64,000 bases of DNA from Pseudomonas sp. Q1-7. Its GTDB lineage: Bacteria; Pseudomonadota; Gammaproteobacteria; Pseudomonadales; Pseudomonadaceae. The notes under the pieces are model-generated. The model was not told the origin of the DNA. It saw only the letters and a program-made list of their open reading frames with translations, and did not search any database. The stretch covers positions 2,992,501-3,056,500 of the forward strand of contig NZ_CP116304.1 in assembly GCF_028010285.1 (NCBI RefSeq), given 5' to 3'. Of this stretch, positions 1 through 64,000 are shown piece by piece; positions within the stretch are counted from its first letter, which is position 1; each line of letters opens with the position of its first letter. A program made the position numbers and the translations under genes.

Positions 1-1
1 G

Positions 2-55
2 CAGATGGCCCCCAACCCCGTGGACGTGCGCGACACCGCGCCCGCCAAGGGCTGA
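2..55 (+). CDS. C-terminal end of an upstream gene (partial, unidentified)
   Basis: An open frame enters from the left edge and ends at TGA 53-55, giving the tail QMAPNPVDVRDTAPAKG. It is too short to identify. Codons are GC-rich at the third position like the neighbours, so it could be the last residues of a real protein, but a chance open frame cannot be excluded. The CCCTCTCCC hairpin lies just downstream, as expected for intergenic space. Confidence 0.3.
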   Translation, partial: QMAPNPVDVRDTAPAKG

Positions 56-88
56 CCTGACTTGTGCTCCCCTCTCCCTCGCTTGTCG

Positions 89-109
89 CCCTCTCCCTTT
101 GGGAGAGGG
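89..109. repeat. CCCTCTCCC/GGGAGAGGG intergenic hairpin
   Basis: A perfect 9-bp inverted repeat (CCCTCTCCC, loop TTT, GGGAGAGGG) lies between the upstream gene end and the GMC oxidoreductase start. Two more members of this hairpin class lie between benC and benD. It may act as a transcript-end or RNA-stability element. Confidence 0.6.
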
Positions 110-171
110 CCGGGGTGAGGGTAACCAGCCCCCGCTCGGGGCCGACCCAACGAACGACGCGGTATCGATTC

Positions 172-1782
172 ATGACGTACGACTACATCATCGTGGGCGC
201 CGGCTCCGCCGGCTGCATCCTGGCCAATCGCCTGAGCGCTTCCGGCGAGCACTCCGTGCTGCTGCTGGAAGCCGGCGGCAGGGACAGCTCGCCCTGGTTC
301 AAGGTGCCGGTGGGTTTCGCCAAGATGTACTACAACCCCACCTACAACTGGATGTACTACAGCCAGCCCGAGAAGGAACTGGCCGGCCGCAGCATCTACG
401 CGCCACGCGGCAAGGTGCAGGGCGGTTCGGGCTCGATCAACGCGATGATCTACGTGCGCGGCCAGGCCCATGACTTCGACGACTGGGCGGCCAACGGCAA
501 TGAGGGCTGGTCGTTCAAGGACGTGCTGCCCTACTTCAGGAAGCTGGAAAGCCACCCCCTGGGCGACACCGAGTACCACGGCGCCAGCGGCCCGATCCGC
601 ATCAGCCCGATGAAGGGCCACACCCACCCCATCTGCGACACCTTCATCCAGGGCTGTGAGGAGCTGGGCTACCCGCGCAGCGAGGACTTCAACGGCAAGC
701 ACTTCGAAGGCGCCGGCCTCTATGACGTCAATACGAAGAACGGCCAGCGCTGCTCCAGCAGTTTCGCCTACCTGCACCCGGCCCTGGGCCGGCCGAACCT
801 GACCATCGAACACCACGCCCTGACCGAACGCGTGCTGTTCGACGCGCAGCGCCGCGCCACCGGCGTGCTCATCAACCAGCACGGCGTGCAGCGCAGCTTC
901 AGTGCGCGCAAGGAAGTCATCCTCGCCGCCGGCGCGGTGGACACACCCAAGCTGCTGCAGCTCTCCGGCGTCGCCGACCAGGGCCTGTTGGCGCAGCACG
1001 GCATTCCCCTGGTGCACCACCTGCCGGCGGTGGGCCAGAACCTGCAGGACCACCTCTGCGTCAGCTACTACTACAAGGCCAATGTGCCCACGCTCAACGA
1101 CGAGCTCAGCTCGCTGCTGGGCCAGGTGAAACTGGGCATCCAGTACCTGCTGACCCGCAAGGGTGCGCTGTCCATGAGCGTGAACCAGGCCGGCGGTTTC
1201 TTCCGCGGCGAAGACGACCTGGAGCACCCGAACCTGCAGCTCTACTTCAACCCGCTGTCGTACCAGATCCCGAAGAACAACAAGGCCAGCCTCAAGCCCG
1301 AGCCCTACTCCGGCTTCCTGCTCTGCTTCAATCCCTGCCGCCCCACCAGCCGAGGCAGCATCGAGATCGCCTCGAAGAACCCGGCGGACGCCGCGCTGAT
1401 CCGCCCGAACTACCTGAGCACCCAGAAGGACGTGGACGAAGTGATCCAGGGCAGCCGCCTGATCCGCAAGATCATGAACGCCCCGGCCTTGAAGAAGATC
1501 ACCGTGGAAGAGGTGCTGCCCGGCCCCAGCGTCCATGACGACGCCGGCATGCTGCAGTATTTCCGCGAGAACTCGGGCTCCATCTACCACCTGTGCGGCT
1601 CCTGCGCCATGGGCAGCGACCAGGACACTTCGGTAGTGGACAAGCAGCTGCGCGTGCACGGCATCCAGGGCCTGCGCATCGTCGATGCGTCGATCTTCCC
1701 CAACGTGACCTCGGGCAACACCAACGCTGCCGCCATGATGGTGGCCGAGAAAGGCGCCGACCTGATCCTGGCCGACGCCTGA
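172..1782 (+). CDS. GMC-family FAD-dependent oxidoreductase (choline dehydrogenase-like)
   Basis: A 536-residue flavoprotein of the glucose-methanol-choline family, which oxidises alcohols with FAD and passes electrons to the respiratory chain or oxygen. The FAD-binding GAGSAG motif lies near residues 8-13. The GMC C-terminal active site is present, with the YHLCGSCAMG His and the Asn of GNTNAA. The length is typical of the BetA/alcohol dehydrogenase branch. The open frame runs upstream to base 64, but that part is out of character and crosses the intergenic hairpin. ATG 172 puts the FAD motif at the usual distance from the N-terminus. No betB, betI or choline transporter is adjacent, so the substrate is unknown and calling it choline dehydrogenase would be overreach. 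Confidence 0.85.
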   Translation: MTYDYIIVGAGSAGCILANRLSASGEHSVLLLEAGGRDSSPWFKVPVGFAKMYYNPTYNWMYYSQPEKELAGRSIYAPRGKVQGGSGSINAMIYVRGQAHDFDDWAANGNEGWSFKDVLPYFRKLESHPLGDTEYHGASGPIRISPMKGHTHPICDTFIQGCEELGYPRSEDFNGKHFEGAGLYDVNTKNGQRCSSSFAYLHPALGRPNLTIEHHALTERVLFDAQRRATGVLINQHGVQRSFSARKEVILAAGAVDTPKLLQLSGVADQGLLAQHGIPLVHHLPAVGQNLQDHLCVSYYYKANVPTLNDELSSLLGQVKLGIQYLLTRKGALSMSVNQAGGFFRGEDDLEHPNLQLYFNPLSYQIPKNNKASLKPEPYSGFLLCFNPCRPTSRGSIEIASKNPADAALIRPNYLSTQKDVDEVIQGSRLIRKIMNAPALKKITVEEVLPGPSVHDDAGMLQYFRENSGSIYHLCGSCAMGSDQDTSVVDKQLRVHGIQGLRIVDASIFPNVTSGNTNAAAMMVAEKGADLILADA

Positions 1783-1793
1783 TCACCTTGCCC

Positions 1794-1877
1794 GATGGGT
1801 TTCGCAGGCTCTACCCATCCTACGCGGTGCCCACCGGCGCTGATCGTAGGGTGGTGTAGAGCGAAGCGAAACCCACC
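1794..1877. repeat. GTAGGATGGGT/GAAACCCATC palindromic repeat, copy 1
   Basis: Two abutting palindromic units follow the GMC gene: GATGGGTTTCGCAGGCTC..ACCCATCCTACG, then CGTAGGGTGGTGTAGAGCG..GAAACCCACC. Further copies lie at 12375-12450, 30589-30930, 39695-39768 and 42578-42652, always intergenic. They are REP-like dispersed elements with no coding potential. Confidence 0.8.
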
Positions 1878-1990
1878 AGCGGTGTCAGATCCGCAGCCTT
1901 AAACCAACCTGAAAATCACGCGCTGATCCCCACCGGACACGGCTCGGCGCGGTATCCTGTCGCGCTCGTTTTCACAGGCCCGTCGTTCCG

Positions 1991-3212
1991 ATGTCCACAA
2001 ACCTCCCCCCCGTCCTCGCCGGTCCCCTGCTACGCCGCATCGAAGCCCGCCGCCTGGTGTTCTGGCTGGTGGCGACGCGCCCGCTCGCACCTGTGCTGCG
2101 GCTGTCGCTGGACGGTGGCGTCGAGTATCCCCTGGGCGAGGAGGCCTGCCGGATTCCGCGATGGTCTGGCGGGGGCCGCTCGGGTCATGGCGCACCTGCC
2201 GACGCTGATGATCTTCGACGACCATGACATCACGGACGACTGGAACCTCTCCGCCCAGTGGGAACTGACCGCGTACGGCCACCCCTTTTCCAAGCGCATC
2301 ATCGGCAACGCGCTGGTGGCCTACCTGCTCTGCCAGGGCTGGGGCAACGACCCCGATGCCTTCGCCGAGGTGCTGGAGCAGGTCCAGGCCCCGAGTCTCG
2401 ATGCCCGCCGCGACAACCTCCTGGACAGCGCCGCGCTGGACCGGCTGATCGACCGTCTGATCGGCTTCAATCGCTGGCAGTACGTACTGCCCACCACGCC
2501 GGCGCTGGTCGTACTGGATACCCGCACCCGCCGCTGGCGCAGCGAGATCGCCCTCAGGCGGCCGTCCGGCCTGCTGGACTGGGAAGCACTGAGCGAGCTG
2601 CAGCAGGAACTGCTGGACCACCCCTCGGCCATCATCGTCTCCCCGGCGCCGATCTTCGGGGTCAAGCTGATCGAGGCGGTGCAGCGGGTATTCAGCGCCT
2701 TCGGCCACCCGCTGCTGGTGGATGCGGAGAACTGGATGGCCCATCGCGGCGCGGCGTAGGTGATCCTCAATATCTTTCGCCATTCGCGCACGCCGGGGTC
2801 CTACGTGATTCTCTCCGGCGACGTGCACTACTCCTTCGTCTACGACGTGCTGATCCGCCATCGCCAGCAGGGGCCGAACATCTGGCAGATCACCAGCAGC
2901 GGGATCAAGAACGAGTTTCCGCGTGGCCTGCTGGACGTGTTCGACCGCCTCAACCGCTGGCTCTACTCGCCGCGCTCGCCGCTGAACTGGTTCACCAAGC
3001 GCCACGCCATGAAGGTGCGTCCGCGCACGCCGGAACACAGCGAAGCCGGCGAACGCCTGTGGAACTCCGCCGGGCTCGGCCAGGTGTTTTTCGATGACCA
3101 GGGGCGGCCCACGCGCATCTTCCAACTCAACGCCGACGGCCGCGCGCCCACCGAGTTCCTGGAAGATCGCGCCGACCAGCCGGCCGGACATCCGCTGCCG
3201 CGGCGGGTATGA
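1991..3212 (+). pseudogene. Degenerate PhoD-like alkaline phosphatase/metallophosphatase
   Basis: Remains of a PhoD-like metallophosphatase. The N-terminus (MSTNLPPVLAGPLLRR, 1991 to about 2140) is in one frame. The catalytic part (DDHDITDDWN near 2215-2245) is in another. A TAG at 2757-2759 then interrupts that second frame before the SGDVHYS motif region (2760-3212). The N-terminal block jumps almost directly to the DDHD motif, so the section that should carry the first metal-binding motifs is missing. This points to an internal deletion of several hundred bases that also changed frame. With three lesions (deletion, frameshift, nonsense) the gene is very unlikely to be functional. The family assignment rests on DDHDITDDW, GDVHYSFVYDV and the ITSSGIKNEFP tail. 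Confidence 0.85.
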
Positions 3213-3243
3213 TGCCGGCCCCGCATTCCCGAGGGTTTTTCCC

Positions 3244-3663
3244 ATGAGCACGAACCGACCCTTCGGTACCGGCGACGCCTCCTACCAGGCCGCCGGCGGC
3301 ATCGACGGCCTGCGCCGGCTGGTGGACGACTTCTACCAACTGATGGACGAACTGCCCGAAGCCGCCAACCTGCGCCGCCTGCACCCGGAAAGCCTGGAGT
3401 CGTCCCGCGACAAGCTGGCTTGCTTCCTCAGCGGCTGGCTGGGCGGGCCGAAGCTATTCAGCGACAAGTACGGTTCCATCGCCATCCCCTCCTTCCATGC
3501 CCGCTGGCCCATCGATGAAGCCCTCGGCAACGCCTGGCTCGGGTGCATGGAACGCGCCATTGCCTTGCAACCCTTCGCCCCCGAATTCGCCGACTACCTG
3601 CTGGCGCAACTGCGAATCCCCGCCCAGCGGGTGGTCCAGGCCAGCCGCGCGCGGCATGGCTGA
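3244..3663 (+). CDS. Group II truncated haemoglobin
   Basis: A 139-residue 2-over-2 globin. The proximal haem ligand is His85 in PSFHARW, and the group II signature YGS...ARWPI is at residues 76-90. FYQLMDELPEA matches helix B/C. Such proteins bind O2 or NO and are linked to protection from nitrosative stress or to oxygen supply. The start ATG 3244 is preceded by a weak GAGG. It lies 31 bp after the broken phosphatase gene and may once have been co-transcribed with it. Confidence 0.88.
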   Translation: MSTNRPFGTGDASYQAAGGIDGLRRLVDDFYQLMDELPEAANLRRLHPESLESSRDKLACFLSGWLGGPKLFSDKYGSIAIPSFHARWPIDEALGNAWLGCMERAIALQPFAPEFADYLLAQLRIPAQRVVQASRARHG

Positions 3664-3697
3664 ATAGCGCCTCCACGCTATCGCGTCGGCAGTCCTC

Positions 3698-3802
3698 TCA
3701 GCACAACGCACGGCGGTCGATGAACCGTTCCCGCTCCAGCGCCATCAGTGCGGCGCGCGTGTAGGGAAAGTTGAAAGCCTTCTCGCGGTAGAAACCTTTC
3801 AC
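3698..3802 (-). other. Short in-frame extension after the CGNR gene stop (possible small ORF or gene remnant)
   Basis: Directly after the TAA of the CGNR gene, in the same frame, GTG opens a 34-codon frame that reads VKGFYREKAFNFPYTRAALM and ends at TGA 3698-3700. It looks protein-like rather than random. It could be the remnant of another gene, a tiny ORF, or a lost C-terminal extension cut off by the TAA. I do not recognise the peptide. Confidence 0.25.
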
Positions 3803-4381
3803 TTACTGCTGCTGGCGTTTGCGGAACTCGGCGACCTTATGCCGATTGCCACAAAGCGCCATGCTGCACCAGCGGCGCCGATGGGACTTGGTGCGGTCGT
3901 AGAACCAGAGCACACAATCCGGATGCTCGCATTGGCGCACCAGGTTGAACTCGCCTTCCACCAACAGCTGGGCCGCCGCTTCCGCCAAGGGGGCCAGGTA
4001 CTGTTCGGCGGTTTCCGTGGCGCGCCGCTTTTCCAGGCGCGGTTCGCCATCGACCGGCCAGTGCAGGCGCAGTTGGCTGGGTGTTGCGAGGAAACGGTTG
4101 AGTGCCTCGACCGAGGCCCGGCCGCCGGACTTGCGCCGCTCGACCAGTCCCCGCACCGCTTCGCGCAGATCGAGGGCCGCCGACAGCAGCTGGCCCTTGG
4201 CAAAGCGCGATACCGGAAGCTCCCAGCCGGTGCGTTCGAGCCAGGCTTGCACATCCGCATCGCTGCACCAGAACTCATGGGGCACGCCATCCACCCTGGC
4301 CTGGGTGTTGAGCATGTCGAGCACCGGGTGATCGGCCAGCAGCAAGGGTTCGGACGGCGCAGTTGAGGGAGGGATGGTCAT
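3803..4381 (-). CDS. CGNR zinc-finger protein (ABATE domain), putative transcriptional regulator
   Basis: A 192-residue protein. The N-terminal ABATE-type domain (about residues 10-130, LLLADHPVLDMLNT) is followed by a C-terminal CGNR zinc finger (CEHPDC...WCSMALCGNR). The cysteines bind zinc and the basic tail RHKVAEFRKR is the likely DNA-binding part. Proteins of this kind are thought to be stress-linked regulators and often sit divergent from hydrolase genes, as here. ATG 4381 was chosen over the upstream start because GGAG precedes it and the ABATE domain begins right after. The divergent spacer carries repeated TGTAACCCTA/GGTTAC boxes that may be its operator. Confidence 0.82.
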   Translation of the reverse strand: MTIPPSTAPSEPLLLADHPVLDMLNTQARVDGVPHEFWCSDADVQAWLERTGWELPVSRFAKGQLLSAALDLREAVRGLVERRKSGGRASVEALNRFLATPSQLRLHWPVDGEPRLEKRRATETAEQYLAPLAEAAAQLLVEGEFNLVRQCEHPDCVLWFYDRTKSHRRRWCSMALCGNRHKVAEFRKRQQQ

Positions 4382-4412
4382 GTCGAAGCTCCGGCACTTT
4401 GGGCTTGGCAAG

Positions 4413-4518
4413 TGTAACCCTATAAGAATCACATGAACAGTTACGACTAACGGAGCATGTAACCCTAATAATTGCAGTTGACAGGTTACTAATTAGGTTC
4501 ATACTCAGCCCCGTAACC
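4413..4518. promoter_or_regulatory. Repeated TGTAACCCTA / GGTTAC boxes in the CGNR-hydrolase divergent promoter
   Basis: TGTAACCCTA occurs at 4413-4422 and again at 4458-4467. An inverted AGGTTAC lies at 4483-4489 and another GTAACC at 4513-4518. The spacer is clearly more AT-rich than the surrounding genes. The arrangement suggests cooperative binding by a regulator, most simply the adjacent CGNR protein. No binding data are known to me. Confidence 0.5.
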
Positions 4519-4556
4519 ACCTACCAACGTTTCACAAGTTACGGAGCACCGCCATC

Positions 4557-5444
4557 ATGACCTTCCCCCTCGCCCATGTCCCGGTCCGCCACCAATTCGT
4601 CGAAGCCGACGGCGTACGCGTGTTCTATCGCGAAGCCGGCGACCCCGGCGCCCCCACACTGCTGCTGGTCCACGGCTATCCCAGCTCGTCCCACCAGTTT
4701 CGTGACCTGATCCCCCTGCTCGCCGACAAATTCCACATCATCGCGCCGGACCTGCCGGGCTTCGGTTTCACCGAAGTGCCCGCCGAGCGCGAGTACCGCT
4801 ATAGCTTCGATGCCCTGGCAACCACCCTGGGCGCCTTTGTCGACGTACTGGGCCTGGAGCGTTATGCGCTGTACGTGTTCGATTACGGCGCACCCACCGG
4901 CCTGCGCCTGGCCCTGGCGCATCCCGAACGGGTGACGGGCCTGGTTTCGCAGAACGGCAATGCCTACCTGGAAGGCCTGGGCGATGCCTGGGAACCGATT
5001 CGCGCCTACTGGGCCGAGCCCGGCAACCCCGAGCGCCGGCAGGTGGTGCACGATGCCGTGCTGAACCTGGAAGGCACCCGCTGGCAGTACGTGCACGGCG
5101 TAAAAGACCTGGCGCTGGTGGCTCCCGAGTCCTACTACCTGGATGCCCTGCTGCTGGAACGTCCGGGCAACAAGGACATCCAGCTCGACCTGTTCCTCGA
5201 CTACGCCAACAACCTGAAGCTGTATCCGGCGTTCCAGGCCTTCTTCCGCGACACGCGCCTGCCGACCCTGGTGATCTGGGGTGAACACGATCCCTTCTTC
5301 ATTCCGCCAGGCGCGGAGGCGTTCAAGCACGACAACCCCAATGCGGTGGTGGAGCTGCTGGATACCGGGCATTTCGCCCTGGAAACCCATGTGGGCCATA
5401 TCGCGCGGCGGATTCGGGAGGTTCTTGGGGATAGTCCGGCTTAA
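4557..5444 (+). CDS. Alpha/beta-fold hydrolase (epoxide hydrolase/haloalkane dehalogenase-like)
   Basis: A 295-residue alpha/beta hydrolase. The oxyanion motif HGYP is at residues 39-42. The nucleophile elbow VFDYGAPTG has Asp109 as nucleophile, which places it with epoxide hydrolases and haloalkane dehalogenases rather than serine esterases. The acid Asp is in WGEHDPFF and the catalytic His in DTGHFALE. The cap-domain region lies between about residues 130 and 215. It is divergent from the CGNR regulator, which probably controls it. The natural substrate cannot be read from sequence. Confidence 0.85.
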   Translation: MTFPLAHVPVRHQFVEADGVRVFYREAGDPGAPTLLLVHGYPSSSHQFRDLIPLLADKFHIIAPDLPGFGFTEVPAEREYRYSFDALATTLGAFVDVLGLERYALYVFDYGAPTGLRLALAHPERVTGLVSQNGNAYLEGLGDAWEPIRAYWAEPGNPERRQVVHDAVLNLEGTRWQYVHGVKDLALVAPESYYLDALLLERPGNKDIQLDLFLDYANNLKLYPAFQAFFRDTRLPTLVIWGEHDPFFIPPGAEAFKHDNPNAVVELLDTGHFALETHVGHIARRIREVLGDSPA

Positions 5445-5453
5445 GCCGCACCT

Positions 5454-5550
5454 TGTGGGAGCGAATTCATTCGCGATTGGGCAGCATCGCTGCCCCCGGG
5501 AAGCCTGGGGCAGGCCTGCGGCCTGCTTCGCGAATGAATTCGCCCCCACA
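5454..5550. repeat. REP-like inverted pair, copy 1
   Basis: Left arm TGTGGGAGCGAATTCATTC and its inverted copy GAATGAATTCGCCCCCACA flank a core of about 50 bp. This is a bacterial interspersed mosaic type pair. Related pairs lie at 8211, 16364, 28978 and 33673. Confidence 0.85.
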
Positions 5551-5584
5551 ACAGAAGCACGCCAATCATCTGTGGTTGACTTTG

Positions 5585-5599
5585 TAGACGACCGGTCTA
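5585..5599. promoter_or_regulatory. AcuR-type operator upstream of the TetR gene
   Basis: TAGACGACCGGTCTA, with TAGAC/GTCTA arms, lies 13 bp before the regulator ATG. It matches the 15-bp site at 6280-6294 upstream of acuI at 14 of 15 positions, so the TetR protein probably represses both itself and acuI. Confidence 0.75.
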
Positions 5600-5612
5600 A
5601 ACTCCCCTCCCC

Positions 5613-6245
5613 ATGACCGACTCGAACGCCAAGCCCCGTCGCGGCCGCCCCCCCAAGGTCGACCGCGACTTCTCCGATACCCGTGCCGCGCTGATCCGCT
5701 GCGGCATGGAACTGCTCACCGAGCAGGGTTTCATGGCCACCGGCATCGACGCCGTGCTCAAGCGCGTGGGCGTCCCGAAGGGCTCGTTCTATCACTACTT
5801 CGACAGCAAGGACGCCTTCGGCCAGGCGGTTCTGGACGGCTACGCCGGCTACTTCGCGCACAAGCTGGACCGCTGGCTGCTACAGGACGACGTCCCGCCG
5901 CTGCAGCGCCTCTGTCATTTCGCCGAGGACATCAAGGCTGGCATGGCCCGCTACGACTTCTGCCGGGGGTGCCTGGTGGGCAACCTGGGCCAGGAGGTGA
6001 CCGTGCTGCCGGACGAATTCCGCCTGCGGATGGAAGCCATCCTGCGCAGTTGGGAGGCTCGCCTGGCGCGCTGCCTGCGGGCTGCCCAGGACGCCGGTGA
6101 ACTGGCGGCCGATGCCGATTGCGATGCCCTGGCGGCGTTTTTCTGGATTGGCTGGGAAGGCGCCGTGCTGCGCGCCCGCCTGACCCGGACCACCGGTCCG
6201 CTGGATACGTTCTTCAAGGGTTTCCTGGCCGGATTGCCGCGCTAG
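5613..6245 (+). CDS. acuR: TetR-family regulator, AcuR-like
   Basis: A 210-residue TetR repressor. The helix-turn-helix is near residues 45-70 (GIDAVLKRVGVPKGSFYHYF), followed by an all-helical ligand-binding domain. The Arg/Pro-rich N-terminus (KPRRGRPPKVDRD) is typical of the AcuR/NemR group. The next gene encodes an AcuI-type acryloyl-CoA reductase, and both promoters carry the same palindrome, which supports the AcuR name. AcuR-like proteins sense acrylate or other electrophiles. The natural inducer here is not established. Confidence 0.8.
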   Translation: MTDSNAKPRRGRPPKVDRDFSDTRAALIRCGMELLTEQGFMATGIDAVLKRVGVPKGSFYHYFDSKDAFGQAVLDGYAGYFAHKLDRWLLQDDVPPLQRLCHFAEDIKAGMARYDFCRGCLVGNLGQEVTVLPDEFRLRMEAILRSWEARLARCLRAAQDAGELAADADCDALAAFFWIGWEGAVLRARLTRTTGPLDTFFKGFLAGLPR

Positions 6246-6268
6246 CCCGACAGGCAGCGCGGCTTTTT
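6236..6268 (+). terminator. Intrinsic terminator of acuR
   Basis: A perfect 8-bp stem GCCGCGCT/AGCGCGGC with a 12-nt loop is followed by TTTTT. The left arm overlaps the acuR stop codon. It separates acuR from the acuI operator and promoter. Confidence 0.75.
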
Positions 6269-6279
6269 CGGCCTATTTA

Positions 6280-6294
6280 TAGACGACTGGTCTA
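6280..6294. promoter_or_regulatory. AcuR-type operator upstream of acuI
   Basis: TAGACGACTGGTCTA, nearly identical to the site before acuR, ends 15 bp before the acuI ATG and just before the ribosome-binding site GGAGGTGA. Its position would block both transcription and initiation. Confidence 0.75.
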
Positions 6295-6309
6295 ATTGGA
6301 GGTGAAAGC

Positions 6310-7293
<984 letters not shown>

Positions 7294-7300
7294 CGCCCGG

Positions 7301-7336
7301 ACCGCCTGGAGCCTGGCGGCTTCAGGCGGTTTCTTC
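7301..7336 (+). terminator. Hairpin terminator after acuI
   Basis: ACCGCCTG (7301-7308) pairs with CAGGCGGT (7323-7330), with an inner GCC/GGC step, followed by TTTCTTC. It overlaps the 3' end of the convergent chemoreceptor gene. Confidence 0.55.
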
Positions 7337-8182
7337 GAGCAACCCCGCCATTTTCTGGGCCAGTCCCCGCTGTCCCGCCAGGCGCTGCACGATGCGTTCG
7401 ACGATTTCCACCCGCGCGGCGGCGCCGGCACGCATTTCACCCATGGCCTGCAGGGCCGCGGCGGATTTCTCCAGGCCCGCGCGGGTGGAGCCGCTGACAT
7501 GCTCCATCCCCGCCCGCGCCTCTTCGGCGGCCTTCTGCAGGCCCTCGGCGATCAGGCGGATCTGCCCGCTGGACTCGTTGGCGCGCAACGACAGGTTGCG
7601 TACCTCATCGGCCACCACGGCAAAACCACGCCCGTGACTGCCGGCCCGCGCCGCCTCGATGGCGGCGTTCAGCGCCAGCAGGTTGGTCTGCTTGGCGATG
7701 TCCTGAATGCTGCCGACGATGGCGCCGATGCGCATGGACTGACTGCCCAGTTCGTTGAACACCTGGCCGATGTGCGCCATGTAGGCGTCCAGCTCGCCAA
7801 TGGCGCCGGCGGTGGCCTGCATGCTCTCGGCGCCCAGTTGGACCTTTTCGCCGGCCGCGCGGGCCAGGGAGTTGGCGTACTGCATGTCCGCCTCGCAATG
7901 GCAGATGGCGTCCAGCAGCTCGCCCAGGGGGGCTTGCAGGTGGTCTGTCGCGGGTGCGCGTGACGGCGCCGGGGCGGGCGCGGCGACGGCCTGGGGAACC
8001 GGCACCGGCACCTCCACACGCACCTCGACCACCTTGGGCGGTTGCACATGGTAGAGCAGTCCGCCGGCGGCGATGGCAGCCAGCGCGAGGGCCAGCAACC
8101 AGCCAAGGTGCAGGACGAAAGCGACCGGGCACAGCAGGCCGCCGCCAATGATCAGCAGTGCAGCCAGGGGTTTGCGGGGCAT
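7322..8182 (-). CDS. Minimal methyl-accepting chemotaxis protein (no ligand-binding domain)
   Basis: A 286-residue chemoreceptor-like protein. Two closely spaced hydrophobic segments (about residues 5-22 and 25-43) form a membrane hairpin. A Pro/Val/Ala-rich linker follows (about residues 47-80), then a shortened signalling coiled coil with the highly conserved tip [15 protein letters not shown] and [12 protein letters not shown]. There is no periplasmic sensor domain and no recognisable HAMP. It may sense a cytoplasmic or membrane signal or act with other receptors. ATG 8182 is chosen because of the AAAGGAG site in front of it. The longer open frame runs into a REP element. Confidence 0.85.
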
Positions 8183-8210
8183 GAATGGAACTCCTTTCGT
8201 ACAAAGACCA

Positions 8211-8307
8211 GTAGGAGCGAATTCATTCGCGAAGGGCAGCGCAGCTGCTCCTTTTGGCCTGAACAACGCAGTCTTGCGGACTGCTTCGCGAATGAACTCG
8301 CTCCCAC
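8211..8307. repeat. REP-like inverted pair, copy 2
   Basis: GTAGGAGCGAATTCATTCGC and the inverted GCGAATGAACTCGCTCCCAC flank a core of about 60 bp between the chemoreceptor and the benF-type porin gene. It belongs to the same family as 5454-5550. Confidence 0.85.
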
Positions 8308-8351
8308 GGGTAAAGCGTGGCCGTGCCCAGCCTGGACGACGGCACTCGGGA

Positions 8352-9608
8352 TTAGAACAGCGCGATGGTGTAGCTGAGGATCAGCCGGTTCTCGTCGATA
8401 TCCGTGCGGTAGTTGGAACGCGCGGTGACGTTGCGCACCCGCACGCCCAGCCCCTTGAGGGCGCCGCCCTGGACCACGTAGCCGATGTCCAGGTCGCGTT
8501 CCCAGTCCTTGCCCTCGAAGCCCTGGCCGGTGTCGACGTTGTCGCCGCTGATGTAGCGCAGGGTGGTGGTCAGGCCGGGCATGCCAAGGGCGGCGAAGTC
8601 GTAGTCGTAGCGGACCTGCCAGGAACGTTCGTCGGCGAAGGCGAACTCGTAGGTGGGCACCTCGTTGCCCAGCGGGCTGATGTTGGCGAAAACACGCGGG
8701 AAGGCGCTGTCGCCGAACATGGCCTGGTAGCCGACATAGACGGTGTGGCCGCCGCGCCTGGCCGACAGCAGGGAATAGAACGCCTGGTTGTCGATATCGC
8801 CGATCAGGTGTTTGCCATCCTCACGGGAATCGAAGTAACCGATGTTGGCACCCAGCACCCAGGCCCCCACCGGTTCACTGTGCTTGAGGCCGAAGTAGCG
8901 CTGGCCGTAGATGTCTTCCAGTTGGCCGTACCAGGCGCTGAGGGTGGTGCGGTTGTCGTTGAAGGCGTAGTCGGCGCCGGCATAGTTGAAGGCGTCGGAG
9001 GTGGCCTGGCGCTGCGGGAGGTGGCCGAGCATGGCCTGCAGCTTGTCGTCGCCGGCCTCGTTGCGCAGGCTGGTGGAGTTCAGGTGGCCGCCCTGCAAGG
9101 TCAACCCGGCGATCTCGCTGGAGGTGATGCTGGCGCCTTGGTAGCTGGGTGGCAGCAGGCGGATGTCACTGAACACCAGTACGGGCAGGTTGGGTTGCAG
9201 TTCGCCCACTTTCAGTTCGGTCCTGGACAGGCGCATCTTCCCCGCCACGCCAAGACGGCTGTAGTCGTCAGCGGCACGGCCGTCTTCCTTGACCGGCAAC
9301 AGGCCGGTGTTGACCCGGTCGGGGCTGCTGTCGAGCTTGATGCCCAGCGTGCCGACGGCGTCGAGGCCGAAGCCCACCGGGCCGGGCGTGTAGCCGGACT
9401 TGAAGTTGAGGATGAAGCCCTGCGCCCACTCCTCGGCCTTGGACTGCTTGTTCGGCCCGACGATGTCGGAGAAATCGCGACTGAAGTAGTAGTTGCGCAG
9501 TTGCAGGGTGGCGCTGGCGTCCTCGAAGAAGCCGGACTCGGCCTGGGCGACACCGGCGCTGACGCCGGCGCACAGCAGTACGGAAAACTTGCTCGCAGTG
9601 TTGGTCAT
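8352..9608 (-). CDS. benF: OprD-family outer-membrane porin, BenF-like
   Basis: A 418-residue OprD-type 18-stranded porin. The signal peptide ends at about residue 23 (AGVAQA/ES). OprD hallmarks include [30 protein letters not shown] and the C-terminal strand [10 protein letters not shown] ending in Phe for Bam recognition. It is the last gene of the ben operon, downstream of benE, so it most likely carries benzoate or similar aromatic acids across the outer membrane. Substrate assignment is from context. Other OprD members use amino acids or vanillate. Confidence 0.85.
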
Positions 9609-9690
9609 GTCGTCACTCTTGTTTTTATTGGGACAGATCTCCCCCGTCGGACGCCTTTCAGGCCCCCGTACGCAAGGTGGGGAGAGGAAT

Positions 9691-9708
9691 GGCGCCGCAC
9701 GCGGCGCC
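9691..9708 (-). terminator. GGCGCCGC/GCGGCGCC hairpin after benE
   Basis: A perfect 8-bp inverted repeat with a 2-nt centre, giving in practice a 6-bp stem with a 6-nt loop. It lies just beyond the benE stop on the minus strand. There is no clear T-run, so it may attenuate rather than end transcription into benF. Confidence 0.35.
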
Positions 9709-9716
9709 GGGATCGG

Positions 9717-10931
9717 TCAGGGATTGGCTTCGAGCACCTCCTCCCGTTCCACTGCGGCCTTGGGCACGCGGCGCGCCGTCAGCAGCAGATGGGCGAAGAG
9801 GCCGAAGATCAGTCCCCAGAAGGCCGCCGAAAGACCGAGGAAGGACATGCCCGAGGCGGTGACCAGGAAGGTGATCAGGGCCGCCTCGCGGTCTTCCGGC
9901 ACGGCCATGGAACCGGCCAGGGCGCCGGCGATGGCGCCGAACAGCGCCAGGCCCGCCAGCGCCGCGACCAGTTCCTTGGGCAAGGCGGTGAAGATCGACA
10001 CCAGGGTGGCGCCGAAGATGCCCAGCAGCAGGTAGAACACCCCGCCCACTACCCCGGAGACATAGCGCCGGGCCGGGTCTTCATGGGCCTCGCGGCCGGT
10101 GCAGATGGCGGCGGTGATCGCCGCCAGGGTCAAGCCGTGGCAACCGAAGGGCGCCAGCAGCAGGCTGCCCAGGCCGCTGGCGGAGATGATCGGGCTGGCC
10201 GGGGTCGGGTAGCCGGCGTTGCGCAACACCGCCACACCGGGCACGAACTGCCCGGTCAGCGCCACCATCACCAGCGGCAGGGCGATATTGAATAGGCCAT
10301 GCCAACTGAACTCGGGGGTGACCCAGTGTGGCGTGGCGACACCGATCACCAGCGCCGAGGCGTCGAGCTGGCCACTGCCGGCGGCGATCGCGCAGCCCAC
10401 CAGCAGCACCGCCATCACCGCGTAGCGCGGCGACAAGCGGCGCACCAGCAGGTAGGTGACGAACATCGCCATCACCATCAGCGGCTCGTCGGTGAGCGAG
10501 GTGAACAGCCGGGTGCCGAAGCTGAACAGGATGCCCGCCAGCATGGCCGCCGAGATCGCCGCTGGCAGCCTGCCGACGATGCGGTCGAAGGCGCCGGACA
10601 GCCCCACCAGCAGGATGATGGCGTTGGCCATCACATAGGCGCCCACCGCCTCGCCGGCACCGATGCCCGGCAGCATGGAGACCAGCAGCGCCGAACCCGG
10701 CGCCGACCAGGCGATGATCACCGGCACCTTGTAGCGCAGGCTGAGGACGATCCCCAGCACCCCGCTGCCGATAGAAATCGCCCAGACCCAGGAGGACAGC
10801 AACTCGGCCGGCATGCCGCCGCTCTCCGCCGCCTGGAAGACGATCACCAGGGGGCCGGCGTAGGAAATCAGGGTGGCGATGAACCCCGCCACCACGGCGG
10901 ACAACGAACAATCCTTGAACAAGCTGCGCAT
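9717..10931 (-). CDS. benE: Benzoate/H+ symporter, BenE family
   Basis: A 404-residue inner-membrane transporter with about 12 hydrophobic helices along its length. Family-specific stretches include FKDCSLSAVVAGF at the N-terminus and PFGCHGLTLAAITAAICTG in the second half. BenE proteins import benzoate with protons. It lies between benK and benF in the ben operon, so this organism has two inner-membrane benzoate uptake systems (BenE and BenK). The start ATG 10931 is followed at once by the conserved N-terminus. Confidence 0.93.
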   Translation of the reverse strand: MRSLFKDCSLSAVVAGFIATLISYAGPLVIVFQAAESGGMPAELLSSWVWAISIGSGVLGIVLSLRYKVPVIIAWSAPGSALLVSMLPGIGAGEAVGAYVMANAIILLVGLSGAFDRIVGRLPAAISAAMLAGILFSFGTRLFTSLTDEPLMVMAMFVTYLLVRRLSPRYAVMAVLLVGCAIAAGSGQLDASALVIGVATPHWVTPEFSWHGLFNIALPLVMVALTGQFVPGVAVLRNAGYPTPASPIISASGLGSLLLAPFGCHGLTLAAITAAICTGREAHEDPARRYVSGVVGGVFYLLLGIFGATLVSIFTALPKELVAALAGLALFGAIAGALAGSMAVPEDREAALITFLVTASGMSFLGLSAAFWGLIFGLFAHLLLTARRVPKAAVEREEVLEANP

Positions 10932-10960
10932 GCTGCCTCCAGGTCAGTGCTGCGTGACGA

Positions 10961-12292
10961 TCAACCCTGTGCGGCGGACGCCATCGGCGCAGCCCTGGAC
11001 TGTCCCTGGTGCACGAAGCACATGGCCAGGGCAGCGATGGCCCCGGGAATGGCGAAGGCCATGAAGTTCAGTTGCAGCGGCAGGTTGATGCCCAGCAGCG
11101 CGCCACCCAGCAGCGGGCCGACGATGGCACCGTTGCGGCCGATGCCCGAGGCCCAGCCCAGGCCGGTGGAGCGGAACGCCAGGCCGTAGAACTGCGCGGC
11201 GGTGGCGTAGAGCAGGATCTGCGTGCCGATGGTGGTGGCGCCGGCCACGGCGATCAGCAGGTAGAGCACCGGCGTCGGGCTCTTGAAGCCCAGCAGGCTG
11301 ATGGACACCGCCGCGACGATGAAGAAGGCCACCACCACCTTGGGCAGGTTGAAGCGGTCACCCAGGAAGCCGCCGGCGATGGCGCCGAACATGCCGCCGA
11401 AGTTCAGCGCCAGCAGGAAGGACAGGCTGGACCCCAGGCTGTAGCCGGCGTTGGCCATCAGCTTCGGCAGCCAGGAGCTCAGGGCATAGACCATCAGCAG
11501 GCAGCAGAAGAAGGCCACCCAGAGCATCAGGGTGCGCAGGCCACGGCCTTCGCGGAACAGCTCCAGCACCGGGGCGCCCTGCACTTTCACCTCGTTCAGC
11601 AGCAGTTCGTCGTGGTCGCCGATGGACGCCTGCGGGTCGATGCGCTTGAGGATCGCGCGGGCCTGTTCGACGCGACCCTGGCGCAGCAGGAAGCCGACGG
11701 ATTCCGGCAAGCGCCAGAGGATCAGCGGGAGCAGCAGCAGCGGCAGCAGCGCGGCGAAGAACATGGCTTCCCAGCCGAAGCGCGGCAGCATGTAGATACC
11801 GACCCCGGCGGAGAGCATGCCGCCCAGGGAGTAGCCGCTGAACATGACGGCAACCAGGGTGCTGCGCAGGCGCTTGGGCGCGTACTCGTTCATCAGCGCC
11901 ACCACGTTGGGCATCAACCCGCCGATGCCGAGGCCGGCGACGAAGCGGCAGATGCCGAACTCGGTGGGCGAACTGGCGAAGCCATTGAGTACGGTGAAAC
12001 CGGAGAAGAGCACGAAGCAGATGGCGATGCCCTTCTTGCGGCCGATCTTGTCGGCCAGGGAGCCGAAGGCCAGGGCACCGAACATCATGCCGAACAGCGC
12101 ATAGCTGCCCAGCGCGCCGGCTTGCAGCGGGGTCAGGCCCCACTCTTTCATGAGCACCGGCAGGACCACGCCATAGATGAACAGGTCATAGCCGTCGAAG
12201 ATGAGCAGGAGTGCACACCAGCCCATCACCATCCAGTGGAAGGGCGTAAAGCGCGCGTTGTCGATGATCGCGTGTACGTCGAGTTTTCGCAT
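10961..12292 (-). CDS. benK: Aromatic acid/H+ symporter BenK (MFS, AAHS family)
   Basis: A 443-residue major facilitator with 12 predicted helices. It carries the AAHS signature FDGYDLFIYGVVLPVLM in helix 1, the loop 2-3 motif GSLADKIGRKK, and GLGIGGLMPNVVALMNEY in helix 4. The acidic DGYD residues of helix 1 are needed for transport in PcaK/BenK relatives. It imports benzoate. It lies 29 bp upstream of benE and after a palindromic repeat that separates it from benD. Confidence 0.92.
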   Translation of the reverse strand: MRKLDVHAIIDNARFTPFHWMVMGWCALLLIFDGYDLFIYGVVLPVLMKEWGLTPLQAGALGSYALFGMMFGALAFGSLADKIGRKKGIAICFVLFSGFTVLNGFASSPTEFGICRFVAGLGIGGLMPNVVALMNEYAPKRLRSTLVAVMFSGYSLGGMLSAGVGIYMLPRFGWEAMFFAALLPLLLLPLILWRLPESVGFLLRQGRVEQARAILKRIDPQASIGDHDELLLNEVKVQGAPVLELFREGRGLRTLMLWVAFFCCLLMVYALSSWLPKLMANAGYSLGSSLSFLLALNFGGMFGAIAGGFLGDRFNLPKVVVAFFIVAAVSISLLGFKSPTPVLYLLIAVAGATTIGTQILLYATAAQFYGLAFRSTGLGWASGIGRNGAIVGPLLGGALLGINLPLQLNFMAFAIPGAIAALAMCFVHQGQSRAAPMASAAQG

Positions 12293-12374
12293 GGCATCTG
12301 TCTCTTGTTGTAATTGTCGAGAAACCGCTTGGTCGGGCGCGTGACGGTGCCCGACTGGTCAATGCTCTGGAACT

Positions 12375-12450
12375 GATGGGTTTCGCTTCGCGAAACCCAT
12401 CCTACGAATGACCCTCCCTGTAGGATGGGTAGAGCGGAGCGAAACCCATC
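12375..12450. repeat. GTAGGATGGGT/GAAACCCATC palindromic repeat, copy 2
   Basis: GATGGGTTTCGCTTCGCGAA is followed by ACCCATCCTACG, then TGTAGGATGGGTAGAGCGGA and GCGAAACCCATC: two back-to-back units inside the ben operon between benD and benK. Confidence 0.8.
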
Positions 12451-12467
12451 ACCACGGTGTACCTCTG

Positions 12468-13244
12468 TTAACCGAGGTCACCTCCGCCCACCGGCAGGGT
12501 GACGCCGGTGATGTAGGAGGCTTCGTCGGAGGCGAGGAAGAGAATGGCGCCGGCCTGTTCGTCGATGCTGCCGTAGCGCTTCATCAGGCTGCTGTCGACC
12601 GTCTGGTCGACGATCTGCTGGTACCAGGCCCTTTCCTGCTCGCTCTGCTCGGCACTGTTGCGCGGGATGCGCCGCGGCGGTGCCTCGGTGCCGCCCGGCG
12701 CGGTGGCGTTGACGCGGATGCCGCGCTCGGCGTTCTCGAACGCCAGGCAGGCGGTCAGCGCGTTGACCCCGCCCTTGGCCGCGCCATAGGGCACCCGGTT
12801 GACGCCACGGGTGGCGATGGACGAGACGTTGACGATGGCGCCCGCACCCTGCTCCAGCATGTAGGGCAGCGCGGCATGGCAGCACCAGAGGGTCGGGAAC
12901 AGCGAGCGACGCACCTCGGCCTCGATCTCGTGCTCCTGGTAGTGCTCATAGGGCTTGGCCCAGATGGTCCCGCCCACGTTGTTGATCAGGATGTCCAGCC
13001 GGCCGAAGCGTTCCACCGCGGCGGCAGCCACGCGGTGGCACTCGTCGAAGCGTTCGAGGTCGGCGGTCAGGGCCAGCATGTCCACGCCGCCGCCCAGTTC
13101 GTCCTGCAGTTCGAAGACCAGCTCGGAGCGGTCCACGGCGACCAGCCGCGCACCCTCCTCCGCCAGCCGCTCGGCCACGCGGCGGCCGATGCCCTGGGCC
13201 GCGCCGGTGACCAGCGCGACCTTGTCCTGGAATCTCTTGTACAT
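12468..13244 (-). CDS. benD: Benzoate cis-diol dehydrogenase (1,6-dihydroxycyclohexa-2,4-diene-1-carboxylate dehydrogenase)
   Basis: A 258-residue short-chain dehydrogenase. The NAD motif TGAAQGIG is at residues 13-20. NNVGG is near residue 89, and the catalytic Tyr and Lys are in YGAAKGG. It oxidises and decarboxylates the benzoate cis-diol to catechol, making NADH. It lies directly after benC in the canonical benABCD order. The leader ATTAGGGTGCATAGCC resembles that of benC, so the two have similar translation signals. Confidence 0.93.
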   Translation of the reverse strand: MYKRFQDKVALVTGAAQGIGRRVAERLAEEGARLVAVDRSELVFELQDELGGGVDMLALTADLERFDECHRVAAAAVERFGRLDILINNVGGTIWAKPYEHYQEHEIEAEVRRSLFPTLWCCHAALPYMLEQGAGAIVNVSSIATRGVNRVPYGAAKGGVNALTACLAFENAERGIRVNATAPGGTEAPPRRIPRNSAEQSEQERAWYQQIVDQTVDSSLMKRYGSIDEQAGAILFLASDEASYITGVTLPVGGGDLG

Positions 13245-13270
13245 GGCTATGCACCCTAATGTTGTTAGCC

Positions 13271-13365
13271 CCCTCTCCCTTCAGGGAGAGGGTTGGGGAG
13301 AGGGTGGAGTCCGTGCGGTGGCACCGCCCTCTCCCCCGGCCCCTCTCCCGCAAGCGGGAGAGGGG
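13271..13365. repeat. Two CCCTCTCCC-type hairpins between benC and benD
   Basis: CCCTCTCCC TTCA GGGAGAGGG-like stem at 13271-13292, and a 12-bp perfect stem CCCCTCTCCCGC/GCGGGAGAGGGG with an AA centre at 13340-13365. They lie within the ben operon and may set the relative amount or stability of the benABC and benD messages. Confidence 0.65.
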
Positions 13366-13369
13366 GGCG

Positions 13370-14383
13370 TCAGGCCGCGCTGGCGGCGAACTTCTCGTAG
13401 TAGAAGTTGGCGGGCGAGATGCCCTGCTCGCGGATGTACTGGTTTACCGACTCGACCATGGGCGGCGGGCCGCACAGGTAGACGTCCACGTCGCCCTCGT
13501 TGAGGTGCCGGGGCTCGATGTGGTGAGTCACGTAACCCTTCTGCGGATAGCTGCTGTCCGGGCTGGACACGCAGGCGCTGAAGGTGAAGTTGGGAATGCG
13601 CGCGGCAAAGGCTTCCAGCTTGTCCATTTCCACCAGGTCGTGGTCGTGGGTCACGCCGTAGATCAGGTGCAGCGGGTGTTCGCTGCCCTCTTCCGCGATC
13701 TTTTCCAGCATCGCGGTGAAAGGCGCCAGGCCGGTGCCACCCGCCAGCAGCAGCAGCGGACGGCGGATGTCGCGCAGGTAGAAACTGCCCAGCGGGCCAG
13801 CCAGGGACAGGCTGTCACCCGCCTTGGCCAGGCCGGTGAGGAAGCTGCTCATCAGACCGCCAGGTACGTTGCGGATCAGGAAGCTGACTTCGCCATCCTT
13901 CTGCAGGGAGCTGAAGGAATAGGCGCGGGTCTGCTCGCTGCCCGGCACCTTGAGGTTGACATACTGGCCCGGCAGGAAGGCCAGTTTCGACAGGGACTCG
14001 CCCTTGATGGACAGCGAGATGGTGCTGTCGGACAGCTGGCGGACGGCGCTGATGCTCGCCTCGTAGCTGGCCTGCTGGGTCTTGCAGACATCGGACGACG
14101 CCGGCACCCGCACCACGCAGTCGCTCTCGGCGCGCATCTGGCAGGTGAGCACGTAGCCCTGGGCAGCTTCTTCCTCGCTCAGGGCGTCTTCGATGTAGTC
14201 CTGGCCCATGTCGTAACGGCCAGCCTCGGCGAAGCACTTGCAGGTGCCGCAGGCACCGTCGCGGCAATCCAGCGGGATGTTGATGCCCTGGCGATAGGCG
14301 GCATCGGCCACGGTTTCGCTGGGGTTGGCGTCGATGAAGCGGGTGACGCCGTCTTCGAAAGTCAGTGCGATCTTGTGGGACAT
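13370..14383 (-). CDS. benC: Benzoate 1,2-dioxygenase electron-transfer component (ferredoxin reductase)
   Basis: A 337-residue three-domain reductase. The N-terminal plant-type [2Fe-2S] ferredoxin has CRDGACGTCKC and a fourth Cys in YVLTCQ. It is followed by an FAD domain (RAYSFSS) and a C-terminal NADH domain (GGTGLAPFTAML, and CGPPPMV). It passes electrons from NADH to BenAB. ATG 14383 is preferred over GTG 14392 because the GTG lies inside the AGGGTG ribosome-binding site that serves the ATG. It is 10 bp downstream of benB. Confidence 0.94.
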   Translation of the reverse strand: MSHKIALTFEDGVTRFIDANPSETVADAAYRQGINIPLDCRDGACGTCKCFAEAGRYDMGQDYIEDALSEEEAAQGYVLTCQMRAESDCVVRVPASSDVCKTQQASYEASISAVRQLSDSTISLSIKGESLSKLAFLPGQYVNLKVPGSEQTRAYSFSSLQKDGEVSFLIRNVPGGLMSSFLTGLAKAGDSLSLAGPLGSFYLRDIRRPLLLLAGGTGLAPFTAMLEKIAEEGSEHPLHLIYGVTHDHDLVEMDKLEAFAARIPNFTFSACVSSPDSSYPQKGYVTHHIEPRHLNEGDVDVYLCGPPPMVESVNQYIREQGISPANFYYEKFAASAA

Positions 14384-14393
14384 GGCGGGCACC

Positions 14394-14882
14394 CTAAATG
14401 TGATAGACGTCGATGACTTGACGCACGTAATCGTTTTTCAGAACCACCTTCTTCGCCTTGATCAGCGGGCTCTCGCCGCGCACGTCGAGGGTGTAGAAGC
14501 TGGTGCCGAAGTAGCTGTCCACGGTCTTGTAGCGGAAGCTCAGGGTGTGCCAGTTGAAACGCACCTTGCACTGCCCGTCGGCCACTTCGAGAAGCTCGAT
14601 GTTGCTGATGTTGTGGGAGGTGCGGGTGTCCGGCATGGTCGCGCTGGAGCGCTCGGTCTTGATGCGGAACACGCGGTCTTCCAGGCCGCCACGGTTGCCG
14701 TACCAGATCAGCGAGATTTCGGTCTGCGGGTCTTCGGTCAGCTCGTCGCGGTCGTCCCAGGACGGCATCCAGAAGCTGGCGTCGCTGGCGTACAGCTCCA
14801 GCCAGTTGTCCCAGTCCTTGTCATCCAGGTAGCGCGCTTCGCGGTAGAGGAAGTCGCGCACGGCGTCGTAAGAGATGCTCAT
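14394..14882 (-). CDS. benB: Benzoate 1,2-dioxygenase small (beta) subunit
   Basis: A 162-residue beta subunit of a Rieske aromatic-ring dioxygenase (NTF2-like fold). Family features are [21 protein letters not shown] near the N-terminus and [19 protein letters not shown]. It supports assembly of the alpha3beta3 oxygenase. Its ATG overlaps the benA stop as ATGA, implying translational coupling and equal subunit amounts. Confidence 0.95.
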
Positions 14883-16237
14883 TGCACGGCCTCCACGGGG
14901 ATCAGTTGCTGCTCGGCGGCGGCCGCCTTGAGCATGGTTTGCTGCCAGTACTGGTGCTGCAGCACGAACAGGCCTTCATCCTCGGTGCGCACACCGGAGA
15001 GCAGCGGATGCAGGTCGATTTCCTGGGCGGCGGCATCGGCGCCTTCCACCCAGTGCTCGGCACCACGGGACATGTCGTTCCAGCCACGGCTGCCCTGGTA
15101 GCCCAGCTGGCAGGAGCGGAATTCCTCCAGGTCGTCCGGGGTGGCCATGCCGCTGACGTTGAAGAAGTCTTCGTACTGGCGGATGCGCTTGGCGCGGGCA
15201 TCGGCACTCTCGCCCTTGGGCGCGATGCAGTAGATGGTGATTTCGGTCTGGTTGACCGAGATCGGCCGGGCGATGCGGATCTGCGAGCTGAACTGGTCCA
15301 TCAGGTAGACGTTCGGGTACAGGCAGAGGTTGCGCGAGTTCTCGATCATCCAGTCGGCGCGGGCCTTGCCGAAGTCCTGGGCCAGTTCGTCGCGGCGCTC
15401 GTAGAGGGGGCGATCCTCGGGGTTGGCCCAACGGGTCCAGAGCAACAGATGGCCGTGGTCGAAGGAATAGAATCCGCCGCCGTTCTTGGCCCAGCTGCCG
15501 GCGCTCATGGTCTTGATCTCTTCGCCCGCCTCGCGCTGCTTGCGCTGGTTCTGGGTGGCGGCGTAGTTCCAGTGCACGGAGCTCACGTGGTAGCCGTCGG
15601 CGCCATTCTCGGCGGTCAGCTTCCAGTTGCCCTCGTAGATGTAGCTGGAGGAACCGCGCAGCACTTCCAGGCCCTCGGGGGACTGGTCGACGATCATGTC
15701 GATGATCTTCGCGGACTCGCCCAGGTGCTCAACCAGCGGCTTGACATCGGGGTTCAGGCTGCCGAAGAGGAAGCCGCGATAGGACTCGAAGCGCGCCACG
15801 CGGGTCAGGTCGTGGGAGCCTTCGCAGTTGAAGCTGGACGGATAGCCGGCTTCGGCCGGGTCCTTCACCTTCAGCAGCTTGCCGGAGTTGTTGAACGTCC
15901 AGCCGTGGAAGGGGCAGGTGTAGGAGGAACGGTTGCCGCTCTTGTGGCGGCACAGCTGCGCGCCACGGTGGCTGCAGGCGTTGAGGAAGGCATTGAGCTC
16001 ACCGTCCTTGTTGCGCGCGATGAAGATCGGCTGGCGCCCCATGTTGAGGGTGAGGTAGTCGTTCTTCTCGGGAATCTGGCTCTCGTGAGCCAGGTAGATC
16101 CAGTTGCCCTCGAAGATGTGCTTCATTTCCAGCTCGAACAGGCGCGGGTCGGTGAACATCTCCCGCTTACAGCGGTAGATGCCCTTCTCCTTGTCTTCCT
16201 CAAGCAGCGAATTCAGGTAGTCGAATCCCAGGGACAT
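14879..16237 (-). CDS. benA: Benzoate 1,2-dioxygenase large (alpha) subunit
   Basis: A 452-residue Rieske oxygenase alpha subunit. The Rieske [2Fe-2S] ligands are Cys88, His90, Cys108 and His111. The mononuclear iron site lies in the [15 protein letters not shown] region. It dihydroxylates benzoate at C1/C2 using O2 and electrons from BenC. It is the first gene of the ben operon, with GGAGG ahead of ATG 16237 and two BenR boxes upstream. Confidence 0.96.
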
Positions 16238-16300
16238 GGCCGGGGCCTCCGTTGTTATTGTTCAGGCCAGGTCAGGTTAGGGATGCGGAGGAACGGGCAA

Positions 16301-16336
16301 TATCCGCTTTGTGCAGATCGCTATCCGTTTTGTGCA
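16301..16336 (-). promoter_or_regulatory. Two BenR/XylS-type activator boxes in the benA promoter
   Basis: On the minus strand the sequence reads TGCACAAAACGGATA, six bases, then TGCACAAAGCGGATA. Both match the known TGCA-N6-GGNTA half-site of XylS/BenR exactly. They are direct repeats with a 21-bp period (two helical turns), as expected for an AraC-family activator bound as two copies next to RNA polymerase. Confidence 0.9.
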
Positions 16337-16363
16337 GGGTGGTGGTGAAGGTCATTGAAAGCC

Positions 16364-16459
16364 TGTAGGAGCGAATTCGTTCGCGAAGGGAACGCGCAGC
16401 GTTCCCGTGGCCCCACGCCCGCGCGGGTGCCGATGATCGCGAATGAATGCGCTCCCACA
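16364..16459. repeat. REP-like inverted pair, copy 3
   Basis: TGTAGGAGCGAATTCGTTCG and the inverted CGCGAATGAATGCGCTCCCA lie between benR and the ben promoter. Same family as 5454-5550. Confidence 0.8.
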
Positions 16460-16480
16460 AGGAAAGACGATGAACGCGCG

Positions 16481-17440
16481 CTACGACCCGCGCCGCTTCA
16501 AGGTATCCGACGGCAACTCGCCGAACAGGCCCTTGTAGGTCTCGGAGAAACGCCCCAGGTGGAGGAAGCCGTAGTCCAGGGCCAGTTCGGTGACGTTGCG
16601 CACGTTGCAGCTGGGGTCGGCCAGGCTGGCGCGGATGCGTTCCAGCTTCTTCTGGCGGATGTAGTGCTTGGGCGTGGTGCCCAGGTGGCGCTCGAACAGC
16701 GCGTAGAGCGAGCGCAGGCTCATGTTCGACTGCTGGGCGAGCATCTCGCTGCTGATGTCCTGCTTCAGGTTGCCCTCGATGTAGTCGAGGATGCGCTCGA
16801 AGGACGCCGCCTGGGAGCCCAGGCTCTCGCGGCTGACGTTGGTCTTCATCACGGACAGCAGCTTGGCCCCGACAATCTGCGCGTAGTGTTCCTGCACCCG
16901 CAGCAGCGGATCGCTGGCCTCGGCTTCCTGGCAGACCATGGCCAGCAGGTTGACGAAGCCCTCCAGTTCATCCAGCCGGTAGGTGTTCTGCAGGAAGCGC
17001 ACGCCGGAACCCGGCCGCTGCCAGCGCTGCTCTTCGCAAATGCCTTCCAGCAGCGCGGTGGGCATTTTCAGGATGAATTTTTCGCAATCGTCCGAGTAGG
17101 TCAGGTCGACCGGGTCGTCCGGGTTGATCAGCAGCAGTTCGCCCGGCGCCAGGTAATGCTCTTCCTTGTGCCCACGCCACAGGCAATGGCCACTGAGGAG
17201 AATCTGCAGGTGGTAGATGGTTTCCAGGGCCGGCGAGGTGACCCGCACGGCGCCGCCGTAACTGATGCGGCAAAGATCGAGGTTGGCGAACTTGCGGTGG
17301 TTGAGGCTGGCCTCGGGGTGGCCTGCGGCAGGCAGCCGGATGCAGTGTGACCCGACATGCTGGTTCACATATCCGGACACGGCGTAGGGGTCGGCACGTT
17401 CGAACACCCTACTGCGTTCACTCAGCAGGCGACTATCCAT
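16481..17440 (-). CDS. benR: AraC/XylS-family transcriptional activator of the ben operon
   Basis: A 319-residue AraC/XylS regulator. The N-terminal effector and dimerisation part covers residues 1-200. The C-terminal double helix-turn-helix has LAQQSNMSLRSLYALFERHLG and the signature VTELALDYGFLHLGRFSETYK, then FGELPSDTLKRR. It activates benABCD in response to benzoate. It is transcribed in the same direction as ben and upstream of it. ATG 17440 is taken as the start; GTG 17449 would add three residues. Confidence 0.93.
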   Translation of the reverse strand: MDSRLLSERSRVFERADPYAVSGYVNQHVGSHCIRLPAAGHPEASLNHRKFANLDLCRISYGGAVRVTSPALETIYHLQILLSGHCLWRGHKEEHYLAPGELLLINPDDPVDLTYSDDCEKFILKMPTALLEGICEEQRWQRPGSGVRFLQNTYRLDELEGFVNLLAMVCQEAEASDPLLRVQEHYAQIVGAKLLSVMKTNVSRESLGSQAASFERILDYIEGNLKQDISSEMLAQQSNMSLRSLYALFERHLGTTPKHYIRQKKLERIRASLADPSCNVRNVTELALDYGFLHLGRFSETYKGLFGELPSDTLKRRGS

Positions 17441-17467
17441 CACAGGCACTCTTGTCGTTGTTGTATG

Positions 17468-17502
17468 TCGCGGGCGTCATGCCGTTCGGCAAGCGCCCGC
17501 GA
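17468..17502 (-). terminator. Large hairpin between pcaK and benR
   Basis: A 9-bp outer stem TCGCGGGCG/CGCCCGCGA encloses an inner GCCG/CGGC stem. It lies between the pcaK stop and the benR start, on the same strand, and is probably the pcaK transcript end. No long T-run follows. Confidence 0.4.
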
Positions 17503-17579
17503 TCTTCATAACCGCGATTCTATGTGAGCCTTTTCCTACATGCTGCAGGCAGAGATAAACGGTTACGAATGGGGATGCA

Positions 17580-18929
17580 TCAGGTCGCGTCGGCGTGGCT
17601 GACCAGGCCCTTGATGATCACCGCCGTGGTGGCGATGGCGGCGGGCACCACCAGCGCCGTCAGCACCTGTTCGAAGTTCCAGCCCAGGCCCAGCAAGGTC
17701 GCGCCGATCCAGGCGCCGAGGATGGCGCCGAAACGGCCGATGCCGAGCATCCAGGACACTCCGGTGGCGCGGCCCAGGGTCGGGTAGAAACGCGCCGCCA
17801 GGGACGGCATGGCCGATTGCGCGCCGTTGACGCACATACCGGCCAGCAGCACCAGGGTGGCCAGCAGCGTCACCTCGCCCAGGCTCTGGCCCACGCAGTA
17901 GGCGAACACGCCGGCCAGCAGGTAGAAAATGCCGATCACCTTGTGCGGGTTGAAGCGGTCCATCGCCCAGCCCACGCCGACGGCGCTGAGCACGCCGCCG
18001 AACTGGAACAGCGCGCCGATGAAGGCCGCCTGCTCCAGGCTGGCGCCGCTGTCGCGCATCAGGGTCGGCAGCCAGCTGGTGAGCAGATAGACGATCACCA
18101 GCCCCATGAAGTAGGTGAGCCAGAGCAGCAGGGTGCCGGCGCTGTAGGTGCCGGAGAAGATCACCCGGAAAACACTGCCCCCCTGGGCGGTCTTCTGCTC
18201 CGGCACGCTGAATCCGCTGGCCACCGCCACCTCGGCCGGCGCGATGGGCGACAGCGCCTTGCGCACCTTGTCCGCGCCCTTGTTGCGCACCACCAGGAAG
18301 CGGGCGGATTCCGGCAGCCAGAGCAGCAGCACCACGGCAAGCGCCAGGGGCAGCAGACCGCCGAGCAACAGCAGACTGTGCCAGCCATAGGCCGGGATCA
18401 GCGCGGCGGAGACGAAGCCGCCGGAAGCCATGCCGAGGTTGAAGCCGCAGAACATGCTGGTCACCAGCAGCGACTTGAGGCGTTCCGGGGTGTACTCGGA
18501 AAGCAGCGTGGTGGCGTTCGGCATCGCGGCGCCCAGACCGAGACCGGTAAGGAAGCGCAGCACCAGCAGTTGTTCGAGGTTGGCGCTGAATGCGGAGACC
18601 AGACTGAACAGCCCGAACAGGAATACCGCCGTCACCAGGACGACCTTGCGCCCGAAGCGGTCAGCGATGGGCCCGGAGCCGAGGGCGCCGAAGACCATGC
18701 CGATCAGCGCGGCGCTCATCACCGGGCCGAGGCTGGCGCGGTCGATGCCCCAGTCCTGGGTCAGCGCCGGGGCGATGAAACCCATGGCGGCAGTATCCAG
18801 GCCGTCGAGGAAGACAATGAGGAAACACAGCAGCACGATGCGCCATTGGTAGGCGGACAGTGGCTGGGCGTTGATGAAGGATTGGACATCGAGACTGCCC
18901 GTGGCGGGCAGATGGGCTGGGCTGGTCAT
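17580..18929 (-). CDS. pcaK: 4-Hydroxybenzoate/protocatechuate transporter PcaK (MFS, AAHS family)
   Basis: A 449-residue 12-helix transporter. It shows the PcaK hallmark FLDGLDTAAMGFIAPAL in helix 1, GPIADRFGRK in loop 2-3, and LGAAMPNATTLLSEYTPER. Similarity to known Pseudomonas PcaK is very strong throughout, including the SHADAT C-terminus. PcaK imports 4-hydroxybenzoate and protocatechuate and also acts in chemotaxis to them. ATG 18929 has AGGAA ahead. The upstream region carries PcaR-like GTTCGAT sites. Confidence 0.92.
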   Translation of the reverse strand: MTSPAHLPATGSLDVQSFINAQPLSAYQWRIVLLCFLIVFLDGLDTAAMGFIAPALTQDWGIDRASLGPVMSAALIGMVFGALGSGPIADRFGRKVVLVTAVFLFGLFSLVSAFSANLEQLLVLRFLTGLGLGAAMPNATTLLSEYTPERLKSLLVTSMFCGFNLGMASGGFVSAALIPAYGWHSLLLLGGLLPLALAVVLLLWLPESARFLVVRNKGADKVRKALSPIAPAEVAVASGFSVPEQKTAQGGSVFRVIFSGTYSAGTLLLWLTYFMGLVIVYLLTSWLPTLMRDSGASLEQAAFIGALFQFGGVLSAVGVGWAMDRFNPHKVIGIFYLLAGVFAYCVGQSLGEVTLLATLVLLAGMCVNGAQSAMPSLAARFYPTLGRATGVSWMLGIGRFGAILGAWIGATLLGLGWNFEQVLTALVVPAAIATTAVIIKGLVSHADAT

Positions 18930-19130
18930 GCAAGAATTCCTGCTAATGGTCTTCCTCCGCATGCGGGCCGTTCTCTGCGGCCTCTGACGGGGAAGTCCCG
19001 GGCTGGACAGGAATGAGGCGTCGCCCGGCGCGACAGGCCATTGCCGGGGAAGAGCGCTCATTGTTGTTATGAGCCGCGCCGGCTGGTGGCGCGACTGTGC
19101 AGACCTTACGAAGAGCCGACAGGCGGTTCA

Positions 19131-19164
19131 ATTCGATAATCGGCAAATCGTTCGATAGTCGAAC
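19131..19164 (-). promoter_or_regulatory. PcaR-like operator upstream of pcaK
   Basis: ATTCGATAATCGG at 19131-19143 and the palindrome GTTCGATAGTCGAAC at 19150-19164 match the GTTCGATAATCG type repeats bound by PcaR/PcaU proteins. They lie about 200 bp before the pcaK ATG. Confidence 0.65.
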
Positions 19165-19178
19165 ATTGTTTGCCCGCC

Positions 19179-19877
19179 CTACCCCGGCCTCGGCCCCAGC
19201 ACCAGGGCGAAGCGCCCCGCCCCTTCGTCCACCCGCAGGTCTCGCCAGGCCAGCCCCAGCGCGGCGAACGGCGCCGAGAGTTCCTCCGGGTCGAACGCCC
19301 GCTGGCGGAAGCGAAAGCGCCGGGGCGGCTCGTCGCCCGCCTCGGGCCACAGGTCCAACGTCACCTCGAACCGGCAGGGTTCGCCGGGGCAAGGCCGGTT
19401 GCGGGCCTCGCGCCACCAGCGGCGGCCGCCCAGCAGCAACGCCTGACGGCCGTTGAACTGCGGACTGACCTGGATGGACCGGCGATGGTAGGCATCCAGA
19501 TAAAGGCAGCGCGTGCCATCCGGGCGCAGCGCGGTGACCAGGGAGCGCGCGGCACTGGCCAGGATGCCGTCATCCAGCAGGTAGGCGCTCACCGCGCCGG
19601 CCATGAGAATGCTGTCGAAGCACTGGCGGAACGGCAGCCGGCAGACGTCGGCCTGCACCACGGGAATGCCGGGGAAACGGCGCGCCGCTTCGCGTACCGC
19701 CCCGGGGTCGATGTCCAGCAGCAGCGCGGGCGCCTGCGGCAACTGCGCGATCAGCCCGAAGTAGCTGCCGATCCACAGCGTGTCGCCGAGCCGCGCGGGC
19801 AGCCCGCCGAGGTCGACGAAACGCTGCGAGTGGGCCGCATAGGCGTCGTAGAGCAGGCCCTCAGGGCTGGACGACAT
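19179..19877 (-). CDS. Putative class I SAM-dependent methyltransferase
   Basis: A 232-residue protein with a methyltransferase-like core: a degenerate glycine motif at LWIGSYFGLI (residues 35-44), an acidic strand end ALLLDIDPG (51-59), ADVCRLPF (76-83), and SILMAGAVSAYLLD near motif IV. The first motif lacks the usual GxGxG, so activity is not certain. It is the last gene of a six-gene operon and overlaps the dehydrogenase by 17 bases. In the inferred pathway it could methylate the product, but this is inference. Confidence 0.6.
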   Translation of the reverse strand: MSSSPEGLLYDAYAAHSQRFVDLGGLPARLGDTLWIGSYFGLIAQLPQAPALLLDIDPGAVREAARRFPGIPVVQADVCRLPFRQCFDSILMAGAVSAYLLDDGILASAARSLVTALRPDGTRCLYLDAYHRRSIQVSPQFNGRQALLLGGRRWWREARNRPCPGEPCRFEVTLDLWPEAGDEPPRRFRFRQRAFDPEELSAPFAALGLAWRDLRVDEGAGRFALVLGPRPG

Positions 19878-20823
19878 TGCGGTGGCGGCCGCTGCGCAGG
19901 ATATCCAGCAGCACGCCGGCCGCCTTGCGCCGCAGCTCCGGCAGCGCGGCCTCGGAGTAGAACGCCACGTGGGGCGAGAGGATCACCTCCTCACGGTTGC
20001 AGAAGGCCTCGGGAATCGCTTCCCGTTCGTTCTCGTAGACGTCCAGGCCGACGCCCCGCAGGTGCCCCGCCTCCACCGCGGCGGCCAGGGCGGTGCCGTC
20101 GATCAGCGGGCCACGCGCGGTATTCACCAGGTACTTGCCGTGCAGGCGTTGCAGTTCCCGCGCACCGATGAGATGGCGGGTTTCGTCGTTCAATGGCGTG
20201 TGCAGGCTGACCAGGTCGGAATCGCGCAGCAGGTCATCGAGGTTCTCGCAGCGCTGTACGTTCAGCGATTTTTCGGTACCGCTGCTGATGTAGGGGTCAT
20301 AGAAGCTGACCTGGCAACCGAAGGCCTGGAAGCGCCGTGCCACGGCCATGCCGATGCGGCCGAAACCCACCAGGCCGACGCGCAGTTGCGACAGGCGCGG
20401 CAGCGTGCCCACCTGGCGCCAGTCCCAGCCACCGCCGCTGACCACCGCATGACCGCGCGGCACCCGGCGCAGCAGGCCGAGGGCCAGGGCCAGGGTGTGA
20501 TCAGCCACTTCCTCGGTGCCGTAGTCCGGCACGTTGGCCACCTGCACGCCGTGGCTGACGGCCGCCAGCAGGTCGATGTTGTCGAAGCCCACCGCCGCCC
20601 GCACCACGGCCCGGCACCTGGGCACGTCCTGGAAGAAGGCGCGGTTCAGCGGCACCAGGTGCCAACTGATGAAACCGTCGCAGGCGTACGCCTCGGCGGG
20701 CAGCTCACAGGTGTCCGACACCTGGTAAAGCGTGACTTCGGCGGCGTCGCCGAACACGCTGCGTTCGATGTCGGGATCGGTGACGTAGCAGTTGTGGCGG
20801 GAATCGATGATGCCGATTTTCAT
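19861..20823 (-). CDS. D-2-hydroxyacid dehydrogenase (NAD-dependent, CtBP-like)
   Basis: A 320-residue D-isomer-specific 2-hydroxyacid dehydrogenase. The Rossmann motif GFGRIG is at residues 153-158. Catalytic Arg237 (NTARG), Glu264 (DVYENE) and His285 (SPHVAF) are all present. It interconverts 2-oxoacids and D-2-hydroxyacids. Start and stop overlap both neighbours (4 bases with azlD, 17 with the methyltransferase), so it belongs to the operon. It may remove or use a 2-oxoacid made by the aminotransferase. Confidence 0.85.
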   Translation of the reverse strand: MKIGIIDSRHNCYVTDPDIERSVFGDAAEVTLYQVSDTCELPAEAYACDGFISWHLVPLNRAFFQDVPRCRAVVRAAVGFDNIDLLAAVSHGVQVANVPDYGTEEVADHTLALALGLLRRVPRGHAVVSGGGWDWRQVGTLPRLSQLRVGLVGFGRIGMAVARRFQAFGCQVSFYDPYISSGTEKSLNVQRCENLDDLLRDSDLVSLHTPLNDETRHLIGARELQRLHGKYLVNTARGPLIDGTALAAAVEAGHLRGVGLDVYENEREAIPEAFCNREEVILSPHVAFYSEAALPELRRKAAGVLLDILRSGRHRNVVQP

Positions 20824-21131
20824 ACGAAAGCTCCTGTCAGCCAGCGGATCAGCGCGCAGCAGGCCGTGCCCGCGGCCACGCCGACCAGTACGTTGCGAAA
20901 GCGCCAGACCAGCGCGAGGGTCAACAGCGCGCTGATCCAGATGGAGGGATCGCCCTCCACCAGCCGCGGGCTGATAAGGGCGGCGAGGATGGCCGCCGGC
21001 AGGTTCTGCAGGAAGCGCTGGCCGAAGCCGTCAAGGGCTTCGCCGCTGACCGGCAGCAGCAGCGGCAGCGTGCGGGTCAGCCAGGTGGCCAGGGCCATGC
21101 CGAGGATGGCGAGGAGTTCGAGCGACGTCAT
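20820..21131 (-). CDS. azlD: AzlD-family branched-chain amino-acid exporter small subunit
   Basis: A 103-residue membrane protein with about four helices. The AzlD motif WLTRTLPLLLPVSG is at residues 17-30, and LQNLPAAILAALISP follows. AzlC and AzlD together export branched-chain or modified amino acids. It overlaps azlC by ATGA and the dehydrogenase by ATGA, so it is translationally coupled on both sides. Confidence 0.85.
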   Translation of the reverse strand: MTSLELLAILGMALATWLTRTLPLLLPVSGEALDGFGQRFLQNLPAAILAALISPRLVEGDPSIWISALLTLALVWRFRNVLVGVAAGTACCALIRWLTGAFV

Positions 21132-21835
21132 GCGGCACCTCGTGACAGTTGCGGGAGAGGCAGTGCGGCGACCACGGCGCTGGCGACCACGGCGGCGATC
21201 ACCACCGAGGCGTCACCCAGGCCAGGCAGGTGCATCACCGCCGTGGCGATGGCGCCGGACAGCAGCCAGGTGCCGAAGTCCATCAGGTGGCGCCAGAGCA
21301 GCACCATCAGCGACAGGAACATCGCAATGAAGGTGAAATCCAGGCCGAAGGCGTCCGGGTCGGGGATGCGGCTGCCCACCAGGGTGCCGATCACCGATCC
21401 GCCGACCCAGCCGGCGTAGATCAGCAGGCCGGCCTGGACGAAGTAGCGCAGCGAGGGCTGGGCCTGCTTGAAGCGGTGTTCGGCCAGGGCCCAGGTTTCG
21501 TCGATCAGCAGCAGGGCGAAGGACGGCAGCAGGCGGCTGCGCGATTCCCGCAGGAAGGCGCGGCGCAGCGACAGGCTCATCAGCAGGTGGCGCAGGTTCA
21601 CCAGCAAGGTGGTGAGGACGATGCCCACCACCGGCAGGTGCCCCGGCTGCCACTGTTCGATGGCGACGAACTGCGAGGCACCGGCGAACACCAGCAGGCT
21701 CATCAGCGCGGTGGCGAAGGTGGTCAGCCCGGCCTTGCTGGCCAGCACACCGAACACCAGGCCGAACATGAAGCCGCTGACGATGATGGGTGCGGCGTCG
21801 GTGAAGGCATCGCGGAAGGTCAGGACAGGTTTCAT
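21128..21835 (-). CDS. azlC: AzlC-family amino-acid exporter large subunit
   Basis: A 235-residue membrane protein. It has the AzlC features SGFMFGLVFGVLASKAGL, VFAGASQFVAIEQW and LTTLLVNLRHLLMSLSLR. It partners AzlD in amino-acid efflux (known for 4-azaleucine resistance and branched-chain export). ATG 21835 overlaps the aminotransferase stop. Its place beside an aminomutase and an aminotransferase suggests export of a modified amino acid made by the operon. Confidence 0.88.
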   Translation of the reverse strand: MKPVLTFRDAFTDAAPIIVSGFMFGLVFGVLASKAGLTTFATALMSLLVFAGASQFVAIEQWQPGHLPVVGIVLTTLLVNLRHLLMSLSLRRAFLRESRSRLLPSFALLLIDETWALAEHRFKQAQPSLRYFVQAGLLIYAGWVGGSVIGTLVGSRIPDPDAFGLDFTFIAMFLSLMVLLWRHLMDFGTWLLSGAIATAVMHLPGLGDASVVIAAVVASAVVAALPLPQLSRGAA

Positions 21836-22932
21836 GGCAATACCTCGCGCAGTCGTTCGAGAAAGCCCGAGGTGATGCTGGCCTGGCACAGGGTGACGCG
21901 GATCAGGTGCTGGAACGCCCTGTGCTGCGGGCGATGCACGGCAATTCCCGCCTCCAGCAGGCGGGCCTGCACGCGTTCGGCCGACTCGTTGGTGGGCAGC
22001 TCGAACGAGACGAAGTTGGTGCCCGACTGCAACGGGCGCTGGCCGAGGGTGCGCAAGTGCTCGGAAAAGCGCAGGCGCAGTTCGGCATTGCGCTCGATGA
22101 TCGCCGGGCCGTTATTGGCATCGTCCAGGGCCAGCAGCGCGGCGTACTGGACCAGCCCGCCGAGGGCGTAGTGCACCTTGCTCCGTTCCAGGATATCGAG
22201 CAGCGGCCGCTCGGCCAGCGCATAGCCGATGCGCAGTCCGGCCAGGCCATGGGACTTGGACATCGAGCGGATGCGCACGCAACGGGGCAACGGCCTGGCG
22301 CTGCCTTCGCCAAGGGCCGGACAGAAGTCCAGGTAGGCCTCGTCCAGCAGCAGCAGGCAGCCTTCCGGCAATTGCTCGATGAAACGTTGCACCTCGTCGT
22401 GGGCGCTCCAGGAACCGGTGGGGTTGTCTGGATTGGCCAGGTACACCAGCCGTGCCTGGGCGCTCCGCGCGCGCTCGGCGAGGAGCACGAGGTCCACCCG
22501 CGGCCCTTCGATGCCATAGCGGTACGGCACTTCCACCAGGTGGCAGGCGTTGGCACGGGCGAAATAGCCGAAGGTCGGGTAGGTGCCGGCGCTGCACACC
22601 ACGGTATCGCCGGGACGACACAGGGCCTGGACGCAGAGACCGATCACCGCGTCGGCACCGGCGTCCAGGCTCAGGTGCTCCGGGTCGAAGCCGTAGTACT
22701 GGGCCAGGGCCTGGCGCAACTCCCAGGCCCCCGGATCACCGTACAGGCGCGCGCGCTGGCAGAAGGCATCGCCGAAGGTTTCGCGCAGGCGGGTCAGGGG
22801 TGCGTCGAGACTCTCGTTGCCCCCCAGGCGCAACTGCACGCGCTTGCCGGTACGCCGCTCCAGTGCGGCCACGCCCGGGAACGGATTGGGGTTGTCCTTG
22901 CCTGGCGCAAAGGAAGAACCGCTCGACTGCAT
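21832..22932 (-). CDS. HisC-like PLP-dependent aminotransferase (fold type I)
   Basis: A 366-residue class I/II aminotransferase of the histidinol-phosphate aminotransferase type. NPDNPTG is at residues 168-174 and DEAYLDF begins at 197. The PLP-binding Lys226 lies in SMSKSHGLAGLRIGY. AGGAGGAG in front of ATG 22932 is an unusually strong ribosome-binding site. No his genes are nearby, so a role in histidine synthesis is unlikely. With the upstream radical SAM aminomutase homologue it probably handles an unusual amino acid. Confidence 0.85.
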   Translation of the reverse strand: MQSSGSSFAPGKDNPNPFPGVAALERRTGKRVQLRLGGNESLDAPLTRLRETFGDAFCQRARLYGDPGAWELRQALAQYYGFDPEHLSLDAGADAVIGLCVQALCRPGDTVVCSAGTYPTFGYFARANACHLVEVPYRYGIEGPRVDLVLLAERARSAQARLVYLANPDNPTGSWSAHDEVQRFIEQLPEGCLLLLDEAYLDFCPALGEGSARPLPRCVRIRSMSKSHGLAGLRIGYALAERPLLDILERSKVHYALGGLVQYAALLALDDANNGPAIIERNAELRLRFSEHLRTLGQRPLQSGTNFVSFELPTNESAERVQARLLEAGIAVHRPQHRAFQHLIRVTLCQASITSGFLERLREVLP

Positions 22933-22952
22933 GGTGGTCTCCTCCTGCGGGC

Positions 22953-24137
22953 TCATTCCGGGAACGTGCACGGCTGGCCCTTCCAGTTGATGAAGTGGAG
23001 AAACTCTCCGTGGGGCCCCTGGTCCAGCATCGGGCGCTGGCCGACCAGGTCCAGCGGCACGGTGAACTTGCCGGTCTTGTGCGGCAGTACGTACTCCGGC
23101 ACGGCGATGTTCGACAGCCGGCGCTTCATCCTCGCCACCAGGGCCACGGCTGCGCTGATGTCGGTGCGGTAGTTCGCCGAACCCGGCGAGAACGGCATGA
23201 AGTGGTAGAGGTAATGCGGCTGCACGCCCATCCGGTAGAGGCTCAGGCACAGCTCGGAAAGGGTCTCGTAGTCGTCGTTGATGCCGCGCAGCAGCGGGAT
23301 GTTGGCAAACAGGATCGGGCAGGCGCCCTGCAGGCGCCTCACCGCCATGCGGAAGTCGCGGGTCAGTTCCCGTGGATGGGCGACGTGCAGGCCGACGGTG
23401 TTGACCTCGTGGCGCGCCAGCACTTCCACCAGTTCGCCGGTGATGCGATAGGGGTTGAAGGTCAGCGCGCGGGTGTGGATGCGGATGATCAGCTCCGGGC
23501 GCAGTCCCCGCAGGTCGCCGAGGTAACGGTCGAGGTGGGCGTCGGAATGCATGAGCGGTTCACCGCCGCTGAGGATCACTTCGTCCAGCTCGCGGTGGCT
23601 GCGGATGTAGGCCAGGGTGTCGAGCCAGTCCTGGCGACGCAGGCTGCCCTTGTCGGTGTGTTTCTCCAGGGTGCGCAGCGCTTCGTAGCAGAACTGGCAG
23701 TAGGCGTGGCAGGCATTGGCCATGCGCAGGATCACGCGGTTGTCGTACTTGTGCTGGCAGATCGGCGTGACCATCTCGTCCGGCAGCTCCCAGTTCTCCG
23801 ACTCTCCGTCGTAGGCGAGCGCGACGGCCGCTTCCGTGGCCTGCCAGTCGGGCACCAGTTGGCGCCAGATGGGGTCGCTGGCCAGCGGGCGATCGGCCTC
23901 GTCCCGGTGGATCAGGCTGGCCGTGTAGGGCGTGATGCCCAGCTTGCGTTCGGCCAGGTGGTGGCGAACGCGCTCGGCCAGGTCGCCGTTGGCCAGGCCG
24001 GGAAATGATTGCAGCAGGTCATCCAGGCTGGTCAGCGCGTTGCGCTGTTGCCAACGCCAGTCGGACCAGCGGTCGGTGCCATCGACGACTTCGACGGGGA
24101 TCGTTCCAGACAGGGCTTGGGTAGCGGAAAGCGTCAT
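22953..24137 (-). CDS. KamA-family radical SAM aminomutase homologue
   Basis: A 394-residue member of the lysine 2,3-aminomutase family. The radical SAM cluster ligands are Cys143, Cys147 and Cys150 (CHAYCQFC). SGGEPL at 190-195 is the SAM-binding stretch. Lys357 (TGKFTVPL) aligns with the PLP lysine of KamA. The two aspartates that bind the lysine side-chain amine in KamA align with non-acidic residues (FMPFS near 313-317 and VLPHK near 350-354), so the substrate is probably not lysine. It is the first gene of the six-gene operon, 20 bp before the aminotransferase, and divergent from a MocR regulator. Confidence 0.82.
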   Translation of the reverse strand: MTLSATQALSGTIPVEVVDGTDRWSDWRWQQRNALTSLDDLLQSFPGLANGDLAERVRHHLAERKLGITPYTASLIHRDEADRPLASDPIWRQLVPDWQATEAAVALAYDGESENWELPDEMVTPICQHKYDNRVILRMANACHAYCQFCYEALRTLEKHTDKGSLRRQDWLDTLAYIRSHRELDEVILSGGEPLMHSDAHLDRYLGDLRGLRPELIIRIHTRALTFNPYRITGELVEVLARHEVNTVGLHVAHPRELTRDFRMAVRRLQGACPILFANIPLLRGINDDYETLSELCLSLYRMGVQPHYLYHFMPFSPGSANYRTDISAAVALVARMKRRLSNIAVPEYVLPHKTGKFTVPLDLVGQRPMLDQGPHGEFLHFINWKGQPCTFPE

Positions 24138-24226
24138 CCTGGAGCACTCCTGAACAAGGTGGATTGGGCCCGTTCAGGATGTGGGAACGTCGCTTCACTT
24201 GAAAAAACAGCGGGCTATCGACAACA

Positions 24227-24257
24227 CTCACTGTTATGCATTTTGTCTAACAGTTGA
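24227..24257. promoter_or_regulatory. Inverted repeat in the MocR/aminomutase divergent promoter
   Basis: CTCACTGTTA, 11 bases, TAACAGTTGAG: the inner 7-bp arms ACTGTTA (24230-24236) and TAACAGT (24248-24254) are perfect inverted copies. It lies 20 bp upstream of the MocR start and is the best operator candidate for the divergent pair. Confidence 0.5.
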
Positions 24258-24276
24258 GATAAGGACTCGGGAAGCG

Positions 24277-25668
24277 ATGGATATCGTCCTGGATGCCGAC
24301 GATGAGGTTCCACTGATCGAACAGGTCTTCCGCTGTATCAGCGATGCCATCCGCGCCGGCACGCTCAAGCCCGGTCAACAATTGCCCTCCATTCGCCGCC
24401 TGGCCAGCCAGGAGCGGTTGACCTTCCACATTGTCGTCGGTGCCTACGAACGCCTGCAGAGCTACGGGCTGATCAGCGCCCAGCCCGGACGCGGCTATTT
24501 CGTCTGCGCCATGCCGAACCTGCCCAGCGTGCAGCCCCAGCCTGCCGCGCCGGTGCCCGAGACGAGCCGGCTGGCCGCATTCTGGAACATGTTCCATGGC
24601 GACGACCGCTGCATGAAGGTCGGCTGCGGCTGGCTGCCCCCGGCCTGGCGCGATACCAAGGAGCTGGCCCGGCATGTGCGCCGCACCGCCAATTTCGGCC
24701 ACAGTTCGCTGGTGGAATATGGCGATCCCGGCGGCTACCTGCCGCTGCGCCAGCACCTGGTGCGCCACTTGGGCAAGCGCCTGCAGGTCGCTCTGTCGCC
24801 GTCCCAGTTGCTGACCACCCTGGGCGCCACCCAGGCGCTCGACCTGCTGATCCGCCACATCGTGCAACCGGGCGACCGTGTGCTGGTGGACGACCCCTGC
24901 AACAGCACCCTGGTGCAGTTGATCAAGATGCGCGGGGCGCAGGTGGTGGGCATTCCCCGGCGCCAGGACGGCCCCGACCTGCAGGCCTTCGAGGCGGCCG
25001 TCAGCCAGTCGCGTGTCCGCGCCTTCTTCATCAACACCCAGTTGCACAACCCTACCGGCACTTCGCTCAGTCCTCAGTGCGCGTTCCGCCTGCTGCAACT
25101 GGCCCACGCCCACGATGTGGTGCTGGTGGAGGACGACGTCTACGGCGACTTCTGCCAGGAAGGCAGCCGCCTGGTGTCGCTCGACGGGCTGCGCAAGGTG
25201 ATCTACATCGGCAGCTTCTCCAAGACCCTGTCGGCCAACCTGCGCGTCGGCTACCTGCTGGCGCCGGCGCCCCTGGTGGCGGAACTGGCCGACCTGAAGC
25301 TGCTGACCAGCGTGTCGGTGCCGATCTTCTTCGAACGCTTCCTCAGCGCCATGCTCGCCGACGGCACCTACGCGCGCCACCTCGACGCGGTGCGGCGCCG
25401 CCTGCAAAGCGCCCAGGCGGACGTGCAGGACAGTTTCCAGCGTTGGGGCTGGGAGATGTTCCACCGTCCTGCCGAAGGCATGTTCCTCTGGGTGCGCCAC
25501 CCCGCGATCCAGAACCAGGCACCGTTCATCGAGCGCGCCTTCGCCCAGGACATCCTCCTCGCCCCGGGGGCGCTGTTCAGCGCCAGCGGCAGCGACAGCC
25601 CCTGGTTCCGCATCAATGTCGGGCACCTCGACCCGGCCAAGGCCGAAGGACTGTTCGCCGGGGTCTGA
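24277..25668 (+). CDS. MocR-type regulator (GntR helix-turn-helix fused to aminotransferase domain)
   Basis: A 463-residue fusion protein. The N-terminal GntR winged helix (residues 10-75: QQLPSIRRLASQERLTF, AYERLQSYGLI) is joined to a fold type I aminotransferase domain with LHNPTGT (256-262), VEDDVYGDF and PLP Lys316 (SFSKTLSANLRVGY). MocR proteins sense PLP or a PLP-bound amino acid. Its divergent position suggests control of the aminomutase operon. ATG 24277 puts the helix-turn-helix at the usual place; the earlier in-frame start would add unrelated residues across the operator. Confidence 0.88.
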   Translation: MDIVLDADDEVPLIEQVFRCISDAIRAGTLKPGQQLPSIRRLASQERLTFHIVVGAYERLQSYGLISAQPGRGYFVCAMPNLPSVQPQPAAPVPETSRLAAFWNMFHGDDRCMKVGCGWLPPAWRDTKELARHVRRTANFGHSSLVEYGDPGGYLPLRQHLVRHLGKRLQVALSPSQLLTTLGATQALDLLIRHIVQPGDRVLVDDPCNSTLVQLIKMRGAQVVGIPRRQDGPDLQAFEAAVSQSRVRAFFINTQLHNPTGTSLSPQCAFRLLQLAHAHDVVLVEDDVYGDFCQEGSRLVSLDGLRKVIYIGSFSKTLSANLRVGYLLAPAPLVAELADLKLLTSVSVPIFFERFLSAMLADGTYARHLDAVRRRLQSAQADVQDSFQRWGWEMFHRPAEGMFLWVRHPAIQNQAPFIERAFAQDILLAPGALFSASGSDSPWFRINVGHLDPAKAEGLFAGV

Positions 25669-25683
25669 CGGGGCGTCCGCGGC

Positions 25684-26526
25684 TCAGTGGAACAGCCGCG
25701 CGCTGAGTTCCTTGCTGGCTTCCAGCAAGGCCGGCAGGAAGCGGGTTTCCAGCTCCTGGCGGCTGACCCGGCCGACATGGGTGCCGACGTTGAGCGCCGC
25801 GAGCACCTGTCCCGCCGAATCGCGCACCGGCACGGCCACCGAACGCAGGCCCATTTCCAGCTCCTGGTCGATGATCACCCAGCCCTGGCGGCGGATTTCC
25901 GCGACGCTGGCGCGCAGGCCTTCCACGGTATGCACGGTGCGGCTGGTCTTCACTTGCAGCTCGGCGTGGTCGAGGTAATCGTCCAGCGCGGCGTCATCCA
26001 GGGCGGCGAGCAGGATGCGGCCCATGGAGGTGCAATAGGCCGGCAGCCGACTGCCGACGCTGAGGTCCACCGAAATCAGGCGGTTGGGGGTGGCCGAGCG
26101 GGCGATGTAGAGGATTTCGTCGCCTTCCAGGGTCGCCATGGAACAGGCCTCGTGGAGCTGGTCGCTGAGGCGGTCGAGGATCGGCTGGGCCGTGACCGCC
26201 AGCGGCGTCGAGGACAGGTAGGCATGCCCCAGGGTGAGCACCTTGGGCAACAGCGAATAGGTGCGCCCGTCGGTGGTGACGTAACCCAGTTTCATCAGGG
26301 TGTGCAGGCAGCGGCGCACGGCGGCGCGGGGAATCTCGGTGCGGTGACTGATCTGGGCGATGGTCAGGTGGCGCTTGCGCTCCTGGAATGCGTGGATCAC
26401 CGCCAGGCCACGCGCCAGGGACGTCATGAAGTTGGGATCGCCGGTGAAGGCTTCGATGCGCTTGGCCGGCGAGGCAATGATGGGCGGAGCCAGCGGGAGC
26501 AAGGGGGCACGCAGTTCGTCGGTCAT
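25684..26526 (-). CDS. pcaR: IclR-family regulator PcaR
   Basis: A 280-residue IclR-type regulator. The stretch IEAFTGDPNFMTSLARGLAV and the winged helix TIAQISHRTEIPRAAVRRCL (about residues 59-78) are characteristic of PcaR/PcaU/PobR. The C-terminal domain binds beta-ketoadipate in PcaR, which then activates pca genes. ATG 26526 fits the family N-terminus. A 26-bp palindrome 42 bp upstream suggests autoregulation. pcaK, pcaI and the quinate genes in this window carry related sites. Confidence 0.93.
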   Translation of the reverse strand: MTDELRAPLLPLAPPIIASPAKRIEAFTGDPNFMTSLARGLAVIHAFQERKRHLTIAQISHRTEIPRAAVRRCLHTLMKLGYVTTDGRTYSLLPKVLTLGHAYLSSTPLAVTAQPILDRLSDQLHEACSMATLEGDEILYIARSATPNRLISVDLSVGSRLPAYCTSMGRILLAALDDAALDDYLDHAELQVKTSRTVHTVEGLRASVAEIRRQGWVIIDQELEMGLRSVAVPVRDSAGQVLAALNVGTHVGRVSRQELETRFLPALLEASKELSARLFH

Positions 26527-26568
26527 TGTTGTTGTCCTTGGCGGTTCAGGGGCACGGCGAATGCGGCC

Positions 26569-26594
26569 GATTATCGAACCCTGGTTCGATAATC
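26569..26594 (-). promoter_or_regulatory. Perfect 26-bp PcaR palindrome upstream of pcaR
   Basis: GATTATCGAACC, two bases, GGTTCGATAATC: every position of the arms pairs. It matches the GTTCGATAATC repeat known for PcaR and is the strongest member of a site family in this window. Position suggests autoregulation of pcaR. Confidence 0.85.
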
Positions 26595-26683
26595 GCAAAT
26601 GACCGTGTGCGTTCGACTCGTACTTTCGCCCGCCGCCTACGGCACGCCACCGTCCATTGCCAGCGCCCCGCTACGCCTTTGAA

Positions 26684-27652
26684 CTAGCCGGCCTGGCGGC
26701 GCACCTGATTGCGCCGCCAGGCCGCCGGCGGTGCGCCGAACTCGCGGCGGAACGCCCGGCTGAAGGCGGTGTCGGTCTGGTAACCGACGTCCTCGGCGAT
26801 TCGCGCCAGGGGGGCATTGCTGCGGCTGAGCAGATTGGCCGCCAGCAGCATGCGCCACTGGGTCAGGTACTGCATGGGCGAACTGCCCACCAGTTGCTGG
26901 AAGCGCTCGGCCAGCACCGAGCGCGAGGTGCCGGCCGTGCGCGCCAGCTCGTCCAGGGTCCAGGGCTGGGCCGGACACTTGTGCAGGGCGGTCAGCGCCG
27001 AACCGACAATCCGGTCACCCAGCCCCGCCAGCCAGCCGGTGCGGCCCTCGGCCTGCTCGTTCATGTACAGGCGCAGCACTTCGATGAACAGCACCTCCGC
27101 CAGCTTGGCGAGCACGCCTTCGCCCCCCGGCCGGGGCGACCTGGCCTCGGCCAGGGCATAGCGCACCGAGGCCTCCAGCCAGGGGCCGGCACTGGAGCCA
27201 CGCACATTGACCCGCACCAGGGGCGGCAGCCCCGCCAGCAAAATGTCCGCCAGCCGCGCGTCGCAGGCCAGGTAGCCGCACACCAGGCGGGTGATCGCAC
27301 CGCCGCCGCCGTAGGCCAACTGCCGGGGCCGCCGCGCCAGCACCTGGTCCAGGCGGCCACGGTTGGCCGGCGGCAGCCCAGGCTGCGAGGTCATGCGATG
27401 GGCATCGCCCTGGGGGAAGATCACCACGTCCCCGGCCACCAGGCGCACCGGTGGGTCAGGGCCCAGTTCGACGAAGCATTCGCCGTCGGTGATCAGGTGG
27501 AAGATCACCACCCGTTCCGCGCCAGGCTCCAGCAGGGGCGCCACGAAATCGGCGCGCGGCGACTGGTAGCACCAGGGTGCGCTGAACCTGGCGTTGATGA
27601 AGATGGCGCCGACCAGGCGGACGACGCGCAGGGTTTCCGACAGAGCGTCCAT
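26684..27652 (-). CDS. AraC-family regulator with cupin-type sensor domain
   Basis: A 322-residue protein. The N-terminal cupin-like ligand domain (residues 10-180) includes SPRADFVAPLLEPG and VVIFPQGDAHRM. The C-terminal AraC domain has LARTAGTSRSVLAERFQQLVG and IAEDVGYQTDTAFSRAFRREFG. It is divergent from a DUF4242-methyltransferase pair. The spacer carries a 14-bp direct repeat with a 21-bp period, typical of AraC operators. Inducer unknown. Confidence 0.85.
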   Translation of the reverse strand: MDALSETLRVVRLVGAIFINARFSAPWCYQSPRADFVAPLLEPGAERVVIFHLITDGECFVELGPDPPVRLVAGDVVIFPQGDAHRMTSQPGLPPANRGRLDQVLARRPRQLAYGGGGAITRLVCGYLACDARLADILLAGLPPLVRVNVRGSSAGPWLEASVRYALAEARSPRPGGEGVLAKLAEVLFIEVLRLYMNEQAEGRTGWLAGLGDRIVGSALTALHKCPAQPWTLDELARTAGTSRSVLAERFQQLVGSSPMQYLTQWRMLLAANLLSRSNAPLARIAEDVGYQTDTAFSRAFRREFGAPPAAWRRNQVRRQAG

Positions 27653-27736
27653 CAGCCCTCACCTCAGGCCGCACTCCTGAAATTCTGGTCGCCGCCGGCA
27701 ACGGACAGCGGTTCGTCGGATAAATGGCCATGCGCG

Positions 27737-27771
27737 GACGATCGGGCAGGCCTTGCCGACGTTCGGGCAGG
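27737..27771. promoter_or_regulatory. 14-bp direct repeat, AraC-type operator
   Basis: GACGATCGGGCAGG at 27737-27750 and GACGTTCGGGCAGG at 27758-27771 differ at one base and are 21 bp apart, two helical turns. This is the usual layout for AraC-family activators and lies between the AraC gene and the DUF4242 gene. Confidence 0.65.
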
Positions 27772-27876
27772 ACGGCGGCGCGGCGCGGGTGGATAGTTTC
27801 GCCTGCACGCCCCTCGCCGCCCAATCCACCCACGGCGTGCGCGCGACACCCCGAAAGCCAGGAAAACGAGGTCGCC

Positions 27877-28149
27877 ATGCCCAAGTTCCTCATCGAAAGA
27901 GAGATACCGGAAGCTGGAACACTCACGGAACGAGACCTCAAGGCCATATCGCAGAAGTCATGCCGGGTACTCAGAGAAATCGGACCAGAGGTGCAGTGGG
28001 TCCAGAGCTACGTCACCGACGACAAGCTGTACTGCGTCTATCTCGCCGCCAGCGAGGAACTGATCCGGGAACATGCCCGCCAGGGCGGATTCCCGGTCAG
28101 CCGCATCTCCCGCATCAGCTCGATCATCGATCCGACCACAGCCGAATGA
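27877..28149 (+). CDS. DUF4242 small protein
   Basis: A 90-residue protein of the DUF4242 family (ferredoxin-like fold; some members bind nickel). It has MPKFLIEREIPEAG at the N-terminus and ends in SRISRISSIIDPTTAE. Function unknown. It is followed after 9 bp by a methyltransferase gene, so the two form an operon, facing an AraC regulator with a good operator candidate between them. Confidence 0.75.
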   Translation: MPKFLIEREIPEAGTLTERDLKAISQKSCRVLREIGPEVQWVQSYVTDDKLYCVYLAASEELIREHARQGGFPVSRISRISSIIDPTTAE

Positions 28150-28158
28150 GCCCCCGAA

Positions 28159-28971
28159 ATGACTACCGCAACTGATCTGAATGCCCTGAAAAGCCGGCAG
28201 ATGGCCTCCTGGGCCAGCGGCGACTACGCCGTGATCGGCACCACCCTGCAGCTGGTCGGCGAACTGCTGGCCGAAGCCTGCGACCTGCGCCACGGCGACA
28301 GCGTACTCGACGTCGCCGCCGGCAACGGCAACGCCACCCTCGCCGCTGCGCGCCGAGGCGCCCGCGTGACCTCCACCGACTACGTGCCGGCCCTGCTGGA
28401 ACGTGGTCGGGAACGCGCCCGCGCCGAACACCTGGACGTTGCCTTCCAGCCCGCCGACGCCGAGGACCTGCCCTTCGCCGACGGCAGCTTCGATGTGGTG
28501 CTGTCCACCTTCGGCGTCATGTTCACCCCCGACCAGGCCAAGGCCGCGGCCGAGCTGACGCGGGTCTGCCGCTCCGGCGGCCGCATCGGCCTGGCGAGCT
28601 GGACACCCGAAGGCTTCATCGGCCAGATGTTCAAGACCCTCGGCCGCCACCTGCCACCCCCACCCGGCGTGCAGCCGCCCTCTCTCTGGGGCGTGGAAAG
28701 CTACCTGCGCGAACTGTTCGACGGTGACGCCCGCGAAGTCTCGGCGGCGCGCCGCCTGTTCAACTTCCGCTACCAGTCGGCGGCGCACTTCATCGAGGTG
28801 TTCCGCACCTGGTACGGCCCGGTGCACAAGGCCTTCGCCGCCCTCCCCGCCGACGGCGCGTACGCCCTGGAACAGGACCTTACCGAACTGCTGGAACGCT
28901 ACAACCGCGCCGGCCCCGACTCCCTCATCGTGCCCAGCGAGTACCTGGAGGTGGTGATCACCCGACGCTGA
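28159..28971 (+). CDS. Class I SAM-dependent methyltransferase
   Basis: A 270-residue methyltransferase. Motif I VLDVAAGNGNATLAAA is near residues 49-64, STDYVPALLERG supplies the SAM ribose acid, ADAEDLPFADGSFDVVLSTFG is motif II-IV, and GGRIGLASWTPEGF follows. It is co-transcribed with the DUF4242 gene. Substrate unknown; small-molecule methylation is typical of this subfamily. Confidence 0.8.
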   Translation: MTTATDLNALKSRQMASWASGDYAVIGTTLQLVGELLAEACDLRHGDSVLDVAAGNGNATLAAARRGARVTSTDYVPALLERGRERARAEHLDVAFQPADAEDLPFADGSFDVVLSTFGVMFTPDQAKAAAELTRVCRSGGRIGLASWTPEGFIGQMFKTLGRHLPPPPGVQPPSLWGVESYLRELFDGDAREVSAARRLFNFRYQSAAHFIEVFRTWYGPVHKAFAALPADGAYALEQDLTELLERYNRAGPDSLIVPSEYLEVVITRR

Positions 28972-28977
28972 CGGGTG

Positions 28978-29039
28978 ATCGCGAATGAATTCGCTCCACG
29001 AGGTGGGACGCCCCCCTTGGAGCGAATTCATTCGCCAAG
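28978..29039. repeat. REP-like inverted pair, copy 4 (opposite arm order)
   Basis: TCGCGAATGAATTCGCTCC and GGAGCGAATTCATTCGCCA face each other with a short core. Arm order is inverted compared with the other four pairs, and the loop is only about 20 bases. It lies directly after the methyltransferase stop. Confidence 0.8.
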
Positions 29040-29146
29040 CGCATCAACGACAAGGCCCATCCAGGTGCGCCGCGCCAGCTGACCAGTCTCTCCGGCAGGT
29101 GGCCTTACGTCCGATAACCGCACAGAACCCCATGCGGCAAATTGAC

Positions 29147-29166
29147 GTAATTAACTGGTTAGTACA
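29147..29166 (+). promoter_or_regulatory. Putative quinate-regulon operator before aroQ
   Basis: GTAATTAACTGGTTAGTACA. The right half GGTTAGTACA matches the half-sites of 33822-33841 and 38043-38062 (TGTACGAA.. read on the other strand). Likely target of the TetR protein encoded at 30961-31629. It lies 64 bp before the aroQ start. Confidence 0.55.
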
Positions 29167-29230
29167 TTTTCATTGCCATTCCACCCCGACCTTCCAGCCG
29201 GGGCCAGAACGACAATGGAGAACCGCTGCA

Positions 29231-29674
29231 ATGACCCGCACCGTCCTGGTGCTCAACGGCCCGAACCTCAATCTGCTCGGAACCCGTGAGCCCGCCACCT
29301 ACGGCAGTGAAACCCTCGCCGACATCGCCGCCCTGTGCAGCCGTACCGCGGCCGGTCTGGGTTTCGAGGTGGACTTCCGCCAGACCAACCACGAAGGCGA
29401 GCTGCTCGACTGGATCCACGCGGCCCGTGGCCGCTGCGCCGGCATCCTGATCAACCCGGCCGCGTGGACCCACACGTCGGTCGCCCTGCGCGACGCCCTG
29501 GTGGCCAGTGAGCTGCCGGTGATCGAGGTGCATCTGTCCAACGTGCACAAACGCGAGGAATTCCGTCACCACTCCTTCGTTTCCGCCATCGCCATCGGTG
29601 TGATCTGCGGACTCGGCAGCCAGGGCTACAGCCTGGCCCTGCAGCACTTCGGCCAACTGTTTTCCAAGGGTTGA
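29231..29674 (+). CDS. aroQ: Type II 3-dehydroquinate dehydratase
   Basis: A 147-residue dodecameric dehydratase. [20 protein letters not shown] contains the catalytic Arg19 and Tyr24. [18 protein letters not shown] carries the substrate-binding and catalytic His. It converts 3-dehydroquinate to 3-dehydroshikimate. The location next to a shikimate dehydrogenase, quiC and a TetR regulator, and the operator before it, point to a catabolic copy for quinate use rather than the housekeeping aromatic pathway. Confidence 0.93.
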
Positions 29675-29679
29675 TCAGC

Positions 29680-30537
29680 ATGTCCCAGAACAAGCATTCC
29701 ATCCTCGCCGGCCTGATCGGCGCCGGCATCCAGGCTTCCCGCACCCCCGCCCTGCACGAGCACGAGGGCGATGCCCAGGGCTTGCGCTACCTCTATCGCC
29801 TGATCGATCTGGACCCACTCAAGCTGGACAGCGCCGCCCTCCCCGAGCTGCTCGACGCCGCCGAACGCATGGGCTACACCGGGCTGAACATCACCTTCCC
29901 CTGCAAGCAGGCGGTCATCCCGCTGCTGGACGCGTTGTCCCCGGAGGCGGCCGGCATCGGCGCGGTGAATACGGTGGTACTGAAGGACGGCAAACGCATG
30001 GGGCACAACACCGATTGCCTTGGCTTCGGCGAAGGTTTCCGCCGTGGCCTGCCGGATGTGCAACGCCGCCAGGTGGTACAGATGGGCGCCGGTGGCGCCG
30101 GCTCGGCGGTGGCCCATGCGCTGCTGGCCGAGGGCGTCGAACGCCTGACCCTGTTCGAAGTGGACGCCGTCCGTGGCCAAGCCCTGGTGGACAGCCTCAA
30201 TCGGCACTTCGGCGCCGGCCGCGCGGCCCTGGGCACCCACCTCGCCAGTGCCATGGCGGAGGCCGATGGCCTGGTCAACACCACCCCCATCGGCATGGCC
30301 AAGCTGCCAGGCACGCCGGTGCCAGCCGAGTTGCTGCGCCCTGAGCTGTGGGTAGCGGAAATCATTTATTTCCCGCTGGAAACCGAACTCCTGCGCGATG
30401 CCCGCGCCCTGGGCTGCCGCACCCTGGACGGCGGCACCATGGCGGTATTCCAGGCGGTCAAGGCGTTCGAACTGTTCAGCGGCCGCAGCGCCGACGCCGA
30501 CCGGATGATGGCTCACTTCGCCAGCATGAATGGCTGA
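29680..30537 (+). CDS. Shikimate/quinate dehydrogenase (AroE/YdiB family)
   Basis: A 285-residue NAD(P)-dependent dehydrogenase. NITFPCKQAVIP holds catalytic Lys76, HNTDCLGF holds Asp112, and the nucleotide motif GAGGAG is near residues 136-141. It oxidises shikimate or quinate to the 3-dehydro compounds in a catabolic setting. ATG 29680 starts 5 bases after the aroQ stop; the TTG overlapping that stop is less likely. Fits the family length. Whether it prefers quinate or shikimate cannot be read here. Confidence 0.87.
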   Translation: MSQNKHSILAGLIGAGIQASRTPALHEHEGDAQGLRYLYRLIDLDPLKLDSAALPELLDAAERMGYTGLNITFPCKQAVIPLLDALSPEAAGIGAVNTVVLKDGKRMGHNTDCLGFGEGFRRGLPDVQRRQVVQMGAGGAGSAVAHALLAEGVERLTLFEVDAVRGQALVDSLNRHFGAGRAALGTHLASAMAEADGLVNTTPIGMAKLPGTPVPAELLRPELWVAEIIYFPLETELLRDARALGCRTLDGGTMAVFQAVKAFELFSGRSADADRMMAHFASMNG

Positions 30538-30588
30538 CCCGCAGGAGGGGTCAAACCGGAAGAAACGAATGCGGGATGCGGTTCTGCC

Positions 30589-30930
30589 GTAGGGTGGATG
30601 ACGCTCTTTTCATCCATCCGCGGTGTCCGGCCCGGCCTCGCAGGGTGGATTGGTAAAGCGTGCCCCCGCTGCCCCCTCTCGATGGGTTTCGTCCCTCTAC
30701 CCATCCTACGAAAGCGGCCCCAAGCCGGTGGCGGGCGATACGCCAGGCGAAACCACAGTCCGGCCGTAGGGTGGATGGCGCTCTCTTCATCCACCAACGG
30801 TGCCCGACCAAGCCCCGAGTGGTGGACCGAGAAAGCGTGGTCCACCCTACTTCACCGCCTCCTCTCGATGGGTTTCGTGCCTCTACCCATCCTACGATAG
30901 CGGCCCAGGCCGGAGGGGGCGAGCGATACG
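30589..30930. repeat. Tandem duplication (177-bp period) of a palindromic repeat unit
   Basis: A block beginning GTAGGGTGGATG at 30589 recurs at 30766 and includes CTCGATGGGTTTCGT..CTCTACCCATCCTACGA in both copies, then a GCGATACGCC..CG tail. The copies differ at many positions, so the duplication is old. Together with flanking bases it fills the 423-bp gap between the shikimate dehydrogenase and the TetR gene. I see no gene in it. Confidence 0.75.
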
Positions 30931-30960
30931 CCGCGCCCCTCACGCGAGCTTGGGCGTCGA

Positions 30961-31629
30961 TCAGGCCTGCAGGTAGCGCAGCACCGACTCGCAGATCATG
31001 TCCTTGTGCCGCGCCTTGACCTGTTCGTCATCCAGGTCGATCTGGAAGATTTCGCCGAAGGTGTTGTGGTTGGAGACGCGGTAGAAGCAGAAGGAACTGA
31101 TCAGCAGGTGCAGGTCGAGCGGATCCAGGCGGGGCCGGAAGAGTCCCTCGGCTTCGCCACGGCGGAGGATGTCGCCGAGGGCGTCGAGGATGGTGGTGCT
31201 CATGGAGCGGATCGCCTTGGACTGCCTGACGTACTCGCCGTGGTGGATGTTCTCGATGCTGACGATGCGCACGAAGTCCACGTTGCGGTCGTGGTGGTCG
31301 AAGGTGAATTCCACCAGCCGGCGGATCGCCTCGCGGGGCTCCAGTTCGGCCAGGTGGAGCTTGCCTTCGGTGCTGCGGATATCGCCGTAGAGCTTTTCCA
31401 GCACTTCAACGTAAAGCTGCTCCTTGCTGCCGAAGTAGTAGTAGATCATCCGCTTGGAGGTGTGCATGCGCTCGGCGATGGCATCGACACGGGCACCGGA
31501 CAGCCCCTGCTGGACGAACTCGACTATGGCCGCCTGAAGGATGTTCTCGCGGGTTTTCTCGGGGTTGTTCTTGCGCCCTTGGCGGGGTGCCTCGGCGGGG
31601 GATTCGGAAAGATCGGCGGTTATTGTCAT
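30961..31629 (-). CDS. TetR-family regulator of the quinate/shikimate genes
   Basis: A 222-residue TetR repressor. The helix-turn-helix VDAIAERMHTSKRMIYYYFGSK is near residues 47-68, followed by a ligand domain with FDHHDRNVDFVRIVSIENIHHG. It lies just downstream of quiC on the same strand and between the two halves of the quinate gene set. A shared motif before aroQ, between quiC and the MFS gene, and before the porin is its likely target. The ligand is probably a pathway intermediate; this is inferred from position. Confidence 0.83.
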   Translation of the reverse strand: MTITADLSESPAEAPRQGRKNNPEKTRENILQAAIVEFVQQGLSGARVDAIAERMHTSKRMIYYYFGSKEQLYVEVLEKLYGDIRSTEGKLHLAELEPREAIRRLVEFTFDHHDRNVDFVRIVSIENIHHGEYVRQSKAIRSMSTTILDALGDILRRGEAEGLFRPRLDPLDLHLLISSFCFYRVSNHNTFGEIFQIDLDDEQVKARHKDMICESVLRYLQA

Positions 31630-31691
31630 CGTCGGCTCACGGCCAGAAAGAACTGGCGTCGATTATGGGCTGACGGGCAACCCGAAGGAAC

Positions 31692-31713
31692 CCCGGGGCC
31701 GTGTTGCCCCGGG
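31692..31713 (-). terminator. Hairpin after quiC
   Basis: CCCGGGGC/GCCCCGGG, an 8-bp GC-only stem with a 6-nt loop, 13 bp beyond the quiC stop. Only a short T-containing tail follows, so read-through into the TetR gene is possible. Confidence 0.5.
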
Positions 31714-31725
31714 CCTCCTTGCTGC

Positions 31726-33636
31726 CTACAGCCTGGCCTTGGTGGGGGCTCCGCTGCGCGCCTTGGCCATGGCTGCCAGGCGTACGGCGACGTTGGCGGC
31801 GCCGTAGCCGCCGTAGCCGTTCCGGCGCTGCAGGATTTCGAAGAAGAAACGTCCCTCGAACGGCTCGGTATACACGTGGAACAGTTCGCCGCCCTGGGCG
31901 TCGCGGTCGTAGAGCACGTTGTAGTAGGCCAGTTCGCTAAGGAATTCGTCGTCGAAATCGAAGCGCGCCGCCAGGTCGTCGTAGTAGTTCAGCGGTATGT
32001 CCAGCAGCGGGACCCCGGCGTCCTTGGCCCGGCTGACCTCGCTGAAGATGTCGGCGCAGGAGAAGGCGATATGGTGGGCGCCCGAGCCGCGATAGCTGGA
32101 CAGTGCGTGGGAAATGGCGGTGTTGCGGTTCTCCGAGATGTTCAGCGGCAGGCGGATGCTGCTGCAGCGGCTGCGAATGGCACGGCTCTTCACCAGGCCA
32201 TAGGGGTCCGGCAGCACCACTTCGTCGTCGGCCTCGAAATCCAGCACGCTCTTGTAGAACAGCACCCAACTGTCGAGTCCGTCGGCCGGCAGCGCCAGGG
32301 CCATGTGGTCGATGCGTTCGAGCGCGCCGCTCTGACGCGCGTCCGGGTCGAGGACGAAATCGCTGTCATAGATGGTCTGGCCAGCCGGCGCCTGCTCCAC
32401 CAGGTAGATCAGGCTGCCATCCGGCGCGCGCACGGCGGGAATCTCGCGCTCGTTGGGCCCCACCAGGCCACGATAGGGCTGTCCCTTGAACTCGCGAGCA
32501 CGCTCCAGGGCACTGCCGCTGTCCCTGACCCGCAGGGCGGTGGCGCAGAGCGACGGGCCGTGGGCTTCGAAGTAGCCATGGGCGAAGGAATAGGGTTCGG
32601 CATTGAGCACGATGTTGATGTCGCCCTGGCGCAGCAGGCTGACAGCCTTGGAGCGGTGCTTGCCGGCGCGGGCGAACCCCAGGCGCTCCAGCCAACCGGC
32701 CAACGCGGCACCCAGGGCCTCGTCCACGGCGAATTCGAGGAATTCCACGCCGTCGTAGCGGCTGGCCGGCGGCGGTGCGAAAAGGACGTCCAGGTTGGCC
32801 GGCGGTGTCGGGTCCTTGGCCAGCAGCGTGCGGGTCTTCTCCTCCAGGTAGAGCAGCGAACGCAGGCCATCGGCGGCATTGCCGCGCGGCGGAGCGGCGC
32901 GGAAACCATCGTTGAAGATTTCCAGTGACAGCGGCCCCTGGTAGCCGCTGCGGATGATGGGCGCAAGGAAGCCTGGCAGGTCGAACTCGCCCTGGCCAGG
33001 GAAGCAGCGGAAGTGCCGGCTCCACTCCAGCACGTCCATGGCCAGCAGCGGCGCGTCGGCCATCTGCACGAAAAAGATCTTGTCGCCCGGGATGTCGGCA
33101 ATCCCGCTGGGGTCGCCCTTGATCGACAGCGTGTGGAAGCTGTCCAGCAGCACGCCGAGCGCCGGGTGGTCGGCCTGGCGAACCAGATTCCAGACCTGCT
33201 GCCAACTGTTCACATGGCGTCCCCAGGCCAGGGCTTCGTAGCCGATGCGCAGGTTGCGCGCGCCGGCGCGCTCGGCCAGCAGACGCAGGTCGTCGACCAG
33301 GATGTCCTCATCCGCCATGGCGTCGGCCTGGACGTTGCTGCACACCAGCACCAGGTCGGTGCCCAGTTCCTGCATCAGGTCGAACTTGCGCTCGGCGCGG
33401 TCGAGGTTCTTCTGCAGGCGGTCGCGGCGGCAGCCCTCGAAGTCGCGGAACGGCTGGAACAGGGTGATGGCGATCCCCAAGTCGGCGCACATCTGGCGGA
33501 TTTCCCGTGGGCTGCCGGCGTAGTACAGAAGGTCGTTCTCGAAGATCTCGACGCCGTCGAAGCCGGCTGCGGCGATGGCTTCGAGCTTTTCCGGCAGGGT
33601 ACCGCTCAGGGAGACGGTGGCAATGGAACGCTGCAT
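31726..33636 (-). CDS. quiC: 3-Dehydroshikimate dehydratase QuiC (fused to HPPD-like domain)
   Basis: A 636-residue two-domain protein. The N-terminal TIM barrel (residues 1-270) carries the metal ligands Glu134, Asp165, Gln191 and Glu239, the set known for Pseudomonas QuiC1. The C-terminal half (about 290-630) is a 4-hydroxyphenylpyruvate dioxygenase-like VOC module with HIAFSCADIF and a C-terminal EPFEGRFFFEILQR. The barrel turns 3-dehydroshikimate into protocatechuate; the role of the second domain is uncertain. It is divergent from the MFS transporter across a complex regulatory spacer. Confidence 0.93.
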   Translation of the reverse strand: MQRSIATVSLSGTLPEKLEAIAAAGFDGVEIFENDLLYYAGSPREIRQMCADLGIAITLFQPFRDFEGCRRDRLQKNLDRAERKFDLMQELGTDLVLVCSNVQADAMADEDILVDDLRLLAERAGARNLRIGYEALAWGRHVNSWQQVWNLVRQADHPALGVLLDSFHTLSIKGDPSGIADIPGDKIFFVQMADAPLLAMDVLEWSRHFRCFPGQGEFDLPGFLAPIIRSGYQGPLSLEIFNDGFRAAPPRGNAADGLRSLLYLEEKTRTLLAKDPTPPANLDVLFAPPPASRYDGVEFLEFAVDEALGAALAGWLERLGFARAGKHRSKAVSLLRQGDINIVLNAEPYSFAHGYFEAHGPSLCATALRVRDSGSALERAREFKGQPYRGLVGPNEREIPAVRAPDGSLIYLVEQAPAGQTIYDSDFVLDPDARQSGALERIDHMALALPADGLDSWVLFYKSVLDFEADDEVVLPDPYGLVKSRAIRSRCSSIRLPLNISENRNTAISHALSSYRGSGAHHIAFSCADIFSEVSRAKDAGVPLLDIPLNYYDDLAARFDFDDEFLSELAYYNVLYDRDAQGGELFHVYTEPFEGRFFFEILQRRNGYGGYGAANVAVRLAAMAKARSGAPTKARL

Positions 33637-33672
33637 GCGTCAGCTCCTTGTAGGGTGGGCGCGGCGAATACC

Positions 33673-33770
33673 TGTAGGGGCGAATTCATTCGCCATGGGA
33701 CGCGAAGCGGCCCTCTGCGACGCCCTACGGCAGACCTTCGGCCCGCTTGGCGAATGGATTCGCCCCTACA
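33673..33770. repeat. REP-like inverted pair, copy 5
   Basis: TGTAGGGGCGAATTCATTCG and the inverted GGCGAATGGATTCGCCCCTA flank a core of about 52 bp. Same family as 5454-5550. Confidence 0.85.
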
Positions 33771-33821
33771 AAAGTGGCTGGATCGATTATTCGCGCGTAA
33801 AGTCAGCCCAGCAATTCAATA

Positions 33822-33841
33822 TGTACGAACCGGTTAGTTTT
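33822..33841. promoter_or_regulatory. Putative quinate-regulon TetR operator
   Basis: TGTACGAACCGGTTAGTTTT, an imperfect palindrome centred on AACC/GGTT. The same motif, TGTACGAAATGGTTAGTTCT, precedes the porin gene, and a half-site copy precedes aroQ. Confidence 0.65.
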
Positions 33842-33879
33842 GTGTTCGATCATCGAACACAAGGCCGGTTATCGAATTG
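33840..33879. promoter_or_regulatory. IclR/PcaR-type palindrome and half-site in the quiC-MFS spacer
   Basis: TGTTCGAT, C, ATCGAACA extends to a perfect 23-bp palindrome (33840-33862). GGTTATCGAAT follows at 33868-33878, the same half-site that occurs before pcaI. It resembles PcaR operators, so PcaR or the nearby IclR protein may act here. Confidence 0.65.
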
Positions 33880-34325
33880 ACGCTTTTTCGATCACTGCGC
33901 AACATGAATCCCATGTTGCAGGGACCCGCCGGGGGGCATCACTGCCAGCCCAGTCACCCGGAAGGCCCTGCGATGGCAACCACGCGTCACGACATAACAA
34001 TTTCAAGAAACGGGTACCTGCTCATGCTCGCACTCAACGCTCTACCAGCCTGCACTCCCCCTTCCCGCTCTCCTTCTGCAGCGTCATCGGCCAGTCCCGG
34101 TCCGCATACCGCCGCGCCGCACTCCGAATAACCCGGAATCCTTCAGCGCCCCGGGCAGTACCCCGGTCAAGCGGCCGCCAGCCACCTCCAAGGACGATCC
34201 GCCACCTTTTGGCGCAGATTGCCCCTTCGTGCACCGTCTCGACGGCGGAGCGCAACGGAAATGGCGGCCGATTCGAGTCGAAAACCGACTGGCCTACCAG
34301 TCACAGAACGGATGGCAAAACAACA

Positions 34326-35663
34326 ATGATCCAATCTCATACCACTCGCATCGCTCCCGATCCCCAGCTTCACCAGGGCGGCATGTTCAGCAAGGTCCGC
34401 GGCGCCATGGCCGTCGGCAAGATGCGCTGGGGCATGCTCGCCCTGGTGTTCTTCGCCACCACCCTGAACTACATCGACCGCGCCGCCCTGGGCGTGATGC
34501 AGCCCATCCTCGCCGAGAAGATGAGCTGGACCGCGATGGACTACGCCAACATCAACTTCTGGTTCCAGGTCGGCTATGCCATCGGCTTCCTTCTCCAAGG
34601 GCGCTTCATCGACAAGGTTGGCGTCAAGCGGGCGTTCTTCCTCGCGGTGCTGTTCTGGAGCATCGCCACCGGGGCCCATGGCCTGGCCACTTCAGCCGCT
34701 GGCTTCATGGTCTGCCGTTTCATTCTCGGCCTGACCGAAGCCGCCAACTACCCGGCCTGCGTGAAGACCACCCGGCTCTGGTTCCCGGCCGGCGAACGCG
34801 CCCTGGCCACAGGGATCTTCAATGCCGGCACCAACGTCGGCGCCATGGTCACTCCGGCCCTGCTACCGCTGATCCTCAGCGTCTGGGGCTGGCAGGCCGC
34901 CTTCGTCGGCATGGGCTGCCTGGGCCTGGTCTGGCTGGTGTTCTGGTCGATCAACTACTTCAACCCGGAAGAGCATCCGCGCGTGAAGCCGAGCGAACTG
35001 GACTACATCAACCAGGCGGTCGAGCCCGAGCCGGTCAAGGTGCCCTTCAGCCGCATTCTGCGCATGCGTGGCACCTGGGCCTTTGCCCTGGCCTACTCGA
35101 TCACCGCCCCGGTGTTCTGGTTCTACCTCTACTGGCTGCCGCCCTTCCTCAACCAGCAGTACGGCCTGGGCATCAGCGTGACCCAGATGGGCATCCCCCT
35201 GATTTTGATCTGGCTGACCGCCGACTTCGGCAGCGTGGGTGGCGGCATCCTCAGCTCCTGGCTGATCGGCCGCGGCGTCAAACCCATCACCGCCCGCCTG
35301 TCCTCCATGCTGATCTTCGCCTGCACCATCGTCGGCGTGGTCTTCGCTGCCAACGCCAGCGGCCTGTGGGTCGCCGTCCTGGCCATCGCCCTGGCCGTGG
35401 GTGCTCACCAGGCCTGGACCGCCAACATCTGGAGCCTGGTGATGGACTACACGCCCAAGCACCTGATGAGCACCGTGTTCGGCTTTGGCGGCATGTGCGC
35501 CGCAATCGGCGGCATGTTCATGACCCAGATCGTCGGCGGCGTGCTGACCGCCACCAACAACAACTACGCCGTGCTCTTCACCATGATCCCGGCCATGTAC
35601 TTCATCGCCCTCACCTGGCTGTACTTCATGGCCCCGCGCAAGATCGAACAGGCCCAGGGCTGA
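34326..35663 (+). CDS. MFS transporter, probable quinate/shikimate uptake (ACS-type)
   Basis: A 445-residue transporter with about 12 helices. It resembles the anion:cation symporter group: NYIDRAALGVMQPIL in helix 1, GRFIDKVGVKRAF in loop 2-3, GLTEAANYPACVKTTRLWFP around helix 4-5. It is divergent from quiC under shared operators, so uptake of quinate, shikimate or dehydroshikimate is the likely role. ATG 34326 is the best start although it has only a weak ribosome-binding site; the long upstream open frame crosses the regulatory palindromes and is not used. Confidence 0.82.
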   Translation: MIQSHTTRIAPDPQLHQGGMFSKVRGAMAVGKMRWGMLALVFFATTLNYIDRAALGVMQPILAEKMSWTAMDYANINFWFQVGYAIGFLLQGRFIDKVGVKRAFFLAVLFWSIATGAHGLATSAAGFMVCRFILGLTEAANYPACVKTTRLWFPAGERALATGIFNAGTNVGAMVTPALLPLILSVWGWQAAFVGMGCLGLVWLVFWSINYFNPEEHPRVKPSELDYINQAVEPEPVKVPFSRILRMRGTWAFALAYSITAPVFWFYLYWLPPFLNQQYGLGISVTQMGIPLILIWLTADFGSVGGGILSSWLIGRGVKPITARLSSMLIFACTIVGVVFAANASGLWVAVLAIALAVGAHQAWTANIWSLVMDYTPKHLMSTVFGFGGMCAAIGGMFMTQIVGGVLTATNNNYAVLFTMIPAMYFIALTWLYFMAPRKIEQAQG

Positions 35664-35672
35664 TCCACCCTC

Positions 35673-35705
35673 GCGGAGGTCCGGCCGGGCCTCCGCCTCC
35701 CCTTC
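35673..35705 (+). terminator. Hairpin after the MFS gene
   Basis: GCGGAGG (35673-35679) pairs with CCTCCGC (35690-35696), followed by a pyrimidine-rich stretch. It lies between two convergent genes and could serve both. Confidence 0.5.
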
Positions 35706-35742
35706 TCCGCTTGCCCCTTTTCTCCAACCCACGCCCCGAAGC

Positions 35743-36621
35743 TCAACCCCTGCGCTGCAACCACGCCGCGCCCAGGCCGCTCAGGCAGATGATGGCAATG
35801 CCCACCAGGCTGGTGGCATCCGGTCGCTGGGAAAAGAGCACGAAGCCCAACAGCCCGGCGAAGACGATCTGGCAGTAGCCAAAAGGCGCCAGCAAGGCCG
35901 GTGCCGCCACGCGGAAAGCCTGGGTCAGCAGCAGGTGCGCGGTCATGCCGGCCCCGCCGAGAAGCAGCATCAGCACGCCATGCTCCAGGCTTGGCAGTTG
36001 CCAGAAGAACGGCACCATCGCGCTCATCGCCAGGGTGTTGCACAGCCCCGCGAAGAAGTTGCTGGTGGTCGGGCTGTCGTGGGCCGCGACCTTGCGCGTG
36101 AGCAACTGGTAGAAGCAGAAGCCCAAGGCCGAGCAGAAGGGAAACAGGATGGCCGGCGTGAAGAGTTCGCCGCCGGGGTGCACCACCACCAACACACCCA
36201 GGAAACCCAGCACAACGGCCAGCCACTGGCCAGGACTGACCTTTTCCTTCAGCAAGGGTACCGACAGTGCCGTGACCAGCACCGGAGCGAGGAAGTTGAC
36301 TGCCGTGGCTTCCGCCAGAGGGATGTATTGCAGGCCGGCGGTGAACAGCAGGCTGGTACTCAGCAGACTCAGGGCCCGCAGCAACTGAAGCCCTGGCCGC
36401 CCGGTGCGCAGCACGCGCAAACCGGCCTGGGGCAGGAAGATCCCGGCCATCAGCAAGGTATGCACCAGGTAACGGGCCCAGACGATCATGACGACCGGAT
36501 AGAGGCCACCGAGGAACTTGGACAGGGCGTCATGCCCCGCGAAGAGAAAGGTCGCCAGCACCACCAGCAGGATGCCCCGCAGCGGTTGGTTAACTCCGGA
36601 CAAAGGGGCATTAGTGGTCAT
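35743..36621 (-). CDS. EamA/DMT-superfamily transporter
   Basis: A 292-residue membrane protein with ten predicted helices in two EamA repeats (about residues 10-140 and 150-285). Typical stretches are FAGHDALSKFLGGLYPVVMIVWARY and PLAEATAVNFLAPVLVTALSVPLLKEK. Members export amino acids, nucleotides or other metabolites; the substrate is unknown. ATG 36621 removes an unlikely polar extension. It sits within the quinate region but has no obvious regulatory link. Confidence 0.8.
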   Translation of the reverse strand: MTTNAPLSGVNQPLRGILLVVLATFLFAGHDALSKFLGGLYPVVMIVWARYLVHTLLMAGIFLPQAGLRVLRTGRPGLQLLRALSLLSTSLLFTAGLQYIPLAEATAVNFLAPVLVTALSVPLLKEKVSPGQWLAVVLGFLGVLVVVHPGGELFTPAILFPFCSALGFCFYQLLTRKVAAHDSPTTSNFFAGLCNTLAMSAMVPFFWQLPSLEHGVLMLLLGGAGMTAHLLLTQAFRVAAPALLAPFGYCQIVFAGLLGFVLFSQRPDATSLVGIAIICLSGLGAAWLQRRG

Positions 36622-36679
36622 GGGGCACTCGAAGAAAGCTCGCGGCCCAGCCGACCGCGCGAAAGTTGAGGGCAAGGGT

Positions 36680-36904
36680 TCAGTGGCGACTCAGCGGCAA
36701 CCGAGCCTTACCCAGGGCCATCCGCACCCGCTCACGGGGGCCGACGCCCTGCCCCAGCAAATACCACGAGGCAATTTCCAGACTCAGGGGCAGTTTCGCC
36801 GGCAACGTCCGCAGCCAGCCGGAGAGGTCGCACGGTCGGGCGTTACCCGGGCGAGTAGGTGCGGGGGTCGTCAGGGCGGCAAGGAAGAGAACGTGCTCAG
36901 TCAT
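36680..36904 (-). CDS. Small hypothetical protein
   Basis: A 74-residue open frame starting MTEHVLFLAALTTPAPTRPG and ending in RVRMALGKARLPLSRH. GAGAAGAG precedes ATG 36904. It is basic at the C-terminus and has no motif I recognise. It lies 58 bp upstream of the DMT transporter on the same strand. Its composition is compatible with coding, but it could be spurious. Confidence 0.4.
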   Translation of the reverse strand: MTEHVLFLAALTTPAPTRPGNARPCDLSGWLRTLPAKLPLSLEIASWYLLGQGVGPRERVRMALGKARLPLSRH

Positions 36905-37164
36905 GCTCTTCTCGGAATCCAGTTCCAGAATTGAATTTGCGATATTTAGAACGTGGTTCCACATTAGCGCAAGTGGAAAATGCGCCACGTCGACAGCGAG
37001 GCTGATTCATCGCCGGGCAGGACAGTGTTCAAGGGTGCTGAGGGAACTCTTTCACTCGTGAAGCAGGCCACAGGCCCGCGCTATCGCGCGTCCAGCGTCA
37101 ATCACGAAGGAGTCCGCGCCCTCGAGGCAGAGCGCGGGGACCGGCAGAAAGTCGTCTTCCTGGT

Positions 37165-37947
37165 TCAGACGAAGAATTCGGACGCCTGGCTGGCTGCCGA
37201 TAGTTCGTCCACCGCCGCCAGCAATTGCGGCGCCACTTCGTGCAGGCGCGCTTCGGGCAGGCGCGCGCTGGGACCGGCGACACTGAGTACGCCTATCGCC
37301 TTGCCGGTGCGTGGAGCACGCACCACGGCGGCCAACGCCGACATGCCGACCGACGAACTTTCCATCACCCAGGCATAGCCGTGCTCCCGCGCCAGACGCA
37401 GGCGCTCGAGCAGTTCGATGTTGGAACGCGGCGCGTTGGGGCCGAAGTCCCGCGGATCGGCGATGCCCTGGCGCTCCACCAGCACCAGGGCCTCGGCATC
37501 ACTCAGGCTGGCCAGCCAGGCATGCCCGGAGGCGGTGTAGAACAGCGGCGCGTCGCGCCCCATGTCGGGGTCGTAGCGCAAGCCGGAACGCGCGCCCTGG
37601 GATTTTGCGATCCAGGTCAGGCGGTCGTCTTCGATCACGCCCAAGCGCACCAGCTCACCGGTTTCCTGGGCCAGGCGATCAAGGATCGGCTGGACGATGT
37701 CCGCGCCGCTGCTGGCCAGATAGCGGAACGCCATGGCCACCAGGCGGGTGGACAACTGGTAGCGGCTGTTCTCCGGGTTCTGCCGCACATAACCAAGACG
37801 GATCAGCTCGGCCAGCATGCGGTGGGTAGCGCTCTTGGGAATCTGCAGCTCATCCGCCAGCACCTGCATCGGCAGTCCGCGCGGGTCGGCGGTCAGGCGT
37901 TCCAGGAGATTGAAGGCACGTTCGATCTGGCTACCGGCCATGGGCAT
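37165..37947 (-). CDS. IclR-family regulator, probable quinate/shikimate gene control
   Basis: A 260-residue IclR protein. The winged helix is near residues 25-55 (MQVLADELQIPKSATHRMLAEL) and the C-terminal GAF-like effector domain includes GRDAPLFYTASGHAWLASL. It is divergent from the OprD-type porin gene, with GTTCGATGATCGAAC between them. ATG 37947 and ATG 37941 are both possible; AGAGGA serves either. Likely a second regulator of aromatic-acid uptake beside PcaR and the TetR protein. Confidence 0.82.
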   Translation of the reverse strand: MPMAGSQIERAFNLLERLTADPRGLPMQVLADELQIPKSATHRMLAELIRLGYVRQNPENSRYQLSTRLVAMAFRYLASSGADIVQPILDRLAQETGELVRLGVIEDDRLTWIAKSQGARSGLRYDPDMGRDAPLFYTASGHAWLASLSDAEALVLVERQGIADPRDFGPNAPRSNIELLERLRLAREHGYAWVMESSSVGMSALAAVVRAPRTGKAIGVLSVAGPSARLPEARLHEVAPQLLAAVDELSAASQASEFFV

Positions 37948-38042
37948 GGGTCCTCTTCGCTGTGGGGCGATTCTAGAAGACAACGCCTGCCCCATGAAAC
38001 CTGGAACGGGAAGATGACAGGCTGCAGATTCGCCGGAAGAAA

Positions 38043-38062
38043 TGTACGAAATGGTTAGTTCT
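38043..38062 (+). promoter_or_regulatory. Putative quinate-regulon TetR operator before the porin gene
   Basis: TGTACGAAATGGTTAGTTCT matches 33822-33841 at 16 of 20 positions, including TGTACGAA and GGTTAGTT. Confidence 0.65.
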
Positions 38063-38077
38063 GTTCGATGATCGAAC
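38063..38077. promoter_or_regulatory. IclR/PcaR-type palindrome before the porin gene
   Basis: GTTCGAT, G, ATCGAAC, a perfect 15-bp palindrome, directly next to the TetR-type site, in the same order as at 33822-33862. Confidence 0.7.
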
Positions 38078-38215
38078 GGAAGCGTCCCCCGTCGATTGAA
38101 CCCGGCGCCCACCGATTTCACTATCGCCCCAGGTGCGAGGCGTTGCCGCAACCCGCCTGCGATCCCCGCAATGCCTTGCCTGTTACCTGCATAAATACAA
38201 GAAAGGTCGATCACC

Positions 38216-38320
38216 ATGCCCACCCCCTACGCCTCGCCGCCCGACGCGGCACCGTTGCCTGGCCACGTCCCCGAATGCGCCTTCTTCCTTCGCCTGAGCG
38301 GGTGCCGCAAAGCGCGCTGA
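38216..38320 (+). other. Possible 34-codon leader ORF or gene remnant
   Basis: ATG 38216 to TGA 38318-38320 encodes MPTPYASPPDAAPLPGHVPE and a short basic tail. AAAGG lies 10-14 bases upstream. It could be a translated leader of the porin mRNA or the 5' stump of a deleted gene. I do not recognise the peptide. Confidence 0.25.
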
Positions 38321-38415
38321 CACCCACGCCATCCAAAGCCTGACGCGTATTCGTGCAACAGCCGCGAAGGGCTTCCTGCGCCCCGACAACCATGAACACA
38401 GAGGCTAGACCCACC

Positions 38416-39678
38416 ATGAAATCCACTCGCCGTCCATGCTTCGCCCCCTGCGCCCTTGCTGCCGCCGTCTTCCTTGTCGCCCAGCCCCTTCAGGCTGCGG
38501 ACGGGGGCGGCTTCGCCGAAGACGCCAAGGTCGGCCTGAACCTGCGCAACTTCTACATCAACCGCAACTTCGTGAACCCGACCAACCCCCAGGGCAAGGC
38601 CGAGGAATGGACCCAGAGCTTCATCCTCGACGCCCGCTCCGGCTTCACCGAAGGGCCGGTGGGGTTTGGCGTGGACCTGCTCGGCCTGCTCGCGGTCAAA
38701 CTCGACGGCGGCAAGGGCACCCGCGGCACCCAGTTGCTGCCGGTGCATGACGACGGTCGCCCGGCCGACGACTTCGGCCGCCTGGCCGCGGCCGGCAAGA
38801 TGCGCGTGTCGAAGACCGAGTTGAAAGTCGGCGAATGGATGCCGGTGCTGCCGATCCTCCGCGCCGACGACGGCCGCTCCCTGCCGCAGACCTTCCAGGG
38901 CGGCCAGGTCACCTCCCAGGAGCTCGACGGCCTGACCCTGTACGGCGGCCAGTTCCGCCAGAACAGCCCGCGCAACGACGCCAGCCTGGAAGATATGTCG
39001 ATGAACGGCCGCGCCGCCTTCACCTCCGACCGCTTCAACTTCGCCGGCGGCGAGTACGCCTTCAACGAGAAGCGCACCCTGGTCGGCCTGTGGTACGCCG
39101 AGCTGGACGACATCTACCAGCAGCAGTACCTGCAACTGACGCACAGCCAGCCCGTGGGCGACTGGACCCTGAGCGCCAACCTCGGCTACTTCGACGGCAA
39201 GGAGAACGGCAGCGCCCTGGCCGGCGACCTGGACAACCGCACCTGGTCCGCCCTGCTCTCCGCCAAATACGGTGGCAACACCTTCTCCCTCGGCCTGCAG
39301 AAGGTCAGCGGCGACAACGCCTGGATGCGCGTCAACGGCACCAGCGGCGGCACCCTGGCCAACGACAGCTACAACTCCAGCTTCGACAACGCCAAGGAAG
39401 AGTCCTGGCAACTGCGCCACGACTACAACTTCGCCGCCCTCGGCGTGCCCGGGCTGACCCTGATGAACCGCTACATCAGCGGCGAGGACGCCCACATCGG
39501 CACGGTGACCGACGGCAAGGAATGGGTGCGCGAGACCGAGCTGGCCTATGTCGTGCAGTCCGGGGTGTTCAAGGCGCTCAGCGTGAAGTGGCGCAACGCG
39601 AGCGTCCGCCGCGACTTCAGCAACAACGAGTTCGACGAGAACCGTCTGATCATCAACTACCCGCTGTCGATTCTCTGA
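38416..39678 (+). CDS. OprD-family outer-membrane porin, probable quinate/shikimate uptake
   Basis: A 420-residue OprD-type porin. The signal peptide of about 30 residues has two arginines then a hydrophobic core and ends near LQAADGGG. OprD features include LNLRNFYINRNF, KAEEWTQSFILDARSGFT and the terminal strand LIINYPLSIL. It differs from the BenF-like copy at 8352 but is clearly a paralogue. Promoter sites shared with the quinate transporter suggest it carries quinate, shikimate or protocatechuate. ATG 38416 gives a proper signal peptide; upstream starts do not. Confidence 0.85.
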   Translation: MKSTRRPCFAPCALAAAVFLVAQPLQAADGGGFAEDAKVGLNLRNFYINRNFVNPTNPQGKAEEWTQSFILDARSGFTEGPVGFGVDLLGLLAVKLDGGKGTRGTQLLPVHDDGRPADDFGRLAAAGKMRVSKTELKVGEWMPVLPILRADDGRSLPQTFQGGQVTSQELDGLTLYGGQFRQNSPRNDASLEDMSMNGRAAFTSDRFNFAGGEYAFNEKRTLVGLWYAELDDIYQQQYLQLTHSQPVGDWTLSANLGYFDGKENGSALAGDLDNRTWSALLSAKYGGNTFSLGLQKVSGDNAWMRVNGTSGGTLANDSYNSSFDNAKEESWQLRHDYNFAALGVPGLTLMNRYISGEDAHIGTVTDGKEWVRETELAYVVQSGVFKALSVKWRNASVRRDFSNNEFDENRLIINYPLSIL

Positions 39679-39694
39679 CCCCGACAGGGCCGGC

Positions 39695-39768
39695 CGATGG
39701 GTTGGCGTAGAGCGCAGCGAAACCCAACGCCACAAAACGATGGGTTTCGTACCTCTACCCATCCTACG
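39695..39768. repeat. GTAGGATGGGT/GAAACCCATC palindromic repeat, copy 4
   Basis: GATGGGTTGGCGTAGAGCG with GCGAAACCCAACG, then ACGATGGGTTTCGTACCTC and TACCCATCCTACG. It follows the porin stop. Confidence 0.75.
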
Positions 39769-39874
39769 TCTACCCCCCAGCGCCGAGCGCACCGAGGCCC
39801 AACGCGGCGAGGCCTACATCGCGGGGATGCAGGTGACGGGCGCTTGAACGGCTGTTGGGCGAGTCTACCCCCAA

Positions 39875-39911
39875 TGAAAACGCCGCCCGGATGCGTGGTC
39901 CGGGCGGCGTT
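39875..39911 (-). terminator. Strong intrinsic terminator after pcaC
   Basis: A perfect 13-bp stem AACGCCGCCCGGA/TCCGGGCGGCGTT with a 7-nt loop is followed on the minus strand by TTTTC. It lies 19 bp beyond the pcaC stop and marks the end of the pcaBDC transcript. Confidence 0.85.
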
Positions 39912-39930
39912 CGGGTGTTGCTCGTTCAGG

Positions 39931-40326
39931 TCAGCCCTGGAGCGATTCCACGCCCAGTTCGTCCCACACGGCCTCGGCCAGGTGGAACGTGGCGTTGGCC
40001 GCCGGGATACCGCAGTAGATCGCGCTCTGCATGATCACTTCCTTGATCTCGTCGCGGGTCACGCCATTGTTCTTCGCCGCCCGCAGGTGCAGCTTCAGCT
40101 CGCCTTCGCGGTTCATGCCGATCAGCATGGCGATGGTCACCAGACTGCGGGTGTGGCGCGGCAGGCCCGGGCGGGTCCAGATATCACCCCAGGCATGGCG
40201 GGTGATCATGTCCTGGAACTCTTCATTGAACGGCGTGAGGTTCTGCAGGCTGCGGTCCACATGGGCATCGCCCAGCACCTCGCGACGCACCTGCATGCCA
40301 GCTTCGTAGCGCTCTTTCTCGTCCAT
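39931..40326 (-). CDS. pcaC: 4-Carboxymuconolactone decarboxylase
   Basis: A 131-residue helical protein of the carboxymuconolactone decarboxylase family. RYEAGMQVRREVLGDAHVDR at the N-terminus and RHTRSLVTIAMLIGMNREGELKLHL are highly conserved. It converts gamma-carboxymuconolactone to beta-ketoadipate enol-lactone. It is a stand-alone PcaC, not fused to PcaD as in some bacteria. It is the last gene of pcaBDC, 14 bp after pcaD. Confidence 0.94.
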   Translation of the reverse strand: MDEKERYEAGMQVRREVLGDAHVDRSLQNLTPFNEEFQDMITRHAWGDIWTRPGLPRHTRSLVTIAMLIGMNREGELKLHLRAAKNNGVTRDEIKEVIMQSAIYCGIPAANATFHLAEAVWDELGVESLQG

Positions 40327-40340
40327 TGGGAACTCCGGCT

Positions 40341-41129
40341 TCAGGCGGTCAGGAAAGCCAGCACGCGCTCACTGAACGCATCGGCGGCCTGCACGTTGGA
40401 CAGGTGCGCGGCATGGAACTCCACCAATTCGGCAACGGCGATGCGTTCCTGCATGAAGCGGCCGTGCTCGGTGGTGGTCACCGGATCGCCACTGCCACAG
40501 ACGATCAGGGTCGGTGCGCGAATACCCGCGATCTGCTCGCGGTAGTCAGCGTCACGCACGGCGGCGCAGTTGGCGGCGTACCCCTCGGGCGAGGTCTGCG
40601 CCAGCATGCCGACGATGGGCTCGACCTTGGTCGGCTGGGATTCGGCGAAATCCGCGGTGAACCAGCGGGAAATGGAGGCATCGCGCAGGTCGCGCATGGC
40701 TTGGGCGCCACCGGACAACACGGTGTCGATGCGCGGGTTCCAGACTTCCGGGGCGCCGATCTTCGCGGCGGTGTTGCACAGCACCAGTCGCTGGATGCGT
40801 TCGGGGGCGTTGATGGCCAGCCACTGGCCGATCAGGCCGCCCATGGACAGGCCGCAGAAGCTGGCCTTCTGGATGTCCAGGGCGTCCAGCAGGGCCAGCA
40901 CGTCGCGCCCCAGTTGCTCGATGCTGTAGGGGCCTTCGCTGACCAGGGATTGGCCGTGGCCACGGGTGTCATAGCGCAGCACCTGGAAGTGCTGGGTGAA
41001 GGCCGGGATCTGTGCGTCCCACATGTGCAGGTCGGTGCCCAGGGAGTTGGACAGCACCAGCACCGGCGCACCAGCCGGGCCTTCGAGGAGGTAGTTCAGG
41101 TCGCCATCGGCGAGACGTACGGCAGGCAT
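40341..41129 (-). CDS. pcaD: 3-Oxoadipate enol-lactonase
   Basis: A 262-residue alpha/beta hydrolase. The nucleophile elbow GLSMGG has Ser95, the acid is Asp in GSGDPVT, and the base is His in AAHLSN. It opens beta-ketoadipate enol-lactone to beta-ketoadipate. It lies 9 bp after pcaB and 14 bp before pcaC in a tight operon. Confidence 0.94.
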   Translation of the reverse strand: MPAVRLADGDLNYLLEGPAGAPVLVLSNSLGTDLHMWDAQIPAFTQHFQVLRYDTRGHGQSLVSEGPYSIEQLGRDVLALLDALDIQKASFCGLSMGGLIGQWLAINAPERIQRLVLCNTAAKIGAPEVWNPRIDTVLSGGAQAMRDLRDASISRWFTADFAESQPTKVEPIVGMLAQTSPEGYAANCAAVRDADYREQIAGIRAPTLIVCGSGDPVTTTEHGRFMQERIAVAELVEFHAAHLSNVQAADAFSERVLAFLTA

Positions 41130-41138
41130 GGAAAACTC

Positions 41139-42500
41139 CTAGCGCGAGAAATGCTTGTGTTCAGCCAGGGCCTGGTCCACCCAGCGGCGGGCCTGGCCCA
41201 GGTAATGGGCGGGATCGAGCAGGCGATCCAGTTCATCGGAAGAAAGCTGTGCCCTGACCTCGGCATTGGCGCCGAGCACGCTACGCAGGTGGGCGCCCTC
41301 CTGCGCCGCCTGGCGGCAACACTGCTCCACCAGGTGATGGGCGGCGTCGCGGCCGATGCGCTGGGCCAGGGCGATGCTCACCGCCTCGGCCAGCACCAGG
41401 CCCCGGCTCAGGTCGAGGTTCTCGCGCATGCGCGCGACGTCCACTTCAAGGCCCGGAACCACCAGTAACGCCTGCTGCAAGGCACCGGAAACCAGGCAGC
41501 ACAACTCCGGCAAGGTTTCCCATTCGGCGTGCCACAGGCCGAGGCTGCGCTCGTGCTCCTGGGGCATCGCGGCGAACATGGTGGACACCAGGCCCGGCGC
41601 GCGGGTGGCGGCGCCGATCAGCACGGCGGCACTGACCGGATTGCGCTTGTGCGGCATGGTGGAAGACCCACCCTTGCCCGGCGCGGATGGCTCGAAGACT
41701 TCGCCTGCTTCGGTCTGCATCAACAGGCTCAGGTCGCGCCCCAGCTTGCCCAGGCTGCCGGCGATCAGGCCCAGCAGGCCGGCGAACTCCACCAGCCGGT
41801 CGCGCTGGGTGTGCCAAGGCTGTTCAGGGAGATTCAGGCCCAGTTCGCGAGCCAGGGCTTCGCTCACCGGCCAGGCCTGCTCGCCCAGCGCGGCCAGGCT
41901 GCCGGAGGCGCCGCCGAACTGCAGGCAGAACAGACGCGGCTCGAGTTCGGCCAGACGCTGGCGATGGCGAGTGACCGCGCCCAGCACGCCGGCCAGCTTC
42001 ATGCCGAGGGTGACCGGGGTGGCTTGCTGCAGCCAGGTGCGGCCGGCCAGGGGCGTGTCGGCATGGCGCTCGGCCTGCAGCGCAAGGGCATGGGCGAGCG
42101 CTGCCAGGTCCCGCTCCAACAGCGCGGCGGCGGCGCGCAATTGCAGCACCAGGCCAGTGTCCATGGCGTCCTGGCTGGTGGCGCCAAGGTGCACGTAGCG
42201 TTCGGCATCCGGGTTCTGGGCGGCGATTCGCTTGCCCAGGGCCTTCACCAGCGGAATGGCGGAGTTGCCGGCGGTGGCGATGGCCTGGGCCAGGGTAGCG
42301 GGGTCGTAGAGTTCGGCCTTGCACGCCGCCTCTATGGCGACGACGGCCTCGGTGGGAATCAGCCCGACGCGGGACTCGGCGCGCGCCAGGGCCGCCTCGA
42401 AGTCGAGCATGCCCTGCACCCGCCCCCGGTCGGAGAAGACCGCACGCATGGCAGGTGCCGTGAAGTAGGCATCGAAAAGTTGGTTGCTCGGGCTGTTCAA
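41139..42500 (-). CDS. pcaB: 3-Carboxy-cis,cis-muconate cycloisomerase
   Basis: A 453-residue fumarase/adenylosuccinase superfamily enzyme. The signature GGSSTMPHKRNP is at residues 277-288 and the catalytic-region stretch HLGATSQDAMDTG at 104-116. It lactonises 3-carboxymuconate from protocatechuate 3,4-cleavage. The start appears to be TTG 42500, supported by GGAG seven bases upstream; the next in-frame ATG would remove conserved residues. It follows a palindromic repeat that separates it from pcaF. Confidence 0.93.
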   Translation of the reverse strand: MNSPSNQLFDAYFTAPAMRAVFSDRGRVQGMLDFEAALARAESRVGLIPTEAVVAIEAACKAELYDPATLAQAIATAGNSAIPLVKALGKRIAAQNPDAERYVHLGATSQDAMDTGLVLQLRAAAALLERDLAALAHALALQAERHADTPLAGRTWLQQATPVTLGMKLAGVLGAVTRHRQRLAELEPRLFCLQFGGASGSLAALGEQAWPVSEALARELGLNLPEQPWHTQRDRLVEFAGLLGLIAGSLGKLGRDLSLLMQTEAGEVFEPSAPGKGGSSTMPHKRNPVSAAVLIGAATRAPGLVSTMFAAMPQEHERSLGLWHAEWETLPELCCLVSGALQQALLVVPGLEVDVARMRENLDLSRGLVLAEAVSIALAQRIGRDAAHHLVEQCCRQAAQEGAHLRSVLGANAEVRAQLSSDELDRLLDPAHYLGQARRWVDQALAEHKHFSR

Positions 42501-42577
42501 GCCAGTGCTCCAAAATGCGGTTTGGTGTTTTCTTTTATCGCAGCTGGCCCTTGCGAGCCAGTGGTGACAGGACTAGC

Positions 42578-42652
42578 CGTAGGATGGGTAGAGCGGAGCG
42601 AAACCCATGCGGTGTCGAATTGATGGGTTTCGCAGGCTCTACCCATCCTACG
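42578..42652. repeat. GTAGGATGGGT/GAAACCCATC palindromic repeat, copy 5
   Basis: CGTAGGATGGGTAGAGCGGA with GCGAAACCCATG, then TGATGGGTTTCGCAGGCTC with TACCCATCCTACG, between pcaF and pcaB. It may divide pcaIJF from pcaBDC at the RNA level. Confidence 0.8.
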
Positions 42653-42664
42653 CAGTTTGGCCTG

Positions 42665-43866
<1,202 letters not shown>

Positions 43867-43870
<4 letters not shown>

Positions 43871-44664
43871 TCCTCACCCCCTTGCTGGCCGTGGGCGGCG
43901 GCGGTGCGGGCTTCGAGGGCGCGCAGCGCGGTGAGTTCGGTCTCGTTGGGCGCCAGGGTCTCGCTCACGTTCGGCGCGAAGCGGATGGCCCAGCCGGTGT
44001 TCTCGATGACCTGCTCGCGGGTCACGCCCGGATGCAGCGAGGTGACGATGAATTCATGGGTGCCGGCTTCCGGCTCCATGATGCAGAGGTCGGTGATGAT
44101 GGCCACCGGCCCCTTGCCGGGCAGGCCCAGCTGTTGGCGGTGGTCGCCGCCTTCGCCGTGGCCCACGGAGGTGATGAAGGCCAGCTTGTCGACGAAGGTG
44201 CGGTGGGACTGCTTGAGGATGATCAGCACTTCCTTGGCGGAACCGGCGATCTCCGGAGCACCGCCGGCGCCCGGCAGGCGTACTTTCGGGCTGTTGTAGT
44301 CGCCGATCACGGTGGTGTTGATGTTGCCGAAGCGGTCCACCTGGGCCGCGCCGAGGAAACCGACGTCGATACGGCCGCCCTGCAGCCAGTAGCGGAAGAT
44401 TTCGCCGGTGGGCACCACGGTGTCGGCGGTTTCGGCCAGTTCGCCGTCGCCGATGGACAGCGGCAGTACGCTCGGCTTGGCACCGATGGGGCCGGACTCA
44501 TAGATCAGCACCACGTCCGGCGACGAAGTCAGGCGCGCCAGGTTGGCGGCCTTGGACGGCAGGCCGATGCCGACGAAGCAGACGGCGCCGTTCTGCAGGC
44601 GGCGGGCGGCCGCCACGGTCATCATTTCATTGGTGCTGTAGTCACGGGGAGATTGAGCGCTCAT
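43867..44664 (-). CDS. pcaJ: 3-Oxoadipate:succinyl-CoA transferase subunit B
   Basis: A 265-residue beta subunit of a family I CoA-transferase. The CoA-accepting glutamate is probably Glu56 in [22 protein letters not shown] is near the N-terminus. It activates beta-ketoadipate with CoA from succinyl-CoA together with PcaI. ATG 44664 shares one base with the pcaI stop (TGATG), so translation is coupled. Confidence 0.93.
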
Positions 44665-45512
44665 CACTTGGCCTCCGCAATCTTCTTCTGAAATTCGGCG
44701 AAATCGGCAGTGCCACGGATGTACTCATCGATCCACGCAGTGAAGGTTTCGCGGTCGCGGGCGATCGGGTCCCAGGCCTGGTAGAAGCGGTTGTCGCGCT
44801 CGTAGTAGCCGTGGGCATAGGACGGGTGGGCGCCACCGGGAACGTGGCAGACAGCGGTCAGGGCCCAGGTGGGCAGGACACAGGCGTTCATCGGCGCGTT
44901 CAGGTCGTCGACGACTTCCTCAACGGTGACGATGCAGCGCTTGGCCGCCAGGGCCGCTTCCTTCTGCACGCCGAGAATGCCCCAGAGCAGCACGTTGCCC
45001 TTGCGGTCGGCCTTCTGCGCGTGGATCACGGTGACGTCCGGACGCACCGAGGGTACGGCGGCCAGTTGCTCGCCAGTGAAGGGGCACTGGATGAACTTGA
45101 TGTTCGGGTTGACCTTCGGCAGGTCGGAGCCGGCATAGGCGCGCAGAACCGCAAAGGGCAGTCCCGAGGCGCCGGCCACGTAGGAGTTGGCCAGGTCGGC
45201 GTGGCTGTGCTCGTCGATTTCCAGGGCGTTCGGCCAGTGTTTTTCCACCGCGTCGCGCAGGCGGTGCAGCGAACCCACGCCGGGGTTGCCGCCCCAGGAG
45301 AAGGTCAGCTTGCGGGCGCAGCCGGCGCCGATCAGCAGGTCGTAGACCAGGTCGGGGGTCATGCGCACCAGGTGCAGGTCTTTCTTGCCCTGGCGGATGA
45401 TCTCGTGGGACGCGGCAGTGGGAATCAGGTGGGTGAAGCCTTCGAGGGCTACTTTGTCGCCGTCGTTGATGAAACGTTCGACGGCTTCGCGGAGGGAAAG
45501 GATTTCAGCCAT
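44664..45512 (-). CDS. pcaI: 3-Oxoadipate:succinyl-CoA transferase subunit A
   Basis: A 282-residue alpha subunit with the family I CoA-transferase start GDKVALEGFTHLIPTAASHEIIRQ and the stretch TFSWGGNPGVGSLHRLRDAVE. It forms the heteromeric transferase with PcaJ. It is the first gene of pcaIJF. ATG 45512 was chosen because the upstream extension is rich in Gly, Ser and Pro and runs into the regulatory site. Confidence 0.93.
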   Translation of the reverse strand: MAEILSLREAVERFINDGDKVALEGFTHLIPTAASHEIIRQGKKDLHLVRMTPDLVYDLLIGAGCARKLTFSWGGNPGVGSLHRLRDAVEKHWPNALEIDEHSHADLANSYVAGASGLPFAVLRAYAGSDLPKVNPNIKFIQCPFTGEQLAAVPSVRPDVTVIHAQKADRKGNVLLWGILGVQKEAALAAKRCIVTVEEVVDDLNAPMNACVLPTWALTAVCHVPGGAHPSYAHGYYERDNRFYQAWDPIARDRETFTAWIDEYIRGTADFAEFQKKIAEAK

Positions 45513-45591
45513 GGTCGATCTCGTGTTGTTATCCAGGGCGTTTGGGGCGCCGGGTGAGGAAAAAGTACTCCCCGGCCCCACCCCGAACAAT

Positions 45592-45623
45592 CCGATAATC
45601 GACTATTGGTGCGGTTATCGAAC
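45592..45623 (-). promoter_or_regulatory. PcaR-type operator upstream of pcaI
   Basis: CCGATAATCG at 45592-45601 and GGTTATCGAAC at 45613-45623 are half-sites of the palindrome before pcaR. They lie about 80-110 bp before pcaI, the usual place for PcaR activation. Confidence 0.7.
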
Positions 45624-45664
45624 AGATGTGTATCCTGCTATCGATTCACCGCAGCCGGCCTCCG

Positions 45665-46165
45665 TCAGCCCTCGTAGGCCTTCCTGAGGGCGGCGATATC
45701 CAGCTTGCGCATCGTCAGCATCGCCGCGAAGGCACGCTGCGAGGCCGCGTGGTCCGGGTCCACCAGCATGTCCATCATGATGCGCGGCACCACCTGCCAG
45801 GACAGGCCGAAGCGGTCTTTCAGCCAGCCACACTGCTGGGCGTTCGGGTCGCCGCCTTCGGCAAGCCGCGCCCAGAAGTGGTCGACCTCTTCCTGGGTCT
45901 CGCAGGCGACCATGAAGGAAACCGCCTCGCTGAAGGTGAAGACCGGGCCGCCATTGAGGGCGGTGAAGCCCTGCCCATCCAGCTCGAAGCCCACGGTCAG
46001 CACCGAACCGGGCGCCTTGCCATGGACTTCCTTGCCGGCCTCGCCGTAGCGGCTGACGGCGGTGATCCTGGAGTTGGGAAAGATGCCGACGTAGAAGTTG
46101 GCGGCGGCTTCTGCCTGGTCATCGAACCACAGGCATGGGGTGATGGTGTGGATTCGCTTGCTCAT
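45665..46165 (-). CDS. VOC-family PhnB-like protein
   Basis: A 166-residue glyoxalase/dioxygenase-fold protein of the PhnB-like, 3-demethylubiquinone methyltransferase-related type. It has TITPCLWFDDQAEAAANFYV at the N-terminus and SWQVVPRIMMDMLVDPD near residue 121. Such proteins are common and mostly of unknown function. It stands alone upstream of pcaI, on the same strand, separated by the PcaR-type site. Confidence 0.8.
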   Translation of the reverse strand: MSKRIHTITPCLWFDDQAEAAANFYVGIFPNSRITAVSRYGEAGKEVHGKAPGSVLTVGFELDGQGFTALNGGPVFTFSEAVSFMVACETQEEVDHFWARLAEGGDPNAQQCGWLKDRFGLSWQVVPRIMMDMLVDPDHAASQRAFAAMLTMRKLDIAALRKAYEG

Positions 46166-46304
46166 GCTGCACCTCCTGGCGACGTCGGAAGACGATAGCC
46201 AATCAGTGCTGAGTCGCCCAACAGACCGACAGACCGACATCCCGTCGCAATCCATTGCCCCGGGTATCAATCGTGCGGCCGGGCAGCGAAGCTGGCGCCT
46301 CGGA

Positions 46305-47354
46305 TCAGCCGTGCATTTCTTCCACCAGCGTCCTGACCAACTCCGCCGCCGGCATTTCCCGCGCCAGGGGCGCGCCCTGCCCGGCCCATTGCACGGCGAA
46401 ATCGTTGCATCCCCGGGCACTGGCGGCGGCATGCAGAGCCTTGGCTGCGTCGTAGGTGGTCGGATAGTCCGGCAGCGGCGGCGCATCCGGGGTGTCGAGA
46501 TCGGACCAGAGGCGGTTCGGCAAGCCCCGTGCCGGGCGCCCGGAGATCGCAGCGGTGATGCCGGTTCGATGGGCGCGTTCACCCTTGAGGGCGGCGCGGT
46601 AGGCGGCATTGGCGGCAGACTCCGGACAGGCCACGAAGGCAGTGCCCAACTGCGCGCCAGCGGCGCCCAGCGCCATGGCAGCCTGGATGCCCTGCCCGTC
46701 CATGATGCCGCCGGCGGCGATCACCGGCAGGCGCGACGTGCGCGCGATGAGCCGCACCAACGCCAGGGTTCCGAGACCGGCATCACCCTTCTCCGGCTCG
46801 AACACACCGCGATGGCCGCCCGCCTCCACGCCCTGGGCAACGATGGCATCGACGCCGGCCGCCTCCACCCGGCGCGCCTCGTCCAGCGTGGTGGCGCTGG
46901 CCAGCAGTCGGATGCCGGCGCTCTTCAGCGCATCGATCCACGCCTGGGGCGGCAGACCGAAGTGGAAACTGACCACGGCCGGGCGCTCATCCAGCAGCAT
47001 CTGCGCCATTTCCGGATCGTCGAGAAAGCTCTTGTAGATCTCTCGGATGGCCGCTGGCGGCTCGGCGCCGAACTCGGCGAACAGTGGCCGCAGGTGCTCC
47101 AGCCAGGCGGCCTCCCGCGGTGCGTCGGCCACGGCCCGCCGATGGCAGAACAGGTTGACGTTAAAGGGCCGGCGGGTCAGCGCGCGGGTTTCCGCGAGCA
47201 TGGCGCGGGCCTGGGCCGGGGTGCTGGCACCGATGCCGATCGAGCCCAGGGCACCCGCATTGGATACGGCGGCGGCCAGGGCCGGGGTGGAGACGCCCAC
47301 CATGGGGGCCTGGATGATGGGGTGGTCGATACCGAGAAGCTCAGCGAGGGACAT
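46305..47354 (-). CDS. Nitronate monooxygenase family FMN enzyme
   Basis: A 349-residue TIM-barrel flavoprotein (2-nitropropane dioxygenase-like). N-terminal [22 protein letters not shown], then [12 protein letters not shown] for flavin phosphate, and [22 protein letters not shown] contains the candidate catalytic His. It oxidises nitronates such as propionate-3-nitronate in related proteins. It is divergent from a LysR regulator with a good palindromic site between them. ATG 47354 matches the family start. Confidence 0.85.
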
Positions 47355-47403
47355 GGTGCGGCAACTCCAGACAGGGGAAAGCCTGGCCAATCTATCTCAA
47401 TTA

Positions 47404-47429
47404 GAGAATAATTTTAAGTAATCATTCTC
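47404..47429. promoter_or_regulatory. Candidate LysR operator
   Basis: GAGAAT (47404-47409) and ATTCTC (47424-47429) are inverted copies separated by 14 AT-rich bases, ending 18 bp before the LysR start and between it and the monooxygenase gene. A typical place for LysR autoregulation and activation. Confidence 0.5.
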
Positions 47430-47447
47430 CAAAAGAGATGCAAATCC

Positions 47448-48308
47448 ATGGATCTATCCAGCCTGGAGATCTTCCGTGCCGTGGCCCTGGAATGCAGCGT
47501 CACCCGCGCGGCCCAGCGTCTTCAGCGTGCCCAGTCGAACGTCACCACGCGAATCCGCCAGTTGGAAGACGAGCTGGGTACCCCGCTCTTCCTCCGCGAC
47601 GGCAAGCGCATGACCTTGACCGACCGCGGCCAGGCCTTCCTCGCCTACAGCGAACGGTTGCTGGCCCTGGCGGACGAGGCGCGCCAGGCCATGCACCCCG
47701 GACAACCCGCTGGCCGTCTGCGCCTGGGCAGCATGGAAAGCACCGCCGCGAGCCGTCTGCCCGGTCCGCTGGCGAACTTCCATGGGCGCTGTCCGGAGGT
47801 GGAACTGGAAGTGCGCACCGGTACCAGCCAGGCACTGGTGGAAGCGGTGCAGGCAGGCCGCCTGGACTGCGCACTGGTGGCCTGGCCTAGGGGTCAGGAG
47901 GACATCGCGGACCTGGGTCTGGACGCGCAGCCGGTATTCAAGGAGGAACTCGTGCTGGTACTGCCCGCCGGCCATCCGCCGGTGGAGACCCCGGCGGACG
48001 TCCAGGTCCGTGGGCTGGCGGGCTTCGCCGAGGGCTGCACCTATCGGCAGATCGCCGAGAACTGGTTGTCCGCCGACGGACGCCCGCTGCCGAACGTGCA
48101 GCAGGTGGGTTCCTATCACGCCATTCTCGCCTGCGTGGCGGCCGGCTCCTGCGTCGGCATCCTGCCGCGCTCAGTCCTGGAACTGCTGCGCGAGCCCCCG
48201 CGCCTCCGCCAGCGCTCGCTGCAGTGGCTGGATACCCTGCTGGTCTGGCGCCAGGGCTACGCCACGGCATCCTTCGAGGCCTTCCGCGCGGCGCTGGCAA
48301 CCGCGTAG
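47448..48308 (+). CDS. LysR-family regulator
   Basis: A 286-residue LysR protein. The N-terminal winged helix is residues 1-60 ([35 protein letters not shown]) and the effector-binding domain follows ([16 protein letters not shown] onward). It is divergent from the nitronate monooxygenase gene and likely controls it. The effector is unknown. Confidence 0.87.
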
Positions 48309-48319
48309 ATCGAGCCGGA

Positions 48320-48769
48320 TCAGGCCGCTACCGGCTCGCCACTGTTGGCCCAGCCCGGGTGACGCGGCAGGCCGTCGTCCGGCAGGGTCAGAAGCGGGTG
48401 CTTGGAACGCACGAACACATAGCGGTCGGGCTTGCCGCCGACGTCGGTGTCACGGTCCAGGGTAGGCACGTGCACCAGTTCGAAGTCCGGAAAGCTGTCC
48501 ACATGCAGGTACAGGTGGCAACCGCACTCGGAGCAGAAATAACGGTGGCAGGTGGATTTGGAGTGGTAGCACTTCAGCTTGTCGGCATTGGCCGTGAGCT
48601 TGAAGGCGCCACGGTCCACCACAGCGATGATCGCCATGGCGCCGCCACAGATGTCGGTGCAGTCGGTACACAGGCAGTAGTGCACCTCCGCCGGTCGGGC
48701 GGTGTACTCGTAGCGCACCGGATTGTCGTCGCAGCGGCAGCCACCGACCGCCTTGAATGACTCGGTCAT
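48320..48769 (-). CDS. GFA/CENP-V-type zinc protein
   Basis: A 149-residue protein of the glutathione-dependent formaldehyde-activating enzyme family. Zinc-binding cysteines lie in GGCRCDD, CLCTDC and CSECGC. True formaldehyde-activating activity has been questioned for the family, so the role is uncertain. It is convergent with the LysR gene. ATG 48769 is chosen because the longer frame reads through a Pro/Arg-rich non-coding-like stretch. Confidence 0.8.
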   Translation of the reverse strand: MTESFKAVGGCRCDDNPVRYEYTARPAEVHYCLCTDCTDICGGAMAIIAVVDRGAFKLTANADKLKCYHSKSTCHRYFCSECGCHLYLHVDSFPDFELVHVPTLDRDTDVGGKPDRYVFVRSKHPLLTLPDDGLPRHPGWANSGEPVAA

Positions 48770-48944
48770 GTCCGTTCTCCCATCGAGGTTGAACCCACAG
48801 CCAGTGCCGGCCCGCGCCGGCGTGCATCGGCGAGGGCCTGGTTCGTGGGTGTTGGAAGAACGCCGGGGCATCGCCCCTGGAGCGGGCCAGGGCCCGCGTG
48901 GGCACGGATCAGGTGAACCTCACCGCTGCATTGATCAGATTAGT

Positions 48945-50114
48945 TCAGAGCCGGCCATGCAGTGCCTTCTCGAAGAGCCGGCTGTAGGCCTGGGCGTCGT
49001 AGCGGACCGGGTTGGTGGCGGCGGACGGGTCCACCTCGGCCATGCGCCCCACCTGCTCGATGCGCGCATCGTCGATGCCGATCTCGCCCAGGCTGTGGGG
49101 AATGTCCAGTTCGCCGCGCAGGCTCACCACCCAGTCCAGCACCCCGGCGAACCCCGCCTTGGGCAGTCCCAGGTAGCGTGCCAGGCGCACCATGGGGCCC
49201 TCGATATAGGCACGGTTGGCCTGCAGGACATAGGGCATCAGCACAGCGTTGAGCAGCCCGTGATGGGCGTCGTACAGCGCGCCCAGGGGGTGGGCCAGCG
49301 CGTGCATGGCCCCCAGCCCCCGCTGGAAGGCGGTGGCCCCCATGCTGGACGCCACCAGCATCTGCAACCGGGCTTCGAGGTCGCCGCCCCGGGCGGTGGC
49401 GCGCGGCAGGTAGTCCTTGACCAGGCGCATGCCTTCCAGGGCGATCCCCTCGGCCATCGGGTGGTACAGCGGCGAGCAGTAGGCTTCCAGGCTGTGGGAC
49501 AGCGCATCCATGCCGGTCGCCGCGGTGATCAGCGCGGGCAGGCCCACGGTCAGTTCGGGGTCGAGGATGACGATGGCCGGCAGCATCCGGGCATGAAAGA
49601 TGATGCGTTTGACCTGCGCCTGGTCATCGCTGATGACCGCCGCGCGGCCCACCTCGGAGCCGGTGCCGGCGGTGGTGGGCACCGCGACCACGGGCGCCAT
49701 GCCGGCCACGTTGACCCGGCTGGCGTTGTCGCCGACGTCTTCGAAGTCCCAGAGCGGGCGGTCCTGCCCGACCATCAGGGCGATGGCCTTGCCGGCATCC
49801 AGCGCCGAGCCGCCGCCGAAGGCGATCACCCCGTCATGGTTGCCGGCCTTGAAAGCAGCCACGCCGTCCGTCACGTTTGCCCCGGTGGGGTTGCCCTTGA
49901 TCCCATGGAACAGTCCCGCGTTCAACCCGGCATCGCGGCACTGGCGCAGGGCGGCCTCGACCATCGGCAACGGCGCCAGGCCGGGGTCGGTCACCAACAG
50001 CGGCGCCTGCATGCCCAGCTCGCGGCAGGCCGCGGCCAGTTCGGCGATGCGACCGATGCCCACGCGCACCGATGTCGGGTAGTTCCAGTTCATGCGGAAA
50101 CGGCTCGGGTCCAT
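48945..50114 (-). CDS. Iron-containing alcohol dehydrogenase
   Basis: A 389-residue group III alcohol dehydrogenase. The NAD motif GGGSALDAGKA is at residues 100-110. Metal ligands are likely Asp203, His207 (GMDALSH), and histidines in MHALAHPLGALYDAHHG. It lies 9 bp after an aldehyde dehydrogenase gene and downstream of a TRAP transporter, so the three import and oxidise an alcohol to an acid. The substrate is not evident. Confidence 0.88.
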   Translation of the reverse strand: MDPSRFRMNWNYPTSVRVGIGRIAELAAACRELGMQAPLLVTDPGLAPLPMVEAALRQCRDAGLNAGLFHGIKGNPTGANVTDGVAAFKAGNHDGVIAFGGGSALDAGKAIALMVGQDRPLWDFEDVGDNASRVNVAGMAPVVAVPTTAGTGSEVGRAAVISDDQAQVKRIIFHARMLPAIVILDPELTVGLPALITAATGMDALSHSLEAYCSPLYHPMAEGIALEGMRLVKDYLPRATARGGDLEARLQMLVASSMGATAFQRGLGAMHALAHPLGALYDAHHGLLNAVLMPYVLQANRAYIEGPMVRLARYLGLPKAGFAGVLDWVVSLRGELDIPHSLGEIGIDDARIEQVGRMAEVDPSAATNPVRYDAQAYSRLFEKALHGRL

Positions 50115-50123
50115 AGGGGCACC

Positions 50124-51512
50124 TCAAAGGCGGGTCTTGAAGTGGAAGGACTTGGGACGGGTCAGGTGCTCGTAACCCACCCGCGACAACGTGCAGCCAC
50201 GCCCGGACTGCTTGACCCCGGTCCAGGCCAGGGCCGGGTCCAGGTAATCGCAACGGTTGAGGAACACCGTCCCCGCCTCCACCCGGTCGGCCAGGGCCAG
50301 CGCGGCCGCCTCGTCCCGGCTGAAGATCGCGGCGGTCAGGCCGTAGGCGCTGTCGTTCATCAGCGCCAGCGCTTCTTCGTCATCGCGCACTTTCTGGATG
50401 CCCACCACCGGGCCGAAGGATTCCTCGCTCATCACCCGCATCCCGTGGTGGACGCCGGTCAGCACCTGGGGCGCTAGGTACGCGCTGCCCGCGCGATCCA
50501 GCGGAAACGCCGCCGCGTCCAGGTGCGCCCTGGCCCCCTGCCCCACGGCCTCGCGCACCTGGCTGCGGACGAACTCCGCAGCTTCGGCACGCACCAGGGG
50601 ACCGAGGGTGGTTTCAGGGTCGTCGGAGCGGCCCAGGCGGTACTGCCCGACCAGCGCCACCGCCTGTTCGACGAAGGCGTCATGCAGCTCGGCATGCACG
50701 TAAATGCGCTCGATGCCGCAGCAGGACTGGCCGGAATTGAAGAAGGCACCGTCGACGGCGGTTTCCACGGCATGGCCGAGATCGGCGTCGGCACGCACGT
50801 AGGCCGGGTCCTTGCCACCCAGTTCCAGCCCGGAGCTGATGAAGCGCCCGGCCACGGCGCGCTCGACCATCGCGCCGCCGGCCACCGAGCCGGTGAAGGC
50901 CACATGCCGTACGGGATCGGCCTGGATCAGCCGCTCGGTGTCGCCGTGGCTCAGGTGCAGGTACTGCAGCACGCCCGTCGGCAACCCGGCGTCGGCGAAG
51001 GCTTCCACCATGCGCTCGGCGCACAGCGGTGTCTGCGCCGAGTGCTTGAGCAACACGCAGTTGCCCGCCAGGAGGGCCGGCACCACGGCATTCACCGCCG
51101 TCAGGTAGGGGTAGTTCCAGGGCGCGATGACCAGCGCCAGCCCCAGCGGCTCGCGGCGGATCAGCCGGGTGAAGCCGGGCTTGTCCGGCAGATGGATGTC
51201 GCTCAGGGCCTCTTCGGCGATCTCCGCCATGTAGGTGGCCCGCTCGACGAAACCGCGAATCTCCCCCGGCGCATAGCGGATCGGTCGCCCCATCATCCAG
51301 CAGAGTTCCTCGGCCAGTTGCGCCTCGCGGGCGGCGAAGGCGGCGATGGCGCGCCGCGCAATGGCCACGCGCTCGGCCACCGGGGTGGCCTTCCAGAGCG
51401 TCCGCGCGGCCTCCGCGCGCGCCAGCGCTGCAGCGATTTCGGCGGAGGTCGCCAGGGGGCGCTCGACATAGGTGGCGCCGTCGATGGGCGATACGCAACG
51501 CAACAGGTCCAT
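50124..51512 (-). CDS. Aldehyde dehydrogenase (NAD(P)+)
   Basis: A 462-residue aldehyde dehydrogenase. PWNYPY is at 131-136, general base Glu230 (LELGGKDP), and nucleophile Cys264 (FFNSGQSCCG). It has the length of succinate-semialdehyde-type or short-chain aldehyde dehydrogenases. ATG 51512 is the start; 56 bp separate it from the TRAP binding protein upstream. It acts with the Fe-alcohol dehydrogenase. Confidence 0.9.
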   Translation of the reverse strand: MDLLRCVSPIDGATYVERPLATSAEIAAALARAEAARTLWKATPVAERVAIARRAIAAFAAREAQLAEELCWMMGRPIRYAPGEIRGFVERATYMAEIAEEALSDIHLPDKPGFTRLIRREPLGLALVIAPWNYPYLTAVNAVVPALLAGNCVLLKHSAQTPLCAERMVEAFADAGLPTGVLQYLHLSHGDTERLIQADPVRHVAFTGSVAGGAMVERAVAGRFISSGLELGGKDPAYVRADADLGHAVETAVDGAFFNSGQSCCGIERIYVHAELHDAFVEQAVALVGQYRLGRSDDPETTLGPLVRAEAAEFVRSQVREAVGQGARAHLDAAAFPLDRAGSAYLAPQVLTGVHHGMRVMSEESFGPVVGIQKVRDDEEALALMNDSAYGLTAAIFSRDEAAALALADRVEAGTVFLNRCDYLDPALAWTGVKQSGRGCTLSRVGYEHLTRPKSFHFKTRL

Positions 51513-51568
51513 GGGTGATTCCTCGTGGTCGAACGCCCGGCCCGCGCGCAGCGGACCGGGCCGGTGCA

Positions 51569-52618
51569 TCAGGAGCGGTACGGCGGGCCGGCCTTGGCCA
51601 TCAGCGCGTTGTACTGCTTGAAGATCTCGACGACCTTGGCACAGCGCGGGCTGGTCTTGGCGATCTCATCCCAGAACTTGTGGGCTTCCTCTTCCACGGT
51701 CTTCCATTCCGCATCGGGGATGGAGGTCAGCTGCAGCTTGGTGCCGTCCACCCGCAGCTTGGCCTCGCCGCCCCAGTACCAGTGCTGGCGGTAGTAGTGG
51801 GAACTGTCCATGCACAGGCGGAACAGGGTCTTGAGGTGCTCGGGCACCTCGGCCCAGCGCTTGGCATTGGCGAAATAGGAGCCGATCCAGGCACCGGAGA
51901 TGTTGTTGCTGAGGAAGTACTTGGTGACGTTGGCCCAGCCCACCGTGTAGTCCTCGGTGATGCCCGACCAGGCGATGCCGTCCAGTTCGCCGGTCTGCAC
52001 CGCCACTTCCACATCCTCCCAGGGCAAGGTCACCGGGATCACGCCAAAGCGCGTGAGGAACTTGCCCGCCGTGGGAAAGGTGAAGACGCGCTTGCCCTTG
52101 AGGTCCGCCAGGCTGCGGATGGGCTCGACCGTGGCGAAGTTGCACGGGTCCCAGGAGCCCGCGCCGAGCCAGACCACGTCCTTGACCTCGGCATAGGCCT
52201 CTTCCCAGATCTTGTTCAGCCCCCACTGGTGGAACAGGGTGGGGACGTCCAGGCTGTAGCGCGTGGCGAAGGGGAAATAGCCGCCGAACACCGCGACGTC
52301 CACGGGCGCCGCGATGGAGTCGTCATCGCTTTGCACCGCGTCTATGGTGCCCTTCTGCATGGCGCGGAACAGCTCGCCGGTGGGCACCAGCTGGTCGGCG
52401 AAATACAGCTGGATCTCCATCTCGCCATTGGCCGCCTGGTTGAAGGCGTCGATGGAGGGCTTGATCACGTGCTCGGCCAGCGCCGGCCCGGCGTAGGTCT
52501 GCAGGCGCCAGGTGATCTTCTTGCCGGATTGGGCATGCACGAAGGGCGCACCCAGCGTCGCACCCACCGCGCCGGTGGCGACGGCGGCGCCTTTGAGGAA
52601 CGTACGTCTGCTACTCAT
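51569..52618 (-). CDS. TRAP transporter solute-binding protein (DctP family)
   Basis: A 349-residue periplasmic binding protein. The Tat-type signal SRRTFLKGAAVATG (residues 2-15) ends near FVHAQ. The TRAP signature region includes LVPTGELFRAMQKGTIDAVQ and LKGKRVFTFPTAGKFL. DctP proteins bind carboxylates, and the conserved Arg site fits an organic acid. It lies below dctM with a 158-bp gap. The ligand may be an acid related to the alcohol or aldehyde handled by the next two genes. Confidence 0.88.
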   Translation of the reverse strand: MSSRRTFLKGAAVATGAVGATLGAPFVHAQSGKKITWRLQTYAGPALAEHVIKPSIDAFNQAANGEMEIQLYFADQLVPTGELFRAMQKGTIDAVQSDDDSIAAPVDVAVFGGYFPFATRYSLDVPTLFHQWGLNKIWEEAYAEVKDVVWLGAGSWDPCNFATVEPIRSLADLKGKRVFTFPTAGKFLTRFGVIPVTLPWEDVEVAVQTGELDGIAWSGITEDYTVGWANVTKYFLSNNISGAWIGSYFANAKRWAEVPEHLKTLFRLCMDSSHYYRQHWYWGGEAKLRVDGTKLQLTSIPDAEWKTVEEEAHKFWDEIAKTSPRCAKVVEIFKQYNALMAKAGPPYRS

Positions 52619-52776
52619 GAGTTACCTCCAGGAGAGTCGAAGGGGGTGCCTGGCACCCGCCCAGCCCTGCGCCGTCACTGACGACGCAGCGTTCTCAGGT
52701 CGGCATGGCCCCTGCTGTACTCCGCCTGTTCCATTGCGCCGCCAACCGCGCGACGCAGAGTGCCGCTCCTGACGAA

Positions 52777-54111
52777 TCAACCTCCCCCGCCGCCGTAGTG
52801 CCACTGGGGCAGCCAGAGGGCGATCTGGGGAAAGATCATCACCAGCGCCAGGGTGATGACCATGATGAACACGAAGGGCGTCACCGAGCGGTAGATATCG
52901 CCCAGCGACACCTCCGGGGGCGCCATGGCCCGCATGAGAAACAGGTTGTAGCCGAAGGGCGGCGTCATGTACGCCATCTGGCAGGTGACGGTGTAGAGCA
53001 CGCCATACCACACCAGGTCGAAGCCCAGCGCGCCCACCAGGGGAATATAGAGCGGCGCGACGATCACCAGCATGGCGGTGTCGTCGAGGAACATGCCCAT
53101 GATGATGAAAGAGGCCTGCATCAGGATCAGGATCTGCCAGGGGCTCAGGCCCATCTGCTCCACGAATATCCCTTCGATGGCCTTCACCGCGCCCAGGCCG
53201 TCGAACACCGCGCCGAAGCACAGCGCGGCGAGGATGATCCACATGAACATGCAAGTGATGCCCAGCGTCTTGCGCAGGGTGTCTTCCATCACCCGTCGCG
53301 TCAGGCGGCGCTGGAACAGGGCGGCCAGGGTGGCCGCCAGGGCGCCGACGGCGGAGCTTTCCACCAGACTGGTGTAGCCGAGCAGGAACAGCCCGGTCAT
53401 GGCCAGAAAGATGAACAGCGGAACCAGCCCCGCGCGGAGCACGCGAATGCGTTCGCCCCAGGTGATCCGCTCGCGCTCCTCGCGGCTCAGCGGCGGACCG
53501 AGCCGGGGTTGCAGGCGACAGCGGATGACGATGTAAAGGACGAACAGGCTCGCCATCAGCACGCCCGGAAACACCCCAGCCAGCCACAACTGCCCCACCG
53601 GCTGGCGGGCGATCATGCCGTAGAGCACCAACACCACGCTCGGCGGAATCAGGATACCGAGGGAGCTGCCGGCCTGGATCACCCCGGTGACCATGATCTT
53701 GTCGTAGCCGCGCTTGAGCAATTCCGGAAGGGCGATGGTCGCGCCGATGGCCATGCCGGCGACACTGAGGCCGTTCATGGCCGAGATCACCACCATCAGC
53801 AGGATGGTGCCGATGGCCAGGCCGCCGGGCAGCGGCCCCATCCAGACGTGGAACATGCGGTAGAGGTCGTCGGCGACGCGCGACTCGGAAAGCATGTAGC
53901 CCATGAACACGAACATGGGCAGGGTCAGCAGCGGGTACCACTTCATCAGTTTCATGGCGGCACTGAAGGCCATTTCCGACCCACCGTCCCCCCACAGCGC
54001 CAGCGACGCCGCCACGGCGACAAAGCCAATGGCGCCGAACACCCGCTTGCCGGTGAGCAGGAGCAGCATCATTGAACTGAACATCAGCAAGGCGATGAGC
54101 TCGTAGCTCAT
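52777..54111 (-). CDS. TRAP transporter large permease (DctM family)
   Basis: A 444-residue inner-membrane protein with about 12 helices. Conserved DctM stretches include LTLPMFVFMGYMLSES, QAGSSLGILIPPSVVLVLYG and MGMFLDDTAMLVIVAPLYIP. It carries the substrate with sodium using the DctP protein. ATG 54111 overlaps the dctQ stop as ATGA. It ends in WHYGGGGG. Confidence 0.9.
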   Translation of the reverse strand: MSYELIALLMFSSMMLLLLTGKRVFGAIGFVAVAASLALWGDGGSEMAFSAAMKLMKWYPLLTLPMFVFMGYMLSESRVADDLYRMFHVWMGPLPGGLAIGTILLMVVISAMNGLSVAGMAIGATIALPELLKRGYDKIMVTGVIQAGSSLGILIPPSVVLVLYGMIARQPVGQLWLAGVFPGVLMASLFVLYIVIRCRLQPRLGPPLSREERERITWGERIRVLRAGLVPLFIFLAMTGLFLLGYTSLVESSAVGALAATLAALFQRRLTRRVMEDTLRKTLGITCMFMWIILAALCFGAVFDGLGAVKAIEGIFVEQMGLSPWQILILMQASFIIMGMFLDDTAMLVIVAPLYIPLVGALGFDLVWYGVLYTVTCQMAYMTPPFGYNLFLMRAMAPPEVSLGDIYRSVTPFVFIMVITLALVMIFPQIALWLPQWHYGGGGG

Positions 54112-54617
54112 GGCAACTCCTTGCCGAGGACGATGGCCAGATCGCGGAACAGGCACGCAATGGCCTGCAGCAGCATCAGCAGGACGCCGAAGGTCATCAG
54201 CACCTTGATCGGAGCCATCTGCGGTGACCAGGCCGAATAGCTGGTTTCCTTGTACTCCAGGGCGTACTGGGTCGAGGAGATGCCGCCATAGAGCAACAAC
54301 GCCAGGTAGAACAGCAGAAAGCCCACCGTCATCACGTCGATCAAGGCACGCGCACGCGGACCGAAGCGGCCGTAGACCAGGTCCATGCGCACATGGGCAT
54401 CGAGCTGCATCGAGTAGGCGCCGCCCAGCAGGAAATAGGCGACCATCAGGAACTGCGCCGACTCCAGGGTCCAGATCGACGGTTGGAAAAAGGTCTTGGA
54501 AATCGACGAGTACAGCAGGACGGCCAGCATCACGAAGATCAGGTACATGGCGAAACGGCCAACCGCGCGGTTGAACCACTCCACTGCCCGGACATAGGCG
54601 CCTATGGCACTGAACAT
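54108..54617 (-). CDS. TRAP transporter small permease (DctQ family)
   Basis: A 169-residue membrane protein with four helices. It has VEWFNRAVGRFAMYLIFVMLAVLLY, LESAQFLMVAYFLLGGAYSMQLDAHVRMDLVYGRFG and a C-terminal FRDLAIVLGKELP. First gene of the TRAP-aldehyde/alcohol dehydrogenase group. ATG 54617 is chosen; the frame upstream is not DctQ-like. Confidence 0.88.
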   Translation of the reverse strand: MFSAIGAYVRAVEWFNRAVGRFAMYLIFVMLAVLLYSSISKTFFQPSIWTLESAQFLMVAYFLLGGAYSMQLDAHVRMDLVYGRFGPRARALIDVMTVGFLLFYLALLLYGGISSTQYALEYKETSYSAWSPQMAPIKVLMTFGVLLMLLQAIACLFRDLAIVLGKELP

Positions 54618-54680
54618 GCCGCTAACCCTGAGAAAGTTGCCGTCCTCCGAAACGATAGACGATGAGCGGCGAATGCCAAG

Positions 54681-54705
54681 GAAGCCCGCGACCGGCACGG
54701 GCTTC
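54681..54705 (-). terminator. Hairpin after the dienelactone hydrolase gene
   Basis: GAAGCCCG (54681-54688) pairs with CGGGCTTC (54698-54705), 8 bp from the stop of the hydrolase gene on the minus strand. The tail is only weakly T-rich. Confidence 0.45.
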
Positions 54706-54712
54706 ACGTGGA

Positions 54713-55522
54713 TCAGGGCTGGGCGAACACTTCCTCGAACAGCGCCTGCATGTCGGTCCAGGAGTTCTCGTCGGCGACCTGGCTATAGCCCAGGTCCGGG
54801 CCCTTCTCGCTGCCATGCCCGGCATGGCTGAGGCGATCGGCATCGGGGTTGGTGAAACTGTGCTTGGCCTTGGGCTGGATCACGACGCGATAGTCCGCCT
54901 TGGCCTCGTCGAACTCCTGCTTGAAGGCCTTGACCGATGCCATCGGTACCAGGGTGTCCTTCTCGCCATGCTCCACCAGCACCCTGGCCTTGATGGCACC
55001 GGGCTTGGCCGGGTTGGCGGCGGCCAGTACGCCATGGAAACTGACCACGGCAGCCAGGGGCACGCCCTGGCGCGCCATGTCGAGCACCACCTTGCCGCCG
55101 AAGCAGTAGCCGATGGCGGCGAGTTTTTTGGGGTCGGTCTGCGGCTGTGCCTTGAGCAGATCGAGCCCGGCGAGGAAGCGCGCCTTGGCCGCGGGCGCAC
55201 TGGCCAGGGCCGCCTGCATGAAGGCCTGGGCGTCGGCCGGATGCTCGGTGTTCTTGCCGTCGCCGTACATGTCGATGGCGAGGGCGCTGTAGCCGAGCGC
55301 GGCGAGGTCACGCGCGCGGCGTTTGGCGTAGTCGTTCAAGCCCCACCATTCGTGGACCACCACGACCCCGGGCCGCTGGCCAGCAATGGCGTCGTCATAG
55401 GCGTAGTAGCCGACCAGCGCGGTTCCGTCCGGCCCCTTGTAGGGAATCTCGGTGGTCTTGATCTCGGCGCGGGCAAGGCCAGCGCCGAGGAGCAGCGCAA
55501 GCAGCAGCGCGAATCTGGACAT
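54713..55522 (-). CDS. Secreted dienelactone hydrolase family protein
   Basis: A 269-residue alpha/beta hydrolase with a signal peptide (MSRFALLLALLLGAGLARA). It has VVVVHEWWGLNDYAKRRARDLA (Glu of the DLH triad), the nucleophile elbow AIGYCFGGKVVLDMA with Cys, then Asp in GEKDTLVP and His in KHSFTNPDADR. The cysteine nucleophile is typical of dienelactone hydrolases, but a signal peptide is unusual for catabolic ones. The substrate is unknown. Confidence 0.83.
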   Translation of the reverse strand: MSRFALLLALLLGAGLARAEIKTTEIPYKGPDGTALVGYYAYDDAIAGQRPGVVVVHEWWGLNDYAKRRARDLAALGYSALAIDMYGDGKNTEHPADAQAFMQAALASAPAAKARFLAGLDLLKAQPQTDPKKLAAIGYCFGGKVVLDMARQGVPLAAVVSFHGVLAAANPAKPGAIKARVLVEHGEKDTLVPMASVKAFKQEFDEAKADYRVVIQPKAKHSFTNPDADRLSHAGHGSEKGPDLGYSQVADENSWTDMQALFEEVFAQP

Positions 55523-55610
55523 ACGGATTTCCTCCAATCTGCAAAGGCGAATATTGACTGCATCCAGTGTCGCGGGTTTGACGGATTTCGCCAGCGTAGG
55601 ACCTGAAAAC

Positions 55611-55991
55611 CTACTCGGGATATCGACTGATTTCGATCAGGTTACCGTCCGGATCGCGGAAGTAGACCGACTCGATCGGGCCCAGGGCGCCCGTGCGCGC
55701 CACCGGCCCCTCCTCCACCTCGACACCCTGCCGGGCCAGATGCTCCATCACCCGCTGCAAGGGCCAACGGGTGATCAGGCAGAGGTCGATGGCGCCGGGC
55801 ACGGGGCGCGCGGCCTTTGGCTCGAACTCGCGACCAGCCTCATGCAGGTTGAACTTCTGCTGGCCGAACGCCAGGGCGTGGCGGCCGGCGCCGAAGGTCT
55901 CGTGGCGCATACCCAGTACCCGCTGATAGAAAGCCAGGGTACGGGGAATGTCGGCGACGGTGAGCACCAGGTGGTCGATACGTTCAAGCAT
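55611..55991 (-). CDS. VOC-family protein (glyoxalase/ring-cleavage superfamily)
   Basis: A 126-residue vicinal oxygen chelate protein. HLVLTVADIPRTLAFYQRVLGM at the N-terminus and ESVYFRDPDGNLIEISRY at the C-terminus are typical; metal ligands are His7 and the final Glu. It lies 4 bp after the YadS-like channel gene, which is on the same strand, so the two are probably an operon. Confidence 0.83.
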   Translation of the reverse strand: MLERIDHLVLTVADIPRTLAFYQRVLGMRHETFGAGRHALAFGQQKFNLHEAGREFEPKAARPVPGAIDLCLITRWPLQRVMEHLARQGVEVEEGPVARTGALGPIESVYFRDPDGNLIEISRYPE

Positions 55992-55995
55992 GGCG

Positions 55996-56619
55996 TCAAT
56001 CCCGGTCCAGTAGATGGAAGCGCGGCAGCGACAGCTTCCAGTGGATGGCCGCGAGGCGGATCAGCAGCACCACCAGCATGGCCGCCAGGGTCACCAGCCA
56101 GCCCGGCAGCGCCAGTTCGCGCAGACCGATGAACACCAGGGAACCGGCGATGCAGGCGATGGCGTAGATCTCCTTCTGGAAGATCAGCGGCACCTCGTTG
56201 CAGATGATGTCGCGCAGCACGCCGCCGCCCACGCCGGTGATCACCCCCATGATCACCGCGGTGCCTGGCTGCAGGTTGTTCTGCAGCGCGACCTCGGTAC
56301 CGTAGACAGTGAACACGGCCAGGCCGAAGGCGTCCGCCCAGAGCAGGCCGGTCTCATTGATGGGCCGGGTCAGGCGCACCCAGGCCACCGTGCCGACGGC
56401 GGCCAGGGAGGCGATCAGGATGTAGGTGTCGTCCCTGATCCAGCTCACCGGATGGTTGCCGAGGATGACGTCGCGCAGGGTGCCGCCCCCCAGGGCGGTG
56501 ATGATGGCGATCACCAGCACGCCGAACAGATCCATGGATTTACGCCCAGCCATCAGGGCGCCGGTGATGGCGAAGACCGCCACGCCGAACAGGTCGGAGA
56601 GGTAGAAGAGCGGCTCCAT
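55996..56619 (-). CDS. TRIC-like/UPF0126 membrane protein
   Basis: A 207-residue membrane protein with about seven helices in two similar halves, each with a GGGTLRD or GGGVLRD motif (IITALGGGTLRDVILG and GVITGVGGGVLRDIIC). It belongs to the UPF0126/YadS family, related to TRIC cation channels. Function in bacteria is unclear; glycine transport has been reported for one member. It follows gor by 6 bp on the same strand. Confidence 0.88.
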   Translation of the reverse strand: MEPLFYLSDLFGVAVFAITGALMAGRKSMDLFGVLVIAIITALGGGTLRDVILGNHPVSWIRDDTYILIASLAAVGTVAWVRLTRPINETGLLWADAFGLAVFTVYGTEVALQNNLQPGTAVIMGVITGVGGGVLRDIICNEVPLIFQKEIYAIACIAGSLVFIGLRELALPGWLVTLAAMLVVLLIRLAAIHWKLSLPRFHLLDRD

Positions 56620-56625
56620 TCAGGT

Positions 56626-57984
56626 TCAGACACCCACCGGGGTACGCAGGGTGACGAACTCTTCGGCCGCCGTGGGGTGCACGCCGATGGTTTCGTCGAA
56701 GATGCGCTTGGTGGCGCCGGCCTTGAGCGCAACGGCCAGGCCCTGGACGATCTCGCCGGCCTCCGGGCCGACCATGTGGCAGCCGAGCACGCGATCGGTC
56801 TCGGCATCCACCACCAACTTCATCAGGGTGCGCTCCTGGTTGTCGCTCAGGGTCAGCTTCATCGGACGGAAGCGGCTCTCGAAGACCTTCACCTCGTAGC
56901 CCTCGGCGCGCGCCTGCTGCTCGCTCAGGCCGACGGTGCCGATATTCGGCAGGCTGAACACCGCAGTGGGGATGTGCGTGTAGTCCAGTGGGCGGTATTC
57001 CTCGGGCTTGAACAGGCGGCGCGCCACGGCCATGCCTTCGGCGAGGGCCACCGGTGTGAGCTGCACACGGCCGATCACGTCACCCAGGGCGAGAATCGAC
57101 GGCTCGGTGGTCTGGAACTGCTCGTCCACCTTGATGAAGCCACGCTCGTCCAGCTCGACGCGGGTGTTCTCCAGGCCGAGGTTATCGAGCATCGGGCGGC
57201 GGCCAGTGGCGTAGAAGACACAGTCGGTCTCCAGCTGGCGGCCGTCCTTGAGGGTGGCGAGCAGGCTGCCATCAGCCTGCTTCTCGATGCGGTCGATGTC
57301 GGTATTGAACTGCAGGTTGAGGCCCTTCTTGCCCAGTTCGTCGCGCAGGTGGATGCGCACGGCGTCGTCGAAGCCGCGCAGGAACAGCTCGCGGCGATAG
57401 AGCAAGGACGTCTGGGCGCCCAGCCCATGGAAGATCGACGCGAACTCGACGGCGATATAGCCGCCGCCCACCACCAGCACGCGCTTGGGCAGTTGTTCGA
57501 GGAAGAAGGCTTCGTTGGAACTGATGGCCAGCTCGCGGCCGGGAATATCCGGGATCTGTGGCCAGCCGCCGGTGGCGATGAGGATGTGCCGGGCAGTGCA
57601 GCGCTGGCCGGCGACGTCCACGGTGTGCGCGTCGACCAGCCTGGCGTGGCCTTCCAGCAGAGTAACGCCACTGTTGACCAGCAGGTTGCGGTAGATGCCG
57701 TTGAGGCGATGGATTTCGCGGTTCTTGTTGGCGATCAGCGTGGGCCAGTCGAAGCCGGCCTCATCGAGGCTCCAGCCGAATCCCCGGGCCTGCTCGAAGT
57801 CTTCGGCGAAGTGAGCACCGTAGACCAGCAGCTTCTTCGGCACGCAGCCGACGTTGACGCAGGTGCCGCCCAGGTAGCGGCTTTCGGCGATGCCCACACG
57901 GGCCCCGAAACCGGCCGCGAAGCGCGCCGCACGCACGCCGCCGGAACCGGCACCGATAACGAAGAGATCGAAGTCGTAAGCCAT
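56626..57984 (-). CDS. gor: Glutathione-disulfide reductase
   Basis: A 452-residue flavoprotein. The FAD motif GAGSGG is at residues 11-16 and the redox disulfide is Cys42-Cys47 ([13 protein letters not shown]). The NADPH domain has [14 protein letters not shown] and [10 protein letters not shown], and the C-terminal [11 protein letters not shown] provides the active-site His. It regenerates glutathione. The gor-galU-ugd neighbourhood matches what I recall of P. aeruginosa. Confidence 0.95.
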
Positions 57985-58078
57985 GGCAAGTCTCCAGAAA
58001 CAAGCCGCCAGCATACCGGAAGATCTGTCTCTGGCCAGTTGCCGGGCCTATTCTTGAGGCATCGAGAAGGAGATTCCC

Positions 58079-58501
58079 ATGCGCCCTACCCTCACCCACC
58101 TGGCCCTGCATGTACCGGAACTCGAACCCTGCATCCGCTTCTACACGGACTTCTGTGGCATGCGCGTGATCCACGAGCGCGCCGGCAAGGGATCGAAGAT
58201 CGTCTGGATGGCCGAGCCCGGCAGGGAGCATCAGTTCATCATCGTCATCATGCCCGGTGGCCAGGATCGCCACCTGGCGGCCACCGACTACAGCCACTTC
58301 GGCTTCGCCGTGGAAAGCCGCGAGCAGGTCGATGCCATCGCCGCGCGAGCCGAAATGGCCGGCTGCTTGATCTGGCCACCGCGCGACGAACCCTACCCCG
58401 TCGGTTATTACTGCGGCCTGCGCGACCCGGCGGGCAATTATGTGGAGTTCAGCTATGGCCAGCCGCTGGGGCCGGGCTCCGAGGCCTTGCCGATTCCCTG
58501 A
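58079..58501 (+). CDS. Lactoylglutathione lyase-like VOC protein
   Basis: A 140-residue VOC-fold protein with PTLTHLALHVPELEPCIRFYTDFCGM at the N-terminus and GLRDPAGNYVEFSYGQPLG near the end. Metal-binding His and Glu positions are kept. Divergent from gor. GAGAAGGAG precedes the ATG, a strong ribosome-binding site. Its role may be detoxification of a small electrophile, but this is inference. Confidence 0.82.
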   Translation: MRPTLTHLALHVPELEPCIRFYTDFCGMRVIHERAGKGSKIVWMAEPGREHQFIIVIMPGGQDRHLAATDYSHFGFAVESREQVDAIAARAEMAGCLIWPPRDEPYPVGYYCGLRDPAGNYVEFSYGQPLGPGSEALPIP

Positions 58502-58565
58502 CCACCCGGGTAGCCAATGTCTAGTCCTGAAATAGGTTTACACCTATCAGGCCAGGATCCAGACC

Positions 58566-59363
58566 TCAAAACGCCCGATGCACCGCATCGGGCGTTTTGT
58601 ATTTCAGGGCTTGGTGAGGGCGTTCCCGGTTATAGATGTCCACGGCCTCGCGCACCATCCGGCGGGCCTGTACCAGGTTCGCTGGAGTCTGGGTCAGCAG
58701 TTCGTTCTTCAGGATGCCGTTGACCCGCTCGGCCAGGGCGTTTTGGTAGCAGTCATAACCATCGGTCATCGAGCAGGTAATGCCGTGCTGGGCATGCAGG
58801 CGTTGGTAATGCGCCGAGCAGTACTGGATGCCACGGTCCGAGTGATGCACCAGGGGCTGGCGCGTCCGGCGCCGCTGCAAGGCCAGGCTAAAAGCCCGGG
58901 CAACCGACTCGGCATGCAGCCCTTCATGGACATGGTGCCCCACGATCTTGCGCGAGTAGGCATCGGTGACCAGGCTCAGGTACAACGGGCCGCTTTGGCT
59001 GGGCAGGTAGGTGATGTCGGCGACCCAGACCCGTTCCGGCGCGTCGGGCTGCACTTGCTGCGGGCCGGGCTTGAGCAGATTGGGGTGGCGATAGAAGCGG
59101 TGAAAGCTTTGAGTGGTCTTGTGATACGCCCGCTTGGGCAAGATCAGCAGCCGGTGCTCGGCCAGCACGCGAAACAGGCGATCCCGCCCGACCCGCAGCC
59201 TCGGGTCGGCCTGACGCTGAAGCACGAAATGCAGTTTCCGTGTGCCCAGGCGCGGCTGACGCATCCGCAGGTGCCGCACGAACTGGGCGACCTGTCGATC
59301 CTGATGGCCGCGGCGATCCGCCGTCCGGTTGCGCTGGTAATAGGCCTGGCGACTGATGCCCAT
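58566..59363 (-). CDS. IS3-family transposase OrfB (DDE integrase domain)
   Basis: A 265-residue part of the transposase. An HTH_21-like segment (RQPRLGTRKLHFVLQ) is followed by the integrase core with Asp in VWVADITYL, Asp in VHHSDRGIQY and Glu in NALAERVNGILKNE. The -1 frame is open back to the AAAAAAG signal in orfA, so the active product is probably an OrfAB fusion made by frameshifting. The stand-alone start ATG 59363 may be used too. Confidence 0.9.
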   Translation of the reverse strand: MGISRQAYYQRNRTADRRGHQDRQVAQFVRHLRMRQPRLGTRKLHFVLQRQADPRLRVGRDRLFRVLAEHRLLILPKRAYHKTTQSFHRFYRHPNLLKPGPQQVQPDAPERVWVADITYLPSQSGPLYLSLVTDAYSRKIVGHHVHEGLHAESVARAFSLALQRRRTRQPLVHHSDRGIQYCSAHYQRLHAQHGITCSMTDGYDCYQNALAERVNGILKNELLTQTPANLVQARRMVREAVDIYNRERPHQALKYKTPDAVHRAF

Positions 59364-59386
59364 GAACTGGCAAGCCCTGCTAACGC

Positions 59387-59788
59387 TCAGCCCTTGGACT
59401 TGCCTTTGCGTGAGGACTTGCCGGTACGCTTTTTTACGATGGAAACGCCGTAGTCGTTCTTCAGCACATCCACCACGGCCTCAAAGAACTGGGCCTTCTG
59501 GTTGGCCAGCTCCAGCTGCTGCTCCAGTTCCTTGATGCGCTGCTCGGAGGTCAAGGGTCGATAGGGCTCGGACACGGAAAGGCTCCTTGCGGTACGGATG
59601 GACGCCCCCTGGCTCCAATCCTGCCGACCGTGCTTGCGTAACCACACCAACACCGTCGACCGACCCTGGATGCCATAACGGGCCTGAGCCTCCTTGTAAC
59701 TCATTTCGCCTTTTTCGACCTGGTCGACGACCGCCAATTTAAAAGCCAGCGTGTAATCGCGCTGGCTACGTCGTACACCTTGCGCCAT
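59387..59788 (-). CDS. IS3-family transposase OrfA
   Basis: A 133-residue protein. The helix-turn-helix (FKLAVVDQVEKGEMSYKEAQARYG, about residues 16-40) is followed by a leucine-zipper coiled coil (EQRIKELEQQLELANQKAQFFE). The heptamer A AAA AAG at minus-strand 59436-59430 sits in the right phase (GTA AAA AAG) for -1 frameshifting into orfB. Confidence 0.9.
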   Translation of the reverse strand: MAQGVRRSQRDYTLAFKLAVVDQVEKGEMSYKEAQARYGIQGRSTVLVWLRKHGRQDWSQGASIRTARSLSVSEPYRPLTSEQRIKELEQQLELANQKAQFFEAVVDVLKNDYGVSIVKKRTGKSSRKGKSKG

Positions 59789-59849
59789 GGGACGCTCCTG
59801 AAAACAAAGGCCAAGGTGTAAACCTTATTCAGGACGGGACACAAACATG

Positions 59850-59873
59850 AAAAAGGCCGCCCGAATGCGGCCT
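59850..59873 (-). terminator. Intrinsic terminator of galU
   Basis: A perfect 7-bp stem AGGCCGC/GCGGCCT with a 6-nt loop is followed on the minus strand by TTTTC. It lies 20 bp beyond the galU stop and 9 bp from the IS end, so the IS landed just outside the terminator. Confidence 0.85.
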
Positions 59874-59892
59874 CTCTCGTGGTTCGGCCCGA

Positions 59893-60732
59893 TCAGAAGG
59901 CCTTGCCGGTCTTGTACAGGTTTTCGAAGCAGTAGTTGGTGGCTTCGATGTAGCCTTCCGCGCCACCGCAGTCGAAGCGCTTGCCCTTGAATTTGTAGGC
60001 CAGTACGCAACCGTCCTGGGCCTGTTTCATCAGGGCGTCGGTGATCTGGATCTCACCGCCCTTGCCCGGCTCGGTTTTCTCGATGAGCTCGAAGATGTCC
60101 GGGGTCAGGATGTAGCGGCCGATGATCGCCAGGTTGGACGGCGCGTCTTCGGGCTTGGGCTTTTCCACCATGCTGTTCACGCGGAAGATGTCGTCACGGA
60201 TCATCTCCCCGGAAATCACACCGTACTTGGAAGTTTCCTCGCGCGGCACTTCCTGGATGGCAACGATGGAGCAGCGGAACTGGTTGTACAGCTTGACCAT
60301 CTGGGTCAGTACGCCATCGCCTTCCAGGTGCATGCAGAGGTCGTCCGCCAGCACGACGGCGAAGGGTTCGTCGCCGATCAACGGACGGCCGCTGAGGATC
60401 GCGTGGCCCAGCCCCTTCATCTCGACCTGGCGGGTGTAGGAGAAGCTGCATTCGTCGATCAGGCGACGGATGCCAACCAGGTACTTCTCCTTATCGGTCC
60501 CCTTGATCTGGTGCTCCAGCTCGTAGCTGATGTCGAAGTGGTCTTCGAGGGCGCGCTTGCCGCGGCCGGTAACGATGGAGATTTCGTTCAGGCCAGCGTC
60601 CAGGGCCTCTTCAACGCCGTACTGGATCAGTGGCTTGTTGACCACTGGCAGCATTTCCTTGGGCATCGCCTTGGTAGCCGGCAGGAATCGGGTACCGTAA
60701 CCAGCAGCGGGGAAAAGGCATTTCTTGATCAT
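59893..60732 (-). CDS. galU: UTP-glucose-1-phosphate uridylyltransferase
   Basis: A 279-residue nucleotidyltransferase. The N-terminal FPAAGYGTRFLPATKAMPKEM holds the UTP-binding GxGTR and the catalytic Lys, VVLADDLC provides the metal-binding Asp, and VEKPKPEDAPSNLA follows. It makes UDP-glucose for cell-surface polysaccharide. Next to ugd, so UDP-glucuronate is a likely downstream product. Confidence 0.96.
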   Translation of the reverse strand: MIKKCLFPAAGYGTRFLPATKAMPKEMLPVVNKPLIQYGVEEALDAGLNEISIVTGRGKRALEDHFDISYELEHQIKGTDKEKYLVGIRRLIDECSFSYTRQVEMKGLGHAILSGRPLIGDEPFAVVLADDLCMHLEGDGVLTQMVKLYNQFRCSIVAIQEVPREETSKYGVISGEMIRDDIFRVNSMVEKPKPEDAPSNLAIIGRYILTPDIFELIEKTEPGKGGEIQITDALMKQAQDGCVLAYKFKGKRFDCGGAEGYIEATNYCFENLYKTGKAF

Positions 60733-60780
60733 TTCGATCCTTGGGGGGTGGGTGTTATGGCGAATTGCCGCGCAGTCTAA

Positions 60781-62142
60781 TCACGCCGCACTCGCCTTAC
60801 AATGCCCGCTCGCGGGCCTTCCTATGCCCCGGTGGAGGAACCCCGCTTCGGCCAGTTGTGCCGGTTCGTAGAGGTTGCGTCCATCGAAGATGACGGGCAT
60901 GCGCATAAGACCGCGAATGCGCTCGAAGTTCGGCTGGCGGAACTGCTTCCACTCCGTCACCAGGACCAGCGCATCGGCGCCTTCGACCGCGCGGTAAGGT
61001 GACTCCGCCAAACGCAGCTGCCCCGACTCAACGGCTTTCGGGTAACGCGCAGCAACACCGGCATTGGCGGCCGGGTCATGGGCCTGGACCCGCGCACCAG
61101 CCTGCAGCAGCGCCTCCAGCAGAACCAGGCTCGGTGCTTCGCGCAGATCATCGGTACCCGGCTTGAAGGCCAGTCCCCAGAGCGCCACCACCCTGCCCTG
61201 CAGGACGCCATTGAAATGCTCGCGCAGCGCCTGGAACAGCAAGGTCTTCTGCAGTGCATTGCGGGCCTCCACGGCGCGCAGGATGCCGGGTTCCATGCCC
61301 TCCTGCTCGGCGGTGCGGATCAGCGCCCGCACATCCTTGGGGAAACATGAGCCGCCGTAGCCACAGCCCGCATAGATGAAGTGGGTGCCAATGCGCTTGT
61401 CGCTGCCGACGCCACGGCGTACTTCTTCGATGTCCACACCCAACCGGGCACAGATGCCGGCCATTTCGTTCATGAAGGAGATCTTGGTGGCGAGGAAGGC
61501 GTTCGCGGCGTACTTGGTGAACTCCGCGGCACGTACCCCCATGGTCAGCACCCGTTCGTGATTGCGCACGAACGGCGCGTAGAGACGACGCAGCTGCTCT
61601 GTGGCCTCGGGGTGGTCGCAACCAATGATGACGCGGTCCGGCCGCATGAAATCATCGATCGCAGACCCTTCCTTGAGGAATTCGGGATTACTCGCCACCT
61701 GCACCCTGAACGCCAGGCCGCGTGCCGCCAGGCCGTCATGGATGCGCCGGGCCACCCGTTCGGCCGTTCCCACCGGCACGGTCGACTTGTCCACCACCAG
61801 GCAGGGACGTCGGAGGCAGGCGCCCAACTCGTCGGCCACCGCCAGCACGTGACTCAGGTCGGCGGAGCCGTCCTCGCCACTGGGCGTGCCGACGGCGATG
61901 AACACGATGTCGGCCTGCTCGATGCCCTCCTCAATGCGCGCAGTGAACGTTATCTGGCCATTGGCGAGGTGCGTCTGGAGCATGGGTTCGAGGCCGGGCT
62001 CGTAGATCGGCACCTGCCCGCGGGACAGGCGCGCCAGTCGGAATGGATCACGCTCCACGCAACTCACCTGGTTGCCCATCTCGGCGAAACAGGTCGCCGT
62101 CACCAACCCCACATAACCCGCACCGATCACGCATAGCCGCAT
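60781..62142 (-). CDS. ugd: UDP-glucose 6-dehydrogenase
   Basis: A 453-residue enzyme. NAD motif GAGYVG at residues 7-12, Lys220 and Asn225 (LATKISFMNE), and catalytic Cys266 (GCGYGGSCFPKD). It oxidises UDP-glucose to UDP-glucuronate in two steps. ATG 62142 is preceded by GGAGG. It lies 48 bp upstream of galU on the same strand. Confidence 0.95.
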   Translation of the reverse strand: MRLCVIGAGYVGLVTATCFAEMGNQVSCVERDPFRLARLSRGQVPIYEPGLEPMLQTHLANGQITFTARIEEGIEQADIVFIAVGTPSGEDGSADLSHVLAVADELGACLRRPCLVVDKSTVPVGTAERVARRIHDGLAARGLAFRVQVASNPEFLKEGSAIDDFMRPDRVIIGCDHPEATEQLRRLYAPFVRNHERVLTMGVRAAEFTKYAANAFLATKISFMNEMAGICARLGVDIEEVRRGVGSDKRIGTHFIYAGCGYGGSCFPKDVRALIRTAEQEGMEPGILRAVEARNALQKTLLFQALREHFNGVLQGRVVALWGLAFKPGTDDLREAPSLVLLEALLQAGARVQAHDPAANAGVAARYPKAVESGQLRLAESPYRAVEGADALVLVTEWKQFRQPNFERIRGLMRMPVIFDGRNLYEPAQLAEAGFLHRGIGRPASGHCKASAA

Positions 62143-62254
62143 GGATAGCACCTCCGCCTGTGATAGGCGGATTCCATCCAAGCCTCGTGGCAAGCCAGTG
62201 ACGGCGACGTGACAGTACGGAGAAACAACAACGCCTCGATTGGGGCGGTTGGGC

Positions 62255-62539
62255 TCAGGATTCCTGCGGAAGTTCGTTGAGTTCCATTTCCACCAGGGCT
62301 TCGGTGCCCTCGTAGGGGATCGGCATATCGCTGTAGGCCGCCAATGCCTCCCAGTGCTGATCGAGGCCAGCCCCTATCGCCGCCAGATGATCGATCATGC
62401 GCCGTCCCGCGCTCTTCACGGCGCTGTCCTCGCTGCGCATCATTTCGAAGGACATTTCGCTCATCGCTGCCGTCAGGTGCGTAAGGCTGCGCGTGGTGAG
62501 ACTGAGCAGGCGCACCAGTTGTTGTTCTTTCGATTCCAT
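62255..62539 (-). CDS. Small conserved helical protein
   Basis: A 94-residue acidic protein, predicted mostly helical: LVRLLSLTTRSLTHLTAAMSEMSFEMM then a C-terminal PYEGTEALVEMELNELPQES. GAGGGG six bases before ATG 62539 decides this start over ATG 62566. It lies upstream of ugd on the same strand. Function unknown; I recall a protein of this size at the same place in P. aeruginosa but cannot confirm it. Confidence 0.7.
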   Translation of the reverse strand: MESKEQQLVRLLSLTTRSLTHLTAAMSEMSFEMMRSEDSAVKSAGRRMIDHLAAIGAGLDQHWEALAAYSDMPIPYEGTEALVEMELNELPQES

Positions 62540-63285
62540 TCGATTCCCCTCTTTCGCCCGATCCATTCAGGCACTCCTGAAGCTGGCCGAATCACGCAAC
62601 GGATCGCGCTGCCGTTTCTGCCTTGACCCACATACACGAGAGAAAAGTCCTAGGCATCAATCAGACCAATCCTTCGCCGAACGGCACACGATGACATAGG
62701 AATGAAGCCTGCGCACCTGTTGCCGGAAACGAACAGGCCCGCACATGGCGGGCCTGGTGTTCGTAGTAGGTGGCCGGTGCTGGTTTCCGGCTTACGAGGT
62801 TTTTCAGGCATCTGACAGAAGCACGTCAACTCTTCTGCTTCACACGGCGTAAGGGCTGGATCTCATCGGGGAGATCTTTCTAACCGTGTACCCTTCGGAA
62901 CGCGCCCCACGTTTCCTCGCTATCCGCTTGCGCATCAGTCTGCGTATCCACCTACTGATATTGAGGCTAGCAAAGGCCCCGGTTTTCGGTAGCGCGTTTT
63001 TAGACCGTTTTCTTACAGCCTGGCGACGCGCAGAAACCGAGCGCGCTGGGCTTGTGCCGAAACCACGTGAACAAAAGCGTGCAGGTGATTGATTCGAATG
63101 GTGCCGGAGCGGGACTCAAATAGCACCAATCAAACGCCCATGAAATATGGATTTAACAGATAACGAAAACCCGCCATATACCAAAGCGTATACCTAAACC
63201 CCAAGGTACTGATCTATCTCCGCCTTATAGCCCGGGCGATCATCACAGTGGCAGAATGCCTGAACTTTCTGACAAGGAGGTCGCC
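62540..63285. other. 746-bp region without a convincing gene; two hairpins
   Basis: A 9-bp hairpin CAGGCCCGC/GCGGGCCTG at 62734-62756 and a 6-bp hairpin GATCTC/GAGATC followed by TTTCT at 62859-62881. An open frame at 62886-63092 has GTG start and poor protein character. The last 150 bp are AT-rich with TTAACA and TATACC 18 bp apart near 63153-63182, a plausible promoter for the lipoprotein genes. It could hold a small RNA between the two hairpins, but this is unproven. Confidence 0.4.
62734..62756. terminator. Perfect 9-bp hairpin (orphan)
   Basis: CAGGCCCGC, loop ACATG, GCGGGCCTG. No gene ends beside it on either strand, so it might belong to an unannotated RNA. Confidence 0.35.
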
Positions 63286-63687
63286 ATGCGCACCATCACC
63301 CTGATCCTCGCCGCTGGCGCACTGGCCGGCTGCACCCTCCCCTTCGACGACCTGCGCAACAACGACTTTGTGCAGGTTCAGCCGCAGCCGGCGCCGAGCG
63401 ATATCGCCGGGGTCTGGACAGGCACTGCAGGCCCTTACCTGATGACCCTGGCCATCAACCCGGATGGCACGGGTTCGCATTGCTACACATGGGGCGAAAG
63501 CAATGTGCTGGAGCGCATCAAATTCGATGGCAAGCAGGTGCGAATCCAGGACGGCAGCAGGCTCAAGGTCTATCGATCTGGCGACCAGTTGGTTGGCCAG
63601 GCGCCGTACACCGGTAGTCAGCCCATCAAGCTCGTGCAGGACAGCAACCTGGCCAACGCCTCTATCTATTGCGCTCAGAATCTATAA
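63286..63687 (+). CDS. Small lipoprotein of unknown function
   Basis: A 133-residue protein with a lipoprotein signal ending in the lipobox LAGC (Cys at residue 16). The mature part has IAGVWTGTAGPYLMTLAINPDG, a lipocalin-like or copper-stress-like beta pattern, and two further Cys. AAGGAGG five bases before ATG 63286 is near-consensus. It is followed after 18 bp by another lipoprotein gene. Function unknown. Confidence 0.75.
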   Translation: MRTITLILAAGALAGCTLPFDDLRNNDFVQVQPQPAPSDIAGVWTGTAGPYLMTLAINPDGTGSHCYTWGESNVLERIKFDGKQVRIQDGSRLKVYRSGDQLVGQAPYTGSQPIKLVQDSNLANASIYCAQNL

Positions 63688-63705
63688 GCCTGAAAGGAGT
63701 CAGTT

Positions 63706-64000
63706 ATGCGTGCCATCCCCCTCGCTCTGCTCGCCCTCGCGACGGTAGTCGCCGTCACTGGCTGCGCCACCAAGAAGGATTTCTATGCCATGGGCGGCAG
63801 CCGCGCCGATGGCACGGTGGACATGGCCTACGACTTCGCCCCATTTGAGCAACCGGTCGTCAACAGGAGCCAGGCCCAGAGCATCGCCAAGTCGAAGTGC
63901 CAGGTCTGGGGCTATCAGGACGCCGAGTCGTTCGGCGGTCAGCAGCAGAACTGTCACCAGTTCAACGGCTATGGCTCCTGTGTCGCCGGCCAGATCGTGA
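63706..64000 (+). CDS. YecR-like lipoprotein, cut by the window end
   Basis: An open frame from ATG 63706 runs off the right edge after 98 codons. Signal peptide MRAIPLALLALATVVAVTGC with lipobox Cys20. The mature part (ATKKDFYAMGGSRADGTVDM then VNRSQAQSIAKSKCQVWGYQ and NCHQFNGYGSC) has the pattern of YecR-type lipoproteins. AAAGGAG lies nine bases before the ATG. It is in an operon with the preceding lipoprotein. Confidence 0.75.
   Translation, partial: MRAIPLALLALATVVAVTGCATKKDFYAMGGSRADGTVDMAYDFAPFEQPVVNRSQAQSIAKSKCQVWGYQDAESFGGQQQNCHQFNGYGSCVAGQIV

Follow-up and report, generated by a model that had tools for sequence, protein, structure and literature searches.

An operon around a KamA-like radical SAM enzyme in Pseudomonas sp. 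Q1-7 may build and export a small non-proteinogenic amino acid

A KamA homologue is encoded in the Pbo cluster (pboF-pboI) of Pseudomonas syringae pv. phaseolicola, together with ATP-grasp, hydroxylase and MFS genes, as described in the available part of PMC8473136. Further points of comparison are the AzlCD exporters, a family for which the accessible text of PMC10882977 reports broad substrates (azaleucine, histidine, asparagine), and CtBP, whose Trp318 contacts the sulphur of the substrate according to the available portion of PMC6303947. The Vfm quorum-sensing cluster of Dickeya, considered on account of Dickeya relatives of the radical SAM enzyme treated here, was discarded: 'aminomutase' and 'radical SAM' occur 0 times in the main text of PMC9306890, as far as it was available. 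Among the literature matches listed, no paper describes a pathway with the gene content of the present operon, which agrees with the initial annotation of this DNA.

The operon lies on the minus strand of the window, i.e. the whole stretch of 64,000 nucleotides from Pseudomonas sp. Q1-7 that was analysed and to which all coordinates refer. It starts with A, a radical SAM protein of 394 aa (24137-22953; PF04055 over the Pfam gathering score), followed after a 20-base gap by B, an aminotransferase of 366 aa (22932-21832). The AzlC gene C (21835-21128), for the large subunit of a two-part amino-acid exporter, overlaps B by 4 bases, and the AzlD gene D (21131-20820), for the small subunit, overlaps C by 4. 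The D-2-hydroxyacid dehydrogenase gene E (20823-19861) in turn shares 4 bases with D, and the class-I methyltransferase gene F (19877-19179) shares 17 with E. These coordinates confirm the overlaps and the gap reported earlier, and such packing is what would be expected of one transcription unit. Likewise, the earlier family assignments of A to F and of the adjoining MocR regulator were upheld at Pfam gathering scores, for F only just (PF13649 29.2 against 27, PF08241 22.5 against 21.2). The fold of F is nearest to CypM, DesVI and TylM1. The operon sits within an aromatic-acid catabolism block, between pcaK and pcaR, possibly as an insertion; none of the 84 loci examined has a match to PcaK or PcaR at E <= 1e-40. 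With a GC content of 0.678 versus 0.654 and 0.660 in the flanks, it is hardly set apart by base composition. A search of 18950-24400 returned no sigma-70-like promoter and four terminator-like matches (2.2, sd 1.5, in shuffles), all of them on the plus strand, so that none terminates the minus-strand operon.

Judged from its sequence, A is a KamA-like PLP radical SAM enzyme of the lysine 2,3-aminomutase (KAM) fold, within which it forms a new subfamily. By structural alignment it matches KAM (2a5h) across 335 residues with 28% identity, in fold and length far better than it matches the other solved radical SAM structures listed. Residue conservation was assessed in an alignment of 81 rows (the query, 76 hand-picked proteins from the 120 listed, the locus L011 and three outgroup loci), 78 of which are family rows and underlie all statistics on A. 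The CxxxCxxC motif (C143, C147, C150) is present in 78/78, and R134 of A, equivalent to R116 of KAM, is kept as well. The candidate PLP lysine K357 is likewise invariant (78/78); it meets K337 of 2a5h, which we take to be the PLP lysine of KAM, only via a two-residue gap, as a gapless alignment sets T359 there instead. The lysine-contact residues of KAM are presumably R134, which contacts the carboxylate, and the acidic D293 and D330. At these places the A family has E152 (78/78), M314 (76/78) and P352 (76/78), flanked by the invariant P315, next to M314, and H353 (each 78/78). Going by this alignment, the contact places are altered and both acidic lysine contacts are lost. Having Glu in place of the carboxylate-contact Arg, A could be an enzyme that does not hold a free α-amino acid in the usual way. 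A scores under every curated KamA-type cut-off listed: 179.4 bits against 199.2 for the KamA family (TIGR00238), 188 against 525.4 for the lysine 2,3-aminomutase equivalog (TIGR03820), 175 against 650 for glutamate 2,3-aminomutase (TIGR04368) and 176.8 against 600 for arginine 2,3-aminomutase (TIGR04468). An identity as any of these three aminomutases was rejected on the scores and the changed contact places, and EpmB on its score (161.1 bits, cut-off 369.3).

B is, by its sequence features, a HisC-like PLP aminotransferase (PF00155 155.7 bits, over the gathering score; TIGR01141 hisC 197.7 bits, under the cut-off of 276.55). Its closest PDB entry is 4wbt, and K226, which is likely the PLP lysine, is kept along with D197 and Y200 in 21/21 loci. 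E reaches the Pfam gathering scores of PF02826 (171 bits) and PF00389 and has its closest solved relatives in CtBP1/2 (CtBP1 1.9e-53 versus 2.7e-42 for the best non-CtBP chain). Its catalytic triad R237, E266 and H285 occurs in 21/21, as does F288, which stands at the position taken as CtBP Trp318 (AAWYSE stretch). The exporter domains are encoded by adjacent genes and match clearly (C, PF03591 132 bits, cut-off 32.1; D, PF05437 69.5 bits, cut-off 23.7), while C stays under the cut-off of the AzlC equivalog TIGR00346 (94.5 versus 332.35 bits). The earlier call of an amino-acid exporter thus holds at the level of the AzlC and AzlD domains, in a family whose substrates are broad (PMC10882977, available text).

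The conserved unit is A, E and B rather than all six genes. Relatives were compared across 21 loci with A at least 51% identical, excluding six of 27 (L022-L027) in which A is 31-33% identical and E and B are missing; four further loci (L053-L056) were taken as the same places as L021, L018, L002 and L004 and counted once, and some genome screens scored no more than four initial candidates in each genome. In 20/21, E and B lie no further than about 3 kb from A, the widest gap being 3020 bases, and hence their grouping is not due to chance; four gene orders occur. Mirror-tree correlation adds weak evidence, since its permutations ignore shared ancestry. AzlC and AzlD are found in seven of the 21 and F, a rare class-I methyltransferase, in five; F was not found in L001 and L003, though both have C and D. 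The co-occurrence of six families proposed initially therefore stands for the core and not for exporter and methyltransferase, and yet the full order MocR, A-B-C-D-E-F does recur in relatives (L002, L004, L018 and L021). The gene set is scattered across distant bacterial lineages and has probably spread horizontally; 17 genomes of the same genus lack A.

Divergently from A runs the MocR gene (24277..25668, plus strand), in which a GntR DNA-binding domain (PF00392, 42.9 bits) is fused to an aminotransferase-like domain (PF00155, 134.2 bits), both over the Pfam cut-off. This is the MocR architecture, and an SFSKTL lysine motif is present. MocR proteins sense PLP-type ligands. The divergent arrangement was described correctly at first and can be complemented by an operator-like site of its own, whereas the start is more likely ATG 24277 than GTG 24181, because AAGGA lies upstream of the former and a protein from the latter would cross the site. 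In the protein from 24277, the match to the NCBIfam PdxR model sets in at residue 12. The palindromic operator-like site (24231..24253) reads CTGTTAG, 9 bases, ATAACAG on the minus strand; on the same strand, GCTGTTTTTT (24202..24211) may be a third half-site and, as judged by eye, resembles the sequence in relatives. Across the 5.78-Mb genome there is a single exact match to TGTTAG-N8..11-TAACAG, and none to a control pattern. MocR adjoins A in 11/21 loci, and the site is exact in ten of 12 intergenic regions, this one included, with one mismatch in L003 and two in L008; allowing at most one mismatch, it arose in 1/600 mononucleotide shuffles.

AzlCD is replaced in sister clusters by an MFS pump together with a gene that is weakly ATP-grasp-like. 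The gene after B in L006-L010 matches ATP-grasp_4 in L007 (0.056) and L010 (0.0043), both under the Pfam cut-off, with no such Pfam match in L006, L008 and L009 and none in NCBIfam for L007; with sub-cut-off matches in two of five proteins, an ATP-grasp ligase identity was not accepted. In nine Pbo-like loci (L011, L058-L064, L067), relatives of A with 50-53% identity are accompanied by Pbo-type partner genes, and no match to E, B, AzlCD or MocR and its operator was obtained there, so the substrate of A need not come from E and B. Actinomycete relatives have oxidase, racemase-like, SAM-synthetase, HDO and GCS2 partner genes, and two of these genomes contain methionine-salvage genes. Among PDB entries, HrmI, presumably the oxidase of the hormaomycin pathway, is nearest to the clustered oxidase (E 1.3e-17).

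With somewhat better than even confidence, we suggest that the operon produces an amino acid that is small, non-proteinogenic and probably uncharged, and exports it. A would generate a 5'-deoxyadenosyl radical and shift the α-amino group of a neutral amino acid of the methionine or leucine type to the β-carbon. B and E could interconvert the matching 2-oxo acid and D-2-hydroxy acid, thereby either supplying the α-amino acid for A or processing a partner piece, while F may act as an N-methylase. The free amino acid would then leave via AzlCD, in the sister clusters the same piece inside a dipeptide, and MocR may switch the operon upon sensing the aldimine of the pathway amino acid. It is from the KAM fold that we infer β-amino-acid formation by A, as suggested in the initial annotation, although the places that contact substrate in KAM are changed. 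Against the reading as a whole count the missing carboxylate-contact Arg, the gap needed to align K357, the Pbo-like loci with A but no E or B, the Phe of E at the CtBP Trp position, the patchy occurrence of AzlCD and F, the weak ATP-grasp matches of the sister clusters and the lack of a sigma-70-like promoter in the stretch searched. The original interpretation of synthesis and export of an unusual amino acid is partly supported. Conceivably, though with low probability, A is the first of a family of neutral-amino-acid 2,3-aminomutases and has methionine or a near analogue as its substrate, the core of A, E and B making a β-amino acid of the methionine type. The product might exit as the free amino acid through AzlCD, within a dipeptide by way of a ligase and an MFS pump, or N-oxidised in actinomycetes. 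There, a dedicated SAM synthetase and, in two genomes, methionine-salvage genes would cover the demand for SAM or shield the producer. The pseudomonad MocR might then sense the product itself, which would make the exported amino acid a signal as well.

A rather unlikely alternative, although the one to be taken most seriously, is that A is no free-amino-acid aminomutase and uses PLP-radical chemistry of another sort, be it fragmentation, elimination or rearrangement, to convert a different substrate, with E and B processing the product. The conserved E152, H353, M314 and P352 and the scores under every KamA-type NCBIfam cut-off listed would fit, as would the actinomycete partner genes for an oxidase, a racemase-like protein and a SAM synthetase, but the superior match to 2a5h and the retention of R134 and the cluster motif argue for an aminomutase. 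Aminomutases can work in both directions, and catabolic genes are often under MocR control. Together with the position in an aromatic-acid catabolism block, this could point to a catabolic or detoxifying operon, in which A turns a soil β-amino acid into the α-form, B removes the amino group, E reduces the resulting oxo acid, AzlCD expels the surplus and MocR senses the substrate. We regard this as improbable, as the transporter belongs to an exporter family, not an importer family, and the partner genes, MFS and weakly ATP-grasp-like ones in the sister loci, HDO, GCS2 and SAM synthetase in actinomycetes, suggest assembly and not degradation. Least probable is an ordinary lysine or glutamate 2,3-aminomutase providing β-lysine or β-glutamate as an osmolyte or antibiotic piece: many relatives are named 'lysine 2,3-aminomutase' in source annotations and the identity to 2a5h is 28%, but the lysine, glutamate and arginine scores lie far under their cut-offs and both acidic contact places, with their presumed roles, are lost.

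If the favoured reading of amino-acid synthesis and export is true, A would found a new branch among the PLP radical SAM aminomutases, marked by a pocket for neutral substrates. Its product would likewise belong to a new family of natural products, small amino acids spread across Pseudomonadota and Actinomycetota, in which the same piece passes through several finishing and export routes. As building blocks, β-amino acids are in demand. Among soil bacteria the compound could serve as a toxin, an antimetabolite or a signal, and a MocR protein with a defined operator would report on it.

Compared with known systems, the actinomycete oxidase resembles HrmI in sequence but belongs to a different cluster. 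The operon shares with the Pbo cluster a KamA homologue in a pseudomonad; its genes lack the ATP-grasp, 2OG-type oxygenase and MFS families of the latter. As in AzlCD of Bacillus subtilis (PMC10882977, available text), both exporter subunits are encoded by overlapping genes, whereas C falls under the AzlC equivalog cut-off and the pair belongs to a biosynthetic-type operon beside a MocR gene. E, finally, has the catalytic triad of animal CtBP1/2, while Phe replaces the sulphur-contact Trp and, unlike these proteins, E is a bacterial enzyme in a biosynthetic-type operon.

The six genes follow one another on the minus strand as A (KamA-like radical SAM enzyme, 24137-22953), B (HisC-like aminotransferase, 22932-21832), C (AzlC, 21835-21128), D (AzlD, 21131-20820), E (D-2-hydroxyacid dehydrogenase, 20823-19861) and F (methyltransferase, 19877-19179). 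A single gap of 20 bases separates A from B and is followed by overlaps of 4, 4, 4 and 17 bases, exactly the layout described in the initial annotation, whose family names for all genes were also recovered with Pfam. In the opposite direction, a MocR regulator with a GntR and an aminotransferase-like domain is encoded on the plus strand from 24277 (ATG, the most likely start) to 25668.

The host genome is a single contig of 5.78 Mb, and the window has a GC content of 0.658. The operon and MocR are located between pcaK (17580-19061, minus strand; 845 bits, cut-off 770) and a pcaR/pcaU/pobR-family gene (25684-26598, minus strand; 336.5 bits, cut-off 284.75), thus splitting this pair within a block for benzoate, 4-hydroxybenzoate and quinate catabolism. 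These aromatic-acid genes comprise benA, a benE-family transporter gene and an AndR-like AraC regulator gene (below cut-off) on the pcaK side, while the pcaR-family regulator gene is accompanied by genes for a type II dehydroquinate dehydratase and a shikimate dehydrogenase, as well as quiC (31726-33636, minus strand; 3-dehydroshikimate dehydratase, 1304 bits), which together form a quinate/shikimate utilisation set. Since pcaR adjoins pcaK in Pseudomonas putida, the operon and MocR may constitute an insert. Within the genus, A was detected in 1 of 18 genomes, i.e. its own. Counting this genome, A occurs in 13 of 398 genomes of the family (E 1e-60) and 4 of 398 of the phylum (E 1e-90); for the carrier genome G199, the corresponding numbers are 3 of 394, with G199 counted, and 1 of 396, namely G199 itself. 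This spread fits horizontal transfer, as does the placement of Burkholderia latens among pseudomonad rows in the A tree (seven rows, support 98/98).

Scanning GTDB contigs with A as query yielded 27 loci, of which the 21 with at least 51% identity to A served as counting set. E and B both lie near A in 20 of these (at most 3020 bases between), the sole exception being L011, and MocR is found opposite A in 11. The initial annotation had suggested looking for co-occurrence of all six families in the same order; the order A-B-C-D-E(-F) indeed recurs, but AzlC and AzlD are present in 7 and F in 5 of the 21 loci. Four arrangements can be distinguished. The AzlCD type (window, L001-L005, L018, L021) shows the above order, except for A-C-D-E-F-B in L005. 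In the ligase type (L006-L010 and the later-found L057), A-E-B precede a weakly ATP-grasp-like gene (Pfam ATP-grasp_4 match in 2 of 5 proteins, both below cut-off) and an MFS pump gene. The A gene of L057 contains one internal TGA, reflecting a pseudogene or a sequencing error. The actinomycete type (L012-L017, L019, L020) has E ahead of A, followed by a PF14518 oxidase, B and a SAM synthetase, with oxidase and synthetase in 8/8 loci, an alanine-racemase-like gene in 4/8 and a GCS2 ligase in 3/8 according to gene clustering. L065 likewise carries E, A, oxidase, B and synthetase. Just past its synthetase lies another KamA-like gene, which is only distantly related (32% identity; 3702, minus strand). 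Lastly, the Pbo-like type (L011, L058-L064, L067) combines A with ATP-grasp, 2OG-Fe oxygenase (PF10014, 112 bits in L011) and MFS genes; a search of these loci for E and B gave no match. A 37% relative of A in L068 (genome G138), beside genes judged by eye to be NRPS-type and hydroxylase-like, may represent an additional class within the radical SAM subfamily to which A belongs.

Between MocR and A, an inverted repeat (24231-24253) forms a candidate operator with the core TGTTAG-N8..11-TAACAG, to which the entire genome contains a single exact match (reversed control pattern: 0). Of 12 intergenic regions between MocR and A, that of the window included, 10 have this pattern without mismatch, while L003 deviates by one mismatch and L008 by two mismatches and a spacer of 12. 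L057 has an exact copy as well; mononucleotide shuffles came within one mismatch in 1 of 600 cases. No exact copy was found in L011, L058-L065, the other eight actinomycete loci or L005, and a search of L005 for MocR gave no match. Hence, the AzlCD and ligase types have the regulator and predicted operator in common, which suggests a common inducer and therefore perhaps a common core product.

Among solved chains, E is closest to the animal proteins CtBP1/2 (1.9e-53; best other chain 2.7e-42), and its catalytic triad is invariant (21/21). Human CtBP1 prefers 2-keto-4-methylthiobutyrate, whose sulphur is contacted by Trp318, but accepts many other 2-oxo acids, its physiological substrate being unknown (excerpts of PMC6303947). 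At the position taken as equivalent to Trp318, E instead carries Phe (F288). B scores below the HisC cut-off, with its likely PLP lysine invariant. For F, a search of 5.8 billion proteins returned only 8 homologues at 1e-5, and the fold of its structural model is similar to those of CypM, DesVI and TylM1 (12-14% identity). The entry titles name CypM and TylM1 as N-methyltransferases; as C-methyltransferases are also among the matches, N-methylation by F would be a guess.

The actinomycete clusters provide a chemical hint. The closest PDB relative of their oxidase is HrmI, which we take to be an amino-acid N-oxygenase. Their SAM synthetase forms a separate clade: in 8/8 genomes searched, identity to the query is 59-100% for the copy located with A and 45-47% for all others. 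The cluster copies (L069-L076) have GAGDSG instead of GAGDQG in 7/8 cases and P or A in place of the Glu of EGHPDK in 8/8, while both motifs are kept in 8/8 other copies (L077-L084); the cluster enzyme could be a version with altered substrate or a self-resistance copy. Methionine-salvage genes flank the A-E-B cluster in 2 of 7 actinomycete genomes. In L012, an MtnA-MtnB fusion and a gene resembling MtnD lie in line with it, and in L049 (genome of L017), MtnA-MtnB, MtnD-like and MtnC-like genes lie directly upstream, MtnC and MtnD being our reading of the sequences; both genomes have further MtnA copies elsewhere. The other five showed no such match at the locus of A; one of them, G196, has a 68% copy at another site. 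AzlCD exporters take uncharged amino acids (excerpts of PMC10882977). Together with the CtBP-like E, this exporter family and the actinomycete hints lean towards a methionine- or leucine-like substrate.

On the best-supported account, the operon most likely makes an uncharged, unusual amino acid and exports it, with A performing a putative radical amino shift. As Pbo-like loci carry A without E and B, these two enzymes could feed A, come after it or make a partner piece. A catabolic role is less likely, as it is at odds with the exporter and with the oxidase, ligase-like and SAM-synthetase partners of A elsewhere. The initial view that no described pathway has this content agrees with searches of the open-licence literature, where no title or abstract start among the matches listed describes the gene set, although subscription literature may differ. 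The nearest printed system found is the pboF-pboI cluster of Pseudomonas syringae pv. phaseolicola, in which pboF, coding for a lysine-aminomutase homologue, lies beside ATP-grasp, isoleucine-4-hydroxylase-like and MFS genes and whose product is termed putative by its authors (excerpts of PMC8473136).
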